From: Maritimibacter sp.
GTDB lineage: Bacteria; Pseudomonadota; Alphaproteobacteria; Rhodobacterales; Rhodobacteraceae
DNA: 64,000 nt
Direction of reading: 5' to 3'
Assembly: GCA_017792445.1 (NCBI GenBank)
Contig: CP051232.1
Span: 2,950,001 to 3,014,000 of the forward strand
In this document: positions 1 through 64,000 of the stretch, in pieces
Numbering within the stretch: the first letter of the stretch is position 1
How the letters are laid out: each line of letters starts with the position of its first letter
Program-made: the position numbers and the translations under genes
Notes under the pieces: generated by a model
Told to the model about the DNA's origin: nothing
The model's database searches: none
The model's input: the letters and a program-made list of their open reading frames with translations, nothing else

Positions 1-276
1 GGCCTGCGCCTCGGCCGCGAGGCTGGCGCGATCGGCCCACGGTTCGCAGGGACCGGGCCGCCAGCGGTACACAAACAACGCCCGCAGCACCGCCGGCAGG
101 ATGTCGGCGAACGCCAGTGCCTGTTCGACGCTCAGCCTGCGCCGGAACGTCTGCAACACGCCGTCCACCGCCGTGTAGGTCATGTTGTCCGAGGCCAGCC
201 CCATCCGGTCCTTCGCATCGGCGAGAAAGGCCTGCCAGTCCTTGCTGGCGGTTCGGTAGGCGTGGGGCATCGGCAT
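1..276 (-). CDS. DUF2267 domain protein (partial, C-terminus beyond window)
   Basis: The minus strand is open from an ATG at 276 to the first base of the window (92 codons), so the gene continues to the left of the window. The translated piece starts MPMPHAYRTASKDWQAFLAD and contains AVDGVLQTFRRRLSVEQALA and FADILPAVLRALFVYRW. This alternation of short amphipathic helices matches the DUF2267 family, small soluble proteins of unknown function in proteobacteria. A second in-frame ATG lies two codons later (270). No strong Shine-Dalgarno is visible for either. The gene is divergent from the SLC13 permease at 354, with about 77 bp between them for both promoters. Confidence 0.65.
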   Translation of the reverse strand, partial: MPMPHAYRTASKDWQAFLADAKDRMGLASDNMTYTAVDGVLQTFRRRLSVEQALAFADILPAVLRALFVYRWRPGPCEPWADRASLAAEAQA

Positions 277-353
277 GGGGGAAGCCTGCCACCCGGACGG
301 GGGGCGTGCAACGGATGGTTCAGCTTGCCGGCAAACCGGCATAGGGTCGCGCC

Positions 354-2129
354 ATGACCCAGGACCAGATCATCCTTTTCGCCCTGTTCATCGCCGTCTT
401 CGGGCTGCTGCTTTGGGGGCGGTTTCGCTATGACCTCGTGGCCTTCGGGGCGCTGATGCTGGGTGTGGTGCTGGGCGTGGTGCCGACCGAGGCCGCGTTC
501 TCGGGGTTCGGGCATCCGGCGACGCTGATCGTGGCGCTGGTGCTGGTGGTCTCGGCCGGGCTGGTGCGGTCGGGCGCGGTCTACCTGATCACCCGGACGC
601 TGGTCGACAGCAGCCGGGCGCTGGGCGCGCATATCGCTATCATGGGCGGCGTGGGCGGCGTGCTGTCGGCGTTCATGAACAACGTGGCGGCGCTGGCGCT
701 GCTGATGCCGGTGGACATCCAGACCGCGCGCAAGGCGGGCCGGGCGCCGGGGCTGACGCTGATGCCGCTGTCCTTCGCCACCATCCTTGGCGGCATGGCG
801 ACGCTGATCGGCACGCCGCCCAACATCATCATCGCTTCGATCCGCGCCGAGTCGCTGGGCGAGAGCTTCCGGATGTTCGACTTCGCCCCCGTGGGCGGCA
901 TCACCGCGCTGGTGGGCCTGGCGTTCGTCGCGCTGGTGGGCTGGCGGCTGATCCCGCAGGCGGCGGCCAGCACCTCGGACAGCGCGATGGACGATGCGGC
1001 CTACGTGGCCGAACTGACGGTGCCCGCGGATGCGAAGCAGGTGGGTCAGCGGCTGGATCAGCTGGCGGACGAGGCAGAGAAGGCCGGTGTCGTGATCCTT
1101 GGGCTGGTGCGCGGCGGCGAGCGTTTGCAGGGCAAGCGGCGGGACATGGTGATCGAGCCGCTGGACGCGCTGGTGCTGCAGGCGACGCCGCAGGCGCTGG
1201 ACGAATTCCGTGCGGCGCTGTCGCTGCGGTTCGCCGAGCCCAAGCGCGAGAAATACCTGTTCGACGAAAGCGAGGGCGTGTCGAAGATCGAGGTGGTGGT
1301 GCCGCAGGACGCCCGCATCGCCGGCAGCAGCGCGCGGGCCGTCGGGCTGAACTGGCGGCGGCGCTCGATCCTGCTGGGCATCTCGCGCAAGGGCGGCACG
1401 GTCGAGGGGCAGGTCCGGCGAGAACGGATCCGGGCGGGCGACATCCTGCTGTTGCTGGTCCCCGAGGGCGAGGAGGCCGAGGTCGTGGAATGGCTGGGCT
1501 GCCTGCCGTTGGCCGAACGCGGCCTGTCGGTGACGCAGGACAGCAAGACATGGCTTGCCATCGGCATGTTCGGGGCGGCGGTGGCGGCGGCATCTTTCGG
1601 GCTGATCTACCTTCCGGTGGCGCTGGGGCTGGTCGTCGTGGGCTATGTGCTGACGCGCATCGTGCCGATCTCGGAGGTCTACACCCATATCGAGTGGCCG
1701 GTGGTGGTGCTGCTTGGCTCGATGATCCCCCTGGGCTCGGCGCTGGAGACCTCGGGCGGGACCGAGCTGATCGCGGGCGCGCTGGTGGGATTGACCGAGG
1801 GGCTGCCGGCCTGGGCGATCCTGACGGTGCTGATGGTGGTGACGATGACCTTGTCGGACGTGCTGAACAACACCGCGACCGCCATCGTCGCGGCGCCGGT
1901 GGGCATCCGCATGGCGCAGTCGCTGGACGTGAACCCGGACCCGTTCCTGATGGCCGTCGCGGTCGCGGCGTCCTGCGCCTTCCTCACGCCCATCGGGCAC
2001 AAGAACAACACGCTGATCCTTGGGCCGGGGGGCTACCGGTTCGGTGACTACTGGCGGATGGGGCTGCCGCTGGAGATTCTCGTGGTGGCGGTCTCGGTTC
2101 CGGCGATCCTGGTGTTCTGGCCGCTGTAG
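354..2129 (+). CDS. SLC13-type permease with two internal RCK_C (TrkA-C) domains
   Basis: 591-residue inner-membrane protein of the SLC13/ArsB-NhaD (ion transporter) superfamily. About six hydrophobic segments cover residues 1-195. Two soluble TrkA-C/RCK_C-like modules lie around residues 205-285 and 300-385 (for example LDALVLQATPQAL and IRAGDILLLLVPEGEE). A second membrane half follows from about 400 to the end. The half-RCK-RCK-half layout is usual for this subfamily, and RCK_C modules normally bind small ligands and gate transport. Substrate cannot be told from sequence; sulfate, dicarboxylates and other anions are all known in the superfamily. The short N-terminus MTQDQIILFALF supports the ATG at 354. 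Confidence 0.85.
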   Translation: MTQDQIILFALFIAVFGLLLWGRFRYDLVAFGALMLGVVLGVVPTEAAFSGFGHPATLIVALVLVVSAGLVRSGAVYLITRTLVDSSRALGAHIAIMGGVGGVLSAFMNNVAALALLMPVDIQTARKAGRAPGLTLMPLSFATILGGMATLIGTPPNIIIASIRAESLGESFRMFDFAPVGGITALVGLAFVALVGWRLIPQAAASTSDSAMDDAAYVAELTVPADAKQVGQRLDQLADEAEKAGVVILGLVRGGERLQGKRRDMVIEPLDALVLQATPQALDEFRAALSLRFAEPKREKYLFDESEGVSKIEVVVPQDARIAGSSARAVGLNWRRRSILLGISRKGGTVEGQVRRERIRAGDILLLLVPEGEEAEVVEWLGCLPLAERGLSVTQDSKTWLAIGMFGAAVAAASFGLIYLPVALGLVVVGYVLTRIVPISEVYTHIEWPVVVLLGSMIPLGSALETSGGTELIAGALVGLTEGLPAWAILTVLMVVTMTLSDVLNNTATAIVAAPVGIRMAQSLDVNPDPFLMAVAVAASCAFLTPIGHKNNTLILGPGGYRFGDYWRMGLPLEILVVAVSVPAILVFWPL

Positions 2130-2146
2130 CGGGCCGTCACCGTTTC

Positions 2147-2180
2147 GTCAGTTGTCAGTTGTCAGTTGTCAGTTGTCAGT
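2147..2180. repeat. heptanucleotide tandem repeat GTCAGTT, 4.9 copies
   Basis: Plus strand carries four perfect copies of GTCAGTT followed by GTCAGT, 34 nt in all, between the permease stop (2129) and the MATE gene. Read on the minus strand the unit is AACTGAC. It overlaps the last codons of the MATE gene and supplies its TGA stop at 2169-2171. Because the unit is 7 nt, successive copies place TGA in all three minus-strand frames. Confidence 0.9.
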
Positions 2181-3542
2181 GGCGGTGGCGGCGCGGGCGC
2201 GGCGGGCGAATTCGGCCCAGAAGCGCCAGAGCAGGGTGAAGGCCGCGACGGCAAGGCCGCAGACCAGCCCGACCCAGACGCCTGCCGCCCCGAAGTCCAG
2301 CACGAAGCCGAAGACAAAGCCGGCGGGGAAGCCGAAGACCCAATACGAGATGGCGGCAAGGATCATCGGGGTCCGCGTGTCCTGAAGGCCCCGCAGCAGT
2401 CCCAGCGCCACCACCTGCAACCCGTCCACCGTGTTGAACAAGGCGGCCACCGACAGCAGCACGACGCCGATGGCAAGGATCTCGGGCCGGCGCGGGTCGG
2501 CAGGATCGACGAACAGGCCGATCAGAACCTCGGGCACGCTGAGATAGACCACCATCGTGACGATGGCGAACAGGATCGACAGGCCGGTGACGGCGCGCGC
2601 GCCCAGCCGCAGGAACTCCATGTCGCCGCGCCCCAGCGCCGCCCCGGCGCGTACCGTCGCCGCCTGGCTGAGGCCGAGATGCACCACGAAGGTCAGCGAC
2701 GCGAGCTGGATCGCCACGCCATGCGCCGCCAGCGGCACCGGTCCAAGCCAGCCCATCATCACGGCGGTCGCGGCGAACAGGCCGGTCTCGGCGAGGTTGG
2801 TCATGCCGATGGGCCAGCCAAGGCGGAACACCTGCCAGAAGGCCTCCCAGTCCGGGCGCCAGAAGCGGGCGAACAGCGTGTGCTCGTGCGTGACCTGCGC
2901 CGCGTAGACCGCGAAGGCGAGGAAGGTCAGGGCATGCACCGACAGCGAGGCGGTGGCGGCGCCGGCGATGCCCATCTCGGGCAGGCCCAGCTTGCCGAAG
3001 ATCAGTACGTAGTTCAGCGCGATGTTCAGCGCGGCCCCCGCCAGCGTGATCCAAAGCACCACCTGCGTGCGTTCCAGCGCCGACAGGTAGCTTTTCAGCA
3101 CCATGACCAGCAGGGCGGGCACCATCGCGAAAGAGGTGATGGCAAGGTAGGTCTGCGCCAGCGCCGCCACGTCCGGCGTCTGGCCCATCAGTTCCAGCAG
3201 CGGCCGCGACCAGATCAGCGCGGGCATCACCGCCAGCCCGTAGAGGATCGAGATCCACATCCCCATGCGCGTCACCCGGCGCACTTGCCGGTCGTCACCC
3301 GACCCGATGGCCTGCGCGGCCATGGGCATCACCGCGAAGGCAAAGCCCGAGCCGAGGATGAAGATCACGAACCAGATGGAATGCGCCAGCGTCGCGGCGG
3401 CCAGCGCCTCGACATCGTACCAGCCCAGCATCAGCGCGTCGGTCACGCCGATCGCCACTTGCGCAAGATGGCTGCCGATCAGCGGCAGTCCAAGGCCCAG
3501 AAGGCCCATCACGTGGGGTCGATATGTGCGCCAGATACTCAC
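2169..3542 (-). CDS. MATE family multidrug efflux transporter
   Basis: 457-residue polytopic membrane protein of the MATE/NorM family, which exports drugs or metabolites in exchange for Na+ or H+. The start MSIWRTYRPHVMGLLGLGLP leads straight into the first hydrophobic helix. The sequence holds two homologous MatE halves (about residues 15-175 and 240-400) with roughly 12 membrane segments. Typical features include DALMLGWYD near residue 35 and the small-residue-rich helices of each half. The C-terminus ends ...ATATDN with the stop created inside the GTCAGTT tandem repeat. It converges with the SLC13 permease. Substrate is unknown. Confidence 0.9.
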   Translation of the reverse strand: MSIWRTYRPHVMGLLGLGLPLIGSHLAQVAIGVTDALMLGWYDVEALAAATLAHSIWFVIFILGSGFAFAVMPMAAQAIGSGDDRQVRRVTRMGMWISILYGLAVMPALIWSRPLLELMGQTPDVAALAQTYLAITSFAMVPALLVMVLKSYLSALERTQVVLWITLAGAALNIALNYVLIFGKLGLPEMGIAGAATASLSVHALTFLAFAVYAAQVTHEHTLFARFWRPDWEAFWQVFRLGWPIGMTNLAETGLFAATAVMMGWLGPVPLAAHGVAIQLASLTFVVHLGLSQAATVRAGAALGRGDMEFLRLGARAVTGLSILFAIVTMVVYLSVPEVLIGLFVDPADPRRPEILAIGVVLLSVAALFNTVDGLQVVALGLLRGLQDTRTPMILAAISYWVFGFPAGFVFGFVLDFGAAGVWVGLVCGLAVAAFTLLWRFWAEFARRARAATATDN

Positions 3543-3593
3543 CCGCCGCCTCTAGGCCAGCACGTGCGACGGGGCAAGCCCCGGCGGGCGGTG

Positions 3594-4220
3594 TCAGGCG
3601 GCGGGCTTGCGCGCGACGAAGTCGATCAGCGCGGCGGTGCCGTTGTGGCCCTCGCCGCTGTCGACATGGGCGTCGTAATCGGCCTCGTGCAGCACCTCGT
3701 AGCCGGGGAAGGCGGCGTGCAGCAGGTCCAGCGTGTACATGTTCTCGACCTTGCCGGGGCCGCCGGTGCCATAGTCGACCTGCCGTGGCGCGAAGCCATG
3801 GATCATCAGCAGGCCGCCGGGTCTGACCGCCGCGTCGAAGCCGTGGAACACGGCTGGGCGATCGTCCGGGGACAGGAACTGGAAATAGACGCCCAGCACC
3901 GCATCGTAGCTTTCAGCAGCCCAGGCGTAGGACAGGATGTCGGCGTACTGGAATTCGACGCGGACCCCTTCCTGCGCGGCCAGTGCGCGGGCCTTGCCGA
4001 GCCCGACCTGCGAGTTGTCCATCGCGGTCACGTCCAGCCCGCGCTTGGCCAGCCAGACCGAGTTGCGGCCTTCGCCATCGGCGACGGCCAGCACGCGGGC
4101 GTTGTCGGGGATGTGGTGCGCCTGCTGTTCGACGAAGCCGGCGGGTCGGGTGCCGAACAGGTAATCCGACCGGTCATATCGGTCGTCCCAGAAACTGGCG
4201 GGGGCGAAATCGTCTGTCAT
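3594..4220 (-). CDS. class I SAM-dependent methyltransferase
   Basis: Small cytoplasmic methyltransferase of about 208 residues. I take the ATG at 4220 (MTDDFAPASFWDDRYDRSDY) because the open frame upstream (to 4256) adds a non-conserved tail. The SAM-binding motif I is visible as VLAVADGEGRNSVWLA, followed by an acidic residue at the end of the second strand in VTAMDNSQ. The FWDDRY and GEGRNS signatures place it near the TehB/thiopurine-methyltransferase-like group, in which some members act on tellurite or small thiols. The actual substrate is not evident. It stands alone on the minus strand, 50 bp upstream (in transcription sense) of the MATE gene. Confidence 0.8.
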   Translation of the reverse strand: MTDDFAPASFWDDRYDRSDYLFGTRPAGFVEQQAHHIPDNARVLAVADGEGRNSVWLAKRGLDVTAMDNSQVGLGKARALAAQEGVRVEFQYADILSYAWAAESYDAVLGVYFQFLSPDDRPAVFHGFDAAVRPGGLLMIHGFAPRQVDYGTGGPGKVENMYTLDLLHAAFPGYEVLHEADYDAHVDSGEGHNGTAALIDFVARKPAA

Positions 4221-4339
4221 GCAGGCAGAGATAGCCCCGCCTGCATGATTTGCCATGGGCTACGACGCCGGTGCGGCGAATTTTCCGCGAAAATCCGCGC
4301 TGTCCGTCCGCAGCCGCCCGTCCGCAGCCGCCGGTCGGG

Positions 4340-4768
4340 TCAGTTGACCGAGACGAGCTCCACGTCGAAGGTCAGCGTCTTGCCGGCCAGCGGGTGATTG
4401 GCGTCCAGCGTGATCTCGCTGTCGGTGGCTTCGGTCACGGTGACCGGGATCGCCTGGCCCTGCGGGGTCTGCATCTGCAGCTGGGTGCCGGGCTCGGTCG
4501 GGATGTGATCCGGGATCTGCTCGCGCGGGACGGCCTGCACGCGGGCCGGGTCATGGGCGCCGTAGGCATCCTCGGGGGCGATCTTCACGGTCTTCTTCTC
4601 GCCGACTTCCATGCCGGGCATCTCGCGGTCCAGGCCGGGGATGATCTGGCCGGACCCGACGGTGAACTCAAGCGGGTCGCGTCCCGCCGAACTGTCGAAC
4701 TGCGTGCCGTCGTCGAGGGTTCCTGTGTAATGGAGACGAACGGTATCGCCGGTTTTCACCTGGGTCAT
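4340..4768 (-). CDS. FKBP-type peptidyl-prolyl cis-trans isomerase (SlyD/SlpA-like)
   Basis: 142-residue cis-trans prolyl isomerase and probable chaperone. The ATG at 4768 is chosen because it is preceded by AGGAG at the right distance and begins MTQVKTGDTVRLHYTG, the usual start of the fold; the upstream extension is not conserved. FKBP core residues appear in LHYTGTLDDGTQFDSS, then LEFTVGSGQIIPGLD. The flap carries the inserted IF-type domain (about residues 70-120) typical of SlyD/SlpA proteins. No histidine-rich metal-binding tail is present, so it is closer to SlpA. It lacks a signal peptide and should be cytoplasmic. Confidence 0.9.
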   Translation of the reverse strand: MTQVKTGDTVRLHYTGTLDDGTQFDSSAGRDPLEFTVGSGQIIPGLDREMPGMEVGEKKTVKIAPEDAYGAHDPARVQAVPREQIPDHIPTEPGTQLQMQTPQGQAIPVTVTEATDSEITLDANHPLAGKTLTFDVELVSVN

Positions 4769-4906
4769 AAGGGCTCCTGGATAGGGGGGGAATTGCCGAG
4801 GCCGCATCCTGCGGGTGCTCGTGGTTCATCCCGGAATCGTCCCATCCGAGCCGCCGAATGTAAACCCCGCCGTCCCGCGGTGGGGCAAGCCCTTGTCCCG
4901 ATACGC

Positions 4907-4930
4907 AAAACCCGGCCACGAGGGCCGGGT
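4907..4930 (-). terminator. rho-independent terminator of the SPOR gene
   Basis: An 8-bp perfect stem (ACCCGGCC / GGCCGGGT, positions 4910-4930) with a 5-nt loop is followed on the minus strand by TTTT. It lies 24 bp past the stop of the minus-strand SPOR gene. Confidence 0.8.
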
Positions 4931-4953
4931 CTGCAACGCGGATGCGTTGGTCT

Positions 4954-5949
4954 TTACTGGCGGGTCGTCGCCCCGGTGTACCCGGCGCCGCGCACCATGT
5001 TCAGCCCGTTCGACAGGCCGCTGGTGCTGGCGAAGGGACCGGCCAGAAGCACGGTGTACGAGGTGCCACCGCGCTTGGTCGTCGACAGGTTCATCGGCAG
5101 GCCAAGCGGTGACAGCCCGGCAGCGGCAGCGCGCGCCTTGTCAGGGGTCGAGAACACGCCGACCTCGACGAACCGGTGCCCCGTGGGCGGCGTGTTCTTG
5201 GTCGAGACGGTGTAGGCGGGCCCGTGCGCCGTTTCGTGCGTCAGGATGTATTCGCGGTCCGGCGTCGGGCGGCCGTTGATCACCTTGTAGCGCTCGGTCT
5301 CGGGCGTCACCAGCTTGCGCGGAACGCCGGCGGTCCAGACCAGCCGCATCTGCACGAAGCCCTCGGGGGTGACGTGGCCTCGGTACGGATTGAACCGGCC
5401 GTCTTCGGGCTCGAACGCCATGCGATAGCCGGGCGGCGGCGTGATCGCGGGCGGTTTCGGCACGTGGATGACGCGGGTGCCATCGGCCAGCACGTAGGGG
5501 CCGGGGCCGCAGCCCGAGGTGCAGACCACGCGGGTCGCGGGCGGCGGAGCGGTGACCGTGACGGTGCGCGGCGGCGGCGTCGTGCGGACGATGTGCGTCG
5601 GCGCCGGTGCGGTGGCGGCGGGCGGCGGTGCCGTCACGACGCGCGGTGCGGGTTCCGGCGCAGGCGGCGCAAGCGGAGCGGGCGCCGGAACCGGTGCGCT
5701 GGCAAGCGACGGCGTGTAGCCGCACAGAAGCTGGCGGTCGCTGCTGACGCGTGGCACCCATGTCACCGCGCCGTCCAGACCGGCACGCACGAAGATGCAG
5801 CCGTTGCTGTCGACGTACTCCTTCCCCGTGTAATCGGTCGGCGGAATCTCGGCAGGGCCGGAAATGTCGTCCACGGACTGTGCCTGCGCCGTTCCGAGAC
5901 CGGCGACAAAACACAGGGCGGTGGCGGTAATTGTCTTAAATCGTTTCAT
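4954..5949 (-). CDS. exported SPOR-domain protein
   Basis: 331-residue secreted or periplasmic protein. The ATG at 5949 gives a clean signal peptide (MKRFKTITATALCFVAGLG, cleavage after AQAQ); an in-frame ATG at 5982 would spoil it. A proline/alanine-rich linker lies around residues 85-140, two short cysteine-containing segments flank it, and a SPOR domain occupies roughly the last 75 residues (FVEVGVFSTPDKARAAA ... YTVLLAGPF). SPOR domains bind denuded peptidoglycan, often at division sites. Unlike FtsN it has no N-terminal membrane anchor, which suggests a free periplasmic cell-wall protein. It is monocistronic, with its own terminator. Confidence 0.8.
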   Translation of the reverse strand: MKRFKTITATALCFVAGLGTAQAQSVDDISGPAEIPPTDYTGKEYVDSNGCIFVRAGLDGAVTWVPRVSSDRQLLCGYTPSLASAPVPAPAPLAPPAPEPAPRVVTAPPPAATAPAPTHIVRTTPPPRTVTVTAPPPATRVVCTSGCGPGPYVLADGTRVIHVPKPPAITPPPGYRMAFEPEDGRFNPYRGHVTPEGFVQMRLVWTAGVPRKLVTPETERYKVINGRPTPDREYILTHETAHGPAYTVSTKNTPPTGHRFVEVGVFSTPDKARAAAAGLSPLGLPMNLSTTKRGGTSYTVLLAGPFASTSGLSNGLNMVRGAGYTGATTRQ

Positions 5950-6010
5950 AATGTGCCCCCACACATGATGTTTTTCCACCATGGACGGATTCTGCCTGTG
6001 GGTAAAGTAG

Positions 6011-6032
6011 GTAAAGCGGCAAGCCGTTTTAC
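6011..6032 (-). terminator. hairpin at the end of the cdd-deoA-deoB-add-upp operon
   Basis: Inverted repeat GTAAAGCGG / CCGTTTTAC with loop CAAG and one G-U pair. It overlaps the TAA stop of upp (6029-6031), so the last codons of upp form part of the stem. The T-tract on the minus strand is weak (CTTTACC). Confidence 0.5.
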
Positions 6033-6661
6033 TTGGTGCCGAACATCCGGTCGCCCGCGTCGCCGAGGCCCGGAACGATATAGCCTTTCTCGTTCAGGTG
6101 GTCGTCGAGCGCGGCGGTGATGATCGGCACGTCGGGGTGCGCCTCTTTCATGTGAGCGACGCCCTCGGGGGCGGCAAGCAGGCACATGAAGCGGATGTCT
6201 TTTGCCCCGGCTTCCTTAAGCAGGTCGATCGCGGCGGCAGAGCTGTTGCCGGTCGCCAGCATCGGGTCGACCGCGATGGTCAACCGCTCGCCAAGGTTGT
6301 CGGGGACCTTGAAGTAATACTGCACGGGCTGAAGCGTCTCTTCGTCGCGATAAAGACCGACAAAGCCCACTCGGGCGGCGGGGATCAGTTCCAGCACGCC
6401 GTCCAGCAGCCCGTTGCCCGCCCGCAGGATCGACACCAGCGCCAGTTTCTTGCCCTCGATCACCGGCGCTTCCATCTCGCACAGGGGCGTTTCGATGGTC
6501 TCGGTGGTCATCGGCATCTCGCGCGTGACCTCGTAGGCAAGAAGGTGGCTGATCTCGCGCAGCAGACGGCGGAAGGACGCGGTCGAGGTGTCCTTCTTGC
6601 GCATGATCGAAAGCTTGTGCTGCACCAGCGGGTGTTTCACGACGGTCAGGTGGTCATACAT
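6029..6661 (-). CDS. upp: uracil phosphoribosyltransferase
   Basis: 210-residue cytoplasmic enzyme converting uracil and PRPP to UMP. The PRPP-binding loop is seen as [14 protein letters not shown], and the uracil-binding C-terminus as [15 protein letters not shown]. Length and end are typical of bacterial Upp. The start codon overlaps the end of add by 8 nt, so it is the last gene of a translationally coupled nucleoside-salvage operon. Its job here is to capture the uracil released from pyrimidine nucleosides by the upstream phosphorylase. Confidence 0.96.
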
Positions 6662-7646
6662 CGGCAGGCTCCAGTTTCTTCAGCACGCGCGTTCGGGTCG
6701 CCTCGTCGCAGAAAGCGGCGTTCGCTGCAATCCGCGCGAGGTCGCGGAAATCGTCTTCTTCCCACTCGAAGGTTTCCGACAGGCGGTCGTATTCGGACTT
6801 CATCGTGGTGTGGAAGAAGGGCGGATCGTCGGTCGAGACGGTGACCTTCACCCCGCGTTTGCGGAGTTCGGCGATGGGATGCCTGGCCAGCGAGGGGTAA
6901 ACGCCAAGGAACACGTTCGAGCCGGGGCAGACTTCCAGCACCACCTCGTCCTCGGCCAGCCGGTCGACCAATGCGAGGTCCTCGATCGCGTGGACGCCAT
7001 GGCCGATGCGCGACGGCCGCAGCGCGTCCAGCGCGTCGCGCACGCTGGCCGCGCCGCCCCATTCACCGGCGTGAACGGTGATGCCCAGCCCGGCCTCGCG
7101 CGCCATGTCGAAGGCATAGGCGAAATCCGCGGGCTTGCCCTTCTTCTCGTCGCCCGCCATGCCGAATCCGGTCAGCCAGTCGCCCGCCGTCTCGGCGGCG
7201 CATAGGGCGGTCTCTTTCGCCTTCTCCGGTCCGAAATGGCGGATGCAGGTGACGACGCCGCGCATGGTGATGCCCATCGTGCGCTCGGCCTCTTCCGCCG
7301 CTTCCCGTATGGCCGCAAGGTATTCGCGCCACGCGCCGACATCGCGCCCGCCGCAGAAATCGGGGCTGATGAAGGACTCGGTATAGATCACGCCGTTCTT
7401 CGCGCTTTCTTCCAGCACCGCCAGCGTCAGCCTTTTGTAGTCGTCCGGGCTTTGCAGGGTCGAGGTGGCGGCTTCGTAGACCTCGAGAAAGTGCCAGAAA
7501 TCCCGGTAATCATAGCTGCCGTCTGGCTTAAAAATGCCGGATATGTCCAACTTCTTCTCTTTCGCCAGTCCCGCGATGAACTGCGGAGGCGCGCCGCCTT
7601 CAAGGTGCAGATGCAGTTCGACTTTCGGCAGATCCGTAACAGTCAC
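6654..7646 (-). CDS. add: adenosine deaminase
   Basis: 330-residue zinc hydrolase deaminating adenosine/deoxyadenosine to inosine. The start is a GTG at 7646 that overlaps the deoB stop by 4 nt (GTGA) and directly precedes the conserved zinc motif [10 protein letters not shown] (His12, His14). Further metal/catalytic residues appear in [17 protein letters not shown] and VSTDDPPFF. The open frame extends upstream to 7889 but that part reads through deoB and is not conserved. Its place between deoB and upp fits purine-nucleoside salvage in the same operon. Confidence 0.94.
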
Positions 7647-8851
7647 AGGAAGGACCTCCCCGGCGGGTGCGCCGGTATTTCCAGATGGGCGGCGATGGAT
7701 GCGGCGACGTCGGCGAAGCCGACATTGCCGGTTTCCCTGAGGCCGACGCCGTATCCGACGACCGGCACACGTTCGCGCGTGTGATCGGTGCCGCGCCACG
7801 TGGGATCGTTGCCGTGGTCGGCGGTGAAGATCGCCAGATCTCCGGGGCGCAGGCGGTCGAGGAACCGGGGCAGGGCGGCGTCGAACCACTCCAGCGCGCG
7901 GGCATAGCCGGACACGTCGCGGCGGTGACCGTACAGGCTGTCGAACTCGACAAAGTTCGCAAAGGTAAAGGAACCGTCGGGTGCTTCGTCCGCGAAGGCG
8001 GTCAAATGTTCGAAAAGGACATCATCCGCGCCCTTCCGCACCTCATCTATTCCGCGCATCGAGAAGATGTCTCCGATCTTGCCGACCGCCTGCACCCGTC
8101 GCCCGGCGGCCTGCGCCCAGTCGCACAGCGTCGGGCTGGGCGGGGCGATGGCATAGTCCTTGCGGTTGGTGGTGCGGGTGAAGCCTTCGGCCTCGGACCC
8201 CACGAAGGGGCGGGCAATGACGCGGCCGACCTTCATCGCGTGCAGCGTGGGCGCGAGCGTCTTGCAAAGAGCCAGCAACCGGTCGAGGCCGAAGTGTTCC
8301 TCGTGCGCGGCGATCTGGAACACGCTGTCGGCAGAGGTGTAGCAGATCGGCCAGCCGGTTCGGATGTGCTCGGCCCCGAGGTCCGAGACGATGGTGGTGC
8401 CCGACGCGTGGCAGTTGCCAAGGATGCCATCGGTGCCAGCGGCGGCGCAGACCTTGGCGACAAGGTCGTCAGGAAAGCACGGCTCGGTCTGAGGGAAATA
8501 GGTCCAGTCCCACGGCACCGGCACGCCGGACAGTTCCCAGTGGCCCGAGGGCGTGTCCTTGCCCGGCGAAATCTCGGTGGCCGCGCCCCACAGGCCCTGC
8601 GGCGTGGCATCGAGGCCCGGCATCTTGGCGCCCGACGCCAGCCGGATCGCTGCCCCCAGCCCAAGCGCGTCGAGATTCGGCAGGCTCAGCGGCCCGCTGC
8701 GGCCCTCCTCGGCGTGGCCCGCGGCGCATTCGGCGGCGATGTGCCCCAGCGTGTTCGCGCCTTCGTCGCCGAAGTCGGCGGCATCGGGCGCGCCGCCGCA
8801 GCCAACGGAATCGAGGACGACCAGAAACGCGCGGTGTTTTTCACGGGGCAT
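7643..8851 (-). CDS. deoB: phosphopentomutase
   Basis: 402-residue metalloenzyme of the alkaline-phosphatase superfamily that interconverts (deoxy)ribose-1-phosphate and the 5-phosphate. The ATG at 8851 starts [20 protein letters not shown], with the first metal-binding Asp in VLDS. The C-terminal metal site is [18 protein letters not shown]. Length agrees with DeoB (about 400). It overlaps deoA by one base (TGATG) and add by four. It feeds the pentose phosphate released by deoA and other phosphorylases into central metabolism. Confidence 0.95.
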
Positions 8852-10158
8852 CAGCCGACACTCCTGTAAACGGTGGGCGGCAGGTCGGGGACCTCGGACG
8901 ACACGGTGAAGGCGCGCGACAGGACTTCGGCGGCATGCTCTGCCGCGTCGTCGCTGTCGGCGTGGATGATCGCAAGCGGCGCGCCCGCGTCCACCGGATC
9001 GCCCAGAAGCGCGATGTCCGACAGGCCGACCGAGGGGTCGATCCGATCGCCCGACCGCATCCGTCCGCCGCCCAGCCGGACCACCGCGTTGCCAAGCGCC
9101 TCGCCGTCGATGGCCGACAGATAACCGGCTTCGGGCGCGGGAACCGCCTGGATCACGCGGGCCGAGCCCAGCCGGTCGCGCCAGCGGTCGACGAAATCGC
9201 CGGGGCCGCCCATCGCGCGCACCATGCGGCCGAACCGTTCCGCGGCGGCGCCGCTGGCGATGGCCTGCAACACCATCTCGGCGCCTTCGGCGCGGGTGTC
9301 GGCCATGCCGGCCAGTCGCAGCATCTCGCCGCCAAGATCGCCGGTCAGGTCGCACAGGATGCCGCCGGTGTCGCCGCAGGTCAGCGCCTCCATGACCTCC
9401 ATGACCTCCAGCGCGTTGCCGACGGCGGGCACGCAGGGCTGGTTCATGTCGGTGATCAGCGCGCTGGTGGGGCAGCCCGCGCCGTTCGCGGTATCGACCA
9501 GCGCCTCGGCAAGGTCGAGCGCGTCTTCCATCGTCTTCATGAACGCGCCCGATCCGACTTTCACGTCCAGCACCAGCGTATCCAGCCCGGCCGCAAGCTT
9601 CTTCGACAGGATCGACGCGCAGATCAGGTCGATGGATTCCACGGTCGAAGTCACGTCGCGCACCGCGTACAGGCGGCGGTCGGCGGGGGCGGTATGTTCA
9701 GAGGCGGCCACGATGGCGCATCCGGCCTCTGCGGTGATCTCGCGAAACCGGTCCTCGTCGATTTCGGTGGTCAGGCCCGGGATCGCTTCCAGCTTGTCCA
9801 GCGTGCCGCCCGTGTGCCCCAGCCCACGCCCCGAGACCATCGGGACAAACGTGCCAAGCGCCGCCATGGCGGGGGCCAGCAGCAGCGACACGCAGTCGCC
9901 CACGCCGCCGGTCGAGTGCTTGTCCAGCACCGGGCCGGGCAGGTCCCAGCTTAGCACGTCACCGGAATCGCGCATCGCGATGGTCAGCGCGACGCGTTCC
10001 TCTTCGGTGCGGGGCGTCAGGCACATGGCCATCGCGAAGGCGCCGGCCTGAGCGTCGCCGACGGCACCGCTGGCAAGGCCGTCCGCGAACCACGCGATTT
10101 CGGCCGGGGTCAGATGCTCGCCGCGCCTCAGCCGCGACAGGATGGCCCGTGCGTCCAC
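8851..10158 (-). CDS. deoA: thymidine phosphorylase
   Basis: 435-residue pyrimidine-nucleoside phosphorylase releasing thymine or uracil from deoxynucleosides. The phosphate-binding/family signature is plain: [14 protein letters not shown] and [20 protein letters not shown]. The start is a GTG at 10158, just 3 bp after the cdd stop, and the length matches E. coli DeoA (440). Second gene of the salvage operon; the product deoxyribose-1-phosphate is used by DeoB. Confidence 0.95.
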
Positions 10159-10161
10159 TGT

Positions 10162-10560
10162 TCAGCCCTTGCCATGTTCCATGTCACCGCTTTCGAAGGC
10201 GCCCGGCAGAAGCTCGGCCACCGTCACCGTTTTCCGCTCGCCGCGCGTCGTGGCCATCGTGACCTCGGTTTCCGGCGCGGCGAATTCGGCGATCTTCTGG
10301 CGGCATCCGCCGCAGGGGGCCACCGGACGGGGTGCGTCGGCGATCACCGCGAGTTCGACGATTTCCAGTTCACCGTCCGCGATCATCGCCGCGATGGCGC
10401 CGGCCTCGGCGCAGGTGCCTTCCGGGTAGGCCGCGTTCTCGACATTGACGCCGACATAGACCTTGCCCGAGGCGGTGCGCAGCGCGGCGCCCACCTTGAA
10501 GTCGGAATAGGGCGCGTAGGCGTTTTCCCTGACACGGGCGGCGTCATCGAGAAGGGGCAT
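10162..10560 (-). CDS. cdd: cytidine deaminase
   Basis: 132-residue tetramer-type cytidine deaminase (cytidine to uridine). The ATG at 10560 (MPLLDDAARVRENAYAPYSD) is chosen over the open frame to 10623 because homologues start here. Zinc ligands and the catalytic glutamate are visible: TCAEAGA (Cys50, Glu52) and PCGGC (Cys83, Cys86). First gene of the five-gene salvage operon, transcribed away from the DUF3072 gene. Confidence 0.95.
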   Translation of the reverse strand: MPLLDDAARVRENAYAPYSDFKVGAALRTASGKVYVGVNVENAAYPEGTCAEAGAIAAMIADGELEIVELAVIADAPRPVAPCGGCRQKIAEFAAPETEVTMATTRGERKTVTVAELLPGAFESGDMEHGKG

Positions 10561-10778
10561 GGGCAAGACCTTTTGTCGTTTCCGGCAAGCCTGCTTTGGC
10601 GCCGCTGGAAGCGCAAGCCCCAAGCGCTGTGCGGACGATTGGTCGCCGCGACGACAGGCCCCGGAGCGGCGGGTCGGGGCGGTCCGAAGCGCGCGAACCG
10701 GGATGACTTAGTGGACAAGTCGGGAAAACCGCGCCGTGACAGGGCCTTGCGATTTGGCGGAACTCTGCCGACGGAAAT

Positions 10779-10807
10779 TTGGTCCGAATCTTTCCCTCGC
10801 GTTATAG
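10779..10807 (+). promoter_or_regulatory. candidate sigma70-type promoter for the DUF3072 gene
   Basis: TTGGTC (10779-10784), a 17-nt spacer, then TTATAG (10802-10807). The predicted start would be near 10814, leaving a 20-nt leader that includes GGGAGGA before the ATG at 10834. Match to consensus is moderate. Confidence 0.4.
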
Positions 10808-10833
10808 TGGTGGGTGCAATGGGAGGAAGTTGC

Positions 10834-11046
10834 ATGCCAGACGGAAAGACCCCCGCGGATGTGGCCGCTTTCGCCACACCCGTTTTCTTCGACTGCACCG
10901 ACCCGAGCGCTGACACCGACCCCATGACCGATCTGCAAATCGCGGAGCTGCGGACGCTTGCCGATCGGCTGGGAGAGCCGTTCGCGGCTACCCTGACGCG
11001 ACGCGAGGCGCAGGACCGGATCGTCAGACTTCGCGACAGGCTATAG
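10834..11046 (+). CDS. small DUF3072-like protein
   Basis: 70-residue soluble protein. The ATG at 10834 follows GGGAGGAAG at good spacing; another in-frame ATG lies five codons earlier (10819). The C-terminal 40 residues (PMTDLQIAELRTLADRLGEP ... LTRREAQDRIVRLRDRL) match the DUF3072 pattern of two short helices seen in small proteins and protein tails in actinobacteria and alphaproteobacteria. The N-terminal 30 residues are not recognisable. Function is unknown. It has its own promoter-like signal and a terminator, so it is monocistronic. Confidence 0.7.
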   Translation: MPDGKTPADVAAFATPVFFDCTDPSADTDPMTDLQIAELRTLADRLGEPFAATLTRREAQDRIVRLRDRL

Positions 11047-11052
11047 GCCAGG

Positions 11053-11083
11053 GGCCCGGCGGCGAGGAGGACGCTGCCGGGCC
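11053..11083 (+). terminator. terminator after the DUF3072 gene
   Basis: A 12-bp stem (GGCCCGGCGGCG / CGCTGCCGGGCC with one G-U pair) and loop AGGAGGA start 7 bp after the stop. The tail TGTTTC is only weakly U-rich. Confidence 0.6.
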
Positions 11084-11132
11084 TGTTTCACAATCGACCA
11101 TTCCAGACCGGACGTTTTCCCGCTAATCAGCG

Positions 11133-11150
11133 CCCGACTCTGAAGTCGGG
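11133..11150 (+). promoter_or_regulatory. maeB: hairpin covering the maeB ribosome-binding site region
   Basis: CCCGACT-CTGA-AGTCGGG is a perfect 7-bp stem ending 10 nt before the maeB GTG. The only Shine-Dalgarno-like run (GGGGAG, from 11148) begins inside its 3' arm, so folding could reduce ribosome access. Confidence 0.4.
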
Positions 11151-11160
11151 GAGAAGACAG

Positions 11161-13440
<2,280 letters not shown>

Positions 13441-13469
13441 TTTGAGCCTCGAACCTTCGATTTGACATG

Positions 13470-13495
13470 CCGGAGCCGCAATTTAGCGGCTCCGG
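13470..13495 (+). terminator. terminator of maeB
   Basis: A perfect 10-bp GC-rich stem (CCGGAGCCGC / GCGGCTCCGG) with the 6-nt loop AATTTA lies 30 bp after the maeB stop. There is no long U-tract, only TCGTAAAC, so it may need Rho or act as a 3'-end stabiliser. Confidence 0.6.
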
Positions 13496-13647
13496 TCGTA
13501 AACTTGCCAAATAATAGTGTCGTCGCGGTAACTATTAATCTTGTTAAATTAATTTCCGCTGCGACACCCGGCGGATATTAACCTTCTCTTGGTACCTTGC
13601 TTCCAATGAAGAACGAGCCGCATGGCTCCTCGAGAGGACAGCAGAGT

Positions 13648-14298
13648 ATGATTTCCACCCGCATTGCAGCAGGCCTACTGACGGCCGCAAGCATCACCAC
13701 GACGGCCCTGACGGGGCAGGCCGCCGCCCAGGACATGACGTCCTTCGGGCTGGAGGCGGGCGTTTCCACCCTTGGCATCTTCGTCGCGCCGGATTTTCAG
13801 TTGCACAACAACTTCCACCTCCGGACGCCGATCTATTTCGGCAACTATAGCGACACTTACGACTATGACGGCAACGACGTCGAAACCGACCTGTCCTTCG
13901 GGTCGGTCGCCGTGATGGCGGACTATTACGTGATGGGCTCGGGCTTCCGGGTGTCGGGCGGCATCGCCTTTGGCGGCTATGACGCGGACGGCATCATGCG
14001 CAACCCGACCATCGACGGCAACACGCTGGCCGGCGACATCACCGGCACCTTCAAGGCGAAGAACCACGTCTCGCCGGTGCTGTCGGTGGGCTACCGCCAC
14101 ATGTTCAACGACAACTGGGGCATGGTCATCGAAGGCGGCGCACGCTTCACCCAGTACGAGATCCAGACCGAGGGGCAGGACCAGCTTCCGCCCGGCTCGC
14201 AGGCTGATTTCGAGGCTGATATTCAGGACATCCAGGACGATCTCGATGATTTCCCGGTGGTGCCCTACATCAGCCTCGGCCTGACCTACAACTTCTGA
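13648..14298 (+). CDS. outer-membrane beta-barrel protein
   Basis: 216-residue exported protein. The ATG at 13648 (preceded by GAGAGG) gives the signal peptide MISTRIAAGLLTAASITTTA, cleaved after AAAQ. The mature part is built of alternating aromatic and polar residues in beta-hairpin style (TPIYFGNYSDTYDYDGND, VLSVGYRHMFNDNWGMVIEG) and ends LGLTYNF, the C-terminal phenylalanine of many outer-membrane barrels. An acidic stretch (DFEADIQDIQDDLDD) precedes the last strand, probably a surface loop or calcium site. The upstream 150 bp is unusually A+T rich and probably carries its promoter. Exact role unknown. Confidence 0.7.
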   Translation: MISTRIAAGLLTAASITTTALTGQAAAQDMTSFGLEAGVSTLGIFVAPDFQLHNNFHLRTPIYFGNYSDTYDYDGNDVETDLSFGSVAVMADYYVMGSGFRVSGGIAFGGYDADGIMRNPTIDGNTLAGDITGTFKAKNHVSPVLSVGYRHMFNDNWGMVIEGGARFTQYEIQTEGQDQLPPGSQADFEADIQDIQDDLDDFPVVPYISLGLTYNF

Positions 14299-14361
14299 AC
14301 CATCCGGTTCCAAGCCATGCGGGCCGGCGCCCTTTGCGCGCGCCGGCCTCGCGCCCAGCGC

Positions 14362-15366
14362 CTAGCGCATCCAGAGCTTTTCCTTCTTGATCCGATTGCG
14401 GATCGCCTGCTCGCGACGGGGCAGGTGGTCACGGTCGAATAGTGCGCGCACCTTCTGGCCCTTCTGCTGGAACACCATCCGCTTGATCGGATCGTATTCC
14501 TTCAACACCTTCTTCACCCGGTTGGGCGCGGCCACGGTTTCCAACACCTCGATCACCGCGTCCGCCTCGCGTGCGTAAAGCAGCGGGAACATGCGGTAGT
14601 GGCAGGTGACGGACCCGTCCAGCATCCCCTCGGGAAGGGTCTGCCGCGCACCGCCCAGGGCGTGGATCACCAGCGGCAACACGATCTGGTCCAGCCACGG
14701 CGTCATCTCTTGCCCGACGAGTTCCGCGGGCGGGTCGTCACGCACCGCCACGGCATAATCGCGGAACCGGCGGCCGAAGGCGTGGGGGCAGGCGTAGAAG
14801 AAGAAGCCGGCGTTGAAATACATGAACCGCTGCCAGTATTCCTCGGGCTCGCTTTCATCCACGGTCGGGCCCATATCGAGGCCGAACTTGTCATAAAGCG
14901 ACTGCCAGATCTGCTGATAGCCCGGTCCGTACAGCGCCGGTTGCGGCCACGTCCCCTCGCGCCGGAGCGAGGCACAGGGGCGGGCGAAATCGAAGGGCAC
15001 CGAAGACAGCGGCCCGGTGACCAGCGTGTCGGTGTCGAAGAACACGAAGGGCTCGCCCTCGGGCAGGGCGAACAGGCCCTCGATCTTGTTGCCCTGCGGA
15101 TAGCGCGACCCGAAGTAGCGGCTTTCAAAGGGAACGATCTCGGCGCCAAGCTCTGCCAGAAGCGCCCGCAACTCGGGCGACGAGATACGCGGATCGTCGT
15201 TCCACAGCGGGCCGGGCTGCGGCTCGGCGACGAACAGGCGGCCGGTGAAATCGGGGTCCGAATGGCGCAGGCTTGCCGCGAACAGCGCGGCCTCATAGCC
15301 AAGCCGCCCGTCCTGACCGACGATCATGACGTTGAACGCTTGGCGTTTCTTCGGTTTTCTCGCCAT
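14362..15366 (-). CDS. glycosyltransferase-like protein of unknown function
   Basis: 334-residue soluble protein. It shows a GT-A-like layout: an N-terminal beta-strand/helix unit (NVMIVGQDGRLGYEAALFA), then FVFFDTDTLVTGPL, where DTD fits the metal-binding DxD motif of nucleotide-sugar glycosyltransferases, and later FNAGFFFYACP and a conserved WLDQIVLPLVIHALGG. The C-terminus is strongly basic. No signal peptide or membrane segment. It has no glycan genes beside it, so acceptor and donor are unknown. Fold assignment is inferred from these motifs only. Confidence 0.55.
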   Translation of the reverse strand: MARKPKKRQAFNVMIVGQDGRLGYEAALFAASLRHSDPDFTGRLFVAEPQPGPLWNDDPRISSPELRALLAELGAEIVPFESRYFGSRYPQGNKIEGLFALPEGEPFVFFDTDTLVTGPLSSVPFDFARPCASLRREGTWPQPALYGPGYQQIWQSLYDKFGLDMGPTVDESEPEEYWQRFMYFNAGFFFYACPHAFGRRFRDYAVAVRDDPPAELVGQEMTPWLDQIVLPLVIHALGGARQTLPEGMLDGSVTCHYRMFPLLYAREADAVIEVLETVAAPNRVKKVLKEYDPIKRMVFQQKGQKVRALFDRDHLPRREQAIRNRIKKEKLWMR

Positions 15367-15449
15367 AGTGCTGCTGCCTGCCCGTTTTGGGCGGACTATA
15401 GGCGGGATGCGGGTATCCCGGAAGAATGAATTGAAGCAGGAGGTTTTCG

Positions 15450-15851
15450 ATGCGGTTCATGATGGCGGCTTTGGCCGCGGTGTTCGTCGGGGTCGTGCCG
15501 GCGCAGGCGCAGTTCGACTCGGCAGAGCAGGTGAAGCCGATCCTGAAGATGATCAAGCCGCAGTGGGTTTCCCTGCGCGAATACGACGGGCAGGATCTGC
15601 TGTATTTCACCATGCTCGAAGTCTACCGCTGCGGCATCGACCAGATCCGGTACGTGATCAACGACGGCAAGCCCCGCGTGTGGGAGACACCGCCCTGCGA
15701 GGGGGATGAAACCTTCTCGGAGATCCCCGCCGACCGGCTGCCGTTCACGACCTTCCCGTTGCAATCCGTCGAGAAGCTGCGGGTCGAACTGACCTATGAC
15801 GACGGGTCGGTGGAATGGGCGGAATACATGCGCGGAGACGTCCTGCAATAG
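15450..15851 (+). CDS. exported hypothetical protein
   Basis: 133-residue protein with the signal peptide MRFMMAALAAVFVGVVPAQA and an excellent AGGAGG ribosome-binding site 8 nt before the ATG. The mature domain contains two cysteines (YRCGIDQIRY and PPCEGDET) that could form a disulfide and otherwise shows mixed alpha/beta periodicity. I do not recognise the family. It is divergent from the glycosyltransferase-like gene and converges with the TolB-like gene. Confidence 0.7.
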   Translation: MRFMMAALAAVFVGVVPAQAQFDSAEQVKPILKMIKPQWVSLREYDGQDLLYFTMLEVYRCGIDQIRYVINDGKPRVWETPPCEGDETFSEIPADRLPFTTFPLQSVEKLRVELTYDDGSVEWAEYMRGDVLQ

Positions 15852-15866
15852 ACGGCGCGCCGACCG

Positions 15867-16706
15867 CTACGCTTTGGCGTATCGCACATAGGCGAACCGC
15901 GTGGCGTCCGGCGCCCAGCACGGCACGTTGATCGAGCCCTGACCGCCGTGGAAGGCTGCGACGGTCCACGGCGCGCCGCCGCCTGCCGGCATCAGCTTCA
16001 GTTCGACATCCTCGCCGCGCGGATGGCCATCGACATGCGGCGGATAGGCGAGGAACAGCACCAGCTTGCCGTCGGGCGACGGGTGCGGAAACCAGTTCAC
16101 GCGGCCATCGTCGGTCATCCGTTCCAGCGCCGAGCCATCCGTTCGCATCCGCCACAACTCGGGCAGGCCGCCGTGGTGGTCCGAGTTGAACCAGATCCAC
16201 GCGCCATCCGGCGTGTAATCCGGCCCGTCGCGGTGGCCGGGGCCTTCGGTCAAAACCGTCTCGGCTCCGCCCGCCAAGGGGCAGGTCGCGATCTGGAACA
16301 CGCCATCCCGCCGCGCGGTGTAGGTCAGCGTCATGCCGTCGGGCGACCAGCCATGGAAGTAGGACGGGGCAAGGTCGGTCACCCGCTCGGGCGTGCCGCC
16401 TTCGACCGGCAGGCGATAGATCACCGAGGTGCCGCGCCCGGGGCTTTCGCTAACCACCAGCATCGTGCCGTCGGGCGAGATGCCGTGGTCGTTGTTCAGG
16501 CGGTGCAGGCCGCCGGTGTCGATCCGCTGCAATTCGCGAGAGCCGTCGAGGTTCAGCCGGAACAGTTGGCCGTCGCCGTTCACGATCAGGAACGTGCCGC
16601 AGGGCGACCAGTTCGGCGCCTCGATCAGTTGGTCCGTCTGAAACGCCACCTCTTCGCGGCCGGTCGCCACGTCATGCAGGACGACAGTGCTGTGCGGCTC
16701 AGCCAT
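15867..16706 (-). CDS. TolB-like beta-propeller (PD40 repeat) protein
   Basis: 279-residue protein made of repeated WD40-like/PD40 blades, each with an SPDG- or TPDG-type turn: SPDGTMLVVSES, SPDGMTLTYTARRDG, TPDGAWIWFNSDHHG, SPDGKLVLFLAYPP. Such propellers occur in TolB and in prolyl-peptidase families. Here no signal peptide and no hydrolase domain are present, so it is a free cytoplasmic propeller of unknown ligand. Its ATG lies 8 nt inside the end of the malonyl-CoA synthetase gene, which makes it the second gene of that operon. Confidence 0.75.
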   Translation of the reverse strand: MAEPHSTVVLHDVATGREEVAFQTDQLIEAPNWSPCGTFLIVNGDGQLFRLNLDGSRELQRIDTGGLHRLNNDHGISPDGTMLVVSESPGRGTSVIYRLPVEGGTPERVTDLAPSYFHGWSPDGMTLTYTARRDGVFQIATCPLAGGAETVLTEGPGHRDGPDYTPDGAWIWFNSDHHGGLPELWRMRTDGSALERMTDDGRVNWFPHPSPDGKLVLFLAYPPHVDGHPRGEDVELKLMPAGGGAPWTVAAFHGGQGSINVPCWAPDATRFAYVRYAKA

Positions 16707-18216
16707 CGGTGAAAATCCCCGCGAACTGGTCGCGCAGTACGTTCTTCTGAACCTTGCCCATGGTGTTGCGGGGCAGGGCGTCCATCACAGCGACGTGGCG
16801 GGGCTGCTTGAAACGCGCCAGCTTGTCGGCAAGCGCCGGCGCCACCGTTGCCGGGTCCAGCGACGCGCCGCTTTCCGGCACCAGAACCGCCACGACGCTT
16901 TCTCCGAAATCGGGGTGCGGCGCGCCGATCACGGCGCTTTCCTTCACGCCCGGCAAGTCGTCCAGCACCAGTTCGATCTCTTTCGGGTAGATGTTGTACC
17001 CGCCCGAAATGATAAGATCCTTGCCGCGCCCGACGATGGTGACATAGCCGTCGGGCTCGACCATGCCGAGGTCGCCTGTGATGAAGAACCCGTCCTCGCG
17101 CAGTTCTTCCTTCGTCTTCTCGGGCATCTGCCAATAGCCCTGAAACACGTTCGCGCCGCGCACCTCGATCATGCCGATCTCGCCCTGCGGCAGGACGGCC
17201 CCGGTTTCCGGGTCGGTCACCTTCAGTTCGACCCCCGGCAACGCCGGACCGACCGTGCCCGCGCGGCGGTCGCCGTCGTAGGGGTTCGAGGTGTTCATGT
17301 TGGTTTCGGTCATCCCGTAGCGTTCAAGGATGCGGTGGCCGGTGCGGTCCTCGAACTGGCGGTGCGTCTCGGCCAGCAGCGGGGCAGAGCCCGAAACGAA
17401 CAGCCGGAAATGGCCGACAAGGTCGCGGTCGAAGCGTGGGTCGTCCAACAGGCGGGTGTAGAAGGTCGGCACCCCCATCATCGCGGTCGCCTTCGGCAGG
17501 TTGGCGATCACGGTGTCGGTGTCGAATTTCGGCAGAAAGATCATCGACCCGCCCGCAAGCAGGGTGACGTTGGTCGCGACGAACAGCCCATGCGTGTGGA
17601 AGATCGGCAGCGCGTGCAGCAGCACGTCTTTTTCGGTGAAACGCCAGACCTCGGCCAGCGTGGCGCTGTTGGACTGCAGATTGTCCTGCGACAGCATCGC
17701 GCCCTTCGAGCGCCCGGTGGTGCCCGAGGTATAGAGGAAGGCGGCAAGGTCGTCGGCGCTGCGGTCGATGGTGTCGAACGTCTCGGGCAGACCTGTCGCC
17801 GCGTCGGCGAAGCTGCCGGTGCCGTCGCCGTTCAGCGTCATCAGTTTCGCGCCGTGGTCTGCGCAGATCGGGGTCAGCCCGGTCTCGGCCGCCGCATCGC
17901 ACAGCACCAGCTTCGCGCCCGAGTTGCCGACGAAATACTCGACCTCGGCCGCGGTGTAGGCGGTGTTCAGCGGCAGGAAGATGATCCCGGCCTGCGCGCA
18001 GGCGGCGTAGACGGCCAGCATCTCGGGCGATTTGGCAAGCTGCACCGCCAGCCGGTCGCCGGGTAGAAGCCCCTGCGCCGTCAGGGCGTGGGCAAAGCGG
18101 GCGGCCATCCGCAGGAACGCGTCGTGGGTGATAACCGATCCGTCGGGTAGGTGCAGGAACGGCGTCTGTGCCCCTGCGTAACGCCCGAACAGCCTGTCGT
18201 ACAACGGATTTGCCAT
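16699..18216 (-). CDS. matB: malonyl-CoA synthetase (acyl-activating enzyme)
   Basis: 505-residue ANL-superfamily ligase, most similar in pattern to MatB, which makes malonyl-CoA from malonate, CoA and ATP. The ATP-binding motif is YTSGTTGRSKGAMLS. Further core motifs are ERYGMTETNMNTSNP, GFFITGDLG and the C-terminal PRNTMGKVQKN with the catalytic lysine. The ATG at 18216 (MANPLYDRLFGRYAG) follows GAGAGG; the open frame far upstream (to 19323) is antisense to the next gene. The MatB-specific MTETNMNTSNPY segment favours malonate or methylmalonate over fatty acids. Confidence 0.85.
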   Translation of the reverse strand: MANPLYDRLFGRYAGAQTPFLHLPDGSVITHDAFLRMAARFAHALTAQGLLPGDRLAVQLAKSPEMLAVYAACAQAGIIFLPLNTAYTAAEVEYFVGNSGAKLVLCDAAAETGLTPICADHGAKLMTLNGDGTGSFADAATGLPETFDTIDRSADDLAAFLYTSGTTGRSKGAMLSQDNLQSNSATLAEVWRFTEKDVLLHALPIFHTHGLFVATNVTLLAGGSMIFLPKFDTDTVIANLPKATAMMGVPTFYTRLLDDPRFDRDLVGHFRLFVSGSAPLLAETHRQFEDRTGHRILERYGMTETNMNTSNPYDGDRRAGTVGPALPGVELKVTDPETGAVLPQGEIGMIEVRGANVFQGYWQMPEKTKEELREDGFFITGDLGMVEPDGYVTIVGRGKDLIISGGYNIYPKEIELVLDDLPGVKESAVIGAPHPDFGESVVAVLVPESGASLDPATVAPALADKLARFKQPRHVAVMDALPRNTMGKVQKNVLRDQFAGIFTDG

Positions 18217-18330
18217 GGTTCCTCTCCCTTCGCCTCCGCTGTCGGGTATCCGCGATAAGGCTGCGGGCGTAAAGCCCTTGGCAAGGGTCCCGTGCGAGCT
18301 AGGCTGGCAGTCAGCAAAGGGGAGACCGCC

Positions 18331-19350
18331 ATGACCACCGCCACCCGCATCGTGCTTGCCAGCCGTCCGAAGGGCGACGCGACGCTTGACGATTTCCGCA
18401 CCGAGTCCGCGCAGGTGCCCGCGCCCGAAGACGGCGAACTGGCACTGCGGACGATCTGGCTGTCTCTGGACCCCTACATGCGGGGCCGGATGAACGCGGG
18501 CCCGTCCTATGCCGCCGCGACCGAGATCGGCGAGGTGATGACGGGCGAGGTGGTGGCCGAGGTGACCGAAAGCCGCGATGCGCGGTTCGTTGGGGGCGAC
18601 ATGGTGCTGGCCCGGATCGGCTGGACCACCCACGGCGTCGCCAAGGGCAAAGAGGTCCGCAAGCTGGACCCGAACCTTGCGCCGGTCTCGACGGCGCTGG
18701 GCGTGCTGGGCATGCCGGGACACACCGCTTGGGTCGGGCTGAATGAGATCCTGAAAATGCAGCGGGGCGAGACGCTGGTGGTCGGCGCGGCAAGCGGAGC
18801 GGTCGGCAGCGTGGCGGGGCAACTCGCCAAACGCGCCGGGTTGAAAACGGTGGGCATCGCGGGCGGGGCCGAGAAATGCGCCTATGCCGTCGAGCATCTG
18901 GGCTATGACGTCTGCCTTGATCACCGCGACCCGGAACTGGCGCAGGAACTCGAGGCGCTGACCCCGCAGGGGGTCGATTGTTACTTCGAGAACGTGGGCG
19001 GCAAGGTGCTTCAGGCGGTGCTGCCCCGGATGAACGAGCACGGCCGGATCGCGATCTGCGGCATGGTCGCGTGGTACTCGGCCAGCGGCCTGCAAGATCC
19101 GCCGATCCTGCCGCCGGTCTGGCGCGCCATTCTGACCAAACGTCTGAGAGTGCAGGGCTTTCTTGTCTTCGACCATGCCGACAAGTTGCAGCCGTTTCTG
19201 GACGAGGTCGGCCCGCTCGTCGGTGGTGGCGATATCCACTACCGCGAAAGCGTGGCCGAGGGGCTGGAAGCCGCGCCGCAGGCCTTTCTCGACATGCTGA
19301 AGGGCGGCAACTTCGGCAAGCAATTGGTCCGGGTGGGCGCGGACGTGTGA
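18331..19350 (+). CDS. MDR-family NADP-dependent oxidoreductase (CurA/leukotriene-dehydrogenase-like)
   Basis: 339-residue zinc-free medium-chain reductase. The ATG at 18331 follows AAAGGGGAG. The N-terminus includes IWLSLDPYMRGRMN, diagnostic of the group that reduces alpha,beta-unsaturated carbonyl compounds with NADPH (CurA, prostaglandin reductase). The nucleotide-binding motif is VVGAASGAVGSVAGQLAK. FENVGGKVLQAVLPRMNEHG is also typical. The zinc-ligand cysteines of alcohol dehydrogenases are absent. It is divergent from matB, sharing a 114-bp promoter region. Confidence 0.88.
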   Translation: MTTATRIVLASRPKGDATLDDFRTESAQVPAPEDGELALRTIWLSLDPYMRGRMNAGPSYAAATEIGEVMTGEVVAEVTESRDARFVGGDMVLARIGWTTHGVAKGKEVRKLDPNLAPVSTALGVLGMPGHTAWVGLNEILKMQRGETLVVGAASGAVGSVAGQLAKRAGLKTVGIAGGAEKCAYAVEHLGYDVCLDHRDPELAQELEALTPQGVDCYFENVGGKVLQAVLPRMNEHGRIAICGMVAWYSASGLQDPPILPPVWRAILTKRLRVQGFLVFDHADKLQPFLDEVGPLVGGGDIHYRESVAEGLEAAPQAFLDMLKGGNFGKQLVRVGADV

Positions 19351-19477
19351 GCTATACTTTAACGTGTCTTCCCGGCCGTCTGGCGGGTTCGCGCGACGAT
19401 GTGGCGGGATTTCTCATTGAAACGCGGTGTCACGGTAAGGAAGTATCGGACAGGTAACGCACGGGAGGAACCACGCG

Positions 19478-21112
<1,635 letters not shown>

Positions 21113-21118
21113 GCCACG

Positions 21119-22111
21119 TCAGATCGTCAGCACGATCTTACCCGTCGCCTGCCGATCCGCGATGCGTGTCAACGCCGTCGCGGCTTCGGCCAGCGGGTAG
21201 GTCTCTGACACGCGGGGCCGGATCTGTCCGGCCTCGTACATCCGGAACATCTCGGCGACCTGATGGGCAAAGCGGACGGGGTCCCTCTTGGTGAACGCGC
21301 CCCAGAACACGCCCGCGATATCGCATCCCTTCAGCAGGGGCAGGTTCAGCGGGATCTCGGGGATGCCGGCGGGGAAGCCCACCACAAGATAGCGACCGCC
21401 CCACGCCATCGCGCGCAGCGCCGGTTCGGCATAGGCGCCGCCGACCGGGTCATAGACCACGTCGACGCCCTCGGGACACAGCGCCTTGATCCCGGCGCCA
21501 AAGGTCTTTTGCCCGGCGCGGTCCATCTCTTTCGGATAGACAAGCACGTCCCGCGCGCCGAGGCCGCGCACGAACTCGGCCTTTTCTTCCGACGACACGG
21601 CACCGATCACGCGTGCACCAAGCGCAAGGCCGATTTCGACCGCCGACGCCCCGATGCCGCCCGCCGCGCCCAGCACCAGCAGCGACTTGCCGGACGACAG
21701 GTGACCCCGGTCGGTGAGGCCGTAATGGCTTGTGCCGTAAGTGAAAATGAACGCCGCGGCTTCCTCGAACGGCATCGCGTCGGGGAACGGGATCGCATCG
21801 TCGGCCGGGATCACCACGTGGCTTGCGAAGCCTCCGTACAGCGTCAGCGCCAGCACCCGCGTTCCGATGGCCATGGCAACGCCGGGGCCCACCGCGTCGA
21901 TCACGCCCGCGATCTCGCCACCCGGTGCGAAGGGGCGGTCCGGACGGTACTGGTACAGGTCGCGGATCATCAGGGTGTCCGGAAAGTTCACCCCGGCGGC
22001 TTTCACGGCGACGCGGACTTCGCCCGGACCGGGCTCGGGCATCGGCACGTCAGCCAGTTCCAGCGTCTCGGGGCCGCCGGGCTCGCGGCTCAGCATCGCT
22101 TTGGCAGTCAT
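21119..22111 (-). CDS. NADPH:quinone oxidoreductase family protein
   Basis: 330-residue MDR reductase of the quinone-oxidoreductase branch. The ATG at 22111 (MTAKAMLSREPGGPETL) is preceded by GGAGAC; the frame to 22150 adds a non-conserved tail. NADPH site: LVLGAAGGIGASAVEIGLALG. FNFPDT-type substrate loop appears as AAGVNFPDTLMIRDLYQY. AcuI (acryloyl-CoA reductase) belongs to the same branch, but I see nothing specific for it. It converges with the acyl-CoA ligase, with only 6 bp between stops. Confidence 0.85.
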   Translation of the reverse strand: MTAKAMLSREPGGPETLELADVPMPEPGPGEVRVAVKAAGVNFPDTLMIRDLYQYRPDRPFAPGGEIAGVIDAVGPGVAMAIGTRVLALTLYGGFASHVVIPADDAIPFPDAMPFEEAAAFIFTYGTSHYGLTDRGHLSSGKSLLVLGAAGGIGASAVEIGLALGARVIGAVSSEEKAEFVRGLGARDVLVYPKEMDRAGQKTFGAGIKALCPEGVDVVYDPVGGAYAEPALRAMAWGGRYLVVGFPAGIPEIPLNLPLLKGCDIAGVFWGAFTKRDPVRFAHQVAEMFRMYEAGQIRPRVSETYPLAEAATALTRIADRQATGKIVLTI

Positions 22112-22211
22112 CGGCGTCTCCTTCGCCCGGAAGCTGTGCCGCACCGTCACACCTTGTCAACCCGGCCCCCCGCCGCCCAAGGTTGCCCCGCAGGGACGGG
22201 AGGGTCATGCG

Positions 22212-22697
22212 TTGGAGGAACATCCCAAAAGGGCTTTGTCGCTTGACGGCTGGCGCGCGCTGGTCGGCAAACGGGCGGGAACGTCCGGCTGGCACGAGGT
22301 TTCGCAGGCGACGATCGACGCCTTCGGGACGCTCACCGGGGATGAACAGTGGATCCATATCGACCCGACCCTTGCAAAGGACGGCCCCTTCGGCGGCACC
22401 ATCGCCCACGGCTTTCTGACGCTGTCCCTGCTGGCGCCCATGTCGCTGGAAGCGCTTCCCGGCCTCGAGGGCGCAGGGATGGGGGTCAACTATGGTTTCG
22501 ACCGCCTGCGGTTCCTGTCCCCGGTGCCGTCCGGCGCCCGCATCCGCGCACATTTCGACGTGACCTCGGTGGAAGAAAGCCGACCGGGCGAGGTGACCTT
22601 CGCGCTGGCGGTGACCGTCGAGATCGAAGGACAGGACCGCCCGGCGCTTGCCGCCGACTGGATCAATCGCCGCTATATCGACAAGAGGATTTCATGA
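22212..22697 (+). CDS. MaoC-like (R)-specific enoyl-CoA hydratase
   Basis: About 161-residue hot-dog-fold dehydratase/hydratase. The hydratase-2 motif is clear: TGDEQWIHIDP with the catalytic Asp and His, then GTIAHGFLTLSL. Start choice: the frame has no ATG upstream of the conserved part. The TTG at 22212 lies 8 nt after GGGAGG (22198-22203) and is the best candidate; the nearby ATG at 22207 is out of frame. The last codon overlaps the ATG of the next gene (ATGA), so the two are translationally coupled. Confidence 0.8.
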   Translation: MEEHPKRALSLDGWRALVGKRAGTSGWHEVSQATIDAFGTLTGDEQWIHIDPTLAKDGPFGGTIAHGFLTLSLLAPMSLEALPGLEGAGMGVNYGFDRLRFLSPVPSGARIRAHFDVTSVEESRPGEVTFALAVTVEIEGQDRPALAADWINRRYIDKRIS

Positions 22698-23692
22698 CCG
22701 TGACCGACCGCAAGCTGCCCGAGGTATTCCGCAACCTGCGCCTGCCCGCCGTGGCCGCGCCGATGTTCATCGTGTCGGTGCCCGAGTTGGTGATCGCCCA
22801 GTGCAAGGCCGGCATCGTCGGCAGCTTCCCGGCGCTGAACGCCCGCGAGGCCGAGGGCGAGCCGCCGATGCTGGAGGCTTGGCTTCAACGGATCACCGAG
22901 GAACTGGACGCCTACAATCAGGCGAACCCCGACACGCCCGCCGCGCCGTTCGCGGTGAACCAGATCGTCCACCGGTCGAACGCCCGCCTGCAACGCGATA
23001 TCGAGATCTGCCACAAGTGGAAGGTGCCGATCTGGATCACCTCGCTTGGCGCGCGGCCCGAGGTGAACGCTGCGGCGCATGACTGCGGCGGTCTGGCGCT
23101 GCACGACATCATCAACAACACCTACGCCCGCAAGGCGATCGAGAAGGGGGCCGACGGGCTGATCGCCGTCGCTGCCGGGGCAGGCGGGCACGCCGGTCCG
23201 CAGTCGCCCTTTGCGCTGGTGCGCGAGATCCGCGAGTGGTTCGACGGACCTCTGCTGCTGTCGGGCGCCATCGCCACCGGCGAGGCGCTGCTGGCGGCGC
23301 GGGCGATGGGGGCGGACCTTGGCTATATCGGCTCGCCCTTCATCGCGACCGAAGAGGCGAACGCGGTCGCGGACTACAAGCAGGCCATCGTCGAGGGCGG
23401 GGCCGAGGATATCGTGACCTCGGCGGTGTTCACCGGCATTTCGGGAAATTACCTGCGCGGGTCTATCGAAAAGGCGGGGCTGGACGCCGACAAACTGGCC
23501 AGCGCCACTCCGGAGATGATGGATTTCGCCAAGGCCGACGCCGGCGGCGGGGCGAAGGCATGGAAGGACATCTGGGGGTCCGGGCAGGGCATCGGCGCGG
23601 TGAAACAGGTACAGCCCGTGGCCGACCTGATTGCCCGGATCGGGGCAGAGTATCAGGCCGCCGGGCGGCGCCTTGCAGCCGAATTCAACTGA
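22694..23692 (+). CDS. nitronate monooxygenase / NAD(P)H-dependent flavin oxidoreductase
   Basis: 332-residue FMN-dependent TIM-barrel protein. The FMN-binding hallmarks are LPAVAAPMFIVSVPELV near the start, GADGLIAVAAGAGGHAG (with the His-Ala-Gly loop of class I/II nitronate monooxygenases) and LLLSGAIATGEALLAARAMGADL. Biological roles of the family include detoxifying 3-nitropropionate and reducing quinones. Its ATG overlaps the stop of the MaoC hydratase by 4 nt, which suggests action on a related acyl substrate, but this is inference. Confidence 0.85.
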   Translation: MTVTDRKLPEVFRNLRLPAVAAPMFIVSVPELVIAQCKAGIVGSFPALNAREAEGEPPMLEAWLQRITEELDAYNQANPDTPAAPFAVNQIVHRSNARLQRDIEICHKWKVPIWITSLGARPEVNAAAHDCGGLALHDIINNTYARKAIEKGADGLIAVAAGAGGHAGPQSPFALVREIREWFDGPLLLSGAIATGEALLAARAMGADLGYIGSPFIATEEANAVADYKQAIVEGGAEDIVTSAVFTGISGNYLRGSIEKAGLDADKLASATPEMMDFAKADAGGGAKAWKDIWGSGQGIGAVKQVQPVADLIARIGAEYQAAGRRLAAEFN

Positions 23693-23736
23693 ACGAGATT
23701 TGTTCGATCCACTTGCCCAATGCTATGGATAAGTTG

Positions 23737-23757
23737 GTGGAGCGAATATCGCTTCAC
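23737..23757 (+). terminator. hairpin downstream of the nitronate monooxygenase gene
   Basis: GTGGAGCGA-ATA-TCGCTTCAC, a 9-bp stem with one G-U pair, lies 44 bp past the stop. It has no U-tract. Confidence 0.35.
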
Positions 23758-23793
23758 GTAAATGTCACAATCTAACAGTTTGAAATGAATAGA

Positions 23794-23818
23794 AGAATCC
23801 GGCTGATGGCCGGATTCT
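23794..23818. terminator. bidirectional terminator between convergent genes
   Basis: AGAATCCGGC-TGATG-GCCGGATTCT is a perfect 10-bp stem. On the minus strand it is followed by T-rich sequence (TCTATTC). It separates the plus-strand oxidoreductase from the minus-strand Lrp-type gene. Confidence 0.65.
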
Positions 23819-23912
23819 GGGTATGTGGAAAACGCTGCGTCAACCTGCGCGGCGGCCGGGCAATGCTGGAAAAGTGAAGTGGTCTGGTGCCGCCCCCGTA
23901 AAAGGCGCCGGA

Positions 23913-24152
23913 TCAGAACGCCTTGAAGGTCAGCGTGGTCAGCGACCGCTCGATGCCGGGAATGTGCAACAGCCGGTCATTGATGAACTTGCCGACGTCC
24001 TCGCCCTCGGGAACGTAAAGCTTGATCAGCAGGTCGTATTCGCCGGAGGTCGAGTAAAGTTCGGAATGGATCTCTTCCAGCGCGATCTTCTCGGCGACCT
24101 CGTAGGTGGTGCCGGGCTTGCAGCGGATCTGGATGAAAACGCAGGTGGTCAT
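23913..24152 (-). CDS. stand-alone Lrp/AsnC ligand-binding (RAM) domain protein
   Basis: 79 residues, equal to only the C-terminal effector-binding domain of Lrp/AsnC regulators and lacking the helix-turn-helix part. The ATG at 24152 gives [20 protein letters not shown]. The RAM fold is seen in [29 protein letters not shown] and the closing TTLTFKAF. Such stand-alone domains form decamers that bind amino acids, and may modulate full-length Lrp partners. It is not a truncated gene: the start is clean and the size is typical. It is divergent from hisB, with 116 bp between. Confidence 0.88.
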
Positions 24153-24268
24153 CGGGGTCTCCCTTGGTCGAGCGGCAGAATGGCCGCGGTCGCCGCCGGA
24201 ATCAATGGCCCCCGCTTCCAAAGCTGCCCCGCCGGTCCTATAACGCCGCCGACGCCATGGAGGCCCCT

Positions 24269-24856
24269 ATGAGAACAGCAGAAATCGTCCGCAAGACGGC
24301 CGAGACCGACATCGCGGTGTCGATCGACCTCGACGGCACTGGGTCCTACGAGATGGACACCGGCGTGGGGTTCTTCGATCACATGCTGGACCAGCTGTCG
24401 CGGCATTCGCTGATCGACATGAAGGTGCGCTGTCAGGGCGATCTGCACATCGACGACCACCACTCGGTCGAGGATACCGGCATCGCGCTGGGGCAGGCGC
24501 TGGCAAAGGCGCTGGGCGACAAGAAAGGCATCCGCCGCTACGGCTCGTGCCTTTTGCCGATGGACGACGCCCTAGTGCGCGCGGCGCTGGATCTCAGCGG
24601 CCGGCCCTATCTGGTGTGGAACGTGGATATCGCGGCGCAGAAGATCGGGACTTTCGACACCGAACTGGTGCGCGAGTTCTTCCAGGCGCTGTCGACTCAC
24701 GGCGGCATCACGCTGCACGTCGATGCGCTGCACGGGTTCAACGCGCACCACATCGTCGAGGCGGCGTTCAAAGCGGTGGCGCGGGCCCTGCGCGAGGCGG
24801 TCGAGACCGACCCGCGCAAGTCCGACGCGATCCCCTCGACCAAGGGCGCGCTTTAA
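24269..24856 (+). CDS. hisB: imidazoleglycerol-phosphate dehydratase
   Basis: 195-residue monofunctional HisB, sixth step of histidine synthesis. The start is the ATG at 24269 ([15 protein letters not shown]), preceded by GGAGG, rather than the in-frame ATG at 24257 that contains this ribosome site. Manganese-binding histidine clusters are [23 protein letters not shown] and [13 protein letters not shown]. It reads toward the DUF2306 gene and is separated from hisH by the DUF2306/TetR pair. Confidence 0.96.
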
Positions 24857-24874
24857 GCAGCCCGCGGGCGCGCT

Positions 24875-25489
24875 TCAGGCTGCGACCAGCGGGCGGGCGT
24901 CGGTCCGCCGCAGCCACCATTCCGCGATCAGCAGGTTCGGCACCCAGCTTAGCCAGGCAACAATCTGGTAGCCGGTGTCGAACCCGAACGCCATCGCCAG
25001 CAGCGGCAGTTCGATGCGCAGCGTCACCGCGCCGAAGGTCAGCGCGACCGAGCGGATCATCCAGCGGCGGTGCTCGGCGATGCGGCGCTGCATCGCCAGC
25101 CAGATGCCGCGCCCGGTGATCCCCAGCCACAGCACGGCAAGGATGCCGAAGCCCCAGGCCGCGACCGGCCCGGCAGAGCTGAACGGCGCCATCGCCAGAC
25201 CGCCCAGCCCCGAGATCAGGATCGCCACGCCATAGACCCGGCCCATCCAGCGGTGCATCGCAGGGCGGCGCGCCCGCAGCCCCTTCGCCATCTGGAACGG
25301 CGCGAGCGCCAGCGCCACGGGCGCGAACAGGACGTGGGCAAGGAACGCCGTCCGTCGGTCGATGAAGTGATGCAGCATGAAATCCATCGACACTTCGACG
25401 CCAAGCGCGAGCCATCGGTAGGAAACCAGGGCGACCGCCAGCGACAGCAGCCAGAACAGGACGGTGCGGGTACGGATCAGGGCAGGCAT
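24875..25489 (-). CDS. DUF2306 membrane protein
   Basis: 204-residue inner-membrane protein with about six hydrophobic segments. The ATG at 25489 is chosen because it starts MPALIRTRTVLFWLLSLAVA, directly entering the first helix. Conserved DUF2306 elements are the His-rich loop FMLHHFIDRRTAFLAH and MHRWMGRVYG, resembling cytochrome b-like membrane proteins; function is unknown. It is divergent from a TetR regulator with a 44-nt dyad between them, so the regulator very likely controls it. Confidence 0.85.
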   Translation of the reverse strand: MPALIRTRTVLFWLLSLAVALVSYRWLALGVEVSMDFMLHHFIDRRTAFLAHVLFAPVALALAPFQMAKGLRARRPAMHRWMGRVYGVAILISGLGGLAMAPFSSAGPVAAWGFGILAVLWLGITGRGIWLAMQRRIAEHRRWMIRSVALTFGAVTLRIELPLLAMAFGFDTGYQIVAWLSWVPNLLIAEWWLRRTDARPLVAA

Positions 25490-25518
25490 GAAAGACCTCG
25501 ATGAATGCGACCTTGGGC

Positions 25519-25562
25519 AACTTGACACTGTAAAGATCAACTCATCTTGACGCTGTCAAGTT
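25519..25562. promoter_or_regulatory. probable TetR operator between DUF2306 gene and regulator
   Basis: Two 19-nt arms (25519-25537 and 25544-25562) match at 16 of 19 positions as an inverted repeat around the spacer CAACTC. The outermost nine bases (AACTTGACA / TGTCAAGTT) are perfect. The site fills the 94-bp gap between the divergent starts and each arm holds TTGACA-like sequence, so bound repressor would block both promoters. Confidence 0.65.
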
Positions 25563-25583
25563 CTTCGATACGCTGGCGGTCCG

Positions 25584-26231
25584 ATGAGCGAAGCGACACT
25601 CAAGAAACCGCACCACCACGGCAACCTGCGCGAGGCGCTGGTTCTGGCCGGTCTGCAACTGCTGGAAGAGGGCGGGCCCGAGGCGCTGACCCTGCGCCGC
25701 TGCGCCGCCTTGGCGGGCGTCAGCCATGCCGCGCCGGCGCATCACTTCGACGGCTTGCCGGGGCTTCGCAAGGCCATCGCCGACGAGGGATTTCGCCGCT
25801 TTCGCAATTACATGGTCGATGCCGAGGTGCTTGGCGAACAGACCGACCGGGGACGGCTGAAGTCGATCACGCGGGGCTATCTGAACTTCGCCCGCGACAA
25901 CCGCGCGCTGTTCCTGCTGATCTTCGGATACGACCTGACGGGCTCGCGGGACAGCCATGCGGACGCCGGTCATTTCGCCTATGACCCGCTGCGCCGTTGC
26001 TGCGCGCCTTTCGTGCCCAAGGGTGTCGCCCCCGAGGTGATCGAGGCGCAGGTCTGGTCGCTGGCGCACGGATTCGCGAGCCTCTACCTTGCCGGGCGAT
26101 TCTGGTCGTCGGCGTCCGACGGGCTGTTCGACGCGGTGATGACGCTGCTGGACGGGGTGGGGGCGACGGCAGGGGTTGGAACGGCGGGGCTTGGAACGGC
26201 GGGGCTTGGAAAGGGCGGCGAAACCGCCTAG
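25584..26231 (+). CDS. TetR/AcrR family transcriptional regulator
   Basis: 215 residues. The N-terminal helix-turn-helix spans about 12-60 (HGNLREALVLAGLQLLEEGG, then LTLRRCAALAGVSHAAPAHHF, with the usual YxHF position replaced by AHHF). A helical ligand-binding domain follows (WSLAHGFASLYLAGRFW is typical). The last about 20 residues are low-complexity TAGVGTAGLGTAGLG, coded by a 15-bp tandem repeat. It is divergent from the DUF2306 gene and faces the dyad at 25519-25562, so it probably represses itself and that gene. Ligand unknown. Confidence 0.88.
   Translation: MSEATLKKPHHHGNLREALVLAGLQLLEEGGPEALTLRRCAALAGVSHAAPAHHFDGLPGLRKAIADEGFRRFRNYMVDAEVLGEQTDRGRLKSITRGYLNFARDNRALFLLIFGYDLTGSRDSHADAGHFAYDPLRRCCAPFVPKGVAPEVIEAQVWSLAHGFASLYLAGRFWSSASDGLFDAVMTLLDGVGATAGVGTAGLGTAGLGKGGETA
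26174..26218 (+). repeat. 15-bp tandem repeat at the 3' end of the TetR gene
   Basis: Three units of about 15 bp (consensus GCTTGGAACGGCGGG; the first and last diverge slightly). They encode repeated TAGLG in the C-terminal tail. The unit length keeps the reading frame. Confidence 0.75.
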
Positions 26232-26267
26232 TCACCCGGTGGTTCCGCAACCGCAGGAGAACGCCCG

Positions 26268-26906
26268 ATGCTGACCGCGATCATCGACTACGAATCCGGC
26301 AATCTGCATTCCGCCGAGAAGGCGTTCCAGCGCATGGCCGCAGAGACCGGCGCGGGCGAGGTGATCGTCACCGACAAGCCCGAGGACGTCGCGCGGGCCG
26401 ACCGTCTGGTGCTGCCGGGCGATGGCGCGTTCCCGGCCTGCCAGCGCGCCTTGTCCGCCGTCGACGGCGTGGCCGAGGCGATGACCGAGGCGGTGATGCA
26501 GCGTGGCGTGCCGTTCATGGGGATCTGCGTCGGCATGCAGATGCTGGCCACCACGGGCCACGAGTACGAAGAGGTCGCGGGGCTGGGCTGGATCGGTGGC
26601 GACGTGGTGCACATCGACCCGTCCGACCCGTCGCTGAAGGTGCCGCACATGGGGTGGAACGACCTTGTCATCGACAATCCGCACCCCGTGCTGGACGGGA
26701 TCGGAACCGGTGAACACGCGTATTTCGTCCACTCTTACCACTTCCGCGTCGCCGACCCGGCGCACCTGCTGGCGCATTGTGAATACGGCGGGGCGGTCAC
26801 GGCCATCGTGGGGCGCGACAACATCGTGGGCACCCAGTTCCACCCCGAGAAAAGTCAGGCGGCCGGGCTGCGGCTGATCGGCAATTTCCTTGGGTGGAAA
26901 CCCTGA
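26268..26906 (+). CDS. hisH: imidazole glycerol phosphate synthase, glutaminase subunit
   Basis: 212-residue class I glutamine amidotransferase that supplies ammonia to HisF for imidazole ring closure. The nucleophile is Cys87 in GICVGMQM. The catalytic His/Glu pair is in FHPEKSQ, and the oxyanion loop in LPGDGAF. The start MLTAIIDYESGNLHSAEKAF is typical. It should form the HisHF complex with hisF, which here lies downstream on the opposite strand. The stop is followed after 30 bp by the 62-nt repeat element. Confidence 0.96.
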   Translation: MLTAIIDYESGNLHSAEKAFQRMAAETGAGEVIVTDKPEDVARADRLVLPGDGAFPACQRALSAVDGVAEAMTEAVMQRGVPFMGICVGMQMLATTGHEYEEVAGLGWIGGDVVHIDPSDPSLKVPHMGWNDLVIDNPHPVLDGIGTGEHAYFVHSYHFRVADPAHLLAHCEYGGAVTAIVGRDNIVGTQFHPEKSQAAGLRLIGNFLGWKP

Positions 26907-26936
26907 CGGTCTGACAAGCGCGGCGGGCGCGGGACT

Positions 26937-26998
26937 GGGGGCTCTGCCCCCGTCGCGTTCCGCGACTCCCCCGAGGTATTTCGCAAGAGAAGAAGCAG
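26937..26998 (+). repeat. 62-nt dispersed structured repeat, copy A
   Basis: Order of parts: GGGGGC-TCT-GCCCCC hairpin (26937-26951), GTCGCG-TTC-CGCGAC hairpin (26952-26966), then a conserved tail TCCCCCGAGGTATTT followed by a purine-rich end (AAGAGAAGAAGCAG). It is 56/62 identical to the copy at 37966-38027. Four of the six differences are two compensatory pairs in the second stem. It sits between the convergent stops of hisH (30 nt before) and hisE (13 nt after). Confidence 0.85.
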
Positions 26999-27011
26999 CT
27001 TGCGCGACGGG

Positions 27012-27329
27012 TCAGCCCTTGCGCGCGGCTTTCTCGTCGATGCCCGAGGTGCCCTCGCGGCGGTCAAGTTCGCCCAGCACGTCAGCAAGGTCCACGTCGC
27101 GCGCCGCCAGCATGACGAGAAGGTGGTACAGCACGTCCGCCGCCTCGTAGGTCAGGTTGGCGCGGTCGTCCTTCGCGGCGGCGATGATCGCCTCGATGGC
27201 TTCCTCGCCGAACTTCTCGGCGCATTTCTCCGGCCCCTTCGCCAGCAGCTTCGCGGTCCACGAACTGTCGGGGTCGGCGCCCTTGCGGGACGCGATGGTG
27301 GCGGCGAGGCGGTCGAGCGTGTGGGTCAT
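27012..27329 (-). CDS. hisE: phosphoribosyl-ATP pyrophosphatase
   Basis: 105-residue MazG-like pyrophosphohydrolase, second step of histidine synthesis (PR-ATP to PR-AMP). The ATG at 27329 begins [17 protein letters not shown]. The metal-binding helix [14 protein letters not shown] and the [13 protein letters not shown] motif are the MazG/HisE signature. The start overlaps the hisF stop by 4 nt (ATGA). It is monofunctional, not fused to HisI. It ends 13 nt from the dispersed repeat. Confidence 0.95.
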
Positions 27330-28084
27330 AGGCGCACCGGAATTCCGGCGGCGGCCATGTGGGCCTTGGCCTCGCCGATGGTGTAGGTTCCGAAGTGGAA
27401 GATCGAGGCGGCGAGCACGGCGCTGGCATGGCCCTCGGTCACGCCCTCGACAAGATGGTCCAGCGTGCCGACGCCGCCCGAGGCGATCACCGGCACGTCC
27501 ACCGCATCGGCGATGGCACGGGTCAGCGGCAGGTTGAAGCCCTGCTTGGTGCCGTCGCGGTCCATCGAGGTCAGCAGGATTTCTCCGGCCCCCTTGGCGG
27601 CGATCATCACCGCGAACTCGACGGCGTCGATCCCGGTGGGCTTGCGACCGCCGTGGGTGAAGATCTCCCACCGGCCGGGTTCGACGGTTTTGGCGTCGAT
27701 GGCGCAGACGATGCACTGCGATCCGAAGCGGTCGGCGGCGCGGGCGATGACGTCGGGATCCGCGACGGCGGCGGAGTTGAACGAGACCTTGTCGGCCCCC
27801 GCCAGCAACAGGTTTCGCACGTCTTCCGAGGTCCGCACGCCGCCGCCGATGGTCAGGGGCATGAAGCACTGTTCCGCCGTGCGGGTCGCAAGGTCGTACA
27901 TCGTGCCGCGGTTTTCATGCGTGGCGTGGATGTCGAGGAAGCACAACTCGTCGGCGCCGGCGGCGTCATAGGCGCGCGCGGCCTCGACCGGGTCGCCGGC
28001 GTCGATCAGGTCGACGAAATTGACGCCTTTCACAACGCGGCCATCGGCCACGTCGAGGCAGGGGATGATGCGGGTCTTGAGCAT
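27326..28084 (-). CDS. hisF: imidazole glycerol phosphate synthase, cyclase subunit
   Basis: 252-residue TIM-barrel enzyme making IGP and AICAR from PRFAR with ammonia from HisH. The catalytic aspartates are in [20 protein letters not shown] (Asp11) and [13 protein letters not shown]. Phosphate-binding loops are [11 protein letters not shown] and [11 protein letters not shown]. The ATG at 28084 is the standard HisF start; the open frame continuing to 28408 is antisense to the DUF302 gene. Translationally coupled to hisE. Confidence 0.96.
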
Positions 28085-28151
28085 GGCAGGCTGGTCTTTC
28101 CGTGTCCGGGTCGTACTATTCCGGAATGGGGGGAAGGGAAAGGAGTTTGCG

Positions 28152-28601
28152 ATGAGGGGTTTTCTTGCCGCTCTTGCGCTGGTGGTTGCTGCTGCACCGG
28201 CGCTGGCCGAGGATGATTTCGTGAAGGTTCCGGCCGAGGGTACGGTGGCCGAGGTGATGAACCGTCTTGTGGTGGCGGTCGAGGGCGCGGGTGCGCTGGT
28301 CTTCGCGCGGGTCGACCACGCGGGCGGGGCGCAGATCGTGGGTGACAGCCTGCCGGACATGGAACTGCTGATCTTCGGCAATCCGAAGCTGGGGACCCCG
28401 GCGATCAAGGACGCACCGATGGCCGGGCTGATGCTGCCGCTGCGGGTTCTGGCCTACGAGGATGCCGAGGGCGCGGTCTGGCTGGCCTATCAGGACGTGG
28501 GCGAGATGCTGGAGGATGCGGGCGGCGATGATGACGCGGCCTATGTCGCTCCGATCGCGGGCGCGCTGGAAAAGCTGACGGCTCAGGCCGCGGGCGGCTG
28601 A
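28152..28601 (+). CDS. exported DUF302 protein
   Basis: 149-residue secreted protein with signal peptide [20 protein letters not shown] and a good AGGAG site before the ATG at 28152. The DUF302 core is recognisable in [18 protein letters not shown], then [10 protein letters not shown] and VWLAYQD. The domain is a small alpha/beta sandwich of unknown function, usually periplasmic. It is divergent from hisF and overlaps the end of the next minus-strand gene tail to tail by 19 bp. Confidence 0.82.
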
Positions 28602-28888
28602 CGGCGGCGGCGGCGGATGCGGGCGGCGACGAAGGCCGTCATCGCCCACGTCAGCCCCACGGCGAAAGAGAACGGCCCGATCAGCAACACGCCCCACGCC
28701 GCCCAGAACCCGGCGGTATAGGCGAGCTCTCCGACCTCGCGGCCCGCGACGGTGCAGGGATGGATGCCGCCCTCGTCGATGCGGCAGCCGCCGAAATAGC
28801 CAAGCCCCAGCGCCAGCGCGATCCAGCCCAGCCACACGACCCACGGGCCGATGGTGAGGAAGGCGAAGATGCGGTGAACCCACCTCAT
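28583..28888 (-). CDS. small membrane protein
   Basis: 101-residue protein with two clear hydrophobic segments (IGPWVVWLGWIALALGLGYF and the stretch around FWAAWGVLLIGPFSFAVGLT). Two cysteines lie between them (GCRIDEGGIHPC), probably periplasmic and disulfide-bonded. The C-terminus is basic (ARIRRRRRQ), consistent with a cytoplasmic tail. No family recognised. It lies 10 bp downstream of the next membrane-protein gene in the hisA-to-hisF stretch. Confidence 0.7.
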   Translation of the reverse strand: MRWVHRIFAFLTIGPWVVWLGWIALALGLGYFGGCRIDEGGIHPCTVAGREVGELAYTAGFWAAWGVLLIGPFSFAVGLTWAMTAFVAARIRRRRRQPPAA

Positions 28889-28898
28889 GTCGATGCCC

Positions 28899-29243
28899 TC
28901 AGGCCGCTTGCTGGCGCCGGTAGAGCCACTCCAGCAGGTAGGCGAGGATCGCCAGCGGCGGGCCGGCCATGATGTAGGCGAAGGCCGATGCGCGGATGAC
29001 CGGCTGCGCGGCGGTGAAGGCCGACCCCAGCCCCGCGCCGCCGAAGCAGTTGGAATAGGCGCCGGTGATCGACCCGTCGCACAACAGCATCGGGATCACG
29101 ACGATCGCCACGAGGACCGTGAAGAAGATGCCGCCCCAGAACATGATCAGGCGCGCGGCCGGGTTTTTCAGATCGGCGGCAAGGAAAGGCGCAACGACGG
29201 CGGGCATGCCGAAGAAGAAGGAAAGGAGCAGGTCGTTCAGCAC
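28899..29243 (-). CDS. small membrane protein
   Basis: 114-residue protein with about three hydrophobic segments (DLLLSFFFGMPAVVAPFLAA, MFWGGIFFTVLVAIVVIPML, and one near the C-terminus, YIMAGPPLAILAYLLEWLY). A two-cysteine periplasmic loop (LLCDGSITGAYSNCFGG) resembles that of the following gene, so the pair may be related or form a complex. Function unknown. It is 19 bp downstream of hisA and probably co-transcribed with it. Confidence 0.7.
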   Translation of the reverse strand: MLNDLLLSFFFGMPAVVAPFLAADLKNPAARLIMFWGGIFFTVLVAIVVIPMLLCDGSITGAYSNCFGGAGLGSAFTAAQPVIRASAFAYIMAGPPLAILAYLLEWLYRRQQAA

Positions 29244-29262
29244 GTTGCGGCCTCCGGTCGGG

Positions 29263-29985
29263 TCAGGCCGAAACTACGCGCAGCGCCTCCGACAGGTCAA
29301 TTGCGCCGTCGTATAGCGCCCGGCCCGAGATCGCGCCGTCCAGCGGCGCACCGCAGTCGCGCAGCGCCACGAGGTCGTCGATGGACGACACGCCGCCCGA
29401 GGCGATGACCGGGATGCGCACCGCGTTCCCCAGCGCCGCTGTCGCGGCGACGTTGGGCCCCTGCATCGCGCCGTCACGGTCGATGTCGGTGTAGATGATC
29501 GCGGCGACGCCTGCGTCTTCGAACTGTTTTGCAAGGTCGGTGACCATCACGTCGGTCTCTTCCGCCCAGCCCTTCGTCGCGACGCGGCCGTTGCGGGCGT
29601 CGATGCCCACCGCGACCTTGCCCGGGAAGGCCGCCGCGGCCTTGCGCACAAGGTCCGGGTTCTCGACCGCGACGGTTCCGAGGATCACGCGGCTGACACC
29701 CTTGTCCAGCCAGCCCTCGATCGTGGCCATGTCGCGGATGCCGCCGCCCAGCTGGACGGGCACGTCCACGGCGGCAAGGATCGCCTCGACCGCCGCTCCG
29801 TTGACCGGGTGGCCCGCGAAAGCGCCGTTCAGGTCGACGAGGTGCAGCCATTTGCAGCCGGCTTCGACAAAGCTTTTCGCCTGCGCCGCCGGATCGTCGC
29901 CGAACACCGTCGCCGCTTCCATCTCGCCGCGCAGAAGCCGCACGCACTGGCCGTCCTTCAGGTCGATGGCGGGATAAAGGATCAT
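29263..29985 (-). CDS. hisA: ProFAR isomerase
   Basis: 240-residue TIM barrel isomerising ProFAR to PRFAR. The ATG at 29985 gives [20 protein letters not shown] with catalytic Asp8; the second catalytic Asp is in [12 protein letters not shown]. Phosphate loops are [11 protein letters not shown] and [11 protein letters not shown]. The N-terminal extension of the open frame to 30051 is not conserved. First his gene on the minus strand; hisF and hisE follow after three small unrelated genes. Confidence 0.96.
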
Positions 29986-30183
29986 GGGTCTGGCTCCGGC
30001 TGGGTCTGTACCGCCGGGTCTTTGCCACCCCGTCCGCCGATTGCCAAGCATGCATTATTGCCGCGCCGGGCGGGCCGGGCGGTCGCCGCGCGCCCTTGAT
30101 GCTTGCCCGACGCGACGTCATGCGCCAGAGTATGTCGCATAGAGCCAAGGAATATGGCTCGGGGCATAGCGGAGCAGCACAAG

Positions 30184-30582
30184 ATGACAAGATTTGTACT
30201 ATTCATTGCCGGCCTGATGATCTCTGTCGCCGGTGCGGCCTCGGCTGGGGAAACCCTGCTGGGCGTCTGGCAGACCGAGCGCGACGCGAAGGACCAGACC
30301 GGCTATGTCCGGATCTATCCCTGCGGCAATCGCCTGTGCGGTACGCTGATCGCGTCCGTCGACAAGAACGGCAAGCCCAGCGGGTCGCCCAACGTCGGCC
30401 GGCGGATCATCTGGAACGTCCGCAGCGCCGAGGGCTGGGGCAAGGGGAACATGTACGTTCCCGTGATGCGCAACCAGTATCCGACCATTCTGATCGCCAC
30501 CGGCAACCGGATGGAGGTCAAGGTCTGCAACACCGTGGGCGACTGCGACACCCAGACCTGGCTGCGGACCCTGACGAACTGA
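30184..30582 (+). CDS. exported DUF2147 protein
   Basis: 132-residue secreted protein with signal peptide MTRFVLFIAGLMISVAGAAS (ATG at 30184). The DUF2147 core is seen in LLGVWQTERD, GYVRIYPCGNRLCGTLIAS and NKNG-type turn VDKNGKPSG. The fold is a small lipocalin-like barrel. Four cysteines occur as two pairs (PCGNRLCG and VCNTVGDCD). Function unknown; often linked to envelope or metabolic stress in alphaproteobacteria. Divergent from hisA with 198 bp between. Confidence 0.85.
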   Translation: MTRFVLFIAGLMISVAGAASAGETLLGVWQTERDAKDQTGYVRIYPCGNRLCGTLIASVDKNGKPSGSPNVGRRIIWNVRSAEGWGKGNMYVPVMRNQYPTILIATGNRMEVKVCNTVGDCDTQTWLRTLTN

Positions 30583-30598
30583 GGCCCGACGGGCCGGG

Positions 30599-31072
30599 TC
30601 ACAGCTTCGACGAGATGACCCCGGTATTGAACCCGGCCTTGCGCAATTCGCCGAACAGACGCTGATGCTCGATCTTCGGGCAGCGGTTCTGGATCACCGT
30701 CAGCCCCCGCGCTTCGGCACGGGCGGCGGCTTCGGCATGTTCGACCCCGATCTGCATCCAGACGGTCTTGAGGTGGGGCAGATGCGCCAGCGCCTCGTCA
30801 AGGATCTCCGGCACCGCTTCGGATCTGCGGAAGATGTCCACCATGTCGACCCGCGCCTCTGCCGGGATCGCGGCGAGGTCGGGCACCACCGTTTCGCCGA
30901 ACAGACGGGTGCCGGCGGCCTTGGGGTTGACCGGGATCACCCGGTAGCCCTTCAGCGACAGGTAGCGGCCGACGAAGTGGCTGGGACGAACGGGATCCGG
31001 AGACACGCCCACGCAGGCGATGGTCTTGGTTCTGTGCAACACGTCGCGAAGGAATGCGTCGGAATAGGTCAT
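30599..31072 (-). CDS. CoA-binding domain protein (YccU-like)
   Basis: 157-residue Rossmann-fold protein. The ATG at 31072 starts MTYSDAFLRDVLHRTKTIAC. The CoA-binding signature is VGVSPDPVRPSHFVGRYLSL with the later VWMQIGVEHAEAAARAEARG. It equals the CoA-binding domain of succinyl-CoA synthetase alpha without the ligase parts. These small proteins bind CoA, acyl-CoA or NADH but have no assigned reaction. It converges with the DUF2147 gene (16 bp between). Confidence 0.88.
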   Translation of the reverse strand: MTYSDAFLRDVLHRTKTIACVGVSPDPVRPSHFVGRYLSLKGYRVIPVNPKAAGTRLFGETVVPDLAAIPAEARVDMVDIFRRSEAVPEILDEALAHLPHLKTVWMQIGVEHAEAAARAEARGLTVIQNRCPKIEHQRLFGELRKAGFNTGVISSKL

Positions 31073-31129
31073 CGGTCCTTTACCATAGGGGTCGGCTTCG
31101 GTATGGCACGGGAGGTCCCGGAGCGGCAT

Positions 31130-31162
31130 AAAAAAGCGCCCGGGCCACAATGGGCCGGGCGC
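31130..31162 (-). terminator. strong rho-independent terminator
   Basis: An 11-nt arm (31136-31146) pairs with 31152-31162 with one mismatch around the loop ATTGT, and is followed on the minus strand by six Ts. There is no minus-strand protein gene ending here; rlmB stops 360 bp upstream. Confidence 0.85.
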
Positions 31163-31221
31163 GAGTCACGGAACGAGGGACAGTGAAGTGACGCGTGGAT
31201 GTTCCGATCCCACGCTCACTC
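31130..31221 (-). ncRNA. candidate small RNA of about 90 nt
   Basis: A complete transcription unit can be drawn on the minus strand. Promoter-like TATATC lies at 31232-31227, so a start is expected near 31221. A stem GCGTGG/CCACGC (31193-31215) with an 11-nt loop follows, then a single-stranded C/U-rich stretch (ACTGTCCCTCGTTCCG), and finally the terminator hairpin with U6. A nested dyad at 31253-31286 overlaps the expected -35 region. No RNA family recognised. It could instead be the 3' end of a long rlmB transcript, but the distance and promoter-like sequence argue for an independent RNA. Confidence 0.45.
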
Positions 31222-31252
31222 TGTTAGATATAATTGCACCGACGGTTTTAAA

Positions 31253-31286
31253 GGTCACGTAATATCGGCGTTACCGATAGGTGACC
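31253..31286. promoter_or_regulatory. nested dyad, probable operator upstream of the small RNA candidate
   Basis: GGTCAC (31253-31258) pairs with GTGACC (31281-31286) and, inside it, TATCGG (31263-31268) pairs with CCGATA (31274-31279) around CGTTA. The site lies just upstream of the minus-strand TATATC at 31232-31227. Confidence 0.5.
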
Positions 31287-31320
31287 ATTTCCGTTGTTTT
31301 CTTGGCTTTTGAAGATGCGG

Positions 31321-31338
31321 ACCCTTCAATTGAAGGGT
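31321..31338. promoter_or_regulatory. perfect 18-bp palindrome
   Basis: ACCCTTCAA-TTGAAGGGT is a perfect palindrome without spacer, followed on the plus strand by TTTTC. It may be a protein-binding site or a weak plus-strand terminator. Confidence 0.45.
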
Positions 31339-31520
31339 TTTCAGGTGCTTGCGCGGGGCGAACCGTTCTCCGAATCGTTTCGACGCTTCATGTTGCGGTT
31401 GAGCGAAAATCCCTTTGCATGCGCGGAAATCCGCTCAAAAAATCGGCAAACCGCTGTTTGTGCCGGGAATTGAGCTTTGGATTCGCAGCTTTAAGGCGAC
31501 TCACGCATGGGTTCGGAGTA

Positions 31521-32297
31521 TTAGCGCCGCGTCGCCGCGTACAGGGCCACCGCAGCCGCGTTCGATACGTTCAGCGACCCGAACGGCCCGGCATAGTCGA
31601 TGCGCACAAGGGTGTCGCAGGTGTCTCGGGTCTTCTCGCGCAGGCCCGGCCCCTCGGCGCCCAGCACCAGCCCGACCGGATCCGCCGAAGCGCCCGCAAG
31701 ACCGCCTTCCAGCGTCACGTCGGCCTCGCCGTCCAGACCCAGCAGGCGATAGCCCATCTCGCGCAGTTCCTCCATCGCGCGCGACAGGTTCTGCACCCGC
31801 AGGTAAGGCTGTCGTTCCAGCGCGCCCGAGGCGGTTTTCGCCAGCGCACCGGTTTCCGGCGCCGAGTGGCGGGCCGGGGCGATCACCGCCCGCGCGCCGA
31901 ACACCTCGGCCGAGCGCAGGATGGCGCCCACGTTGTGCGGGTCTGTCACCCGGTCCAGCAGCACCACCGACGGCGCCTCGCCCGGCGGGGCGTGGCACAG
32001 GTCGCCCATCGGCCCCCAGTCCAGCGGTCGCACCTCCAAGGCGGCGCCCTGATGGACCGAGCCGGGGTCGAGCGGGGCGGGGAACTTGCGCGGGTCCGCG
32101 ATCTCGGGCTCGGGCCCTTCGGCCAAGGCGTCGCCCAGCCGGTCGGCGGCGTTCTTTGTCAGCACCAGTTGCAGCTTCTCGCGTCGGGGATTCATCAGCG
32201 CGTCACGCACGGCATGCAGACCGAACAGCCAAACGGTTTCCGCCGCCGCAGCCCGCTTGCCACGTTCCTTTTCGATAACCCACTTGGGCTTTTTCAT
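31521..32297 (-). CDS. rlmB: 23S rRNA (guanosine-2'-O-)-methyltransferase RlmB
   Basis: 258-residue SpoU/TrmD (SPOUT) methyltransferase modifying G2251 of 23S rRNA. An N-terminal ribosomal-binding domain (about 18-90, WLFGLHAVRDALMNPRREKL) precedes the SPOUT domain with its three motifs: DRVTDPHNVGAILRSAEVFG, LVLGAEGPGLR and LNVSNAAAVALYAATRR. These three motifs are diagnostic of the TrmH/RlmB family. The start MKKPKWVIEKERG is short and basic. It is divergent from tRNA-Tyr. Confidence 0.92.
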   Translation of the reverse strand: MKKPKWVIEKERGKRAAAAETVWLFGLHAVRDALMNPRREKLQLVLTKNAADRLGDALAEGPEPEIADPRKFPAPLDPGSVHQGAALEVRPLDWGPMGDLCHAPPGEAPSVVLLDRVTDPHNVGAILRSAEVFGARAVIAPARHSAPETGALAKTASGALERQPYLRVQNLSRAMEELREMGYRLLGLDGEADVTLEGGLAGASADPVGLVLGAEGPGLREKTRDTCDTLVRIDYAGPFGSLNVSNAAAVALYAATRR

Positions 32298-32347
32298 CGC
32301 TGCGCGCCTTCCGGTTACGGCATCCTGGTTTTGCGGGGATTTAACGG

Positions 32348-32376
32348 TTGACGTCCAAAAGTGCTACGGATAATCA
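32348..32376 (+). promoter_or_regulatory. promoter of tRNA-Tyr
   Basis: TTGACG (32348-32353) is followed by GATAAT (32369-32374, spacer 15) or TAATCA (32371-32376, spacer 17). The tRNA begins 12-14 nt further, as expected for a tRNA promoter. Confidence 0.55.
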
Positions 32377-32388
32377 ACGCGTCGCGTC

Positions 32389-32472
32389 GGGCGACGTGCT
32401 GCAAGGTGCGGCAGCGGACTGTAACTCCGCCGGGGAGACCCATGCCTGGTTCGATTCCAGGGTCGCCCACCA
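32389..32472 (+). tRNA. tRNA-Tyr (GTA)
   Basis: 84 nt with encoded CCA. Acceptor stem GGGCGAC/GTCGCCC; D arm GCTG/CGGC; anticodon stem GCGGA/TCCGC with loop CTGTAAC, anticodon GTA. A long class II variable arm is present, as expected for bacterial tRNA-Tyr. T arm CCTGG-TTCGATT-CCAGG. A stand-alone gene between rlmB and a small lipoprotein. Confidence 0.95.
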
Positions 32473-32639
32473 CTCCCCCTCTTTCCAGAGTACGAGCGGT
32501 GCGCGCCACGCGTGCCTTGCTTCGTGATCTTCGTGTCGTTGCGGCAGGCTGACGCCTTGCGGGATCGACGGCTTCGCGCCTAGTCTGACCCTACCTTCGC
32601 GCCGCATGGGGCTGGCCGGACCGGGGGAGACTTTAATTC

Positions 32640-32843
32640 ATGCGTAGATTGATCTTGGTATTCATGCTGCTCGCGGGCACCGCGCTTGCCGGGTGCGAGA
32701 AATGCGCGCCAAATCCAAAGGCGAACGTCAACGTGAACCTCGGCAGCGGTGGTGTGCGCACCGGCGTGTCCGTGGGGCAGAGATGCGGACCGGTGTTCGT
32801 TCGCGTGTCTTCGGGCGACTACTATCAGCCCGACTGGTACTAG
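32640..32843 (+). CDS. small lipoprotein
   Basis: 67-residue precursor. The signal MRRLILVFMLLAGTALAGC ends in the lipobox LAGC, so the mature lipoprotein is only about 49 residues. It begins CEKCAPNPKANVNVNLGSGG and has a third cysteine (GQRCGPVF); the C-terminus YYQPDWY is aromatic. GGGGGAGAC precedes the ATG. No family recognised. It is too short for an enzyme and is probably an envelope peptide conserved only in close relatives. Confidence 0.7.
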   Translation: MRRLILVFMLLAGTALAGCEKCAPNPKANVNVNLGSGGVRTGVSVGQRCGPVFVRVSSGDYYQPDWY

Positions 32844-33068
32844 GCGCGCGGTCACATTGCGTTGAGCGGGGCCGCCGTGTCGCAGTTGGCCCGGAAAGCG
32901 CCGTCTGTGATCCGCTGAGAAAAGATGGGCGCGCGTATCAACGGCGCAGGCGGACGAAGTGATCTTGGTTTCCTGTCGGGAAATTTAGTTTCCTTTCGGT
33001 CGCGGATTTGCGTTTGACGGCGCGGGGCGGCGATGCCATTTTCCGGCCCGTATCATGGGAGGATGGGC

Positions 33069-34763
33069 ATGGCGCCTCTGGACGAACGAAAGGGTGTCTG
33101 GAAATCGGGCCGTGGCAAGGGCCGCCGCACGCCGAAGGGGCGTCAGGTGGACGACGTTGCGCTGGCCGAGGTTCAGGCCCTGCTGGGCGACCGTCCGCGC
33201 CGGCGCGACCTGCTGATCGAGTTCCTTCACCTGATACAGGACGCTTACGGCCACCTCTCCGCCGCCCATATCCGCGCGCTGGCGGACGAGATGCGGCTGG
33301 CGCAGGCCGAGATCTACGAGGTCGCGACCTTCTACGCCCATTTCGACGTTGTCCACGAAGGCGAGACGCCGCCGCCCGCGCTGACGATCCGGGTCTGCGA
33401 CTCGCTGTCGTGCGAGATCGCCGGGGCCGGGGCACTGCGCAAGGCGCTGGAAGACGGGCTTGACCCCGCCGAGGTGCGCGTGTTGCGCGCGCCCTGCATG
33501 GGCCGCTGCGATACCGCGCCCGTGCTGGAACTGGGGCACAACCACATCGCCAACGCCACGCCCGAAAAGGTCCACGCCGCCATTGCGGCGGGCGACACCC
33601 ACGCGAATGTACCGGATTATCAGGGGCTTGCGGCCTACCGCCACCACGGCGGCTATGCCGAACTGGAACGCCTGCGCCGCGATGCGGACTGGGAAGCGGT
33701 GCAGGACGCGCTGGAAGAGGCGGGGCTGCGCGGCATGGGCGGCGCGGGCTTCCCCTCGGGGCGCAAGTGGGGCTTCGTGCGCGCGGCGGCCGGCCCTCGG
33801 TATCTTGCGGTGAACGGGGACGAGGGCGAACCGGGCACGTTCAAGGACCGCGTCCACCTCGAACGCGAACCCCACGTGATGCTGGAAGGCATGCTGATCG
33901 CCGCCGCCGCCATCGAGGCGGAACGCTGCTTCATCTACATGCGCGACGAATACCCGGCGGTGCTGGAAATCCTCCGCCACGAGATCGCGGCGCTGGAAGC
34001 GGCCGGGCTGGTCTCGGCGGGGTACATCGAACTGCGGCGCGGGGCGGGGGCCTATATCTGCGGCGAGGAGTCCGCGATGATCGAGTCGATCGAGGGCAAC
34101 CGGGGCCTGCCGCGTCACCGTCCGCCCTATGTCGCGCAGAACGGCATCTTCGGCCGCCCCACGCTGGTCCACAACGTTGAGACGCTGCACTGGGTCGCGA
34201 TGATCTGCCGCGAGGGGCCGGACATCCTGAACGGCGTCGAACTGAACGGGCGCAGCGGCTTTCGCAACTATTCGGTGTCGGGCCGGGTGAAGACGCCGGG
34301 CGTCTACCTGCTGCCCGCCGGATCCACGATCCTCGACATCATCGACGCGGCAGGCGGCATGATGGACGGCCACGTGTTCAAGGCATTCCAGCCCGGCGGC
34401 CCGTCTTCGGGCCTGCTGCCCGCGTCGATGGACGACGTGCCTTTGGACTTCGACACGCTGCAGCCGCACGGCACCTTCATCGGCTCGGCGGCGGTGGTGA
34501 TCCTGTCGGACCACGACAGCGCGAAGGACGCCGCGCTGAACATGCTGCGGTTCTTCGAGGATGAAAGCTGCGGCCAGTGCACGCCCTGCCGCGTCGGCTG
34601 CGAGAAGGCGGTCAAGCTGATGCAGGCCGACGCGTGGGACGGCGAACTGCTGGAAGACCTGTGCCAGGTGATGACGGACGCCTCGATCTGCGGGCTGGGG
34701 CAGGCAGCGCCGAACCCGATCCGGCTGGTGATGAAGCATTTCCCGAAGGAGGTCGGCCAATGA
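33069..34763 (+). CDS. NAD-dependent formate dehydrogenase, fused gamma (FdsG/NuoE-like) and beta (FdsB/NuoF-like) subunits
   Basis: 564-residue diaphorase unit that passes electrons from the formate dehydrogenase alpha subunit to NAD+. Residues 25-170 are NuoE/FdsG-like with the [2Fe-2S] ligands Cys110, Cys115, Cys143 and Cys147 (CDSLSC ... CMGRC). From about 200 the NuoF/FdsB part holds the FMN/NADH site ([29 protein letters not shown]) and the [4Fe-4S] motif [12 protein letters not shown]. In Rhodobacter capsulatus FdsG and FdsB are separate; here they are one chain. The ATG at 33069 is fixed by GGGAGG six bases upstream. Its stop overlaps the VOC gene (ATGA). Confidence 0.88.
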
Positions 34764-35128
34764 ACCTTGGCGCGTTTTCCGTCTCGCTTGCGGTGAAGGA
34801 CATCGCCGCCTCGCGGGCCTTCTACGAGAAGCTGGGGTTCACCGAGATGGGCGGCGACGCGGCCCAGAACTGGCTGATCCTTCGCAATGGCGACACCGTG
34901 ATCGGCTTGTTTCAGGATATGTTCCCGACCAATATCCTGACCTTCAACCCCGGCTGGACCCAAGACGCCACCGACGCGGACAGCTACACCGACATCCGCG
35001 ATCTTCAGGCCGAGATGAAGGCGCGCGGTCTGGTGCCAGAACCCGAGGTTCAGTCCGAAAGCGGCCCGGCCAGCCTGATGCTGACCGACCCGGACGGGAA
35101 TGTCATCCTCGTGGACCAGCACCGATGA
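34760..35128 (+). CDS. VOC (glyoxalase/bleomycin-resistance) superfamily protein
   Basis: 122-residue protein of the vicinal-oxygen-chelate fold made of two beta-alpha-beta-beta-beta modules ([20 protein letters not shown] at the start, [17 protein letters not shown] at the end). Possible metal ligands include the final acidic/His residues, but the first-module ligand position is not obvious, so it may be a binding rather than catalytic protein. It is inserted between the two formate dehydrogenase genes, overlapping the first by 4 nt, so it is translated with them. Its role there is unknown; protection or glyoxalase-type detoxification are guesses. Confidence 0.8.
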
Positions 35129-35177
35129 CCGCCCTCGCGCCACTTCACCCGAACGCCGCCACCAAGGACGACTGATC

Positions 35178-37952
35178 ATGCCCGACGGAAGCCAGACGAA
35201 GACGGTGACTTTCACCCTCGACGGCGACGAGATCACCGTTCCGCAGGGCACGACCATCTGGGACGCCGCCCATGGCAGGGGCCTGACCATCCCGCATCTG
35301 TGCCACAAGCCCGCGCCCGGCTATCGCCCCGACGGCAACTGCCGCGCCTGCATGGTCGAGGTCGAGGGCGAGCGCACGCTGGCCGCTTCGTGCATCCGCG
35401 AGGCGACCGACGGCATGGTGGTCAATTCCGCCAGCGACCGCGCGGTGAAATCGCGTCGGATGGTGATGGAACTTCTGGTCGCCGACCAGCCCGAGGCGCC
35501 GCACGACCGCTCGTCGCACCTGCACGACATGGCCGCCGCGCAGGATGTCACCGACAGCCGCTTTCCCCGGATCGAGCCCGACCGCGTGCCGCTGCTGGAC
35601 GACAGCCACGTCGCCATGCGCGTGAACCTCGACGCCTGCATCCACTGCAACCTGTGCGTCCGCGCCTGCCGCGAGGTTCAGGTCAACGACGTGATCGGCA
35701 TGGCGGGGCGCGGCCACGACGCCCGCATCGTGTTCGACCAGCTCGATGACATGGGCGCCTCGACCTGCGTCGCCTGCGGTGAATGCGTGCAGGCCTGCCC
35801 GACCGGCGCGCTGATGCCCGCCACCGTTCTGGACGAGGCGCAGCAGGGCGACAGCGCCGACTATGACCGCGAGGTCAAATCGGTCTGCCCCTATTGCGGC
35901 GTCGGCTGCCAGTTGTCATTCAAGATCAAGGACGACAAGGTGAAATACGTCGACGGTGTCGATGGCCCCGCGAACGAGGGGCGTCTGTGCGTCAAGGGCC
36001 GCTTCGGCTTTGACTACATCCACCACCCGCACCGCCTGACCAGACCTTTGATCCGTCGCGACGACGCGCCCGCCAAGGGGCTGAACGTCGACCCCGCCAA
36101 CTGGCAGGCGCATTTCCGCGAGGCGACGTGGGACGAGGCGCTGGACCGCGCCGCCGGGGGGCTGGCGAAGCTGCGCGACGACGCGGGCACCCGGGTGGCG
36201 GGTTTCGGGTCGGCCAAGTGCTCGAACGAGGAAGCCTACCTGTTCCAAAAGCTGATCCGGCAGGGCTTTGGCCACAACAACGTCGACCACTGCACACGCC
36301 TGTGCCACGCCTCATCGGTGTCGGCGCTGATGGAGAACGTGGGCTCGGCGGCGGTGACGGCCACGTTCAACGAGATCGAGAATGCCGACGTCGCCATCGT
36401 CATCGGCGCCAACCCGATCGAGAACCATCCCGTCGCGGCCACCTTCTTCAAGCAGTTCTCCAAGCGGGGCGGCAAGCTGATCGTCATGGACCCGCGCGGT
36501 GTCGGCCTGCGCCGCTTCGCGTCCCACATGCTGCAGTTCAAGCCGGGCGCCGACGTGGCGATGCTGAACGCGATCATGCACGTGATCGTCGAAGAGAAGC
36601 TGTACGACGACCAGTACATCGCCGGGTTCACCGAGAATTTCGACGCGATGAAGGACCACCTGAAGGCCTTCCCGCCCGAGAAGATGGCCGAGGTCTGCGG
36701 CATCCCCGCCGAGACCCTGCGCGACGTGGCCCGCACCTTCGCCACCGCGCGGGCGGGCATGATCTTCTGGGGCATGGGGGTCAGCCAGCACATCCACGGC
36801 ACCGACAACTCGCGCTGCCTGATCAGCCTTGCGCTGATGTGCGGCCATGTCGGCCGCCCCGGCACCGGGCTGCATCCGCTTCGGGGGCAAAACAACGTGC
36901 AGGGCGCGTCGGACGCGGGGCTAATCCCGATGTTCCTGCCCGATTACGCGCCGGTGGGCGACGACGGCGTCCGCTCGCTGTTCCGCGACCTGTGGGGCTC
37001 TGAATTCAGCCCCGACAAGGGCCTGACCGTGGTCGAGATCATGGACGCGATCCACGCGGGCGACATTCGCGGCATGTATATCCTCGGCGAGAACCCGGCG
37101 ATGTCCGACCCTGACGTCGAACATGCCCGCGACGCGCTGGCGAAGCTGGAACACCTCGTGGTGCAGGACATCTTCCTGACGGAAACGGCGAACTATGCCG
37201 ACGTCATCCTGCCCGCCGCCGCATGGCCCGAGAAGACCGGCACCGTCACCAACACCAACCGTCAGGTCCAGATGGGCCGCCCGGCGGTGCCGCCGCCCGG
37301 CGAAGCGCGCGAGGACTGGTGGATCGAGGTCGAACTGGCGAAGCGACTGGGTTTGCCGTGGACCTACGCCCACCCGCGCGAGGTCTTCGCCGAGATGAAG
37401 CGCTCGATGAAGTCCTTCGACAACATCACGTGGGACCGTCTGGAGGCCGAGGCGGTGACCTATCCGTCGCTCTCCCCCGAGGATCCGGGGCAGCCCATCG
37501 TGTTCGGCGACGGTTTCCCCCGCGCCGGCGGCCGCGCCCGGTTCACGCCCGCGAACGTGGTGCCGCCGGACGAGCTGCCCGACACCGACTATCCGATGGT
37601 GCTGATCACGGGCCGCCAGCTGGAACACTGGCACACCGGCTCGATGACCCGGCGCGCCACGGTGCTGGATGCGGTCGAGCCCGAAGCGAACTGCTCGATG
37701 CACCCGTCGACGCTTCGCAATCTCGGGATCGAGGCGGGCGGCATGGTCCGCCTGACCACCCGCCGCGGCACGCTGGTCGTCATGGTCCGCGAGGACCGCG
37801 CCGTCGCGCCCGGCAACGTGTTCCTGCCCTTCGCCTATGTCGAGGCGGCGGCGAACATCCTGACCAACCCGTCGCTCGATCCCTACGGCAAGATCCCCGA
37901 GTTCAAGTTCTCGGCCGTCCGTGCGGAAAAGGTCGCCGAAGCCGCGGAGTAG
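35178..37952 (+). CDS. fdsA: NAD-dependent formate dehydrogenase alpha subunit
   Basis: 924-residue molybdenum (bis-MGD) enzyme oxidising formate to CO2. Order: plant-type [2Fe-2S] domain (Cys42, 55, 58, 72), two ferredoxin-type [4Fe-4S] motifs (CIHCNLCVRAC at 154-164; CVACGECVQAC at 197-207), the molybdopterin-domain cluster (CPYCGVGC, then Cys271) and the catalytic site HCTRLCHASS. Cys376 occupies the position of selenocysteine in E. coli FdhF, so no Sec machinery is needed. The molybdopterin-dinucleotide-binding domain is at the C-terminus. The ATG at 35178 has AAGGA upstream. No fdsC or fdsD follows; the next gene is on the other strand. Confidence 0.93.
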   Translation: MPDGSQTKTVTFTLDGDEITVPQGTTIWDAAHGRGLTIPHLCHKPAPGYRPDGNCRACMVEVEGERTLAASCIREATDGMVVNSASDRAVKSRRMVMELLVADQPEAPHDRSSHLHDMAAAQDVTDSRFPRIEPDRVPLLDDSHVAMRVNLDACIHCNLCVRACREVQVNDVIGMAGRGHDARIVFDQLDDMGASTCVACGECVQACPTGALMPATVLDEAQQGDSADYDREVKSVCPYCGVGCQLSFKIKDDKVKYVDGVDGPANEGRLCVKGRFGFDYIHHPHRLTRPLIRRDDAPAKGLNVDPANWQAHFREATWDEALDRAAGGLAKLRDDAGTRVAGFGSAKCSNEEAYLFQKLIRQGFGHNNVDHCTRLCHASSVSALMENVGSAAVTATFNEIENADVAIVIGANPIENHPVAATFFKQFSKRGGKLIVMDPRGVGLRRFASHMLQFKPGADVAMLNAIMHVIVEEKLYDDQYIAGFTENFDAMKDHLKAFPPEKMAEVCGIPAETLRDVARTFATARAGMIFWGMGVSQHIHGTDNSRCLISLALMCGHVGRPGTGLHPLRGQNNVQGASDAGLIPMFLPDYAPVGDDGVRSLFRDLWGSEFSPDKGLTVVEIMDAIHAGDIRGMYILGENPAMSDPDVEHARDALAKLEHLVVQDIFLTETANYADVILPAAAWPEKTGTVTNTNRQVQMGRPAVPPPGEAREDWWIEVELAKRLGLPWTYAHPREVFAEMKRSMKSFDNITWDRLEAEAVTYPSLSPEDPGQPIVFGDGFPRAGGRARFTPANVVPPDELPDTDYPMVLITGRQLEHWHTGSMTRRATVLDAVEPEANCSMHPSTLRNLGIEAGGMVRLTTRRGTLVVMVREDRAVAPGNVFLPFAYVEAAANILTNPSLDPYGKIPEFKFSAVRAEKVAEAAE

Positions 37953-37965
37953 GGCGCGCGCCTTC

Positions 37966-38027
37966 CTGCTTCTTCTCTTCCGAAATACCTCGGGGGAGTC
38001 ACCGAAGGTGACGGGGGCAGCGCCCCC
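37966..38027 (-). repeat. 62-nt dispersed structured repeat, copy B
   Basis: Minus-strand copy of the element at 26937-26998. Parts on the minus strand are GGGGGC-GCT-GCCCCC, GTCACC-TTC-GGTGAC, then TCCCCCGAGGTATTT and the purine-rich end. It lies between the convergent stops of fdsA (13 nt from the purine end) and the aldo/keto reductase gene (30 nt from the GGGGGC end). Confidence 0.85.
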
Positions 38028-38057
38028 GCCCTGACCCTTTGCGGGCCTTCCGGGCGC

Positions 38058-39020
38058 TCAGCCCGGTTTGTAATCCCGGTTCGCTTCCGGGTCCTCGACG
38101 GAATACGGCAGCTCTTCCAGCGCGTCCCAGACCTGATCGGGGACCTCGACGGACGCCCATTCCAGCGTCTGCGCCACGCGCTCGGGCTTCGATACGCCGA
38201 TCACGGTCGAGGCGACGCGCGGGTCGCGCATCGAGAATTGCAGCGCCACCGGGCCGGTCGCGATCCCTTGCGCCGCGCAGACCTCTTCGATCCGCCGCAC
38301 CGGGGCGAGCGCCGCGTCGTCGGCCTTCTGGTAGGTGATCATCGGCATCTCGGCGCTGCCCTTGGCCAGCACGCCAGAGGCATAGGGCGCCGCGTTCAGC
38401 ACCGCCATGCCCTGCGCGTCGGCATAGGTGAACATCTCGTCCGCCGCGCGGTTCAGCAGGGTGAAGCGGTTGTGCGAGATCAGCGTGTCGAAGGGGTACG
38501 CCTTCAGCAGCGGAAACATCACGTCGATGCGGCCCATCGCAAGGCCCACGGCCTGCGCCAGCCCCTCTTCCTTCATCTTGAACAGCTCGTCCATCGCGCC
38601 GCCGTCGCGGGTGATCTCGTCAAGGTCGCGGGCGTGTTCGGGGTCGTGCAGGTGCAGGACGGGGATACTGTCCAGCCCCAGCACCTCAAGGCTTTCTTCC
38701 AGCGAGGCGCGGGCGCGGGCGGCGTCGAAGCGGCCGGTCTCCATGTCGCGGTCCAGCTTGGTGGACAGCACGAACCCCTCGGGCAGGCCGCCCATCTCGC
38801 GGATCACCGCACCGATACGGCGCTCGCTTTCGCCAAGCCCGTAGGCGCGCGAGGTGTCGAGAAAGTTCGCGGGCCCGTCGAAGATCGCCCGCAGCGTGTC
38901 GCGGGCGCGGTCCTCGTCCACCGCGTAGCCATAGGTGTCGGGCATGTTGCCCAGCGCCGAGGTGCCAAAGCAAATGTCGGTCACCGAAAGACCGGTGTCG
39001 CGGATCTGTACGGTTTTCAT
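38058..39020 (-). CDS. aldo/keto reductase
   Basis: 320-residue NAD(P)-dependent TIM-barrel reductase. The ATG at 39020 starts MKTVQIRDTGLSVTDICFGT. Typical elements are FLDTSRAYGLGESERRIG with catalytic Asp/Tyr, FVLSTKLDRD with Lys, and LHLHDPEHARD with the His of the tetrad. The C-terminal cofactor region includes STVIGVSKPERVAQTLEW. The pattern is closest to the L-fucose/D-threo-aldose dehydrogenase branch. Substrate unknown. The open frame upstream to 39308 is antisense and not conserved. Likely one unit with the SDR gene 86 bp upstream. Confidence 0.88.
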   Translation of the reverse strand: MKTVQIRDTGLSVTDICFGTSALGNMPDTYGYAVDEDRARDTLRAIFDGPANFLDTSRAYGLGESERRIGAVIREMGGLPEGFVLSTKLDRDMETGRFDAARARASLEESLEVLGLDSIPVLHLHDPEHARDLDEITRDGGAMDELFKMKEEGLAQAVGLAMGRIDVMFPLLKAYPFDTLISHNRFTLLNRAADEMFTYADAQGMAVLNAAPYASGVLAKGSAEMPMITYQKADDAALAPVRRIEEVCAAQGIATGPVALQFSMRDPRVASTVIGVSKPERVAQTLEWASVEVPDQVWDALEELPYSVEDPEANRDYKPG

Positions 39021-39106
39021 GCTGTATCTCCTTGCAAACGGGGGCGGTCGGGGCGCGGCGCAGGCCGGCCCGGACACGAGGGTAAAGAAAACTGTGGGCC
39101 GGGGTG

Positions 39107-39928
39107 TCAGTCGGCAGAGTTGAACGCGTCGGCCCAGTCCGGATGCCAGCGCGACAGGGCGGGGCGGTTCTCGATCATGTCGCCGGCCGCCCAGCGCATC
39201 CGCTTGGCGTCCATGTCGGCGGTGACCTCGCCGTCCTCGCAGATGATGTAGAAGTCGTCCGCTTCCAGCGCGCCGATCATCCGCTCGACCACCTGCTCGG
39301 GCAGCCAAGCCTCGGGCTTATGGGTGCGGGTGCCGGTGGTGGTGAAGCCGGGCACCAGCAGATGCGCCGAGATCTTGCAGCCTTCCGTGTTGCGCAGAAC
39401 GTGCTGCAGGCCCTCGGTGTAAGTTTTCAGCGCCGACTTGGTGACGTTGTAGACAAGATTGCCCGGCGGGTTGGTAATGCCCTGCTTCGAGCCGGTGTTG
39501 ACGATGGCGCCCTCGGTCCCGTTCTCCTGCATCCGGGGCAGGAAGGCCCGTTCGGCATAGACGGCGGCCCAGAAGTTGACGTCCATCGTGCGGCGCCATT
39601 CGTGCAGGCTTTCGTCGCTGCCGCCGGCCACGCGCATCGCGGCGTTGCTCATCAGCAGGTCGACGCGACCGAAGCGGTCGAATACGGCGTCGGACAGGTC
39701 GGTCATCGCGTGTACGTCGGACACGTCGATCACGCGGTTCATCACGTTGTCCTCGCCCGCGATGCCGGACACGCGGTCGACCGCGTCGGCCAGCATCTCG
39801 CCATCGGCGTCGACCATGACGACCTTCATGCCGCGCCCGGCGAAGGCTACGGCGGCTGCGCGTCCGATGCCCGAGGCCGCGCCGGTGATGACGGCGACGG
39901 CGCCCTCGTTCAGAAACGATTTCGTCAT
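39107..39928 (-). CDS. short-chain dehydrogenase/reductase (SDR)
   Basis: 273-residue classical SDR. The cofactor motif is VITGAASGIGRAAAVAFAGR. The acidic residue in VVMVDADGE suggests NAD+ preference. The structural motif is MSNAAMR, the catalytic Ser is in VNTGSKQG, and the Tyr/Lys pair in YNVTKSALK. The unusual C-terminus (DMDAKRMRWAAGDMIENRPAL) is shared with a subfamily of roseobacter SDRs of unknown substrate. Same strand as the aldo/keto reductase downstream, so both may process one carbonyl compound. Confidence 0.88.
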   Translation of the reverse strand: MTKSFLNEGAVAVITGAASGIGRAAAVAFAGRGMKVVMVDADGEMLADAVDRVSGIAGEDNVMNRVIDVSDVHAMTDLSDAVFDRFGRVDLLMSNAAMRVAGGSDESLHEWRRTMDVNFWAAVYAERAFLPRMQENGTEGAIVNTGSKQGITNPPGNLVYNVTKSALKTYTEGLQHVLRNTEGCKISAHLLVPGFTTTGTRTHKPEAWLPEQVVERMIGALEADDFYIICEDGEVTADMDAKRMRWAAGDMIENRPALSRWHPDWADAFNSAD

Positions 39929-40043
39929 GTCTGTCCCCTTCGTCCTTCGTCCTTCGGCCGCGATCCGGCCTGTCAGGTGTTTCGGAATTTAATGGTGTCT
40001 GCAACCCGTGCCCCCGCTTACCCCGCGGCAGCGCGGGCGGGGG

Positions 40044-41723
40044 CTAGAACAGCCCCTCGACCGCTCCGGCGTCGTTGAGGCGGATGCTCTCGGCCGAGGG
40101 CGTGCGGGGCAGGCCCGGCATCGTCATGATCTCTCCGCAGATCGCGACGACAAAGCCCGCGCCCGCCGACAGGCGCACCTCGCGCACCGGCAGGTCGTGC
40201 CCTTCGGGCGCGCCGCGCAGGCTCGGGTCGGTCGAGAACGAGTACTGCGTCTTGGCCATGCAGACCGGCAGGGCGCCATAGCCCTGCGCTTCCCAGTCCT
40301 TCAACTGTTCGCGCACCTTGCGGTCTGCGATGACCTCGCCCGCGTGGTAGATCGACTTCGCCACCGTCTCGATCTTCTCGAACAGGAGTATCTCGTCGGG
40401 GTAGAGCGGGGCGAAATCGGCGCTGCCGCCCTCGGCCAGCGCCACGACCTCCTGCGCCAGTTCGGTGATCCCGGCAGAGCCGTCGGCCCAGTGGCGGCAG
40501 AGGATCGCTTTCGCGCCAAGGGACGCCACATGCTCTTTCACGGCAGCGATCTCGGCGTCGGTGTCGCCGGTGAAGTGGTTGATCGCCACAACGGCGGGGA
40601 CGCCGAACTTGCCGACGTTTTCCAGATGCCGGCCAAGGTTGGCGCAGCCCGCGCGCACTGCGTCCACGTTTTCGGCGCCAAGGTCCTGCTTCGCCACGCC
40701 GCCGTTCATCTTCAACGCCCGGACGGTGGCGACCACGACAGCCGCTGCGGGCTTCAGCCCGGCCTTGCGGCACTTGATGTCGAAGAACTTCTCGGCCCCC
40801 AGATCGGCGCCGAAGCCCGCCTCGGTCACCACGTAGTCGGCGAGCTTCAGCGCGGTGGTGGTCGCCATCACCGAGTTGCAGCCGTGCGCGATATTCGCGA
40901 ACGGGCCGCCGTGTACGAAGGCGGGCGTGTTTTCCAGCGTCTGCACGAGGTTCGGCTGCATCGCGTCTCTCAGCAGCACGGTCATCGCGCCCTCGGCCTT
41001 CAGGTCGCGGGCATAGACCGGCGTGCGGTCGCGGCGCCATGCCACGATGATGTCGCCCAGCCGCCGCTCGAGGTCCGCCAGATCGGTGGCGAGGCACAGG
41101 ATCGCCATGACCTCTGAAGCCACGGTGATATCGAAGCCCGCCTCGCGCGGGAAGCCGTTCGCGACGCCGCCGAGCGAGGCCACGATCTGCCGCAGGGCCC
41201 GGTCGTTCATGTCCATCACCCGCCGGAACGCCACACGGCGGACGTCGATGTCCAGCGCGTTGCCCCAGTAGACGTGGTTGTCCAGCATCGCCGCCAACAG
41301 GTTGTGGGCCGAGGTGATGGCGTGGAAGTCGCCGGTGAAGTGAAGGTTCATGTCCTCCATCGGCACCACCTGTGCAAAGCCACCGCCCGCCGCGCCGCCC
41401 TTCATGCCGAAGCAGGGGCCAAGGCTGGCCTCGCGGATACAGATCGCGGTGTTCTTGCCGATGGCGGCCAGACCGTCGCCAAGGCCCACGGTGGTCGTCG
41501 TCTTGCCTTCGCCCGCCGGGGTCGGGTTCACCGCGGTCACAAGGATCAGGTGGCCGTCGGGCCGGTCTTTCAGCCCCGAGATGAACTCTTGCCCGACCTT
41601 TGCCTTGTCGTGGCCGTAGGGCAGAAGGTGCTCTGGCGGTATGCCAAGGCGGGCGCCGATCTCCTGTATCGGCTTCTTCCGGGCGGCACGGGCGATCTCG
41701 ATATCGGACGCGAACTCGGGCAT
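40044..41723 (-). CDS. fhs: formate-tetrahydrofolate ligase
   Basis: 559-residue enzyme making 10-formyl-THF from formate, THF and ATP. The P-loop is [17 protein letters not shown]. Other family blocks are [38 protein letters not shown] and the C-terminal [20 protein letters not shown]. The ATG at 41723 is preceded by GGAGAG; the open frame to 42182 runs antisense into the efflux gene. Full family length. Its location about 2 kb from formate dehydrogenase makes a formate-handling block: oxidation to CO2 on one side, assimilation into C1-folate on the other. Confidence 0.96.
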
Positions 41724-41825
41724 GAACTCTCCGCTGATTGCGCCGGCCTCCTCCTGCCGGCCCGGCATCATAGCGCGACCGAAGGCGACCGGTCGACCCG
41801 CGGCATCGGATTCATCCGGAAAGAA

Positions 41826-41853
41826 AAAGCCCCGGCGCGGTGGCCGGGGCTTT
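41826..41853 (-). terminator. terminator of the efflux operon
   Basis: A perfect 10-bp stem (AAAGCCCCGG/CCGGGGCTTT) with an 8-nt loop is followed on the minus strand by TTTTTCTTT. It lies 23 bp past the stop of the outer-membrane component gene. Confidence 0.9.
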
Positions 41854-41875
41854 GACTGTCGGATCTCGTGGCGGA

Positions 41876-43240
41876 TCAGTTGTGGGGCGGCGGCACGATG
41901 GCCCAGCCGCGGCCGGCCGCCACCTGCAACGCGGCCCAGTTCGCGGCCATGTCGCGGACCGACGCCGCCAGCGACAGCTGCGCCGAGGCAAGCGAGCGCT
42001 GGCCGGTCAGCAGGTCGAGAAGGGTGGTCGCACCGGCGTCGTAGGTCTGCTGCGACAGGTCCACAACGCGGGCGTAGGAAGTTACCGAGCCCTGTAGCGC
42101 CGACACCTCGCGCCGCGCCCGGCTGTAGGCCGACTGCGAGCTTTGGACTTCTTCGACCGCACCCAGCACCGATGCGCGCCATGTCAGCCGCGCCTGTTCG
42201 GCCTGTGCAATGGCCTGGTCGCGGTTGGCCAGCAGGACCGGCATGTTCAGCACCGGGATCGAAATCGAGGGCCCGAAGCTCCAGCTATTGGCGCCGTTGG
42301 TGATGCCGACGTTGCCGCCCAGCGACAGCGACGGATACAGCGCCGCCTCGTTCACGCCCACGCGGGCGACGGCGGCGGCATAGTCCTGCTCGGCAGAGCG
42401 GACGTCGGGGCGGTTCCGCAGCAGGTCGGCGGGGATGCCCGCGCCTGCGCCCGAATAGACGTTCGGCTGGCGGCCGCCCGCCTGAAGCTGGGTCTGGATC
42501 GACTGCACCGGCACCGCCAGCAGCGTGGCGATGGAATAGAGCGCGCTGTAATAGCCGCTTTCCAGCCCCGGCAGGTTCGCGCGGGCCTGGTTGTAGGCGG
42601 CTTCCGCCTGCGCCACGTCCAGCTGGGTCGACGCACCGGCGCCGAACTGTCCGCGCACCAGTTCAAGCGTCTCGGCCTGGCTGGCGATGGTGCCACGGGT
42701 CAGGGCAAGCGCCTGCTGGTAGTACCGCAGGTCGAGGTAGGCGGAGACCAGAGCGGACAGCACCGCCAGCCGCGCGGTGCCGACGCTGAGCTCGGCCGAG
42801 CGCAGGCTGGCCAGGGCGGCTTCGCGCTGGCGCTGCTCGCTGCCGAACAGGTCGATGATGATCGACGGGTTGAAGCCGACGCTGCGGGTCTCGGTGATGG
42901 CGACGCCGTCGCCGCCCTGACGGGTCCAGCCGCCGGTGACACCGCCCGACAGCAGGCCCGGAAGGCCGGTGGCGCGGGCGGCGGCCTGCGCCTCGTCGAT
43001 GCGGGCCAGCGCGGTCCGCACGTCGAGGTTCTGGCGCATCGCGGCGGCGACAAGCTGGTTCAGCATCTTGTCGTTGAACTGGAGCCACCACTGTTGGGCC
43101 GCGGCGTCGCCGATGGGCGCATAGGTGCCCTCGGCGAAGCTGTTGGCCAGAGAGATCCCGGGCGACTTGAAGTCCGGACCGACCGTGCAAGCCGCCAGCA
43201 GGGCGGGCACTGCGAGGGCAGTGAGTTTCAGACGGGGCAA
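41876..43240 (-). CDS. outer-membrane efflux lipoprotein (NodT/OprM family)
   Basis: About 454-residue TolC-like exit duct. The lipoprotein signal is [18 protein letters not shown], with the lipid-modified Cys followed by TVGPDFKSP, the usual NodT/OprM start. Two OEP repeats follow, each with long alpha-helical hairpin sequence ([37 protein letters not shown]). The start is a TTG: AAGGAGG (43248-43254) is 7 nt from the TTG at 43240 but only 1 nt from the TTG at 43246 that overlaps the pump stop as TTGA, so I prefer 43240. Third gene of the RND operon. Confidence 0.9.
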
Positions 43241-43242
43241 GT

Positions 43243-46200
43243 TCAAGCCTCCTTGGTCCGCGCGCCGGGTGTCAGGCGCATGATAAGTACGTACAGCGCC
43301 GGCACCATGAAGATGCCGAGGAAAGTCGAGGCGATCATGCCGCCAATTACGCCGATGCCGATGGCATTCTGCGCCGCAGCCCCCGCGCCAGAAGCGGTCG
43401 CCAACGGCAGCACGCCGAGGATGAAAGCCAATGCTGTCATCAAAATGGGTCTCAGCCGGAGCCGAGCCGCCTCGATTGCTGCCTCTTTGACCGTGCGTCC
43501 TTCACCGCGCAAGGTTTCTGCGAACTCTACGATAAGGATGGCGTTGCGTGCTGCAAGCCCGATGGTGGTGAGCAGTCCGACCTTGAAGTAAACGTCATTC
43601 TGCTGTCCGAAGTACCACGCGGCCACCATTGCACCCATCACGCCGACCGGTACGGACAGCATGACGGCGAATGGAATCGACCAGCTTTCATAGAGCGCGG
43701 CGAGGGCCAGAAACACCACCAGAACCGAGATGCCGTAAAGCACGTAGGCAAGGTCTCCGGACTGTCTTTCTTGGTAACTGATGCCTGTCCAGGCCACGCT
43801 GTAGCCCCCGTCGAGACCCTCGACGAGCTCTTCCATGACCTCCATCGCGGTGCCGGTGGAAATGCCGTCTCCGGGCGAGCCGGAGATCTCGATTGCGTTG
43901 GTCGCCTCATACCGTTGAAGAGACGGGGAAACCGGCTCCCACTGGGTCGTGGCGAAGGCCGAGAACGGTACCATTTCTCCGGAAGTGTTGCGCGCATACC
44001 AGTCAAACACGTCGTCTGGTTGCATCCGGAAGGGTGCATCGGCCTGCACAATGACCGGTCGAAGCGAATCACCTAGCACGAAATCGTTGACTTCAGAGCC
44101 AGAGAACACAACCGACAACATCGCGTTAATCGACGACAGCGACAGGCCAAGGCTTTCGGCCTTCTGCTGGTCGATCTCGATACGCAGGGCGCTTTCCTGT
44201 TCCGTCCCGCTGACCCGGATATTGGTCACCCGGTCGTCCTGACCGGCGACGGTTTCCAGCTGCTTGGCGGCAGCGATCAGCGCGTCCGTGCCGTTGGCCC
44301 CCTGATCGACGAGGTACATCGAGAAGCCGCCGGTGTTGCCAAGGCCCATGATCGCGGGCGGCTGCATCACGAAGATCTGGCCGGCGCGGTTGCTCATGAA
44401 CGCCATGTTGGTGCGCATCGCCACCGCCGAGGCGGCCAGTTCCGGGTTGTCGCCGCGCTCTTCGAAGTCGCGCAGCTTGACGAACACCATGGCGCGGTTC
44501 TGCCCGGACCCGCCGAAGCCGAAGCCCAGAGCGGCGAAGGTGCTTTCCACCGCCTCTTCCTCGTCCTCGAGAAGGTAGGCGTTGATCTGTTCCAGCACCG
44601 CGCGCGTCTGCTGCGACGTCGCGCCCTCGTCGAGGTTCACGATGGTCAGCAACACGCCCTGATCCTCGGTCGGGATGAAGGACGAGGTGATCCGGCTGTT
44701 GGCGCTGTAGGCCGCGAACAGGATGCCGCCAAGGATGAGGATCATCACGAAGGGCGCCTTCAGCGACAGCTTGACGGTGCCCGAGTAGAAGTCGGTGAAC
44801 CGCGACATGCCGCTGTTGAACCACCGCGCGGGCGGGAAACGCGTCTCGCCGTGGTTCGCCTTCAGAAGTTGCGCCGACATCGGCGGCGACAGGATGATCG
44901 CGATGATCAGCGACAGCGCCATCGCGGTGACCATGGTCAGCGAGAACTGTCGATAGATGACGCCGGTCGAGCCGGGGAAGAACGCCATCGGCAGAAACAC
45001 CGCCGCCAGCACCACGTTGATGCCGACCAGCGCCGACAGGATCTGGCCCATAGACTTGGCCGTCGCCTCGCGCGCGGAGAGCTTTTCCTCTTCCATCAGG
45101 CGCTCGACGTTCTCGACCACGACGATGGCGTCGTCCACGAGAAGGCCGATGGCAAGCACCATCGCGAACATCGTCAGCGTGTTGATCGAGTATCCCGCGA
45201 CATACAGCACCGCCAGCGTTCCCAGCAGAACGACGGGCACGGTGATCAGCGGGATCAGCGTTGCGCGCCACGATTGCAGGAAGACGATCAGCACCAGCAC
45301 GACCAGCAGCACCGCCTCGATCAGGGTGTGTTCCACCTGTTCGATCGACAGCTCTACGAAGGGCGAGGTGTCATAGGCGATGCGGTACTCGACGCCTTCC
45401 GGGAACGCGGCGGCGAGGCTTTCGAGGGTGGCGCGGACGTTCTCGGACGTCTCGACCGCATTCGCACCGGTGGCGAGGTTGACGCCGAAACCGGCGGCGG
45501 ACTGACCGTTGAACAGCGACTCGGTGCCGTAGCTTTCCTGTCCGATCTCGATCCGCGCCACGTCGACCAGTCGCACGACAGAGCCGTCTTCTTCGGTCTT
45601 CAGCAGGATCTGCTCGAATTCCTCGACGGTGGTCAGCTGGCTTTGTGCGGTGATGGTGGCGGTGAACTGCTGGCCCGCCAAGGTGGGCTGATCGCCCAGC
45701 GACCCGACCGACACGGTGGTGTTCTGTTCCTCGACGGCGGCGGTGATGTCGGCGGGCGTCAGTTGGTAGCGGACCAGCGCCAGCGGGTCGAGCCAGACGC
45801 GCATGGCATAGCCCGAACCGAAGCTGTTGATGCCGCCCACGCCCTCGGTCCGCTCGATGGCGCCTTCGACGATCTCGTCAAGCAGGTCGCCAAGCTGAAG
45901 CGTGGTGTAGGTGCCGGTGGTGTCGACCAGGGCGCCGACCAGAAGGATCGAGCTGTCCGACCGCGAGACGTTCACGCCCTGTTGCTGCACCGCCGAGGGA
46001 AGCTGCCCCTCGACCCGGCTGACCCTTGACTGAACCTCGTTCTGCGCGTCGATGGGGTCGACGCTTTCGTCGAAGATGATGGTGATGGACGACGAGCCCT
46101 CGCTGGACTGCGAGGTCATGTACAGCATGCCGTCGATGCCGGTCATGGTCTCTTCGATGACCCGAGTCACCGAGTTCAGCACCGCCGACGCGGTGGCGCC

Positions 46201-46350
46201 GGTATAGGTGGCCGAGACGCGCACCGTGGTGGGTGCGATGTCAGGATATTGCGATACCGGCAGGCCAAGGAACGAGGCCGCGCCCGCCAGCATCATCATG
46301 ATTGAAACGACCCAGGCGAAGACCGGGCGTCGGATAAAGAAGGTACCCAT
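43243..46350 (-). CDS. RND multidrug efflux pump, inner-membrane subunit (AcrB/MexF-like)
   Basis: 1035-residue HAE1-type proton-driven pump. The N-terminus MGTFFIRRPVFAWVVSIMMM is typical. The proton-relay aspartates are in AIGLLVDDAIVVVENVERLM, and the partner lysine position is on TM10 (LLTTIGLAARNAILIVEFAE). Two large periplasmic porter/docking domains lie between TM1-2 and TM7-8. About 12 membrane helices, full family length. Lies between the adaptor gene (6-bp gap) and the outer-membrane gene in one operon. Substrates cannot be read from sequence. Confidence 0.95.
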   Translation of the reverse strand: MGTFFIRRPVFAWVVSIMMMLAGAASFLGLPVSQYPDIAPTTVRVSATYTGATASAVLNSVTRVIEETMTGIDGMLYMTSQSSEGSSSITIIFDESVDPIDAQNEVQSRVSRVEGQLPSAVQQQGVNVSRSDSSILLVGALVDTTGTYTTLQLGDLLDEIVEGAIERTEGVGGINSFGSGYAMRVWLDPLALVRYQLTPADITAAVEEQNTTVSVGSLGDQPTLAGQQFTATITAQSQLTTVEEFEQILLKTEEDGSVVRLVDVARIEIGQESYGTESLFNGQSAAGFGVNLATGANAVETSENVRATLESLAAAFPEGVEYRIAYDTSPFVELSIEQVEHTLIEAVLLVVLVLIVFLQSWRATLIPLITVPVVLLGTLAVLYVAGYSINTLTMFAMVLAIGLLVDDAIVVVENVERLMEEEKLSAREATAKSMGQILSALVGINVVLAAVFLPMAFFPGSTGVIYRQFSLTMVTAMALSLIIAIILSPPMSAQLLKANHGETRFPPARWFNSGMSRFTDFYSGTVKLSLKAPFVMILILGGILFAAYSANSRITSSFIPTEDQGVLLTIVNLDEGATSQQTRAVLEQINAYLLEDEEEAVESTFAALGFGFGGSGQNRAMVFVKLRDFEERGDNPELAASAVAMRTNMAFMSNRAGQIFVMQPPAIMGLGNTGGFSMYLVDQGANGTDALIAAAKQLETVAGQDDRVTNIRVSGTEQESALRIEIDQQKAESLGLSLSSINAMLSVVFSGSEVNDFVLGDSLRPVIVQADAPFRMQPDDVFDWYARNTSGEMVPFSAFATTQWEPVSPSLQRYEATNAIEISGSPGDGISTGTAMEVMEELVEGLDGGYSVAWTGISYQERQSGDLAYVLYGISVLVVFLALAALYESWSIPFAVMLSVPVGVMGAMVAAWYFGQQNDVYFKVGLLTTIGLAARNAILIVEFAETLRGEGRTVKEAAIEAARLRLRPILMTALAFILGVLPLATASGAGAAAQNAIGIGVIGGMIASTFLGIFMVPALYVLIMRLTPGARTKEA

Positions 46351-46356
46351 GGTGTC

Positions 46357-47583
46357 TTAGCCGTCCTCGCCCGGAGTTTCCGCATCGTCTGCGGCAGGTG
46401 CCTCGGCATCGGCGTCGCCGTCTGACGCGTCGGCGGTATCGAGGTCGGAAACGACCCCGTCCGCCGAGATCGTCACGGGCACCGTCTGCACTTCGGCACC
46501 GGCGGTCAGGTTCGTCAGTCCGTCCACGATCAGCATGTCGCCGTCCGCCACGCCCTCGGTCACGATCCACGCGTTCTGGTAGACGCCGGTTTCGGTCAGC
46601 GTGCGCTCGACCGCTTCGCCGTCCACCGCCACGAAGGCCGTCAGTGTCCCGTCGGCGGCGCGCGAGGTGGCGCGCTGCGGCACCAGAATGGCGGGCGTGT
46701 CGCCCAGCGTGATGTCGACCCGCAGGAACTGGCCCGGCAGGATGTCCTGATCCGGGTTGTCGAACTGGAAGCGGACGATCGTGGTGCCGGTGGTCGTCGA
46801 GACCGAAGTGCCGCCGGTCACAAGGCTGCCGGGGATCTCGTACGAAAGGCCGGTTTCAAGTTGCAGCGTCACGTCCAGCTCTTCGCCCGGCGCCAGGGTG
46901 CCGGCGCTGATGCGGTCGCGGATCAACTGGATGCGGCGGCTGCTTTCCTGCACGTCGACATAGATCGGGTTGATGCGCGTCACGGTGGTCAGCGCGTCGG
47001 TCTGGTTGGCGGTCACAAGCGCCCCGACCGAAACATTCGAAATGTCCGCTATGCCCTTGATCGGGCTCAGGATCTCGGTGCGGTCAAGGTTCAGCTGCGC
47101 AAGGTCGCGGGCGGCGCGGGCAGAGCTGAGCGTCGCCTCGGCCTGCGCCAGCGTAACGCGGGCGTTCTCGACGGTCTCGGCGGTGACCCCGGTGCCCGAC
47201 AGCGTCTCGTAGCGGGCAAGCGTGGTCTCGGCGGCAGAGACTGACGCTTCGGCACTGGCGACGGTCGCCTCGGCGGCGGCAAGGTCAGCGGCGAAGGTGT
47301 CGCCCTCGATCCGGAACAGCACGTCGCCGACCAGCACCTCGGTGCCCGGTTCGTACACGATTTCCGAGATCACGCCAGCGACGCGGGGCCGGATGTCAGT
47401 TTCCTCGAAGGCGACGGCACGGCCCGGAAGCGTGACGGAATAGGGCACGCGCGCTTCTTCCAGTTCGATAACGCCGACCTGCGTCGGTCCGCCCATCCCC
47501 GGCATCTGGGCCAAAGCGGGCGTTGCCGCCCATGCCGCCGTCATCAGCGCCGCAACCTGCGCCAAACGCGCAATCGGACGCAC
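46357..47583 (-). CDS. RND efflux periplasmic adaptor (AcrA/MexE-like)
   Basis: About 408-residue membrane-fusion protein. The GTG at 47583 is preceded by GAGGGG at 6 nt and gives a clear signal peptide (MRPIARLAQVAALMTAAWAA); the open frame to a TTG at 47634 lacks such a site. Lipoyl half-motifs (IRPRVAGVISEIVYEPGTEV and LSPIKGIADISNVSVGALV) flank an alpha-hairpin of Ala/Glu/Thr helices (about 100-170). No lipobox Cys is present. The C-terminal tail is very acidic (ADASDGDADAEAPAADDAE), which is unusual for the family. First gene of the operon, divergent from a MarR regulator. Confidence 0.9.
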   Translation of the reverse strand: MRPIARLAQVAALMTAAWAATPALAQMPGMGGPTQVGVIELEEARVPYSVTLPGRAVAFEETDIRPRVAGVISEIVYEPGTEVLVGDVLFRIEGDTFAADLAAAEATVASAEASVSAAETTLARYETLSGTGVTAETVENARVTLAQAEATLSSARAARDLAQLNLDRTEILSPIKGIADISNVSVGALVTANQTDALTTVTRINPIYVDVQESSRRIQLIRDRISAGTLAPGEELDVTLQLETGLSYEIPGSLVTGGTSVSTTTGTTIVRFQFDNPDQDILPGQFLRVDITLGDTPAILVPQRATSRAADGTLTAFVAVDGEAVERTLTETGVYQNAWIVTEGVADGDMLIVDGLTNLTAGAEVQTVPVTISADGVVSDLDTADASDGDADAEAPAADDAETPGEDG

Positions 47584-47722
47584 AACGCGCCCCTCACCGC
47601 GCGGCGTCCGCGCGTCGAATCCTGAAACCGTCAAACCGGGTCCCCTTGCATGCAGTTCGCCGCTGCACTGCAGCGGCGTTGATCGTCTGTCTCTACGGGC
47701 GAGCGAAACATTTCCGTCGCAT

Positions 47723-47742
47723 TTATCTTTCTTCTAAGATAA
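47723..47742. promoter_or_regulatory. probable MarR operator between regulator and efflux operon
   Basis: TTATCTT-TCTTCT-AAGATAA has perfect 7-bp arms (47723-47729 and 47736-47742). It lies in the 200-bp divergent region in a distinctly A+T-rich patch, 42 bp before the MarR ATG. Confidence 0.55.
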
Positions 47743-47783
47743 TAAATGAATCTCCGACGAAGCAAGGGGAGAAATGCCTGGCG

Positions 47784-48263
47784 ATGGGCGAAGATCGGAA
47801 ACTGAGGGTGCAAAGCCACTGGCCGGATCTCGATCACGAGGTGCTCGCGGTCGCTGGCGTGGTGCAGCATACCGGGCAGGTCGTCGCGCGACGTGCGCGA
47901 AAGATCATGAGAAAACATGATCTTAACCCGACAGAGTTCGAGGTCTTGATGATCCTTCGAACCGAAGGGGACGGCAAGCCGATGACCCCGTCCATGCTGT
48001 ATGACGCATTGGTGATATCGTCTGGGGGCATGACTCAGGTGCTGCGCTCGCTTGAGGAGAAGGGCCTTGTGACCCGTCCCGAGGGGGCGCAGGACGGCCG
48101 GTCGAAACCGGTCGCGATCACCGAAGCCGGGATCGCTTTGGGCGATGTTGCACTGCGGCAAGTCGAGGCGGAAGAGCGTCGCGCCTTCGCCCGATCCGGC
48201 CTGACCCGCAAGGAGCTGGACACGCTTCTGTCGCTGCTCGTCCGCTACGACGGTCTGCTCTGA
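47784..48263 (+). CDS. MarR family transcriptional regulator
   Basis: 159-residue winged-helix protein. The DNA-binding part is around 45-115 (LNPTEFEVLMILRTEGDGKP, SMLYDALVISSGGMTQVLRS, then the wing LVTRPEGAQDGRSKPVAIT). Helices at both ends form the dimer interface. The ATG at 47784 is chosen because homologues begin close to MGEDRKLRVQSHWPDLDHEV; the frame is open far upstream but that part crosses the operator. It is divergent from the RND operon, which it presumably represses until a ligand binds. Confidence 0.9.
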   Translation: MGEDRKLRVQSHWPDLDHEVLAVAGVVQHTGQVVARRARKIMRKHDLNPTEFEVLMILRTEGDGKPMTPSMLYDALVISSGGMTQVLRSLEEKGLVTRPEGAQDGRSKPVAITEAGIALGDVALRQVEAEERRAFARSGLTRKELDTLLSLLVRYDGLL

Positions 48264-48387
48264 CGCGCCACCCGGTTGGCGGTTGTTTCCCTTCGGTCGC
48301 AGGCTATTGTCATCCCCGACGCTGGGGCACCGGCGGTTTCGATGACGACGCGGACTGCAGGACACCGATTTCCGGGATGGAGTTGAA

Positions 48388-49800
48388 TTGACCATTACCC
48401 CCGTTCTTCTTTGCGGCGGCTCGGGCACGCGCCTGTGGCCACTTTCGCGCAAATCCTACCCGAAGCAGTTCGCACCGTTCCTTGGGCGGGAAAGCCTGTT
48501 TCAAGCCTCTGCCAAGCGCTTGTCGGGCGAAGGGTTCGCGCCGCCGCTGGTCGTCACCGCGTCCGAGTTCCGTTTCATCGTCACCGAACAACTGGGCGGC
48601 GCCGGGATCGACCCCGGCGCGATCCTGATCGAGCCCGAGGGGCGCAACACCGCCCCCGCCGTACTGGCCGCCGCGTTGTGGCTGGAAAAGACGGACCCCG
48701 ACGCGCTGATGCTGGTCGCACCGTCGGACCACGTCATCCCTGAACCAGAGGCGTTTCACGACGTGCTGGAAACCGGCGCCGCCGCCGCCGAAGCGGGGCG
48801 CATGGTGACATTCGGTATCGCGCCGGACCGTCCGGAAACCGGCTATGGCTGGCTGGAACTGGCGGAAGCCGGCGGCAGCGGGGTGCAGGATCTTGTGCGC
48901 TTCGTCGAGAAGCCGGACGAGGAGAAGGCGCAGGGCATGCTGGATGCCGGGCGTTTCCTGTGGAACGCGGGGATCTTCCTGTTCTCGGTACGCACCATCC
49001 TCGACGCCTTTCGTGCCCATGCGCCGGACCTGCTGGAGCCGGTGGGCGCGGCGGTCGAGAAGGGCCGCGAAGACCTTGGCTTCCTGCGGCTCGACCCCGA
49101 TGCGTGGGACGGGGCTGACGACATCTCTATCGACTATGCCGTGATGGAACGCGCCGACAACCTGTCGGTCGTCCCGTTCGAGGGCCGCTGGTCAGACCTG
49201 GGAGACTGGTACGCGGTCTGGCGCGAGACGGCGGATGACACCGGCGTCGCGCAGGCGGGCAACGCGCTGGCGATCGACTGCGAGGATACGCTGCTTCGGT
49301 CCGAGGCCGAGGGACAGGCGCTGGTCGGGATCGGATTGCAGAACATTGTCGCGGTGGCGATGCCCGACGCCGTTCTGGTGGCCGATGCCAGCCGGGCGCA
49401 GGACGTGAAGATCGCCGTTGCGGCGCTGAAGGACCGGGGCGCGGCGCAGGCCGAGAGCTTTCCGAAGGACCACCGCCCGTGGGGGTTTGTCGAAACGCTG
49501 GTCGGCGGGGACCGGTTTCAGGTGAAGCGGATCGTGGTCCAGCCGGGCGCCGCCCTGTCGCTGCAATCGCACCATCACCGCGCCGAGCACTGGATCGTCG
49601 TCGAGGGCACCGCGAAGGTCACCATCGGCGAGACCGAGAAGCTGCTGACCGAGAACCAATCGGTCTATGTCCCGCTGGGCGAGAAGCACCGGCTTGCAAA
49701 CCCCGGCATGATGCCCATGGTGCTGATCGAGATCCAGACGGGCAGTTACCTCGCCGAGGATGACATCACCCGCTACGACGACATCTACGCACGGACCTGA
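48388..49800 (+). CDS. manC: mannose-1-phosphate guanylyltransferase / mannose-6-phosphate isomerase
   Basis: 470-residue bifunctional enzyme making GDP-mannose, a precursor for surface polysaccharide. The N-terminal nucleotidyltransferase begins TPVLLCGGSGTRLWPLSRKS followed by YPKQF, the pyrophosphorylase signature, and includes FVEKP. The C-terminal cupin (phosphomannose isomerase type II, about 350-465) has metal-binding HHHRAEHWIV and PLGEKHRLANPG. The start is a TTG at 48388; no ATG or GTG fits between it and the conserved motif. Followed after 12 bp by phosphomannomutase. Confidence 0.94.
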   Translation: MTITPVLLCGGSGTRLWPLSRKSYPKQFAPFLGRESLFQASAKRLSGEGFAPPLVVTASEFRFIVTEQLGGAGIDPGAILIEPEGRNTAPAVLAAALWLEKTDPDALMLVAPSDHVIPEPEAFHDVLETGAAAAEAGRMVTFGIAPDRPETGYGWLELAEAGGSGVQDLVRFVEKPDEEKAQGMLDAGRFLWNAGIFLFSVRTILDAFRAHAPDLLEPVGAAVEKGREDLGFLRLDPDAWDGADDISIDYAVMERADNLSVVPFEGRWSDLGDWYAVWRETADDTGVAQAGNALAIDCEDTLLRSEAEGQALVGIGLQNIVAVAMPDAVLVADASRAQDVKIAVAALKDRGAAQAESFPKDHRPWGFVETLVGGDRFQVKRIVVQPGAALSLQSHHHRAEHWIVVEGTAKVTIGETEKLLTENQSVYVPLGEKHRLANPGMMPMVLIEIQTGSYLAEDDITRYDDIYART

Positions 49801-49812
49801 GGAGAGGGGACG

Positions 49813-51174
49813 ATGGCGCCCAAGTTCGGAACGAGCGGCCTGCGCGGGCTGGTCACGGAACTGACCGATGAACTGGTCGCGGATTACACCCGCGCCTTCC
49901 TGACGTCCTGCGAGACGGGCGGCGGCGTTTACGTGGGCGAGGATCTGCGCGCCTCGTCTCCGCGCATCGCGGCTGCGGTCACGGCGGCAGCTACAGACCT
50001 TGGCCTTCCGGTGACGCGGGTCGGCGCCGCGCCGACACCCGCGCTGGCGCTGGCCTCGATGGGGGCGGGGCAGGCGGCGGTGATGGTCACCGGCAGCCAC
50101 ATTCCCGCAGACCGCAACGGGCTGAAATTCTACCTTCCGGGCGGCGAGGTCTCGAAAGACGACGAGGTTCGGATCACCGGCGCGCTGGGCGCGGCGGCGC
50201 AGGGCGGCTCGGCCCCGGTCAGCGATCACGACCCGGCCCCGGCCTATGTCGCGCGCTATGCCGACGCGTTCGGCGGCGATGCGCTGGCGGGGCTGAAGAT
50301 CGGCGTCTATCAGCACAGTTCGGTCGCGCGCGATATCATGGTCGCCGTGGTCGAGGCGCTGGGCGCCACCGCCGTGCCGCTGGCCCGCTCTGACGAATTC
50401 ATCCCCGTCGATACAGAAGCGGTCGACCCCGAGACGCGCGCGATGCTGGCGGACTGGTGTTCGGATCACGGGCTGGACGCGCTGATCTCGACCGATGGCG
50501 ACGCCGACCGCCCGATGGTGACCGACGCCACGGGCCGCATCGTGCCCGGTGACGTGCTTGGCCCGCTGACCGCAAAGGCGCTGGGGGCCGAGGTTATCTG
50601 TACGCCGGTGTCCTCGAATACCGCCGTCGACGCGATGGGCTTTCGCATCGTGGACCGCACCCGCATTGGCTCGCCTTTCGTGATCGCCGCGATGGAAACG
50701 CGCGCGGGCGAGAAGGTGGTGGGATACGAGGCGAACGGCGGGTTCCTTCTGGGCTTCGATACGGGCCGCCTGTCTCCGCTTGCGACGCGCGACAGCCTGC
50801 TGCCGATGGTGGCGCCGCTGGCCAGCGCCGCCGCGCAGGGCCTGTCTCTGGCCGATCTGGTCGCCACCCTGCCGGGCCGCTTCACCGCAGCCGACCGGAT
50901 CGCGGGGATCGAGCCCGAGACCTCGCAGGCTTTCCTTGCCGAGATGAAAGACGACCCGTCGCGCCGGGCCGCTTTCTTCACGGGGGTCGGGGCCGAAACC
51001 GGCATCGACCTGACCGATGGGCTTCGGGTCAGCTTCGAGGGTGACGAGATCGTCCACCTTCGCCCGTCCGGCAATGCGCCCGAATTCCGCTGCTACGCCG
51101 AGGCGTCCAGCCCGGAGCGCGCCGAGGAACTGGTGTCGGCTCATCTGAAGCGGCTGGGGCAGGAACTGGGCTGA
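49813..51174 (+). CDS. phosphomannomutase
   Basis: 453-residue alpha-D-phosphohexomutase converting mannose-6-P to mannose-1-P for ManC. Phosphoserine loop MVTGSHIPADRNGLK with catalytic Ser95; metal loop STDGDADRPMV; sugar-binding GYEANGGFLLG; phosphate-binding RPSGNAPEFR. The GTGSHIP pattern marks the PMM/PGM group rather than GlmM. GGAGAGGGG precedes the ATG. It forms a two-gene operon with manC, and both probably serve exopolysaccharide or LPS mannose. Confidence 0.92.
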   Translation: MAPKFGTSGLRGLVTELTDELVADYTRAFLTSCETGGGVYVGEDLRASSPRIAAAVTAAATDLGLPVTRVGAAPTPALALASMGAGQAAVMVTGSHIPADRNGLKFYLPGGEVSKDDEVRITGALGAAAQGGSAPVSDHDPAPAYVARYADAFGGDALAGLKIGVYQHSSVARDIMVAVVEALGATAVPLARSDEFIPVDTEAVDPETRAMLADWCSDHGLDALISTDGDADRPMVTDATGRIVPGDVLGPLTAKALGAEVICTPVSSNTAVDAMGFRIVDRTRIGSPFVIAAMETRAGEKVVGYEANGGFLLGFDTGRLSPLATRDSLLPMVAPLASAAAQGLSLADLVATLPGRFTAADRIAGIEPETSQAFLAEMKDDPSRRAAFFTGVGAETGIDLTDGLRVSFEGDEIVHLRPSGNAPEFRCYAEASSPERAEELVSAHLKRLGQELG

Positions 51175-51216
51175 GGTCGGGGTAGGGGACGGATCAGCCG
51201 TCCCCTGTCAGGTCGA

Positions 51217-51912
51217 TCAGCCGCCGGTCTGGCGGAATACGACCGTCACGGTGCGGGCGAGGTAGGACAGATCCTTGCCGAACGAGAGTTCCGACAGATA
51301 CCGGTTGTCGTAACCGATCCGGTCGACAAACGCGGTCTCGCCACGGCCATCCACCTGCCACGGGCCCGTGATGCCGGGACGCAGGGCGAAATAGCCGGTG
51401 CCGCCGCCAGCCGACGTGTACATCTTCCGCTGGCAGGGCATCATCGGGCGCGGCCCGACAAGGCTCATGTCGCCGAGCAGCACGTTGAAGACCTGCGGCA
51501 GTTCGTCGATGCTTGTCTTCCGCAGGAAATTCCCCAGCGGCGTGATGCGCGGATCGCAGCGCAGCTTCTGGTCGCGCTTCCATTCCGCCGCCAGTTCCGG
51601 GTCGGCCGCGCAAATCTCTGCCAGCGCGGCTTCGGCATCCACGACCATGGTGCGCAGCTTGTAGCACTTGAAGATCTCGCCGTTCCGTCCGACGCGGTCC
51701 TGCAGGAAAAAGCCGGGACCGCCGTCACGGCGGGTCAGCAGCCAGAAGACCCCGATCAGTGGAACGCAGATGGGCAGAAGGAAAACGCAGGCGATCAGGT
51801 CCGCCAGTCGTTTGCCAATTCGAAAATAGCTGCCACGTGTCGGCCGGATCGACGCCGCGGCCTGTTCGCGCTTAAGCGCCACCGACGCGTCATGAAAATC
51901 TACCTGGCTCAC
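51217..51912 (-). CDS. undecaprenyl-phosphate sugar phosphotransferase (ExoY-like)
   Basis: 231-residue monotopic membrane enzyme (bacterial sugar transferase family) that loads the first sugar-phosphate on undecaprenyl phosphate in exopolysaccharide synthesis. One membrane helix lies at about 35-55 (RLADLIACVFLLPICVPLIG). Catalytic core motifs are FKCYKLRTM, KTSIDELPQVFNVLLGDMSL and VGPRP. The GTG at 51912 follows GGGGGCG and gives the family's usual short N-terminus; an in-frame GTG at 51978 would add 22 residues. It converges with phosphomannomutase, so the sugar-nucleotide and transferase genes form one locus. Confidence 0.88.
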   Translation of the reverse strand: MSQVDFHDASVALKREQAAASIRPTRGSYFRIGKRLADLIACVFLLPICVPLIGVFWLLTRRDGGPGFFLQDRVGRNGEIFKCYKLRTMVVDAEAALAEICAADPELAAEWKRDQKLRCDPRITPLGNFLRKTSIDELPQVFNVLLGDMSLVGPRPMMPCQRKMYTSAGGGTGYFALRPGITGPWQVDGRGETAFVDRIGYDNRYLSELSFGKDLSYLARTVTVVFRQTGG

Positions 51913-52558
51913 AATACGCCCCCAAGCGAGAAGCAACCCTAGAAACCTGTGCCGAAGGAACCACCCTACGGCGAGCACTCACCAAGAAAGGACTGCTCAT
52001 TATTTAGCAGCAAACGGCAGATCCGAGTAGAATTAAATTAACAAAGTCCGGGTGACGCAAAGGTAGTTGGTAAGCCTCTAATATCTATGCGGCTTTGGCG
52101 TCTTTCCGCCAAAACTGCCGAATCTGAGGGCGGAATGGGAACCGGCAGGCGCCTTTCGAGGAGCTCCGAGGGGCCACGCGCGCCAATCCTGACCGAATCA
52201 CTATGATAGGGAACGCATGCCGTATCTCGAATTTCTTTTGATTTGTTAAGGCTTTGCGTTATTTAACGTCGAACACAACTCTTGCGTGTTTTGCCGCCAA
52301 GCAATGAATCTTAGGGTGTGCCTGGATCGGCGCTAATCTGCCGACTGGGGCGTTGGGGGCGGACGGCATGCGGGGGTGCCAATTCCGCTTTGTGACAATA
52401 CTGCAAAGTAGATTTCGTAATGTGTTTAACTCATGTGTTAATTTAGTCTGTGACCAATTGTAACATTCCGAAACAATTCTATCTGGCGGTCGAAGGCAAC
52501 TTCAGGCCGCCGTTGTGATCGCAATTCTTGTCTCGGTCCAAAGTCAAACGCCGAAAAC
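51913..52558. other. about 650-bp low-GC gene-free region upstream of the ExoY-like gene
   Basis: No credible coding frame on either strand. The sequence is markedly richer in A+T than the rest of the window and includes a short stem TTTGGCG/CGCCAAA (52094-52113), a TTAAC-N6-GTTAA palindrome (52426-52441) and several TTTGTTAA-type tracts. It lies between the start of the ExoY-like gene and the terminator of tRNA-Gly, so it must hold the promoter region of the polysaccharide gene. The length suggests multi-factor control or a small RNA not recognisable by eye. Confidence 0.6.
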
Positions 52559-52590
52559 ACAAAAGGGCCGCCCGAAGGCGACCCTTTTGT
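52559..52590 (-). terminator. terminator of tRNA-Gly with UUCG tetraloop
   Basis: A 14-bp stem (one G-U pair on the minus strand) is closed by C-TTCG-G, a very stable tetraloop, and followed by T-rich sequence (CCCTTTTGTGTTTTC). It is 24 bp downstream of the tRNA 3' end. Confidence 0.85.
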
Positions 52591-52614
52591 CGTGCCCTCC
52601 ATCCGGAGGGAAAT

Positions 52615-52689
52615 TGGAGCGGGCGATGAGATTCGAACTCACGACCCTTACCTTGGCAAGGTAATGCTCTACCCCTGAGCTACGCCCGC
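52615..52689 (-). tRNA. tRNA-Gly (GCC)
   Basis: 75 nt on the minus strand with encoded CCA. Acceptor stem GCGGGCG/CGCCCGC; D arm GCTC-AGGGGTA-GAGC; anticodon loop TTGCCAA, anticodon GCC; T arm with TTCGAAT. Own promoter and terminator. Confidence 0.97.
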
Positions 52690-52708
52690 GTCCTTGGGTG
52701 AGGCGTGA

Positions 52709-52736
52709 GATATAAAGAACGGCGGGGGGCTGCAAG
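52709..52736 (-). promoter_or_regulatory. promoter of tRNA-Gly
   Basis: On the minus strand CTTGCA (52736-52731), 16-nt spacer, TATATC (52714-52709). The tRNA starts 20 nt further. Confidence 0.6.
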
Positions 52737-52785
52737 AGGGAAAATGCAGGTTTTTGACCCGCCCCACCGTTTTTTTCTAATGCCG

Positions 52786-52983
52786 CTACGGCATGGCCTT
52801 TCGCGCCAGACGCCGCTTCTGGCGCCACAGGTTCAACCCTTCCTCCGCGCCTGCAAAGACCATCGCCGCATGTATGAAGCCGCGTTCGGCGTTATGGTGG
52901 AAGCCGTCGGCGACCAGGGCCATCCCACCCATCACAAGGAAACCCGGTGCCGGCATCTTGCTGGATGGGTGCGTCTCGACGGA
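52786..52983 (-). pseudogene. remnant of a TerC-family membrane protein gene (C-terminal piece only)
   Basis: Minus-strand translation reads SVETHPSSKM followed by PAPGFLVMGGMALVADGF, then RGFIHAAMVFAGAEEGLNLW and a basic end, stopping at TAG (52786-52788). This follows the C-terminal pattern of TerC-family proteins (HPT-K-M, FLVMIGMALVADG, P-K-GYIYAAMAFS, VE-LN), but with prolines and other changes inside what should be a membrane helix. The similarity runs back only to the MAPEG stop codon at 52998; the first two thirds of a TerC gene are missing. An internal ATG at 52956 could give 56 residues, but no ribosome site is seen. I read it as a decayed fragment. Confidence 0.65.
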
Positions 52984-52997
52984 TTTCGCGGGCTTTT

Positions 52998-53387
52998 TCA
53001 GGCAAGCGCGAGGAACAGGTTTCCGATGGCAGTCAGCGTGATCATTGCGACCGTCAGCACCATGCCCCCGATCCGCAGCGCCGAGATCTGTGGCGTGCGA
53101 CCGAAACCGTAGGCATGCGCTGTGCGCCCGGCCAGCAGCATTAGGCCGAACAGGTGCAGCAGAGCGGGTCCCATGCCCTGCATCTCTGCCAGTCCCAGCA
53201 TCAGGATGCCGATGGGGGCGTATTCGGCGCAGTTCGCCTGCACCCGCATCCGTTTCAGCATGTCCTTGTCACCGCCGTCGCCGACCGAGACGCGGTGTCG
53301 GAACCGGCCAAAGATCACGCGGGCCGAAAGGGCAAGGAACAGCAGGGCCAGCAGGCTGGCGTAGATGGCGGTAAGGGTGGGGGGCAT
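52998..53387 (-). CDS. MAPEG family membrane protein
   Basis: 129-residue integral membrane protein with four hydrophobic segments (TAIYASLLALLFLALSARVI; APIGILMLGLAEMQGM; LLHLFGLMLLAGRTAHAYGF; IGGMVLTVAMITLTAIGNLF). The family signature RVQANCAEYAPIGI and LAGRTAHAYGF is clear. Eukaryotic members are glutathione-dependent enzymes; bacterial members of this size are mostly uncharacterised. The stop overlaps the 5' limit of the TerC remnant. It stands alone, 88 bp from the pyc stop on the same strand. Confidence 0.88.
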   Translation of the reverse strand: MPPTLTAIYASLLALLFLALSARVIFGRFRHRVSVGDGGDKDMLKRMRVQANCAEYAPIGILMLGLAEMQGMGPALLHLFGLMLLAGRTAHAYGFGRTPQISALRIGGMVLTVAMITLTAIGNLFLALA

Positions 53388-53443
53388 GGCACGGGCTCCG
53401 TCAGGGGTCGGCGCCAGAATGCCACGCGTGGCCGTAACGGCAA

Positions 53444-53468
53444 GCGGCGCGCCACGTGGGCGCGCCGC
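53444..53468 (-). terminator. strong hairpin just past the pyc stop
   Basis: A perfect 10-bp G+C stem (GCGGCGCGCC/GGCGCGCCGC) around ACGTG begins 7 bp after the stop of pyc. The T-tract (TTTTCTT) is on the plus-strand side, so in the pyc direction it has no U-run and may act with Rho or as an mRNA 3' stabiliser. Confidence 0.5.
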
Positions 53469-53475
53469 GGTTTTC

Positions 53476-56400
53476 TTAGTCCTCGAACTCGACCAGCAGG
53501 TCTTTCGCGTCGATCTGAGCGCCCGGCGTGACGTGGACGGCCTTGATCGTCGCGTCCCGCTCGGCGTGCAGGCCGGTTTCCATCTTCATCGCCTCGATGG
53601 TCAGCAGCAGGTCGCCCTGTTTGACCTTCGCGCCCGCCTGCGCGGCGACCGTGGCGACGACACCCGGCATCGGTGCGCCCACGTGGTTCGGGTTGCCGAC
53701 CTCGGCCTTGGGCCGCACCGTCGACGCGCCGCCCGCCTTGCGGTTCGGCACCCGGATCACGCGCGGCTGGCCGTTCAGTTCGAAGAACACCCGCACATCG
53801 CCGTCCTCATTCGTCTCGGACAGGGCGGACAGGCGGACTTCCAGCGTCACGCCGGGCTCGATCTCGGGCGAGATTTCCTCGCCGGGTTCCATGCCGTAGA
53901 AGAAATTGAGCGTCGGCAGCGTCCGCACCGGGCCATAGGTCGCATGGCGCGCGGTGTAGTCCGAGAAGACCTTGGGATACATCAGGTAACCGTTCAGATC
54001 CTCGTCGTCGAATTCCTCGTCGGGGAACTTCTCTTCCAACTCCTTGCGCTTGGCGTCCAGATCCTCGGCAGGCAGATGTGCGCCGGGGCGTTCGGTATTC
54101 GGCTTTTCGCCCTTCAGCACCTTCTGCAGGATCTTGTCCGGGAAGCCGCCCGGCGGCTGGCCAAGGTTGCCCTTCATCATGTCGATGACCGAGTCCGGGA
54201 AGGATACTTCGGTCTTGGGGTCTTCGACCTGCGCGCGGGAGAGACCCTGCGACACCATCATTAGGGCCATGTCGCCCACCACCTTGGACGACGGCGTGAC
54301 CTTCACGATGTCGCCGAACATCAGGTTCACCTCGGCGTACATCTCGGCCACCTCGTGCCAGCGTTCCTCCAGCCCCAACGAGCGCGCCTGCGCCTTGAGG
54401 TTCGTGAACTGGCCGCCCGGCATCTCGTGCAGGTAAACCTCCGATGCCGGAGCCTGCATGCCGCTCTCGAACGCCGCATACTGGCCGCGCACCGCTTCCC
54501 AGTAGTTCGACATCTCGCGGATCGCTTCGACGTCCAGCCCGGTGTCACGCTCGGTCTGGGCAAGGATCTCGACCACGGTGCCCAGCGTCGCTTGGCTGGT
54601 GTTGCCCGACAACGCGTCCATCGCACAGTCGGCGGCGTCCACGCCCGCCTCGGCGGCGGCAAGGATGGTGCCGGCGGCGATGCCGGCGGTGTCGTGGGTA
54701 TGGAAATGGATCGGGATCGAGATCTCGTCCTTCAGCGCCTTGAACAGCGTCCGCGCCGCGACCGGCTTCAGCAAGCCCGCCATGTCCTTCACGCCAAGGA
54801 TGTGGGCGCCGGACTTCTCCAGCTCCTTCGCCATCGTGACATAGTACTTCAGGTCGTACTTGGGGCGCGCCGCGTCGAACAGGTCGCCGGTGTAGCAGAC
54901 GGTGCCTTCCAGCACCTTGTCGGTCTCAAGCACGGCATCCATCGACACGCGCATGTTCTCGACCCAGTTCAGCGAGTCGAACACCCGGAAGATGTCGACG
55001 CCGGACTCGGCGGCCTGCTTGGTGAAGGCCTTCACCACGTTGTCGGGATAGACGGTATACCCCACGCCGTTCGAGCCGCGCAGCAGCATCTGGGTCAGAA
55101 GGTTCGGCATCGCCGCGCGGATGTCGCGCAGGCGCTGCCACGGGCATTCCTGCAAGAAACGGTAGGCCACGTCGAAGGTCGCGCCGCCCCAGCACTCGAC
55201 CGAGAACAGTTCCGGCAGGTTGGCGGCATAGGCGGGCGCGGCCTTGATCATGTCGATCGACCGCATCCGGGTGGCCAGCAGCGACTGGTGCCCGTCGCGC
55301 ATGGTGGTGTCGGTGATCAGCAGGCGCTTTTGCGCCAGCATCCAGTCGGCCAGCGCCTTCGGCCCCTTCTCTTCAAGGATCTGGCGGGTGCCCGGCGGCG
55401 GAGTGCCGATCTTCAGCTCCGGCACACGGGCCGGCTTCAGCTCAGGGTGGGGCTTAGGCCGGCCTTCCGTCTCGGGGTGCCCGTTCACCGTGATGTCGGC
55501 GATGTAGGTCAGCAGCCGTGTCGCGCGGTCGCGGCGCGGCTTGAAGTCGAACAGGTCGGGCGTCTGGTCGATGAACTTGGTGTGGTACTCGTTCGACAGG
55601 AAGGTCGGGTGGCGCAGCAGGTTGATGACGAAGTCGATGTTCGTCGCCACGCCCCGGATGCGGAACTCGCGCAGCGCCCGGTCGATCCGCTTGATCGCGG
55701 CCTCGGGGGTCGGCGCCCATGCGGTGATCTTTTCCAGCAGCGAGTCGTAATACCGCGTGATCACCGCGCCGCTGTAGGCGGTGCCGCCGTCAAGCCGGAT
55801 GCCCATGCCGGTCGCGCCGCGATAGGCGGTGATCCGGCCATAGTCGGGGATGAAGTTGTTCTGCGGATCCTCGGTGGTGATCCGGCACTGGATCGCGTGG
55901 CCGTCAAGCTGCACGTCGTATTGGCTGGCGACGCCCGTGGCCTCGGTCAGCGACTTGCCCTCGGCGATCAGGATCTGCGCGCGCACGATGTCGATGCCGG
56001 TGACTTCCTCTGTCACCGTGTGTTCCACCTGCACGCGGGGGTTCACCTCGATGAAGTAGAACTCGCCGGTTTCCATATCCATCAGGAACTCGATGGTGCC
56101 GGCGCATTCGTAATTCACCGCCTCGGCGATCTTCTTGCCGAGATTGCACAGCGTCTCGCGCTGGGCGGGGGACAGGTACGGGGCAGGGGCGCGTTCGACG
56201 ACCTTCTGATTTCGCCGCTGAACCGAACAGTCGCGTTCCCACAGGTGATAGATGTTGCCCTCTTGGTCGCCGAGGATCTGAACCTCGACGTGGCGGGCCT
56301 TCATGATCATCTTCTCAAGATAGCCTTCGCCGTTGCCGAAGGCGGCCTCTGCCTCGCGGCGGCCTTCCTTGACCTTCGCCTCAAGCTCGTCCGGCCCCAT

Positions 56401-56922
56401 GATCGGGCGCATCCCGCGCCCGCCGCCGCCCCACGACGCTTTCAGCATCATCGGATAGCCGATTTCCTCGGCCTCCTTGGCGATCTGCTTCATGTCGTCG
56501 CCCAGCACCTCGGTTGCCGGGATCACCGGCACGCCGGCGGCGATGGCGACCTTGCGGGCGCTGGCCTTGTCGCCAAGGGCGCGCATGGTGTCGGACTTCG
56601 GGCCGATGAAGGTGATGCCGTTGGCGGCGCAGGCGTCGACGAAGTCCGGGTTCTCGGACAGCAGGCCATAGCCCGGATGGATCGCGTCGGCGCCGCACAT
56701 CTTGGCGACGCGGATGATCTCTTCGATCGACAGGTAGGCCGCGACGGGGCCCATGCCCTCGCCGATCTTGTAGGCCTCGTCGGCCTTGAAGCGGTGCAGG
56801 GACAGCTTGTCCTCGTCGGCGTAGATCGCGACCGTGCGCTTGCCGAGTTCGTTGGCAGCCCGCATGACCCGTATGGCGATCTCTCCGCGGTTCGCGATCA
56901 GGATCTTCTTGAAGTCGGCCAT
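53476..56922 (-). CDS. pyc: pyruvate carboxylase
   Basis: 1148-residue biotin enzyme carboxylating pyruvate to oxaloacetate. Order: biotin carboxylase (1-450: KILIANRGEIAIRVMRAANE, ATP-grasp glycine loop SWGGGGRGM, EVNPRVQVEHTVTE), carboxyltransferase TIM barrel (about 535-810: TTMRDGHQSLLATR, metal histidines HFHTHDT), PC tetramerisation domain, and a C-terminal biotinyl domain with the biotin lysine Lys1113 in EAMKM. All domains are in a single chain of usual length. A palindrome lies 20 bp before the start codon. It replenishes oxaloacetate opposite to MaeB. Confidence 0.97.
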   Translation of the reverse strand: MADFKKILIANRGEIAIRVMRAANELGKRTVAIYADEDKLSLHRFKADEAYKIGEGMGPVAAYLSIEEIIRVAKMCGADAIHPGYGLLSENPDFVDACAANGITFIGPKSDTMRALGDKASARKVAIAAGVPVIPATEVLGDDMKQIAKEAEEIGYPMMLKASWGGGGRGMRPIMGPDELEAKVKEGRREAEAAFGNGEGYLEKMIMKARHVEVQILGDQEGNIYHLWERDCSVQRRNQKVVERAPAPYLSPAQRETLCNLGKKIAEAVNYECAGTIEFLMDMETGEFYFIEVNPRVQVEHTVTEEVTGIDIVRAQILIAEGKSLTEATGVASQYDVQLDGHAIQCRITTEDPQNNFIPDYGRITAYRGATGMGIRLDGGTAYSGAVITRYYDSLLEKITAWAPTPEAAIKRIDRALREFRIRGVATNIDFVINLLRHPTFLSNEYHTKFIDQTPDLFDFKPRRDRATRLLTYIADITVNGHPETEGRPKPHPELKPARVPELKIGTPPPGTRQILEEKGPKALADWMLAQKRLLITDTTMRDGHQSLLATRMRSIDMIKAAPAYAANLPELFSVECWGGATFDVAYRFLQECPWQRLRDIRAAMPNLLTQMLLRGSNGVGYTVYPDNVVKAFTKQAAESGVDIFRVFDSLNWVENMRVSMDAVLETDKVLEGTVCYTGDLFDAARPKYDLKYYVTMAKELEKSGAHILGVKDMAGLLKPVAARTLFKALKDEISIPIHFHTHDTAGIAAGTILAAAEAGVDAADCAMDALSGNTSQATLGTVVEILAQTERDTGLDVEAIREMSNYWEAVRGQYAAFESGMQAPASEVYLHEMPGGQFTNLKAQARSLGLEERWHEVAEMYAEVNLMFGDIVKVTPSSKVVGDMALMMVSQGLSRAQVEDPKTEVSFPDSVIDMMKGNLGQPPGGFPDKILQKVLKGEKPNTERPGAHLPAEDLDAKRKELEEKFPDEEFDDEDLNGYLMYPKVFSDYTARHATYGPVRTLPTLNFFYGMEPGEEISPEIEPGVTLEVRLSALSETNEDGDVRVFFELNGQPRVIRVPNRKAGGASTVRPKAEVGNPNHVGAPMPGVVATVAAQAGAKVKQGDLLLTIEAMKMETGLHAERDATIKAVHVTPGAQIDAKDLLVEFED

Positions 56923-56942
56923 GGCTGCACCCCCTTGTTAGC

Positions 56943-56962
56943 TATTTTGCAGATGCAGAATA
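56943..56962. promoter_or_regulatory. candidate operator upstream of pyc
   Basis: TATTTTGCA-GA-TGCAGAATA is an inverted repeat with 8 of 9 arm positions matching. It sits 20 bp upstream of the pyc ATG in the 256-bp region shared with the divergent CoA transferase. The TTTGCA half-site recalls motifs bound by RamB/short-chain acyl-CoA-type regulators, but this is only a resemblance. Confidence 0.4.
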
Positions 56963-57115
56963 ACGGGTGCCGTCGCGGCGTAAACTGAAATTTCGTTTGC
57001 GCCCTGCGGGATGCTCGCGCCCGAACGGCGGGTTTCGGCGCACCGGCAGGTCGGAATCCCCACTGTGACATGCTGCGTTCGCATACCGGTGTTTCGCGGT
57101 GCTTCCAGTGCCTGA

Positions 57116-58950
<1,835 letters not shown>

Positions 58951-59266
58951 GAAGTTTCCTTTCGCAATGCGGAGGTGCCGTAATGCCCTGTCTCACGGCC
59001 ACGCACCCCCTTGGTTTCGGGGTGCCGTGGGTTCGAGGGATCGACTAACTCCCGCACTGCGGGGGCCGGGATAACCGTACCGGCCAAGCGTTTTTCGGCG
59101 GGTTCACATTTGGTCGGCCCGCGCCCGAAGGTCAAGCAAGGCGCGCGCCGTCCGGCGATGACGTAGCGTCGCCCGACCGAAGCGGCGGACCCTTGCGCCA
59201 GCTTGTCTTGGTGTGGGCTTTCCCATAGACCGCTTGCGACGTGGAATTTCCTTCCAAGGAGCCTTT
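58951..59266. other. 316-bp gene-free region with structured leader of the DUF2798 gene
   Basis: No coding frame of merit. On the minus strand three hairpins can be drawn before the DUF2798 ribosome site: GGCCGG/CCGGCC (59064-59085), CCCGC-AGT-GCGGG (59051-59063) and a 10-11-bp stem of CCACGGCACCCC with GGGGTGCGTGG (about 59002-59032). On the plus strand the first is followed by TTTTT, so it could also stop transcription toward proS. The proS promoter must lie in the right part. Confidence 0.5.
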
Positions 59267-60586
59267 ATGCGCCTCTCTCGCTACTTCCTTCCGGTTCTCA
59301 AAGAGACGCCGGCCGAGGCCCAGATTGCCAGCCATCGCCTGATGCTGCGCGCGGGCATGATCAAACAGGCCAGCGCCGGGATCTACTCGTGGCTGCCGCT
59401 CGGCTACCGCGTGCTGCGCAACATCGAGCGCATCGTCCACGAGGAACAGCAGCGTGCCGGGCATATCCCGGTCCTGATGCCGACGCTTCAGTCCGCCGAC
59501 CTGTGGCGCGAGAGCGGCCGGTACGACGCGTACGGCCCCGAGATGCTGCGCATTCGCGACCGGCATGACCGCGACATGCTGTACGGCCCGACCAACGAAG
59601 AGATGATCACCGACATCTTCCGCAGCCACGTCAGCTCGTACAAAGACCTGCCGATGACGCTGTACCACATCCAGTGGAAGTTCCGCGACGAGGTGCGTCC
59701 GCGGTTCGGCGTCATGCGTGGCCGCGAGTTCCTGATGAAGGACGGCTACAACTTCGACCTGACCAAAGAGGACGCGCTGCACGCCTACAACCGGCACCTC
59801 GTCAGCTACCTGCGCACTTACGAGCGCATGGGTCTGCAGGCGATCCCGATGCGCGCCGACAGTGGCCCGATCGGCGGCGACGACACGCACGAGTTCCTCG
59901 TTCTGGCCGAAACCGGCGAGTCCGAGGTGTTCTATGACAGCGAGATCACCGATCTGAAGTTCGGCGACCGCGAGATCGACTATGACTCGGTGGAACAGTG
60001 TCAGTCCGTGCTGGAAGAGTTCACCAGCCGCTATGCCCGCACCGACGAAACGCACGATCCGGCGATCTTCGACCAGATCCCGGAAGAGCGCCGCCGCGTC
60101 GCGCGCGGCATCGAGGTCGGCCAGATCTTCTATTTCGGCACCAAGTATTCCGAGCCGATGGGCGCCACGGTGCAGGGTCCGGACGGCAAGCCCGTTGCGG
60201 TTCACATGGGCAGCCATGGCATCGGCGTCAGCCGGCTTGCCGGTGCGCTGATCGAGGCGAACCACGACGAGAAGGGCATCATCTGGCCTTGGGAAGTGGC
60301 TCCGTTCCATGTTGGCATCGTCAACGTGAAGCAGGGCGACGCCACCGCCGACGCCGCCTGCGAGGCGCTGTACAAGGAACTGACCGCCGCCGGGCTGGAA
60401 GTGCTGTACGACGACCGCGAGGAGCGCGCGGGCGCCAAGTTTGCGACGATGGACCTGATCGGCTTGCCCAAGCGCATCACCGTCGGCCCGCGCGGGCTGG
60501 AGAAGGGCGTGGTCGAACTGACCGACCGCCGCACCGGCGAAAGCGAAGAGATCAAGCCGGAGCTGGTTGCCGCCGCGCTGACCTGA
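59267..60586 (+). CDS. proS: prolyl-tRNA synthetase
   Basis: 439-residue class IIa synthetase of the short alphaproteobacterial type without the editing insertion domain. The ATG at 59267 begins [20 protein letters not shown] and follows AAGGAG. Motif 1: [20 protein letters not shown]; motif 2: [19 protein letters not shown]; motif 3: [15 protein letters not shown]. The C-terminal anticodon-binding domain starts near 345 ([10 protein letters not shown]). Short ProS lacks Ala-tRNA(Pro) editing, usually compensated by a free ProXp protein elsewhere. Followed by its own terminator. Confidence 0.97.
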
Positions 60587-60627
60587 GGCGTCTGGCCTGC
60601 GGTCCATGGTGGACCGAAAGATTGAAG

Positions 60628-60659
60628 AAATGGCGCTGCCCCTTGGGGTGGCGCCATTT
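60628..60659 (+). terminator. terminator of proS
   Basis: Long stem AAATGGCGC(TGCCC)/(GGGTG)GCGCCATTT with two G-U pairs and a 4-nt loop, followed by TTGCTTT. It begins 41 bp after the stop; a smaller hairpin GGTCCA-TGG-TGGACC (60601-60615) precedes it. Confidence 0.85.
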
Positions 60660-60769
60660 TGCTTTCCGGACCGTCGCTGTCGAAAAGGTATATACAAAGC
60701 ATATCCATGTGGTATGCCTTTTCCTTGCGGTCCGCATTACGGACCGGTCGCAGGAAGGAGGAGATCGCT

Positions 60770-60889
60770 GTGTCGAAAAAGAGCAAGATCAAGAGCCTGA
60801 AGCGTGAGATCAAGTCCCGGAAGGGCAAGATCAAGAAACACGAAGGCAAACTGAAGAAGGCCAAGAAGGCCCTGAAAAAAGCGGCCTGA
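60770..60889 (+). CDS. 39-residue lysine-rich peptide
   Basis: A GTG at 60770 with AAGGAGG 7-8 nt upstream starts a 39-residue frame, MSKKSKIKSLKREIKSRKGK..., ending KKALKKAA. Nearly half of the residues are lysine, spaced i, i+3/i+4, so the whole chain can form one basic helix. Such composition suggests binding to DNA, RNA or membranes, like very small histone-like peptides. It has its own upstream region with a hairpin GGTCCG-CATTA-CGGACC (60729-60745). It lies 70 bp before another lysine-rich protein gene, probably with related function. Confidence 0.65.
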   Translation: MSKKSKIKSLKREIKSRKGKIKKHEGKLKKAKKALKKAA

Positions 60890-60959
60890 CGGCGGCATCA
60901 CTCACGGACGAAACGGAAGGGCCGGGCCGCGATGGCCCGGCCGGTGACAGGAGCAAAGA

Positions 60960-61553
60960 ATGACGGATCTGAGCAAGGTCAAAGGTGTCGGGGCTGCACT
61001 GGCAGAAGCGTTGCGGTCCGCCGGTATCGCGGATGCAGAGGCGATGGCCGCCGCCGGTCCCGAGGGGCTGATGGCCGTGCCGGGCATCGGGGGCGCGCGC
61101 GCTGCGACCTTGGCCGCCGCCGCGAAGGACGCGGTGCTGGCTGGCGATGACGCGCCGGTTGCCGCCGCTCCGGCTTCGACGCAGGCGCCCGTCGACAAGC
61201 CCGCCCCGGCGCCAATGCCGGAAGCGAGAGACGCGCCCGCCGAGGATGCAGAGGCCAAGGCCGACGCGAAGGCCGCGCGCAAGGCCGAGAAGCAGGCCGA
61301 GCGCGAAGCCCAGCGGGCGGCGAAAAAGGCGGCGCGGGCCGCCGAGAAAGAGGCGAAGAAGGCCGCGCGCCTTGCCGAGAAGGCGGCCGAGAAGGAAGCC
61401 AAGAAGGCGGCCAAGGCCGCGAAGGCCGAGGAAAAGGCAGCCCGGGCCGCGAAGAAAGCCGCAAAGGCCGAGAAACAGGCGGAAAAGGCCGAGAAGAAGG
61501 CCAAGGCCGAAAAGAAGAAGGCAGACAAGAAGGCCGGCAAGAAGAACAAGTAG
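60960..61553 (+). CDS. helix-hairpin-helix protein with histone H1-like Lys/Ala-rich tail
   Basis: 197 residues in two unlike parts. Residues 1-62 hold tandem helix-hairpin-helix motifs (LSKVKGVGAALAEALRSAGI and AVPGIGGARAATLAAA), typical of non-sequence-specific DNA binding. Residues 63-95 are a Pro/Ala linker. Residues 95-197 are almost only Lys, Ala and Glu (KAEKQAEREAQRAAKKAARA and so on), ending KKAGKKNK, like the C-terminal tail of histone H1 or bacterial H1-like proteins. CAGGAG precedes the ATG. I infer a nucleoid-associated protein; no homologue with a known function is recognised. Confidence 0.7.
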   Translation: MTDLSKVKGVGAALAEALRSAGIADAEAMAAAGPEGLMAVPGIGGARAATLAAAAKDAVLAGDDAPVAAAPASTQAPVDKPAPAPMPEARDAPAEDAEAKADAKAARKAEKQAEREAQRAAKKAARAAEKEAKKAARLAEKAAEKEAKKAAKAAKAEEKAARAAKKAAKAEKQAEKAEKKAKAEKKKADKKAGKKNK

Positions 61554-61662
61554 ACCGGCTGAGACCGCGCCGGGCAGAGTGTCCGGCGCAGCTTGCCAAG
61601 CGGAATTGGCCGGACAGGCGAAATCGGCTATCCTGCGCGGCAAAAGAGCAGGACACACAGGC

Positions 61663-62148
61663 ATGTTGAAATTTCTCGCCCTCGCGGGTGGCGTGGCCGG
61701 AGCGGCTGCGCTGTCGCAGTTTCCCGAGTTTTCCCAGCAGTATCTTCAACGGCTTTCGGGCGCGGTGGACGAGTTGCGCGTCAGCGTCGTCGCCTTCGAC
61801 ACGCTTGCCAACGCCGCCGGGGTGACGCGGGAAGAGGCGCTAGCGCAGCTTGATGGCTCGACCTTCCTGACCGGGTTGCAGGAACATCACGGCGAGCAGG
61901 TTTACCGGTACGAGCGGTTGTCGAGCGACTATAACGCGCTTCGGCAGGCAGAGCCCCTGCAGCGGCTGGCGCAGGTCTGGCGGTTCAACGACCCGGACCT
62001 TGCCCAGCGGACATGGGACGATTTCCGCCCGGCGGTTCCCGTCACCACCGAAGGGCTGCTTTGCGCGGGCATCGGCTTTGCCGGCGGCTGGCTGGTCCTG
62101 ACGATTGCGTTCGGACTGCTGAAGCTTCCCTTCCGCCGCTTCGCCTGA
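61663..62148 (+). CDS. DUF2937 membrane protein
   Basis: 161-residue protein with one N-terminal hydrophobic segment (MLKFLALAGGVAGAAALSQF) and one near the C-terminus (LLCAGIGFAGGWLVLTIAFG). The part between is soluble and probably periplasmic (FPEFSQQYLQRLSGAVDELR ...). This layout matches DUF2937, of unknown function. ATG at 61663. A small stem GCGCCGG/CCGGCGC (61567-61589) separates it from the preceding gene. Confidence 0.8.
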   Translation: MLKFLALAGGVAGAAALSQFPEFSQQYLQRLSGAVDELRVSVVAFDTLANAAGVTREEALAQLDGSTFLTGLQEHHGEQVYRYERLSSDYNALRQAEPLQRLAQVWRFNDPDLAQRTWDDFRPAVPVTTEGLLCAGIGFAGGWLVLTIAFGLLKLPFRRFA

Positions 62149-62244
62149 TCTACGCCGCTGAACCCCGGTGTGCCTTTCCCGCACTGACCGCACGCCCGCG
62201 TGAAGCCGGGGCGGGCGATGCTTGACGCTCCCGGCGGTTCGGGT

Positions 62245-63531
62245 ATGGCTCGCCCCATGGCCGCATTTTCCCGTTTCGAATGGATGATCGCATGGCGCTA
62301 CCTCCGGGCCCGTCGGGCCGAAGGCGGCGTCAGCGTCATGACCTGGATCAGCCTGATCGGCATCACGCTTGCCGTCTTCGCCCTGATCGCCACGCTGTCG
62401 GTCCGGGCCGGGTTCCGGGCCGAGTTCGTCGACACCATCCTTGGCGCCAACGCGCACAGCACGGTCTATTCCTCGGTCTACCAGACCGAGACGGGCCAGA
62501 CCTCGCGCGCGATCACCGACTATGACGCGATGGCGGACCGGATCGCCGAGATCCCCGGCGTCACCCGCGCCGCGCCTCTGATCAAGGGGCAGGTGATGGC
62601 CAACCTCCGCTCCGAGAATGCGGGTGTTGAGATCTACGGCATCGCGCTGGAAGACCTGAAGGGCCTGCCGCGTATCGTGAACCCCGAGACCTCGGCCGGC
62701 GATATCGACAGCTTCGAGCAGGGCATCGCCATCGGGTCCGGCGTGGCGCGCGAACTGGGCGCGACCGTGGGCGACCGGATCAAGATCATCTCGCCCAACG
62801 GGGTGAAGACGCCGATGGGGACAAGCCCACGGATCAACGTCTACGAGGTCGTCTATGTCTTCAGCGCCGGGCGCTACGACATCGACCGCACCCGCGCCTA
62901 CCTGCCGTTCGCCGAGGCGCAAAGCTTCTTCAACAAGGAAGGCGCGGCGGACGAGATCGAGGTGATGGTCGAAGACCCCGAGGACATCGACAGCTTCTCG
63001 CTTCCGCTGCTGCAGGCGGCGGGCGAGACGGCGCTGATCTGGACGTGGCGCGACAGCGCGGGCAGCTTCCTGCGGGCGCTGGATGTCGAGGACAACGTGA
63101 TGTTCATCATCCTGTCGATCCTTGTGCTGATCGCGGCGATGAACATCATCTCGGGCCTGATCATGCTGGTGAAGAACAAGGGCCGCGACATCGGCATCCT
63201 GCGCACCGTGGGGCTGACAGAGGGGTCCATCCTACGGGTGTTCTTCCTGTGCGGCGCGTCGGTCGGGCTGATCGGCACGCTGGCGGGGGTGATCCTTGGC
63301 TGCCTGTTCGCGATCTACATCGACCCGATCTTCAGCTTCGTGAACTACGTGATGGGCGGCGGCGTCTGGGACCCCTCGATCCGGGGCATCTACAACCTCC
63401 CGGCCAAGCTGCAACTGAGCGACGTGCTAAGCGCGGTGGTCCTGTCGCTGGGCCTGTCGTTCATCGTCACGATCTTCCCCGCCCGCCGGGCGGCGCGGAT
63501 GAACCCGGTGGAGGCGCTGCGCTATGAATGA
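62245..63531 (+). CDS. lolC: lipoprotein-releasing ABC transporter, permease subunit
   Basis: About 428-residue inner-membrane protein of the LolC/LolE (MacB-FtsX) family, which extracts outer-membrane lipoproteins for LolA. N-terminal helix after FEWMIAWRYLRARR (GISLIGITLAVFALIATLSV region), a large periplasmic domain (about 60-270), then three helices (MFIILSILVLIAAMNIISGL, FLCGASVGLIGTLAGVILGC, and the last ending FPARRAARMNPVEALRYE). Start uncertain: ATG at 62245 or 62257; I use 62245. Overlaps lolD by 8 nt. A single LolC/E-type subunit is usual in alphaproteobacteria. Confidence 0.92.
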   Translation: MARPMAAFSRFEWMIAWRYLRARRAEGGVSVMTWISLIGITLAVFALIATLSVRAGFRAEFVDTILGANAHSTVYSSVYQTETGQTSRAITDYDAMADRIAEIPGVTRAAPLIKGQVMANLRSENAGVEIYGIALEDLKGLPRIVNPETSAGDIDSFEQGIAIGSGVARELGATVGDRIKIISPNGVKTPMGTSPRINVYEVVYVFSAGRYDIDRTRAYLPFAEAQSFFNKEGAADEIEVMVEDPEDIDSFSLPLLQAAGETALIWTWRDSAGSFLRALDVEDNVMFIILSILVLIAAMNIISGLIMLVKNKGRDIGILRTVGLTEGSILRVFFLCGASVGLIGTLAGVILGCLFAIYIDPIFSFVNYVMGGGVWDPSIRGIYNLPAKLQLSDVLSAVVLSLGLSFIVTIFPARRAARMNPVEALRYE

Positions 63532-64000
63532 GGCGGTGCTGGAACTTACCGGGCTCGAGAAGGTCTACAAGCGCGGCGAACCGGGCGAGGTCGCGGTGCT
63601 GCGCGGCGCGGGCGTGACCGTCGCCCCGGGCGAGGTCGTGGCGCTGGTCGCCCCCTCGGGCGCGGGCAAGTCGACGCTTCTGCACATCGCCGGGCTGCTG
63701 GACACGCCCGACGCGGGCGAGGTGAAGATCGGCGGCGACCGGATGGACGGGCTGTCCGACCGGCGGCGCACGCGGGTGCGGCGGCAACAGGTGGGCTTCG
63801 TCTACCAGTTCCACCACCTGCTTCCCGAGTTCACCGCGCTGGAAAACATCGTGCTGCCGCAGCTTGCCGACGGCGTGTCGCGCAGCAAGGCGGACGCCCG
63901 CGCGCAGGACCTTCTGGGCCGCGTCGGGCTGTCGGGGCGCACCGACCACCGTCCCTCGGCCCTGTCGGGCGGCGAGCAGCAGCGGGTGGCCTTCTGCCGC
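63524..64000 (+). CDS. lolD: lipoprotein-releasing ABC transporter ATPase (partial, cut by window end)
   Basis: 159 codons visible of about 225. Begins MNEAVLELTGLEKVYKRGEP. Walker A is APSGAGKST (Ala in place of the first Gly, common in alphaproteobacterial LolD). The Q-loop region is VGFVYQFHHLLPEFTALENI, with the FHHLLPEF segment typical of LolD. The ABC signature LSGGEQQRVAFCR is at the window edge. Walker B lies beyond the window. The ATG overlaps the lolC stop region by 8 nt, so the two are coupled. Confidence 0.93.
   Translation, partial: MNEAVLELTGLEKVYKRGEPGEVAVLRGAGVTVAPGEVVALVAPSGAGKSTLLHIAGLLDTPDAGEVKIGGDRMDGLSDRRRTRVRRQQVGFVYQFHHLLPEFTALENIVLPQLADGVSRSKADARAQDLLGRVGLSGRTDHRPSALSGGEQQRVAFCR

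Follow-up and report, generated by a model that had tools for sequence, protein, structure and literature searches.

The window, that is the whole 64,000-nt stretch of DNA analysed here, comprises bases 2950001-3014000 of a one-contig genome of 4,675,334 bases (4.68 Mb). Two copies of a short element, referred to as A and B, lie in this window, each between two convergent genes. The features are as follows, with gene names that are our presumption:

26268-26906 (+), gene 5' of copy A, presumably hisH-like
26937-26951 (+), copy A hairpin 1, GGGGGC-TCT-GCCCCC, 99.6% of cells paired
26952-26966 (+), copy A hairpin 2, GTCGCG-TTC-CGCGAC, both-side changes at 6 of 7 pairs among 46 copies
26968-26981 (+), copy A core CCCCC-GAGG-TATTT, from the core pattern
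26982-26984 (+), copy A variable spacer N3 (CGC), from the alignment of copies
26985-26995 (+), copy A tail AAGAG-AAGAAG (dialect 5-mer and AAGAAG)
27012-27329 (-), gene convergent with 26268-26906, presumably hisE-like; copy A lies in their 105-nt gap
35178-37952 (+), gene convergent with 38058-39020, presumably formate-dehydrogenase-like; copy B lies in their 105-nt gap
37969-37982 (-), copy B spacer CGG and tail AAGAGAAGAAG
37983-37996 (-), copy B core CCCCC-GAGG-TATTT
37998-38012 (-), copy B hairpin 2, GTCACC-TTC-GGTGAC, compensatory to copy A
38013-38027 (-), copy B hairpin 1, GGGGGC-GCT-GCCCCC
38058-39020 (-), gene upstream of copy B, which we take to be aldo/keto-reductase-like

No inverted pair in the window is longer than that of the two copies, 26937-26998 (+) and 37966-38027 (-), which match over 62 nt at 90% identity, and the compensatory stem differences that an earlier note on this DNA had read between them were confirmed (GTCGCG/CGCGAC versus GTCACC/GGTGAC). 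That note would have given up its reading had few further copies existed or had their stems differed without compensation. The whole genome contains 63 exact matches to the core CCCCCGAGGTATTT, or 89 if one mismatch is allowed, compared with 2 matches to the reversed core pattern used as control, and the stems covary, as detailed below. The copies are spread over both strands (43 forward, 46 reverse). A signal of replication polarity was rejected, with 14 versus 14 exact copies below 2.34 Mb, as counted by eye with base 1 assumed to be the origin. Extraction gave 88 distinct segments, the 89th place lying within a stretch identical to another. The duplicated stretch, at least 3 kb long, lies at genome positions 4333-7346 and 4644400-4647400 (L001, L061) and carries the element in both places; the identity holds over the part compared. 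A sister family with another tail (family 2) is also found in the genome, and the general pattern has 117 matches.

The element is built of hairpin 1 (GGGGGC-NNN-GCCCCC), hairpin 2 with a variable stem, CCCCC-GAGG-TATTT, three variable bases and AAGAGAAGAAG. Hairpin 1 was recognised by pattern in 86 of the 88 segments, and the N3 spacer measures 3 nt in 82 of these 86 copies and 4 nt in the remaining 4. The nearly invariant part is a 3' module consisting of the quad (GAGG here), TATTT, N3, a 5-mer and AAGAAG, which supports the earlier suggestion that the invariant unpaired tail resembles a binding site, here a putative one. A second hairpin class, GCGAGGGG-CCCCTCGC, occurs, as counted by eye, in 10 of 88 copies, 7 of them in tail-to-tail pairs. 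A third class, ending in GCCTCCGGCG directly 5' of the quad, was seen in several genera (for example L296, L297, L302, L309 and L317).

Genes were called with a purpose-written codon-usage gene caller. None of the 88 family-1 copies overlaps a called gene, and 47 lie between convergent genes. When both families were considered, the loci examined contained 130 distinct places (90 of family 1 and 40 of family 2), of which 66 are convergent, 31 tandem sense, 24 tandem antisense and 7 divergent, with 1 in a gene and 1 unclear. Gaps of at least 70 nt without an element in the same loci, which had been chosen for elements, and in the window were divergent in 41 cases, tandem in 45 and convergent in 3 (n=89). 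Divergent gaps are thus avoided by the elements (7/130 versus 41/89, p 9e-13). The strand preference in tandem gaps was not significant, either for both families (31:24, p 0.42) or for family 1 alone (23:13, p 0.13). In the window, nine of the ten element-free convergent gaps measure -19 to 63 nt and one measures 220, compared with 105 nt for both gaps that hold an element.

The one place within a called gene is a copy inside an 815-aa reading frame, which NCBIfam names XdhB (1244 bits, cut-off 849.5):

L268:3968-6415 (-), genome about 2163.7 kb, xdhB with an in-frame element in a variable linker

The alignment of this frame with XdhB of Rhodobacter capsulatus (1jro_B) falls into two blocks, covering residues 1-405 and 440-813. 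The first block ends with the element in translation, GGSAPAPAAPPRDISGPKKQ, and the residues after it have no counterpart in 1jro_B. In the congener NAT7 (described below), xdhB carries the same copy with that genome's own tail and the frame stays open, while in another genus (L204, CATOSB) a different element, with one extra quad base (GAAGG), lies in frame at the same place of xdhB. In-frame copies were thus seen in one gene in three genomes, and at 1 of 130 places in the genome under study. The linker, as delimited with our own pattern, is 64 aa long here, 27 in L204 and 46-52 aa in four element-free plasmid genes (two of Ruegeria, one each of Falsirhodobacter and Rhodobacter CZR27). Pseudorhodobacter has a long linker with no element, and the linkers of Paroceanicella, Azospirillum and Sinorhizobium are short. 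As judged from the protein sequence, the linker of R. capsulatus (GGLSAPPSPPEPIATKKTQ) resembles a translated element. A degenerate element in L324 near 530 (+), at about 2114.4 kb of the genome (a hairpin-like stretch and GGTATTT-GGG-AAGAGAAGAAG), lies opposite a long called frame and is perhaps a second copy inside a gene.

To assess covariation, 46 copies were aligned, so that each distinct hairpin 2 of 12-21 nt was represented once. The both-side changes in hairpin 2 amounted to 33 cells compared with 6.3 after shuffling, a number reached in 0 of 500 shuffles, and slid controls gave 2-11 cells. Further pair types in hairpin 2 were not above the shuffles (141 of 500 reached the observed number). 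Hairpin 1 showed no second standard pair type among the 46 aligned copies and is therefore uninformative on covariation. A mutational process that perfects palindromes, such as palindrome-correcting template switching, could mimic covariation without selection.

The earlier note had placed its stress on RNA structure. Its claim of covariation beyond mere copying is borne out by our analyses; the stress on RNA found no support. All loci together gave 103 distinct hairpin-2 strings, of which 97 formed a stem and 6 were dropped without one. With Watson-Crick pairs alone scored, the 97 stems contained 607-608 Watson-Crick pairs, no G.T, 5-6 A.C and 7 others; scoring G.T as a pair gave 4 G.T, and scoring A.C as a pair gave 9 A.C. 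RNA stems usually prefer G.U to A.C, and here G.T is rare and no commoner than A.C, so the palindrome seems to be kept at the DNA level. Together with the unbiased orientation in tandem gaps and the copy translated in xdhB, this favours a DNA palindrome rather than an RNA signal. The RNA fold scores give the RNA reading no help: z was -0.89 for copy A and -0.88 for copy B, where hairpin 1 is embedded in a longer alternative, and -2.13, -0.54 and -1.04 for three other copies.

The placement at gene ends raises the question of a specialised transcription terminator or 3' end, in which the hairpins and GAGGUAUUU would release the polymerase and a protein bound to the tail would act as a roadblock, by analogy with Pol I terminators. 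Consistent with this, 70 of 88 copies stand behind a gene read in the same sense, at a median of 21 nt past the stop, a count inflated by convergent gaps, which are sense either way. The 9 nt from C5 to the end of TATTT also match the usual distance from hairpin to 3' end. Eukaryotic Pol I terminators with a Reb1/TTF-I site share the order of hairpin, T-rich stretch, short spacer and fixed sequence, and the available part of PMC12366685 describes such a hairpin, T-rich stretch and Reb1/Nsi1 site. Unlike these terminators, the element is orientation-neutral in tandem gaps and has a copy translated in frame in xdhB, although translation can mask a terminator and this point is not absolute. G.U pairs, moreover, are not favoured in the stems. 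Measured against an intrinsic terminator, with its GC hairpin and a U run directly behind it, the picture is mixed: the hairpins are present, with only UAUUU after GAGG. Other genes of the window seem by eye to end in an ordinary hairpin and T-run, for example 41876-43210 (-), 4954-5874 (-) and 59267-60586 (+). Given the footprint of the polymerase, a roadblock on the tail would stall it upstream of TATTT. We regard such a terminator as possible but unlikely. An ordinary 3'-end signal that works on one strand fits poorly and is improbable on the evidence of placement, since tandem gaps show no strand preference (31 sense, 24 antisense) and the xdhB copy is translated.

A small RNA complementary to the tail was also considered and rejected. 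The genome contains 95 AAGAGAAGAAG places, 8 of which, by eye, lie outside the element list, and none was a candidate. Four of the eight are in called genes without TATTT in front. Among the leftovers, the place in L324 has GGTATTT-N3 in front, L322 is an intergenic degenerate element with CAAGGTACTT, the place in L060 is a class-II element with TACTT, and one in the window is inside a called gene.

The distribution of the element was examined in 149 sampled genomes of one family, which we take to be GTDB Rhodobacteraceae from the named congener contigs and their taxonomy. The pattern GNGNTATTTNNNNNNAGAAGAAG was found in 36 of the 149 genomes, with 0 control matches. A wider form of it was found in 78 (71 had no match) and the pattern GGAGTATTTNNNNNNNNAWGAAR in 73 (76 had none). 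With the union of the two wider patterns, 77 of the 149 genomes, our own included, carry at least five copies, while control matches for these patterns were at most 3 per genome. A sample of 289 genomes of the class included 4 of the family; the 285 outside it had at most 5 matches each to the one pattern used, controls were of equal size, and none of these genomes was clearly above control.

Among the matches listed, the 5-mer before AAGAAG is usually specific to the genome, being AAGAG in the genome under study. These dialects are the main surprise of the analysis and lay beyond the view of the earlier note. Tails elsewhere include CCAAG in G020 and ACCCA in G092 and G145, and mostly GCCCA in G128, CTCTG in G114, CGAAA in G095 and GACAA in G105. 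Two or three tails occur side by side in G010, G053, G099 and G128, again among the matches listed, and two or three dialects in one genome are not simply explained by a single factor. Chachezhania sediminis (L203, NZ_VOPH01000002.1; 4168, 7811 and 108) has GAGG-AAGAG, GAGG-GACCA and GGAG-AAAAG in one 8-kb stretch. Quad and tail are not strictly linked, since GAGG there also stands with GACCA.

These dialects recall the DNA uptake sequences (DUS) of Neisseriaceae. By analogy, the element might be an uptake tag whose local dialect would be preferred by a surface receptor, or by a receptor for competence or gene transfer agents, with recombination unifying the spelling. Both have a spelling that is strictly conserved inside each genome and varies as dialects from one genome to another, and both form inverted pairs; the available part of PMC3630211 describes DUS dialects in like manner, and two or three dialects in some genomes would also agree. 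The numbers differ greatly, as the 117 matches here are about 20 to 50 times fewer than the DUS counts of about 2200-5900 given in that part of PMC3630211. In addition, 1 of 130 places lies in a called gene, and DUS contain no hairpins, whereas in the copies inspected the element's tail follows either a hairpin or a stretch rich in C and G. An uptake tag is accordingly a very improbable reading.

Matching sites in relatives were used to follow single copies. The main congener is Maritimibacter sp. NAT7 (G149) of the same genus, a MAG with 10% listed contamination. Shared flanks were found for 95 locus pairs, which gave 72 distinct pairs of elements under a matching limit of 120 nt; NAT7 is the partner in 66. 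The family-1 comparison covers 44 of 49 pairs, 5 having been dropped with a shifted or changed tail register. In these pairs the 20-nt core is 99% identical. N3 is 54.5% identical compared with 43% after shuffling, and hairpin 2 is identical in 27% of pairs compared with 2.9% (0/500 shuffles in both cases), while hairpin 1 is identical in 41% versus 33%, which is not significant (38/500). The more frequent identity of hairpin 2 between orthologous sites than after shuffling indicates that the sites descend vertically with a frozen core. Positions were retained at 68 of 69 covered sites, a figure that is biased because the loci were chosen for carrying an element. The site of copy B behind the aldo/keto-reductase gene is kept in G149; the loci of G151 and G150 have no matching element, and G152 has only distant homologues. 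Behind hisH, 18 of 29 relatives' loci were informative, and these have a different sequence and no element.

In family 2 the tail itself has changed in place. It differs in 12 of 14 congener pairs, the changes from our genome to the congener being GACCA to GACAG in 7, GACCG to GACAG in 3, and GACGG to GACAG and GTCAG to GACAG in 1 each; because the NAT7 family-2 loci were fetched with a pattern that requires AGAAGAAG, is blind to GACCA and would overlook copies bearing the other tail, this comparison is biased. Loci chosen by family 1 only are free of this bias. There, family 2 reads GACAG in 4 of 4 cases (57 NAT7 stretches), compared with 3 GACCA and 1 GACGG in 80 of our own loci (p 0.03, in a small sample). 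In three further pairs the two sites carry different families: L025 and L164 share a class-II hairpin, and L259/L193 and L277/L191 could be neighbouring elements. L204 shows a swap in another genus. In the other congeners, among the matches listed of a search with 0 control matches, G151 has mostly RCCAG and G150 mostly RCCAG and GTCAG, while G152 has one copy with the tail AACCG. A decayed NAT7 copy (L246, matching L280 (+) 1490) reads GGGATATTT-GCG-GACCAAAGAC and is possibly a relic of an older tail that was not respelled. The palindromic DNA element is thus real and dispersed, and its genome-specific tail changes in place.

These pairs also bear on a purely selfish palindromic repeat, comparable to REP/BIME or to the palindromic elements of Rickettsia, which a transposase would have spread and gene conversion between copies would now homogenise. 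Dispersal, placement at gene ends and tail-to-tail pairs would all suit such a repeat, as would the in-frame copy in the variable XdhB linker (64 aa versus 46-52 aa without an element) and the 105-nt element gaps of the window, compared with at most 63 nt in nine of ten convergent gaps without one. Against it, hairpin 2 is identical in 6 of the 12 family-2 pairs that differ in tail (L250, L251, L255, L260, L262 and L268 with their partners), and a changed tail beside an identical hairpin is not expected from transposition or long conversion tracts. In family 1, the core is 99% identical between sites at which hairpin 2 and N3 have diverged. We therefore hold a purely selfish origin of the present pattern to be rather unlikely, the transposase searched for (Y1_Tnp) also having no match in the genome.

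The likeness to known repeats is partial. The earlier note had suggested that the element could be mobile-derived and REP-like. Its placement is indeed mobile-like and REP-like, and like REP/BIME with RAYT (TnpA-REP) it comprises small extragenic dispersed palindromes with inverted pairs and differences between species. The RAYT-type REP is not borne out: the Y1 (HUH) transposase PF01797 gave 0 matches in our genome (5 of 14 control genomes were positive), and GTAG as defined in the available part of PMC8266576 was absent from the 8 bases 5' of hairpin 1 in 86 copies. At these bases A is most frequent at -1 (52/86), and elsewhere G occurs in 30-50 of 86. Unlike REP/BIME, the part conserved here is the 3' tail, some 20 nt long, rather than a 5' GTAG, and positions are kept while the tail is respelled. 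Rickettsia palindromic elements are palindromic and can sit in frame inside a protein gene. The in-frame xdhB copy is shared with them; what sets the present element apart is that nearly all its copies lie outside genes and that its tail is spelled in a dialect specific to the genome.

That no formal family name was known to the earlier note agrees with the searches made. Rfam matched one tRNA only when the window was searched at the gathering threshold, and in six loci searched with E up to 1 it gave one sub-threshold match, in L074, away from the element. The element is not described in the available parts of the papers on DUS dialects (PMC3630211), TnpA-REP (PMC8266576), Rhodobacterales motifs (PMC8632094), stem-loop families (PMC2267715), TerminatorNet (PMC13020248) and Pol I termination (PMC12366685). 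Among the open-access papers listed in the literature searches there was no account of the element, and none of those listed for its core 9-mers was on this subject by title; an earlier description elsewhere is possible. The HRC-8-4 motif of Rhodobacterales, as presented in the available part of PMC8632094, is mainly one site between cco operons, terminator-like and with a U run. Both are structured intergenic motifs of the same order, but HRC-8-4 is not this repeat.

The reading that we prefer, and to which we would give close to an even chance, takes the element to be an ancient, dispersed palindrome with a tail that a putative genome-specific factor recognises on DNA. The spelling differs between relatives at matching gene positions, which suggests that something in the cell reads a DNA tag. 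The element would once have inserted at gene ends, which tolerate insertion, and would now be held in place. The tail would be the recognition sequence of a trans-acting factor that works on DNA, either duplex or a hairpin extruded in single-stranded DNA. As the specificity of this factor drifted, the sites would follow one by one, through selection at each site or a copying bias; the GACCG tails, which stand between GACCA and GACAG, may be intermediates of this process. Should the tail serve as a recognition site, every genome would state its own dialect, the factor could be found by comparing matched with mismatched tails, and one could trace between congeners how a protein coevolves with about a hundred sites. 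The near-identical gene-end repeats of a large bacterial family would then be explained.

A more far-reaching form of this reading is speculative and, in our estimate, doubtful. In it, the Rhodobacteraceae as a family would carry a system of DNA tags flanked by hairpins, up to about a hundred in each genome, read by a genome-specific factor and respelled in place as that factor drifts. Such tags would amount to a self-recognition code on chromosomal DNA, serving repair, chromosome handling, or exchange by competence or gene transfer agents. A code of this sort would be of a kind without description so far.

Similar sequences were also noted in other records. Six Paracoccus plasmid records have a similar hairpin part; in the megaplasmids NZ_CP038206.1 (593468-593526) and NZ_CP141053.1 (970024-970068) it is 88% and 96% identical over 56 and 45 query bases, respectively, and no feature is listed at either place. 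Two IMG/VR contigs (L228, L229) share both flanks and the element with the chromosomal L058, and probably represent host DNA or the edge of a provirus. Maritimibacter-like sequence with the element also occurs in a MAG (NZZG01000006/133; L196, L194) filed under Pimelobacter, which is an actinobacterial name; contamination or a wrong label is the probable cause.
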